From Alphaproteobacteria bacterium (GTDB lineage Bacteria > Pseudomonadota > Alphaproteobacteria > Rs-D84), in NCBI GenBank assembly GCA_009782725.1, contig WRIM01000011.1, forward strand, positions 1 through 10,329: DNA of 10,329 nt, in the 5' to 3' direction. This document shows positions 1 through 10,329 of the stretch, one piece after another. The notes under the pieces were generated by a model. It saw nothing but the letters and a program-made list of their open reading frames with translations. It had not been told where the DNA came from and searched no databases. The first letter of the stretch is position 1. Every line of letters begins with the position of its first letter. The position numbers and the translations under genes are program-made.

Positions 1-857
1 GACTTTTTTCGGATTGCCGCTTCCGCCTTTTTAGAGTTAAAGGTCATCCATATATCCCCGCCTTTGGCATTCTTATCAACCGCAAAGTTCGATTCGGTCA
101 CATTGTTCCAAAAACTTTTGGGCGGCGTACGGCCGTTAAACACCCGCTTTATGGAGTGCCCGTCTTTTTTGAAATAATAAGGCTCGCCCAAAACTATGTC
201 GACATACCCCGCAACATTGTCCAATATGGTCATATATTCGTCGATGCCAACGACCGGCAAGAACGGGCGAAGCGCAAGCAATGTCGGAATTCCCGCCTTT
301 TTCAAATCTATAATCGTTTGGCACCGCGCGTCTGGGGACGGCACCGGCGCAGGCTCAAGATAATTATTTTCGGCCGAATATCTCGAAATGCTTATCCCGA
401 CGACAAGCACTTTGCCCTTGGCCTTTTGAACATGGTTATAGTATTGCAGCGATTCGATTTGACTTTGATTAAAGGTAGTTCTTGTTGTTAATGTCGCGTT
501 ACAGCTGAAAACGCGGCTGTGCGCGATGCCCGACAATATCCCCATTCCGTCCACCATTCGTGGCGGCGCAAAGCTGTCCGTGTCGCCGCTTATATAAATC
601 ATTCTGTGGGGATTGTTTTTGTTCTTTTCTAAAAACCATACGACATCGTTGGCGTTCGCGCTTTCATATTGGCAAAACCCGTCTTGAAGATAACAAAACG
701 CGCAATTATTAGGACAAGGTTTATCGCGGGCAATCGGCCCAAGCGATACCATTGCGCGCGCATCGTCAAGATAGAAAGAATCGGACGCGGTTCTGTGGCC
801 GCAAAGCTGTTCCGCGATCGAACGATTTTGATCAAAAATAAGATGAGTCACCGCCAT
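1..857 (-). CDS. Radical SAM domain protein (3' end outside window)
   Basis: An open frame runs from an ATG at 857 off the left edge, giving 285 codons without a stop. An in-frame TGA lies six bases upstream of the ATG (863..861), so no longer start is possible. Residues 48-55 read CPNNCAFC, the CxxxCxxC motif (C48, C52, C55) that binds the [4Fe-4S] cluster of radical SAM enzymes. Next comes SGDTDSF (90-96), probably the end of the second barrel strand in the SAM site. Radical SAM enzymes cleave S-adenosylmethionine to make a 5'-deoxyadenosyl radical; the substrate here is unknown. The SGDTD segment faintly recalls the DNA-repair photolyase (SplB-like) branch, but I cannot assign a subfamily. 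The gene follows the GNAT gene by 14 bp as the last visible member of the SDR-NUDIX-GNAT operon. No convincing Shine-Dalgarno (SD) sequence is seen, so coupling to the upstream gene is likely. Confidence 0.88.
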   Translation of the reverse strand, partial: MAVTHLIFDQNRSIAEQLCGHRTASDSFYLDDARAMVSLGPIARDKPCPNNCAFCYLQDGFCQYESANANDVVWFLEKNKNNPHRMIYISGDTDSFAPPRMVDGMGILSGIAHSRVFSCNATLTTRTTFNQSQIESLQYYNHVQKAKGKVLVVGISISRYSAENNYLEPAPVPSPDARCQTIIDLKKAGIPTLLALRPFLPVVGIDEYMTILDNVAGYVDIVLGEPYYFKKDGHSIKRVFNGRTPPKSFWNNVTESNFAVDKNAKGGDIWMTFNSKKAEAAIRKK

Positions 858-871
858 TCTTCATCGTCCAA

Positions 872-1375
872 TCAATTTAATTTCATCCAATAAATATCGC
901 GCAAATATTCTCCTTCTTGAATAGTTTCGGCATACTCAAGTCCCAACTTTTTCAATGCTTTGATGCTGGCGATATTTTCCGGATGCGTTGTTGCGATAAT
1001 ATAATCGAATCCCAAAGTCTTTGCCGCTTCCGGATGCCCGGAAATCAGACGCGACAACAATCCGTGTCCGCGCGCCGCCGACTGGATTAACCATCCGCCG
1101 GTTTCCACCACCCGCTTGTCGGCAATGTCCAATATCTCTTTACAATGCGACAATGTTTCTTGTTTTACATAAAGCTGGGCCATTCCAACTAATTTCCCGT
1201 CGATATAAATCCCGTCGGGCGGCAATGCGTAATCAGCATTAAATAAATTATTCAGCTCTGTTTCGGTATAAGGGATAAGAAATTCCGGCCGCGTCAAATC
1301 ATCATAAACGGCCTTTATAAGAGTACGCAACGCGCCCTCATCAGATTTGGGTATTTTTTTGTACACAATGTCCAT
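872..1375 (-). CDS. GNAT family N-acetyltransferase
   Basis: A 167-aa protein of typical GNAT length. The acetyl-CoA pyrophosphate loop is visible as QSAARGHG at residues 98-105, followed by LLSRLI, matching the (Q/R)xxGx(G/A) motif A. A C-terminal stretch with NIASIKALKKLGLEY matches the usual asparagine plus 'lekLGF' end of the fold. GNAT enzymes move an acetyl (or other acyl) group from CoA to an amine; the acceptor cannot be told from sequence. The start lies 7 bp after the NUDIX stop and the gene has no clear SD sequence, so it is probably translated by coupling. It ends 14 bp before the radical SAM gene. Family assignment is firm, substrate unknown. Confidence 0.88.
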   Translation of the reverse strand: MDIVYKKIPKSDEGALRTLIKAVYDDLTRPEFLIPYTETELNNLFNADYALPPDGIYIDGKLVGMAQLYVKQETLSHCKEILDIADKRVVETGGWLIQSAARGHGLLSRLISGHPEAAKTLGFDYIIATTHPENIASIKALKKLGLEYAETIQEGEYLRDIYWMKLN

Positions 1376-1382
1376 TATTGTT

Positions 1383-1877
1383 TTACACCAGTTTTTCTTT
1401 TTTTATTTCTTCGGTTAAAGATGTCAGGTTTAAATCCGAATCGTAAATGGCATTCAGAATAAACGGCGCGCCGGCATCCAGATATTTGAAAAAGAATTTG
1501 TCTGTCGCCGGCATCGGAATGGATTCGATGTCGGCCCGGTCTATCCATACGAATTCGCCTTCGATGCATTCCGGCGGGGAAACATTATCAATTTCCGCCG
1601 TATAAATAAAATTAATCCAATTGAATTTTATGGGCGAGGTTTCGGTCAAAATGCCCAAAGTTTGAACCCGCGCCGCGTCCAATTTGATGCCGGTTTCTTC
1701 GAATACTTCGCGTAACGCCGCGGTTGTTGGGTCTTCGAAAGGCTCCACCTTGCCCCCTATCGGAATATACTTGCCGCTCCAAGGATCTTTCGCACGTTTG
1801 AGCAGCAAGAACCGATCCCCATGCCGCAAAATGCACGCCACAGCCGCCCTCTTCTGACCGATTATTGCATCTGTCAT
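1383..1877 (-). CDS. NUDIX hydrolase
   Basis: A 164-aa protein with a complete NUDIX box: G42-x5-E48-x7-R56-E57-x2-E60-E61-x-G63-I. The two glutamates E60/E61 and E57 would hold the catalytic Mg2+. The first ~40 residues, with a basic LLLKRAKDPW segment, are MutT-like. NUDIX enzymes hydrolyse nucleoside diphosphates linked to another group (oxidised dNTPs, NDP-sugars, NADH, CoA and others); which one is not readable here. A MutT-type 8-oxo-dGTP clean-up role is possible but unproved. The ATG overlaps the SDR stop as ATGA (1877..1874), a strong sign of translational coupling, and the GNAT gene starts 7 bp downstream. The enzyme is probably cytoplasmic, as no signal peptide is seen. Confidence 0.92.
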   Translation of the reverse strand: MTDAIIGQKRAAVACILRHGDRFLLLKRAKDPWSGKYIPIGGKVEPFEDPTTAALREVFEETGIKLDAARVQTLGILTETSPIKFNWINFIYTAEIDNVSPPECIEGEFVWIDRADIESIPMPATDKFFFKYLDAGAPFILNAIYDSDLNLTSLTEEIKKEKLV

Positions 1878-2533
1878 GATTTCTTCCTGTTTATTATTAT
1901 ATCGCTGATTTCTATTTGTTTCGGGGTTTTTAAAATGGATAACATTTCTTTGGCGACGTATTCCGGATTCATAAATTCGGCGGCCTTGTCCGAACCGTCG
2001 TATTTCTTAAAGAAATTCGTATTCATGCCGCCGGTAAAGACATTGATTACGCGGCATGGGGATTTTGCCAAATCAACGCGAAGGTTATCGCCGAATCCGC
2101 GTTGCGCGTATTTCGACGCGCCATACGTTATATGATTCGGTTTCCCACCCAAAGCGGCCGTCGAAATCACATTCAAAACATCCGCGCCGTTCTTTTTGAT
2201 TAAATCGAATAACAAAGACGTCAGAAAAATCGGCGCGATTGCGTTGACGCGCATGGTGGCTTCCAACTCCGCATAGTCTATTGCCCCGACCGGCTGACCA
2301 CTGAACAATCCGGCGCAATGAACAAGTGCATCAAATTCGGAATATTTTTCTTTTATTATATTCGCCGCCGCAACAATAGAATGTTCATCCGCCAAATCCG
2401 TTGGAATATGCGCGCAATCGTAATCCGGCCGCGACCGCGAAAGATTCACGATTTCGATGCCGTCGGCAATACAAAGCTTTGCAAATTCTTTGCCAAGCCC
2501 GTCGCTTGCCCCTGTTATAATTATCCGTTTCAT
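1874..2533 (-). CDS. Short-chain dehydrogenase/reductase (SDR)
   Basis: A 219-aa classical SDR oxidoreductase. It starts directly with the Rossmann strand MKRIIITGASDGLG, holding the TGxxxGxG cofactor motif (T7, G8, G12, G14). It also has an HCAG element near residue 72 (variant of NNAG), N97, S124, and YGASK with Y137 and K141, completing the N-S-Y-K catalytic tetrad. R33 and R35 after the second strand would suit NADP(H), but this is only suggestive. The reaction is reversible carbonyl/alcohol conversion on an unknown substrate. The frame is open to an ATG at 2632, but that start lies upstream of the promoter and terminator. The start at 2533 has a good SD sequence (AAGGA, six-base gap) and fits the family N-terminus. 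First gene of the operon; its stop overlaps the NUDIX start. Confidence 0.93.
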   Translation of the reverse strand: MKRIIITGASDGLGKEFAKLCIADGIEIVNLSRSRPDYDCAHIPTDLADEHSIVAAANIIKEKYSEFDALVHCAGLFSGQPVGAIDYAELEATMRVNAIAPIFLTSLLFDLIKKNGADVLNVISTAALGGKPNHITYGASKYAQRGFGDNLRVDLAKSPCRVINVFTGGMNTNFFKKYDGSDKAAEFMNPEYVAKEMLSILKTPKQIEISDIIINRKKS

Positions 2534-2539
2534 GCTTAA

Positions 2540-2544
2540 TCCTT
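2540..2544 (-). promoter_or_regulatory. Ribosome binding site of the SDR gene
   Basis: AAGGA on the minus strand, six bases before the ATG at 2533. It decides in favour of this start over the upstream ATG at 2632, which has no such site. Confidence 0.7.
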
Positions 2545-2551
2545 TTGCATA

Positions 2552-2580
2552 ATTATAGGGCGGATTTCGACAAAATTCAA
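2552..2580 (-). promoter_or_regulatory. Sigma70-type promoter of the SDR-NUDIX-GNAT-radical SAM operon
   Basis: On the minus strand a -35 box TTGAAT (2580..2575, four of six consensus bases) is followed after exactly 17 bp by a perfect -10 TATAAT (2557..2552). The expected transcription start is near 2545, leaving a very short leader that begins about at the SD sequence. The -35 box sits immediately behind the T-rich tail of the upstream terminator. Confidence 0.7.
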
Positions 2581-2607
2581 TAAACAAAATCGCGCCAGCG
2601 GCGCGAT
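2578..2607 (-). terminator. Intrinsic terminator downstream of the VOC gene
   Basis: Read on the minus strand, a perfect 8-bp GC-rich stem (ATCGCGCC / GGCGCGAT, 2607..2600 with 2596..2589) closes a 3-nt loop and is followed by TTTTGTTTATT. This is a canonical Rho-independent terminator separating the VOC transcript from the SDR operon promoter. Confidence 0.75.
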
Positions 2608-2641
2608 AAAAAGTCAGATGATTTTCATTCATTAGACCGGC

Positions 2642-2701
2642 TTGCGATGTTTGGCGGGGTGAAGTGTATTAAACATACATGAACCCCGCCAAACATCGCA
2701 A
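2642..2701. repeat. Perfect 19-bp inverted repeat with nested hairpin
   Basis: The left arm TTGCGATGTTTGGCGGGGT (2642..2660) is exactly complementary to 2683..2701. The 22-nt spacer contains a second inverted pair, TGTAT (2665..2669) with ATACA (2675..2679), around a 5-nt loop. It lies in the 3' untranslated region of the VOC gene, between its stop (2721) and the terminator at 2607. Neither orientation has a T-tract beside the stem, so it is not itself a typical terminator. It could be a REP/MITE-like repeat, an mRNA-stabilising stem, or part of a 3'UTR-derived small RNA. Confidence 0.85.
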
Positions 2702-2720
2702 TGCGGCCCGGATGAGGTAA

Positions 2721-3212
2721 TTACTTGCGAACACCATATTGTGCAATACCAATTTCTATGCCGCCCGGAATAGTATATATTCCGAACTTCATACCTGCGG
2801 CCATTTGATTCCCCAATATTTCAACCGCGCCGCCGGCCAAGAATTTTTCCCGGGTCGCGTCATAGTCTTTCACCGTCAAATATGCTATCGTGTGCGGCTT
2901 AATCTGGGTTCCGTCGGGCAATGTAAACAAACCTATGACGCCTGCGAATGGCCAGAATTGGCGACGCGCGCGCATGCTGAAATAGTCAAGACCCATGGGC
3001 GTCGTCTCGCCGAATTTTTCATATTGAATTCCCAAAGTATTGTTTAAAAACGATAATGTTTCTTCCGGCGCCGCCGAATAGAATTCCGACCATGAAAGCG
3101 CGCCTTCGTTCTTCATGGGATTCGCGCGCACGAAAACCCACCCGCCCAATATGACGATAATCAGCAATGTATAAAAACCGATTTTATAAAATCGAAGCTT
3201 TTTCTTTTCCAT
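2721..3212 (-). CDS. Membrane-anchored VOC (glyoxalase-fold) protein
   Basis: A 163-aa protein with a basic N-terminus (MEKKKLRF), one hydrophobic segment at about residues 11-28, and then a VOC domain of two similar halves. The first half begins at SWSEFYSAAPEETLSFL and the second at PHTIAYLTVKDYDATREKF, ending KFGIYTIPGGIEIGIAQYG. That phrasing is typical of glyoxalase/bleomycin-resistance family proteins, which are mostly cytoplasmic. The N-terminal anchor, with the basic end probably inside, would place this domain in the periplasm. Possible metal ligands are the His at the start of the second half and the Glu near the end, but a complete metal site is not evident. The substrate is unknown. 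An ATG at 3218 is in frame, but the SD sequence abuts it, so 3212 is preferred. Flanking terminators suggest a single-gene transcript. Confidence 0.82.
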   Translation of the reverse strand: MEKKKLRFYKIGFYTLLIIVILGGWVFVRANPMKNEGALSWSEFYSAAPEETLSFLNNTLGIQYEKFGETTPMGLDYFSMRARRQFWPFAGVIGLFTLPDGTQIKPHTIAYLTVKDYDATREKFLAGGAVEILGNQMAAGMKFGIYTIPGGIEIGIAQYGVRK

Positions 3213-3218
3213 GTTCAT

Positions 3219-3223
3219 TCCTT
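3219..3223 (-). promoter_or_regulatory. Ribosome binding site of the VOC gene
   Basis: AAGGA on the minus strand directly touches the ATG at 3218 (zero spacing) but lies six bases from the ATG at 3212. This favours the second ATG as the real start. Confidence 0.6.
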
Positions 3224-3252
3224 TTGGTTGATTAGGTTATTATTCCCAATTG

Positions 3253-3298
3253 ACGAAAATAAACCCGACTGTACTTTATACACGTCGGGTCTGTTTTT
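3253..3298 (-). terminator. Intrinsic terminator of the TcpQ-secretin operon
   Basis: On the minus strand the stem ACCCGAC (3290..3284) pairs with GTCGGGT (3269..3263). The inner TGTA/TACA pairing extends it, and TTTATTTTCG follows. It stands 21 bp after the secretin stop. A run of five T lies on the other side (3294..3298), so the structure might work in both directions, although no plus-strand gene runs into it. Confidence 0.72.
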
Positions 3299-3319
3299 GC
3301 AAACTCGGCGGACCGAAAT

Positions 3320-4954
3320 CTAGTTCAGCGGCGCCCCCCAGTTTTGTTGTATCTGTCTTTCGGCATCCATCGGTGATATTAACACCTGAGGAGTCAGCAT
3401 GACGACCAAAACGTCGCGCGCGGATGAAGATTCGCGGCTTCCGCCCAATGCTATGAAATCCGGCTTGCCTAATCCATACCGCGTATCGTTATTCGCTTGG
3501 CGTTCAAAGCCGGACAACACCAACATCTGGCCCGATTCCATGATTACTTCCTGCATAAATGAACGTTCTTCGACATCCGGCAATTGCAGCGTTACCGCGC
3601 CGATTGTTTCAGACCTCATCTGAATCAATTCGCGTATGCTCATTTTGAAAAGCAGCAATATCCGGCCGTTTTCCAAAATATTCGGAAGCAATTGCATATT
3701 GAATCCGGTTTCCAAATCGTCTTGGTCGACGGTCGACGATTCGACAGTTGTAAAGTTGCGCGATTCGAATCGTTTGATATACCCGGTCTTGCGCGTGTTC
3801 GATACCGGCGCGATGCGATTGCTTCGCGTTGTAACGCCGACGTTCGTCACCAATGATATTTTGCCTTGTTTTGCCAATGCTTGGATAAGCGCGGTCGAAC
3901 CCGCAACCGGCCCGAGCGACCCCGCATTGATTGCGCCCGCATTCGGCCCCGCAGGCGTGCCCCCAGGATTGGTGCCGCCGGTAACCGTACGTCCAGCATC
4001 AACGGACGTCAATCCCGCCAAAACCGCGACATTCAAACCGGATGCCGCCGCCTGGGTAGTGCCAGACAGGTTATTAACCGGGTTGGAAACAACATTTAAT
4101 CCGGTCGCCGAATTAATCGCCGCGGCAAGATTCAGACCGAACGCAGAATTATTTGTAATGGAAACTTGCAAAACTTTGACATCGATTGTGACCAATTGGG
4201 AAAGGCGCCTGTTTTGACGCTCTATATATTCCGAAACGCGCGATTGCACGCTTGGCGGCGCGGTTACCGTGATTGTGCCAAGACTGCGCGATACTGTGAA
4301 TTTTGCGCTGTCCGATCCGCCGATCATGCTTCCGACCGCTTTTTCAATTTCTTCCCATTCGCGCAGGTTCGATTCCAACGCCACAGAGTTTCCGTCATCC
4401 GTATGCATACGCGATTGATAGCTTATATCCGTGCCCAATGCGTACAGAGAAAAAGTCTTGGTTTCGGTTTCATAAAACACAACCGATTGTTTGTCGTAAT
4501 ACCATAACAAATCCAAATCCGTCGCAACTTGGGAAAGCAATCCCGACAACTTTCCGGTATACGCGATGTTCATTGTTTTCTTTAATTTTTCGTTCGACAC
4601 CTGGCCGTCTATTTTCACGGGAATATTTGTCACAGAATGTATATTGTTCGCCAAGACTTGCAATGATACGGGATCGTTCAGCAATATGGTGATGCCAGTG
4701 TCGTCTTCGAATTCGTTCGGCAATTTATTGCGATGTTCCAAAACCACAGACCGGTCGCCAAGCCACACGTTTTCAGAAACGGAAATTGTATCGTTGGATA
4801 CTTTGGCCATGGGGTTTTTCGCCATTTGGAAAGCATCGTACGCGTTAACAAAATCATGATCGACGGCGCCGGCCACTTGCTGAGACTCTTTTTTGGCGCA
4901 GCCAAAAGCAAAGAGCAAAGAGCAAAGAGCAAAGAGCAAATATGTTTTTTTCAT
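3320..4954 (-). CDS. pilN: PilN/BfpB-type lipoprotein secretin (type IVb pilus outer-membrane channel)
   Basis: A 544-aa protein, close to PilN/BfpB length (about 550-560). It has a short basic N-terminus, a hydrophobic stretch, and a lipobox-like AFGC with C19 as the probable lipidated cysteine. Next comes an STN-like N-domain (around DPVSLQVLANNIHSVTNIP). A ring-building domain (TVSRSLGTITVTAPPSVQSRV) and a Gly/Ala/Pro/Asn-rich loop near residues 320-355 follow. The C-terminal secretin beta-domain includes DLETGFNMQLLPNILENGR. Such proteins form the gated outer-membrane pore for type IVb pili. The gene follows the TcpQ-like gene by 83 bp and ends at a terminator. The RBS is GAGGGA, four bases from the ATG. 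Residues 6-19 are encoded by 7-nt tandem repeats, giving two 7-aa units LLFALCS / LLFAFGC. The symbol is by family resemblance. Confidence 0.88.
   Translation of the reverse strand: MKKTYLLFALCSLLFAFGCAKKESQQVAGAVDHDFVNAYDAFQMAKNPMAKVSNDTISVSENVWLGDRSVVLEHRNKLPNEFEDDTGITILLNDPVSLQVLANNIHSVTNIPVKIDGQVSNEKLKKTMNIAYTGKLSGLLSQVATDLDLLWYYDKQSVVFYETETKTFSLYALGTDISYQSRMHTDDGNSVALESNLREWEEIEKAVGSMIGGSDSAKFTVSRSLGTITVTAPPSVQSRVSEYIERQNRRLSQLVTIDVKVLQVSITNNSAFGLNLAAAINSATGLNVVSNPVNNLSGTTQAAASGLNVAVLAGLTSVDAGRTVTGGTNPGGTPAGPNAGAINAGSLGPVAGSTALIQALAKQGKISLVTNVGVTTRSNRIAPVSNTRKTGYIKRFESRNFTTVESSTVDQDDLETGFNMQLLPNILENGRILLLFKMSIRELIQMRSETIGAVTLQLPDVEERSFMQEVIMESGQMLVLSGFERQANNDTRYGLGKPDFIALGGSRESSSARDVLVVMLTPQVLISPMDAERQIQQNWGAPLN
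4906..4940 (-). repeat. Heptanucleotide tandem repeat inside the secretin signal peptide
   Basis: Four exact copies of GAGCAAA on the plus strand (4913..4940), with a fifth 6-of-7 match at 4906..4912. On the coding strand this is TTTGCTC repeated. Since 7 is not a multiple of 3, one or two units gained or lost would shift the secretin frame; three units would add or remove seven residues. Confidence 0.9.
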
Positions 4955-4980
4955 GTTATCCCTCTATACAAACAACAATT

Positions 4981-5008
4981 ATTGCTATTTGCTAATTGCT
5001 ATTTGATA
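4981..5008. repeat. Degenerate heptamer repeat in the secretin leader
   Basis: Four 7-nt units on the plus strand: ATTGCTA, TTTGCTA, ATTGCTA, TTTGATA. On the mRNA (minus) strand they read TATCAAA TAGCAAT TAGCAAA TAGCAAT. They are the same heptamer as in the secretin signal peptide but in opposite orientation, with the RBS and start codon between the two arrays. Confidence 0.75.
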
Positions 5009-5010
5009 AT

Positions 5011-5040
5011 TAATTTTTTGGCGTTTGCGCCAAAAAATTA
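5011..5040. repeat. Perfect 13-bp hairpin overlapping the TcpQ-like stop codon
   Basis: TAATTTTTTGGCG (5011..5023) is exactly complementary to 5028..5040 around a 4-nt loop. The outer arm includes the TAA stop of the TcpQ-like gene. Its core is only four G/C pairs flanked by A6/T6. In the direction of transcription the T-run precedes the core and an A-run follows it, so it is not a normal terminator. It could act as an mRNA processing or stability element between the two pilus genes. Confidence 0.7.
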
Positions 5041-6069
5041 TTCCCCACCCGAAGTCGTCACGACGACAACCCGGTTTCCTTTGTAAAATTTTGCGTGCGG
5101 CGCCGGATTCGCGCGCGAGAAATTGCGAACCAATGCCGACGACACGTCAAGATATCTTCCTTTGAACACTGCCGAAGCCTGAATAGGATATTCGCGGGAC
5201 GTCGCCCATACAAGGTCCCAGCCTTCCTTATTGCTCCAATCTTGCAACACATCGCGCAATGTTTGACCCGATGCCACTATCCATGAACGAACTTGGTCTG
5301 CTTTGCCTTCCGCGGGTTCCGCGTCATGTTCTGCGTATTCGGTATCATCGACCGCAATGTCGGATCCGTCCCAACCAAAGCCGCCGCCGCTGTTTCCTAT
5401 GAATGCGCCGTTGTCGCCGAATTCAACCATATTTCCGAACGCGCCGTTCATCGATATATTGTTGACGACGGCCATGCGCCGGGCGTTCGCCGCCGCGCGC
5501 TCTTGATTAATTTGACGGCCAGACCGCGACATGGCAAGAACAGAAGCGCCGTCGTCTTCCATCATTTCCGCATGCATCAGTGGCATTTCCGCATTATGCT
5601 CGTATATATTGAATCCGCGCGGCGCAGGATATCCGTGCGTCATGTTCGCGCCGCCCGAAAAGGCAAAAGGATTGTTGCGGCTTCCGCCGAACATGCCGCC
5701 CGCATTTATATTATTTTCAACGACCAAATCCGCGCCGATATTCGACACTATCTTTATGTTTTCATCGCCGCCGGCAAAATTCTGGCTGATATTATTATCT
5801 ACCGATATGGGCGCAAGCTGCATATCCGCGTCCGAACCCGGCGCGGGCCACACGCCGTTATAAACCTCAACCTCGGGGCATGGGTCGACGAATGGGGGAA
5901 TATCTTGAACCGGGGCGGCGTCATAATATACGGGTTCCGCTGCGCCAGCGCACGGAGTTTCATAACCGCATACAGGACCGTCCGGTTCCCAAACCGGCGG
6001 CAGACCGCTTGCAAACGCGTACCCGACGCACGTCGCAAAAAGCGCGAAAATAAAGATATTCCGGAACAT
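5038..6069 (-). CDS. TcpQ/PilL-like periplasmic pilus-assembly protein
   Basis: A 343-aa protein with a signal peptide (hydrophobic residues 4-19; likely cleavage AFA|SG after residue 20). A low-complexity region rich in Pro, Gly, Asn and Ala follows. The C-terminal domain at about 259-340 begins WIVASGQTLRDVLQDWSNK and ends HAKFYKGNRVVVVTT. This resembles the TcpQ C-terminal domain (also in PilL of IncI plasmids), which works with the type IVb secretin. The pairing with the secretin gene 83 bp downstream supports this. The linker holds three similar stretches centred on VDNNI, VENNI and VVNNI (near 92, 119, 203) and a Met/His-rich patch (158-180). It is probably periplasmic or bound to the outer-membrane channel. 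The start at 6069 has the SD sequence AAGGA at a good distance. Linker function is unknown. Confidence 0.82.
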   Translation of the reverse strand: MFRNIFIFALFATCVGYAFASGLPPVWEPDGPVCGYETPCAGAAEPVYYDAAPVQDIPPFVDPCPEVEVYNGVWPAPGSDADMQLAPISVDNNISQNFAGGDENIKIVSNIGADLVVENNINAGGMFGGSRNNPFAFSGGANMTHGYPAPRGFNIYEHNAEMPLMHAEMMEDDGASVLAMSRSGRQINQERAAANARRMAVVNNISMNGAFGNMVEFGDNGAFIGNSGGGFGWDGSDIAVDDTEYAEHDAEPAEGKADQVRSWIVASGQTLRDVLQDWSNKEGWDLVWATSREYPIQASAVFKGRYLDVSSALVRNFSRANPAPHAKFYKGNRVVVVTTSGGE

Positions 6070-6089
6070 TTAGCTTCCTTTCCTATGGT

Positions 6090-6095
6090 ATTATA
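6090..6095 (-). promoter_or_regulatory. -10 element for the TcpQ-secretin operon
   Basis: A perfect TATAAT on the minus strand, 20 bp before the TcpQ-like start codon, in the 123-bp divergent spacer. No clear -35 box is found at 16-18 bp, so the promoter may be weak or need an activator. Confidence 0.5.
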
Positions 6096-6164
6096 AAAAG
6101 ATTGTAACAAGTTGGGCGAATCGGAGCAAGGGAAAAAATAACGAATCGCAAATCGTAAATTTTG

Positions 6165-6173
6165 TGTTATACT
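6165..6173 (+). promoter_or_regulatory. Extended -10 promoter of the membrane-anchored hypothetical gene
   Basis: TGTTATACT fits the extended -10 form TGnTATAAT (five of six in the hexamer). It lies 19 bp before the ATG at 6193. The -35 region is poor, as is common for extended -10 promoters. Confidence 0.5.
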
Positions 6174-6192
6174 GGTTAAAAAAGGCACGCAT

Positions 6193-6741
6193 ATGAACTT
6201 CTCTACCCCTGAAATAATTATCATAACATTGGCCGTTGTTATCATATTAATATGCGCGTTCGTGATGTTTTCCATTCATGCAAGCCTTCGCCGAACCAAA
6301 ACGCTTGAGGTTTCAGTCGCAAAAATAGCCGGCGCCATTTTAAAAATGCAATCTATGTTAAAGGCCCGCGCCGCATCCGACATGGTGGCCCAAAATGCGG
6401 AAATAATTTACCAAGATTTGTTGCAGCATTTAACACCGATAATGCGCGCTTCGGAAATTTCCATGCGCGATACTTCGGAACATGAGCTTTGGCGCGCATT
6501 GGGCGGAATTCTGGACGAATATAATAAGAATCCGTTCGTGCTGGAACAGCTTCGCCGTCTTATAAAGCTGGACTCTTCAATTGCGCGCGCGACAGATGCG
6601 TTTTTAAATCGGGCCGAGCATTTATTAAGGCACCTTGCCGCGGCCGACCCGGACGGCATATTGGCATCAAGTTTTGCGGACGGATTATTGGGGCAAAGCA
6701 TGACTTTGCTTTCCCAGGCAAAACAATTGGCAAATCAATAA
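6193..6741 (+). CDS. Membrane-anchored hypothetical protein
   Basis: I do not recognise this 182-aa protein. It has an N-terminal transmembrane helix at about residues 7-28 (EIIIITLAVVIILICAFVMF) with no cleavage site. A basic stretch with RRTKT follows. The remainder is a mostly helical, Ala/Leu-rich soluble part without cysteines or recognisable catalytic motifs. The charge pattern suggests the helical part stays in the cytoplasm, though this is uncertain. The start has a modest SD sequence (AAAGG) seven bases upstream. It is divergent from the TcpQ-secretin operon across 123 bp, so a link to that system is possible but not shown. Its stop overlaps the convergent peptidase-like gene by 7 bp. 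Confidence 0.8.
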   Translation: MNFSTPEIIIITLAVVIILICAFVMFSIHASLRRTKTLEVSVAKIAGAILKMQSMLKARAASDMVAQNAEIIYQDLLQHLTPIMRASEISMRDTSEHELWRALGGILDEYNKNPFVLEQLRRLIKLDSSIARATDAFLNRAEHLLRHLAAADPDGILASSFADGLLGQSMTLLSQAKQLANQ

Positions 6742-7460
6742 GTTTGGGATTCGACGGCAAATTCAAATGTTTTATTTTGATGCATGGTCTTGATTTCTTC
6801 AATCGCCTTTCTTATGGCTTGGGCGTCTTCGTGTCGAGAAATATTTGTATTCAATTCCAACGGATTGATTGTCCAAAGCTCGTCCTCTTGGCCATAATTT
6901 CTCATCGCGCCTAATCGCACATCCATGCTAAGCGGGCTTATATCCGAGAATAAATCTATGACATGGCCGGATTCGTGCCGCAAATCAAGCAAGAAGTTAT
7001 CGACGCCTTTGTACATTGGAAAATCGAAATTAATAAATAAGTCCCTTGTCGGCGCAACCACCATTAACTTTGCCCCGACGGCATGCGTGACTTTCATTTT
7101 GGGAAGGCGAAGTTTTTCTTTGAATACTTCGGAAAGGCCCAAATCCGATATCTTTTTGAACTTATCTTTGTCGAAATTAATCAGCGGGATTTTTTCTTCA
7201 TTGATATCGGCATTTATCACATCTATCAGCTTGTCCATAAAAAGCTGGGCAAAATCAACCCGTGTCTCGGTCGGCATAGAATCCCACCCAAGAATCCGTG
7301 GCGCAATATCCGGCAACTTCATCGTGCGAATAAACGCGCCCGTCAGGTATTTTGCAAATTCTTTGTTATTTTCCACGGACATCTTTTCGACAAGCTTTTT
7401 GGTGTTGAACACCTTTTGCTCTGTCGTTACCGGTTCGAAAATGTCTTCGGGCAGTTTCAT
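6735..7460 (-). CDS. Hypothetical protein with HESGH (HExxH) zinc-metallopeptidase motif
   Basis: A 241-aa protein with no signal peptide or membrane segment. The N-terminal half is charged and helical. At residues 162-166 it reads HESGH within DLRHESGHVIDLF. This is an HExxH motif in helical context, in which two histidines would bind zinc and E163 would act as the base. A Glu in NPLEL (E202), 36 residues later, is a candidate third ligand of the gluzincin type; this is inference. I do not recognise the family, and the substrate is unknown. The start at 7460 has a good SD sequence (AAGGA, seven bases) and an extended -10 promoter 23 bp upstream. It is transcribed away from the suf operon and its stop overlaps the convergent hypothetical gene by 7 bp. 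It looks like a monocistron. Confidence 0.8.
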   Translation of the reverse strand: MKLPEDIFEPVTTEQKVFNTKKLVEKMSVENNKEFAKYLTGAFIRTMKLPDIAPRILGWDSMPTETRVDFAQLFMDKLIDVINADINEEKIPLINFDKDKFKKISDLGLSEVFKEKLRLPKMKVTHAVGAKLMVVAPTRDLFINFDFPMYKGVDNFLLDLRHESGHVIDLFSDISPLSMDVRLGAMRNYGQEDELWTINPLELNTNISRHEDAQAIRKAIEEIKTMHQNKTFEFAVESQTY

Positions 7461-7482
7461 ATTTTATTCCTTTTTCCTAATT

Positions 7483-7491
7483 ATTATAGCA
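7483..7491 (-). promoter_or_regulatory. Extended -10 promoter of the HESGH gene
   Basis: TGCTATAAT on the minus strand is a perfect extended -10 (TGn plus TATAAT). It lies 23 bp before the ATG at 7460. No good -35 box is visible. It overlaps the expected -35 position of the divergent suf promoter. Confidence 0.6.
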
Positions 7492-7510
7492 CAAATCCTT
7501 AATTAGAGTG

Positions 7511-7516
7511 TATAAT
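7511..7516 (+). promoter_or_regulatory. -10 element of the suf operon promoter
   Basis: A perfect TATAAT. The hexamer 17 bp upstream (AGCACA, 7488..7493) matches only the last three bases of the -35 consensus. The predicted transcription start is 7523 or 7524, at the preferred sufB start codon. Confidence 0.55.
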
Positions 7517-7523
7517 GACTTTT

Positions 7524-8867
7524 ATGTTGAACAAAGACACCATTATTTCTATATCGAAAAAACGGAACGAGCCGGGGTGGTTACTTGATTGGCGGCTTGC
7601 CGCATATGAAGCGTGGAAAAAAATGCCGGAACCCCATTGGGCCGAAATCGATTACGCGCCGATTGATTACGATTCTTTATCTTATTATAAGGAACCGGGC
7701 ACGGCACCCGTCCGCGATAATTCGGATTTAAAGAAAATATATGAAAAAATGAAGCTGCCCATTGCGGAACAAAACGCCCTTCTTGGCATGGCGACGGACG
7801 TGGTCATAGACAGCCGAAGCGTTCATACATCGTACACCGTGGAATTGGAACGTCTGGGGATTATATTTTTGCCATTTTCCGAAGCGGTTGAATGCCACCC
7901 CGAATTAATAAAAAAATATCTTGGAAGCGTGGTACCGCCCGGCGACAATTTTTTCGCGGCGCTCAACGCGGCGGTATTTTCCGACGGAACGTTTGTCTTT
8001 GTTCCGCGGGATACTAAATGCCCGATTGATTTGGCGTCTTACTTTCGTATAGAAACCGCGCATATCGGCCAGTTCGAGCGAACATTGATAATTGCCGAAC
8101 CGGGCGCCGAGTTATCATATTTGGAAGGGTGCAGCGCCCCGCGCCGCCCAAACCACCAACTTCACAGCGGCGTTGTCGAAGTAATCGTGCAAGATAACGC
8201 AATCGTAAAATACGCAACGGTTCAAAATTGGTATGCGGGAGAATACAGTTCTTCAACACGAAAACAAACCGGCGGCATATATAACTTTGTCACAAAACGC
8301 GGGCGCGTTGGCGCGGCCGCGCAATTACTATGGACTCAGGTTGAAGTTGGAAGCGCGGCGACATGGAAATACCCAAGCAGTATTTTGGCGGGCGATTACG
8401 CGCATTCGGATTTTTATTCGCTAAGCATCACGCGCGGGGGCCAGCAAGCCGACACGGGAACAAAAATGATTCACGTCGGAAATAATACCACATCTAATAT
8501 AGTATCATACGGAGTCGCATTGGAAGAATCGCGCCAAACATTTCGTTCGTTGGTACATTTTGGCGCGAATACGACGGGCGCCAAAAACGCAACCAATTGC
8601 GATTCGAAAATCATAGGCGACCGGGCGGTTATAAACACGTTCCCGACGATATTCCACGGCAACGGAAAAAACGACCAATCGCACGAAGCATCCACCGGAG
8701 CCGTTCCCGCGGACGCCCTCGCCTTTCTTGCCTTTGCCGGAATCCCGGCCGACGAAGCAACGGCATTAATCATCGGCGGCGCGGCGGCGCCGGTATTAAA
8801 ACGCCTTCCCATGGAATTTTTGGTGGAATCGAAACAGCTGATACAAATGGCATTGGCACAGGAGTAA
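7524..8867 (+). CDS. sufB: Fe-S cluster assembly scaffold SufB
   Basis: A 447-aa SufB, slightly shorter than the usual 470-495. SufB forms the SufBC2D complex in the cytoplasm, where [Fe-S] clusters are built on the SufB-SufD interface using SufC ATPase energy. The N-terminus has the family phrase EPGWLLDWRLAAYEAWKKM and IDYDSLSYY. The core has QNWYAGE, GGIYNFVTKRGR and QADTGTKMIHVG. C359 in NCDS and H387-E388 in SHEAST correspond by motif and by their 28-residue spacing to E. coli C405 and H433/E434. The end, LPMEFLVESKQLI, is typical. An in-frame ATG at 7515 lies inside the -10 box, so 7524 is preferred. No SD sequence precedes either ATG. sufC follows after 2 bp. No IscR/SufR-type regulator gene is seen here. 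Confidence 0.95.
   Translation: MLNKDTIISISKKRNEPGWLLDWRLAAYEAWKKMPEPHWAEIDYAPIDYDSLSYYKEPGTAPVRDNSDLKKIYEKMKLPIAEQNALLGMATDVVIDSRSVHTSYTVELERLGIIFLPFSEAVECHPELIKKYLGSVVPPGDNFFAALNAAVFSDGTFVFVPRDTKCPIDLASYFRIETAHIGQFERTLIIAEPGAELSYLEGCSAPRRPNHQLHSGVVEVIVQDNAIVKYATVQNWYAGEYSSSTRKQTGGIYNFVTKRGRVGAAAQLLWTQVEVGSAATWKYPSSILAGDYAHSDFYSLSITRGGQQADTGTKMIHVGNNTTSNIVSYGVALEESRQTFRSLVHFGANTTGAKNATNCDSKIIGDRAVINTFPTIFHGNGKNDQSHEASTGAVPADALAFLAFAGIPADEATALIIGGAAAPVLKRLPMEFLVESKQLIQMALAQE
8860..8864 (+). promoter_or_regulatory. Ribosome binding site of sufC
   Basis: AGGAG inside the last codons of sufB, five bases before the ATG at 8870. It fixes the sufC start and argues against longer readings of the frame, which stays open upstream through sufB. 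Confidence 0.75.
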
Positions 8868-8869
8868 TT

Positions 8870-9562
8870 ATGAAAAACAAACCAATACTTTCGATAAAAA
8901 ATCTTACCATGTCGCATGCAGGCAAAGAATTGCTGCATGATGTTAATCTTGATATCGACGCGGGCACGCGACATTTGATTCGCGGCGCGAATGGTTCGGG
9001 TAAGACGACGCTTGTCCAAACTATTGCCGGCGCGCCGAACTATAACGTCGATTCCGGCAAGATTATTTTCGACGGCAAAGATATTACGAAATTATCCACA
9101 ACCGAACGGGCGTTGGCCGGAATATTTCTGGGGGCGCAAATCGTGCCGGAAATCCCGGGATTGACGGTTACTTCATTTTTAAAGCATTCCTTGTCCGCGC
9201 ATGCGGCCGCATCCGGCCATGAATTGTCGGCGGGAGAATTCTTCAAAGACCTTGCGCGGGCGCGCGAACAATTAAATATCCCGGAAAACTGGCTAAGCCG
9301 AAGCATAAATGTCGGATTTTCCGGGGGCGAGAAAAAGCGCCTTTTATTCTTGCACCTTTTAATGTTAAAGCCGAAATTGGCGGTACTGGACGAGCCTGAC
9401 TCTGGCGCGGATGCGGCGGCCCAAAAACTTTTCGCAAACGCAATCTTTGAAATGAATAAAAACGGCACGACATTTATTGTCATATCTCACCAAGAAAAAT
9501 TCACAGAAATGTTGAACCCGACCGCAATAACGACTTTGGATCACGGCCGAATTGTGATATAA
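8870..9562 (+). CDS. sufC: Fe-S cluster assembly ATPase SufC
   Basis: A 230-aa ABC-type ATPase, a little shorter than the usual ~250. Walker A is GANGSGKT at residues 39-46 (K45). The Q-loop region reads GAQIVPEIPG, the SufC-style EIPG context. The ABC signature is FSGGEKKR near residues 150-157. Walker B ends at D174-E175 in LAVLDEPDSGAD, and the switch histidine is H207 in VISHQEKF. The DSGAD after Walker B and GGEKKR are characteristic of SufC. It hydrolyses ATP to drive conformational change in the SufBC2D scaffold. The gene begins 2 bp after sufB with a strong RBS in the sufB tail. The frame continues upstream through sufB, but only the 8870 start fits the family N-terminus. Confidence 0.95.
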   Translation: MKNKPILSIKNLTMSHAGKELLHDVNLDIDAGTRHLIRGANGSGKTTLVQTIAGAPNYNVDSGKIIFDGKDITKLSTTERALAGIFLGAQIVPEIPGLTVTSFLKHSLSAHAAASGHELSAGEFFKDLARAREQLNIPENWLSRSINVGFSGGEKKRLLFLHLLMLKPKLAVLDEPDSGADAAAQKLFANAIFEMNKNGTTFIVISHQEKFTEMLNPTAITTLDHGRIVI

Positions 9563-9590
9563 TTATGTAAACTAAATAAAAGGATATAAA

Positions 9591-10329
9591 ATGCCAGCGA
9601 AAAAAACACGCGCGACCCCCGCGCCAAAAACCCAATCCCCGAACACTATGGGACTTTGGCTTTGGAAAATGCCTTTGAAATTTACGGCGTTATCTGTCGG
9701 GATTCTTGTCGGATTCTTTCTTATTCTTGCATTAATCGGATTTATTATCACGCTGGCCAAAGGGCCCGAAGCCGCGTATGACATCGGATTCTCGGCATCA
9801 CTGATAAGCGTGCCGATGATACTTTTATTCTTGGCCGCATGCGTGTTTGCGATATATAAATGCGTGAAATGGCTGCCCAATACGTCGCTTGACCGAACGG
9901 GTTATGTTGCGATCGACACAGGCGCAAGCATTATACAAATCTTTTTATTCGCGCTGCCCTTTATTATCGGATTTGCAGGATACACGGGATTAATGGCGTT
10001 TATCGTATATCTTGGGATGCAGAACAACCCGCTGTTCATCGTCGCGTACGCGGCCGTGATACTTCTTGGCCTTTATTTAATCGGGGTTATAATATCAAGC
10101 ACGGTTGCGACATTCCGCCGCGGCCAATCCATGAATATCCCAAGGTGGAAATTATTGGCATCCATTCCCTTTGGGCTAAGCGCGATATTCTTCCCGGGAT
10201 TTTTCTTACCCGAAGCTAAAAAGCCGGCGCCCGCCCTTATGCCGAAAACCAAATGGTTCGGGGCATTCATCAATTGGATTGTTGCGCGCCCGGCAAACGC
10301 GATTATCGTATTCGCGCTGTCGACCGTCG
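9591..10329 (+). CDS. Polytopic membrane protein downstream of sufC (3' end outside window)
   Basis: An open frame from an ATG at 9591 runs off the right edge (246 codons, no stop). The RBS is AAAGGA, six bases before the ATG. The first 30 residues are Lys/Pro/Thr-rich and then about five or six hydrophobic segments follow, near residues 31-53, 67-89, 110-132, 141-165, 182-200 and 225-246. One hydrophilic stretch (EAKKPAPALMPKTKWFG) near 200-217 separates the last two. I do not recognise the family and see no catalytic motif. It starts 28 bp after sufC with no terminator between, so it is probably co-transcribed with sufBC, in the place where sufD usually follows. Whether sufD and sufS come next cannot be seen. 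The frame is clear; function is unknown. Confidence 0.82.
   Translation, partial: MPAKKTRATPAPKTQSPNTMGLWLWKMPLKFTALSVGILVGFFLILALIGFIITLAKGPEAAYDIGFSASLISVPMILLFLAACVFAIYKCVKWLPNTSLDRTGYVAIDTGASIIQIFLFALPFIIGFAGYTGLMAFIVYLGMQNNPLFIVAYAAVILLGLYLIGVIISSTVATFRRGQSMNIPRWKLLASIPFGLSAIFFPGFFLPEAKKPAPALMPKTKWFGAFINWIVARPANAIIVFALSTV

Follow-up and report, generated by a model that had tools for sequence, protein, structure and literature searches.

The heptamer tract at the start of a pilus secretin gene in an Rs-D84-type alphaproteobacterium is best regarded, at a probability that we put at about 80%, as one member of a genome-wide population of heptamer arrays in a reduced genome, copied by slippage and between hairpin arms and filtered by the encoded peptides. 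The arrays are numerous, have a specific period of seven bases, tend to pair as inverted repeats, lie inside genes and turn over between congeners. The window, i.e., the whole stretch of DNA that was analysed (10,329 bases), is one whole contig of a draft genome (G000; 723,186 bases in 131 contigs, 79% complete). Among the genomes compared, several isolate codes belong to termite-gut projects. The excerpt of PMC12306168 used here assigns Enterousia to Rs-D84, an uncultured order, and describes reduced genomes; G000 is probably a member of this order. An earlier note on this DNA had presented the secretin tract as a possible phase-variable locus; it overlooked both a near-complementary array at about 4982-5011 and the genome-wide array population.

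Table 1. Features of the secretin region in window coordinates, with the evidence for each
Feature	Position	Strand	Evidence
Secretin, PilN/type IVb pilus-like	3320..4954	minus	PF00263; TIGR02520 under cut-off
Diverged last copy of the array, up to the conserved (putative lipidation) cysteine codon	4900..4906	minus	TRF to 4903; fuzzy array 4900-4942
Heptamer array (TTTGCTC)4 + TTTGCT, coding strand	4907..4940	minus	Direct reading and TRF
AGAGGG ribosome-binding-like site and ATG start codon, between both arms	4952..4965	minus	Direct reading; fold
Second heptamer array, AAATAGC/AATTAGC units, 5' untranslated region	about 4981-5011	minus	TRF and fuzzy array search
TcpQ-domain protein gene (PF10671), directly upstream of secretin	5038..6069	minus	ORF list and Pfam

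The secretin matched the superfamily model PF00263 at 48.5 bits (gathering score 27.5), and its score of 253.7 bits against TIGR02520 (PilN-type, type IVb pilus secretin) fell short of the cut-off of 287.65. From its conserved cysteine, it is probably a lipoprotein. The N-terminal peptide is MKKTYLLFALCSLLFAFGC, with the two-unit pattern that the earlier note had described, and the array encodes LLFALCSLLFA, the hydrophobic core of this signal peptide. On the coding strand, ATGAAAAAAACATAT is followed by four exact TTTGCTC units, TTTGCT, the diverged copy and the cysteine codon. TRF reported an array at 4903-4940 with period 7, 5.6 copies, 96% matches and 3% indels, and the lag-7 identity run spans 27 bases, which bears out the claim of four exact copies plus a near-copy between start codon and cysteine. 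The further suggestion that the lipobox itself is a diverged repeat copy is plausible, as TRF extends the array into it with an indel. For any other lag from 4 to 12, the longest identity run within the window was 9 bases; the lag-7 run never exceeded 9 in 100 Markov shuffles, and none of 20,000 synonymous recodings of the signal peptide reached 27 (best 20). These shuffles and recodings indicate that the heptamer repeat is real at the DNA level and not in the protein alone.

After the stop codon of the TcpQ-domain gene, a GGCG-CAAA-CGCC hairpin with T/A runs on both sides (5014-5037, minus strand) resembles a two-way terminator separating this gene from the secretin. At the far end of the window (7515-9562), SufB/SufD- and SufC-like genes of iron-sulphur assembly were recognised by eye. 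Within the window, no Rfam family was matched at gathering scores.

For the genome-wide survey, an array was called where lag-7 identity reached at least 80% over 21 bases, and other periods were tested identically. The sample of G000 consisted of the window and twelve other contigs, its longest (184,360 bases), and contained 81 period-7 arrays, made of 35 different heptamer units, vs. 0, 2, 2, 1, 0, and 1 arrays for periods 5, 6, 8, 9, 10, and 11, respectively. Exact lag runs of at least 10 bases numbered 50 at period 7, vs. a mean of 0.4 in five shuffles. In stretches from 24 other genomes (1,054,160 bases), 161 period-7 arrays were found, vs. 2, 13, 13, 10, 0, and 0 for the same other periods; these stretches are a non-random sample, some having been chosen around MnmG and PheT homologues, and before the latter were added there were 25 period-7 arrays vs. 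at most 8 at any other period. Period-7 arrays reached densities of up to 5.5 per 10 kb and were absent from the stretches of 10 of the 24 other genomes. Period-8 arrays occur as well (7 in G008 and 4 in G013), and the secretin start of G009 (L033) reads as an octamer repeat, CTCTTATT. The repeat (CAAAGAG)3, the unit of the secretin tract as read from the opposite strand, is limited in lineage: it was present in 11 of 183 family genomes and in 2 of 398 phylum genomes, including G000, while the reversed unit, used as a control, had no match among the family genomes and 1 among the phylum genomes. A (CAAAGAG)n array of at least 7 copies is present in a distant genome within that phylum (G590:C1:284010-284058).

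Neighbouring arrays are commonly inverted relative to each other. Among 25 pairs of G000 neighbours at most 160 bases apart, 22 matched better in the inverted orientation, 2 in the direct orientation and 1 tied, and an inverted match at 6 or 7 of the 7 positions was seen in 17 of the 25, vs. 6.3% of all array pairs. The neighbouring arrays of the other genomes were inverted in 22 of 25 cases. Many G000 arrays are single, without a partner. The A-rich arm came first in all 20 scored pairs of G000; a general rule to this effect was rejected, since it held for only 12 of 21 pairs in other genomes. At the secretin, the consensus of the upstream array (about 4982-5011) is the reverse complement of that of the secretin array at 6 of 7 positions, and the arms are 40 bases apart.

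What an array encodes depends on where it lies in a gene. Arrays within the first 35 codons encoded hydrophobic sequence in 13 of 15 cases in G000, vs. 6 of 29 internal arrays (Fisher P 5e-5), and the other genomes gave 25 of 30 N-terminal vs. 19 of 65 internal arrays (P 1.4e-6). Ten of the 40 signal-peptide-like ORFs in the G000 sample bear an array at that place, a 7.6-fold enrichment over area that is partly circular, because T-rich arrays by themselves give signal-like peptides. The TTTGCTC strand has no stop in any of its three frames and encodes a hydrophobic 7-residue cycle, LLFALCS, and the strand opposite a T-rich array reads as a hydrophilic linker (KEQRAKSKEQ). Among ten sampled (CAAAGAG)n stretches, eight hold a signal-peptide-like ORF start written by the array (3 of 5 in G000, 3 of 3 in G031, which holds further such arrays outside the sample, and 2 of 2 in G004), e.g., MKKIALCSLLFALCAQGAFA, MKKIYLLFALCSLLFAPAMA, and MKKSFLLFALCSLLFVAAC; in the other two, L274 and L275, no signal-peptide-like open frame start was seen.

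A crude script that takes the longest ORFs served as gene caller, and 44 of the 81 G000 arrays fell inside 28 of its predicted ORFs. As all predicted ORFs together make up 91% of the sample and the remaining 9% holds the other 37 arrays, arrays clearly favour intergenic space per base, and by that measure the in-gene arrays are a tolerated minority. The G000 population as a whole is neither mostly intergenic by count nor dominated by one unit. Pfam matches were obtained for 22 of the 28 array-bearing ORFs, many of them housekeeping genes, and 6 had no Pfam match. The matched products, with short names assigned by us (MnmG and IleRS also matched solved structures), are the secretin, MnmG, IleRS, PheT, PheS, SufBD, LpxK, YbeY joined to Lnt, a BamB-like protein, a porin, a pseudouridine synthase, LpoB, an RNA methyltransferase, MltA, a PD-(D/E)XK nuclease, KsgA, a D-Ala carboxypeptidase, a SurA-like protein, Der, a transketolase, SRP54, and TolB. 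In MnmG, a nearly perfect heptamer hairpin of 69 bases (-36 kcal/mol) lies in frame; the loop at this site is shorter in congener G001 and in most of the relatives aligned, and is long in G008, G011, and G013. In PheT, an array replaces a loop with little lengthening. YbeY-Lnt contains a hairpin whose two arms both encode protein: KEQRAKSKEQ comes from the first arm, and LLFALCSLLF, where the membrane domain begins, from the second. YbeY and Lnt share one open frame (L040:2702-4798, minus strand), and this fusion may be old in the family, because ORFs of G005 and G003 align across both parts.

The secretin itself is widespread, being present in 52 of the 60 genomes searched. Among the best 120 of 830 matches (7998 candidates scored), the closest homologue was about 80% identical; the nearest named relative with this secretin, 80% identical, is a MAG labelled Rickettsiales bacterium Gx485_bin105. 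Two overlapping searches supplied 110 secretin loci (30 and 80), of which 4 lacked a usable start, and together they represent 88 distinct start regions. By a looser test, 10 of the 88 had an array within the coding sequence of the signal peptide; nine of these are family loci from five genera, including G000, and the tenth (L197) is weak and A/T-rich. The dominant units differ: TCTGCTA in G001, TATGCTC in G024, TTTGCTA in G002, TGTGCTC in G004, and TTTGGGC in G016. They are also partly common, as TTTGCTC also occurs in the loose array of G020, and unit variants are shared between G024 and G004; the array of G005 is degenerate. Since dominant units differ between congeners (G000/G001 and G004/G016), the arrays turn over on species time scales. 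For 11 coding sites of G000, an orthologous site in the G001 sample could be compared; the heptamer threshold was passed in both genomes at the secretin alone, with a different unit in each, and two other sites came near the threshold (0.76 and 0.71).

Several other explanations of the secretin tract were weighed against this background. The earlier note had pointed to a contingency locus, in which slippage of a 7-base repeat would switch the pilus secretin. NeuO of E. coli K1 shows that switches of this type can exist, and the mechanical part of the proposal stands. A secretin is a surface-structure gene, the unit is not divisible by three, four copies are exact, and the differing dominant units of congeners mean that the arrays do change on some time scale. 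As the note had anticipated, slips of one or two units shift the frame (89 and 96 aa after loss of one or gain of two units, 28 and 35 aa after loss of two or gain of one), an ORF matching the alternative frame with a stop at 4678 is present in the ORF list, and a change of three units keeps the frame (537 and 551 aa after loss and gain, respectively). The step from this pattern to a switch is unsupported, as arrays of the same kind also occur in essential-type genes. The tracts are not concentrated in dispensable surface or interaction genes: MnmG, IleRS, PheS, PheT, Der, SRP54, KsgA, and Lnt all hold such arrays, and slippage in them would be costly or fatal, so that finding an array within a gene does not point to a dedicated switch. 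The secretin frame is open through the signal-peptide array in all 8 relatives that have one, each being another species represented by a single consensus genome. The 4-5 copies here lie near the bottom of the neuO range of 3-53 given in the excerpt of PMC13001214 used here. The earlier note had also held that related secretins encoding the same peptide with non-repetitive codons would refute its proposal, and the coding-part array is absent from 78 of the 88 distinct secretin starts. Phase variation is mechanically possible and unsupported, and a dedicated switch is very unlikely. That the codons repeat simply because the peptide LLFALCS repeats, i.e., pure selection at the protein level, can hardly be the explanation: although the signal peptide is itself a 7-residue repeat and signal peptides are of low complexity, the failure of all 20,000 synonymous recodings to give the 27-base run largely refutes it, and arrays of the identical unit are found in other genes and frames.

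The upstream arm raises the prospect of an RNA switch, in which the 5' untranslated array would pair with the signal-peptide array and hold the ribosome site and the ATG in its loop, tuning translation. The RNA fold over the secretin start has a z of -4.2 in G000 and of -6.8 in G002, where the arms are closely matched and the unit is different, and the ATG also lies between the arms in two further G000 genes (L041, 7059/7159 and 11494/11590). Against this, the mean fold z was +0.26 across the 88 distinct secretin starts, with z below -2 in only five, the upstream arm is absent at the secretin of congener G001, and MnmG holds a similarly built hairpin within its coding sequence, where no start codon is at stake. 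A conserved regulatory RNA hairpin at the secretin start codon was rejected, as it is not conserved over the 88 start regions, and such a switch as the reason for the tract is quite unlikely. Another candidate is a dispersed mobile hairpin element resembling the Rickettsia palindromic elements, which would insert with both arms and leave the arrays as worn or grown remnants. The in-frame hairpin in MnmG, longer than the loop of G001 and most aligned relatives, and the inverted pairing of 22 of 25 G000 neighbours agree with it. However, 35 units in one genome leave no common consensus that could move, a large number of arrays are unpaired, the PheT array replaces a loop rather than lengthening it much, and the MnmG site, also long in G013, G008, and G011, may simply be tolerant. 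We consider this origin unlikely.

Under the preferred explanation, that of a genome-wide array population, arrays would arise and be homogenised via replication slippage plus copying between hairpin arms, and selection would filter the remaining arrays by their encoded peptide. The secretin array would act as the hydrophobic core of the signal peptide; changes of three units would keep the frame, and other changes would inactivate the gene and probably be purged rather than exploited. Being open in three frames and hydrophobic, the T-rich strand allows arrays at gene starts to supply the core of a signal peptide, and on the best reading it is this signal-peptide property of the T-rich strand that has kept the heptamer array at the secretin. 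More tentatively, and at somewhat less than an even chance, the heptamer hairpin process of Rs-D84-type genomes may be a continuing source of protein sequence that overwrites gene starts and loops with arrays, one strand of which would supply signal peptides and the other hydrophilic linkers, orthologous signal peptides being repeatedly rewritten in new units. These genomes, in which heptamers are dense, paired as inverted repeats and present even within essential proteins, offer a natural test case for the origin of signal peptides and linkers out of repeat DNA. They also caution against taking a repeat for a phase switch on the sole ground that it lies in a surface gene.

Rickettsia palindromic elements are in-frame palindromes within protein genes of a reduced-genome alphaproteobacterium, and they form sequence families with a consensus. 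An in-frame palindromic insertion of this type is seen here in the MnmG hairpin, the one case that was examined closely, whereas the G000 hairpins share only the 7-base period and, with 35 units, no consensus. The Rickettsia in-frame palindromes are the nearest parallel for insertion into coding sequence. Coding palindromes of nematomorph mitochondria are likewise inverted repeats in protein genes with both arms translated; they are mitochondrial, and the abstract of PMC6649704 does not mention a heptamer structure. NeuO of E. coli K1 shares with the secretin a 7-base repeat in the 5' coding part and a frame restored every third unit, and 42 of 64 genomes are off according to the excerpt of PMC13001214; unlike NeuO, the secretin shows no off allele among eight relatives, its copies are few, and many other arrays exist in the genome.

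Many bacteria have an excess of heptamer repeats, and slippage, favoured by the contact length of the polymerase, has been proposed, according to the excerpts of PMC4692102 and PMC4679880 used here, in which the cases described have a single unit type and are mostly intergenic. The heptameric simple sequence repeats of Xanthomonas (GGGAATC) and Nostoc (GGGGA(T/C)T) resemble those studied here in being genome-wide 7-base arrays, some in inverted pairs, with lengths that differ between related species (PMC4692102, excerpt). There, each genome has one G-rich unit type, and 7-11% of the Xanthomonas repeats overlap ORFs (same excerpt), whereas in G000 the 35 units lean towards AT, and predicted ORFs hold 44 of the 81 arrays, some of them in signal peptides and in linkers of housekeeping proteins. 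The TAACTGA repeats of Beggiatoaceae also form many heptamer arrays, often near start codons, and are described in the excerpt of PMC4679880 as having one unit, mostly just upstream of starts, with one inverted case; here, in contrast, units are many, inverted pairs are common and arrays are able to encode a signal peptide. A literature search over titles and abstract openings retrieved no description of heptamer arrays serving as signal peptides. Nor did those titles and abstract openings show the combination seen in the Rs-D84-type genomes, of many units, inverted pairs, and arrays used as signal peptides and linkers.
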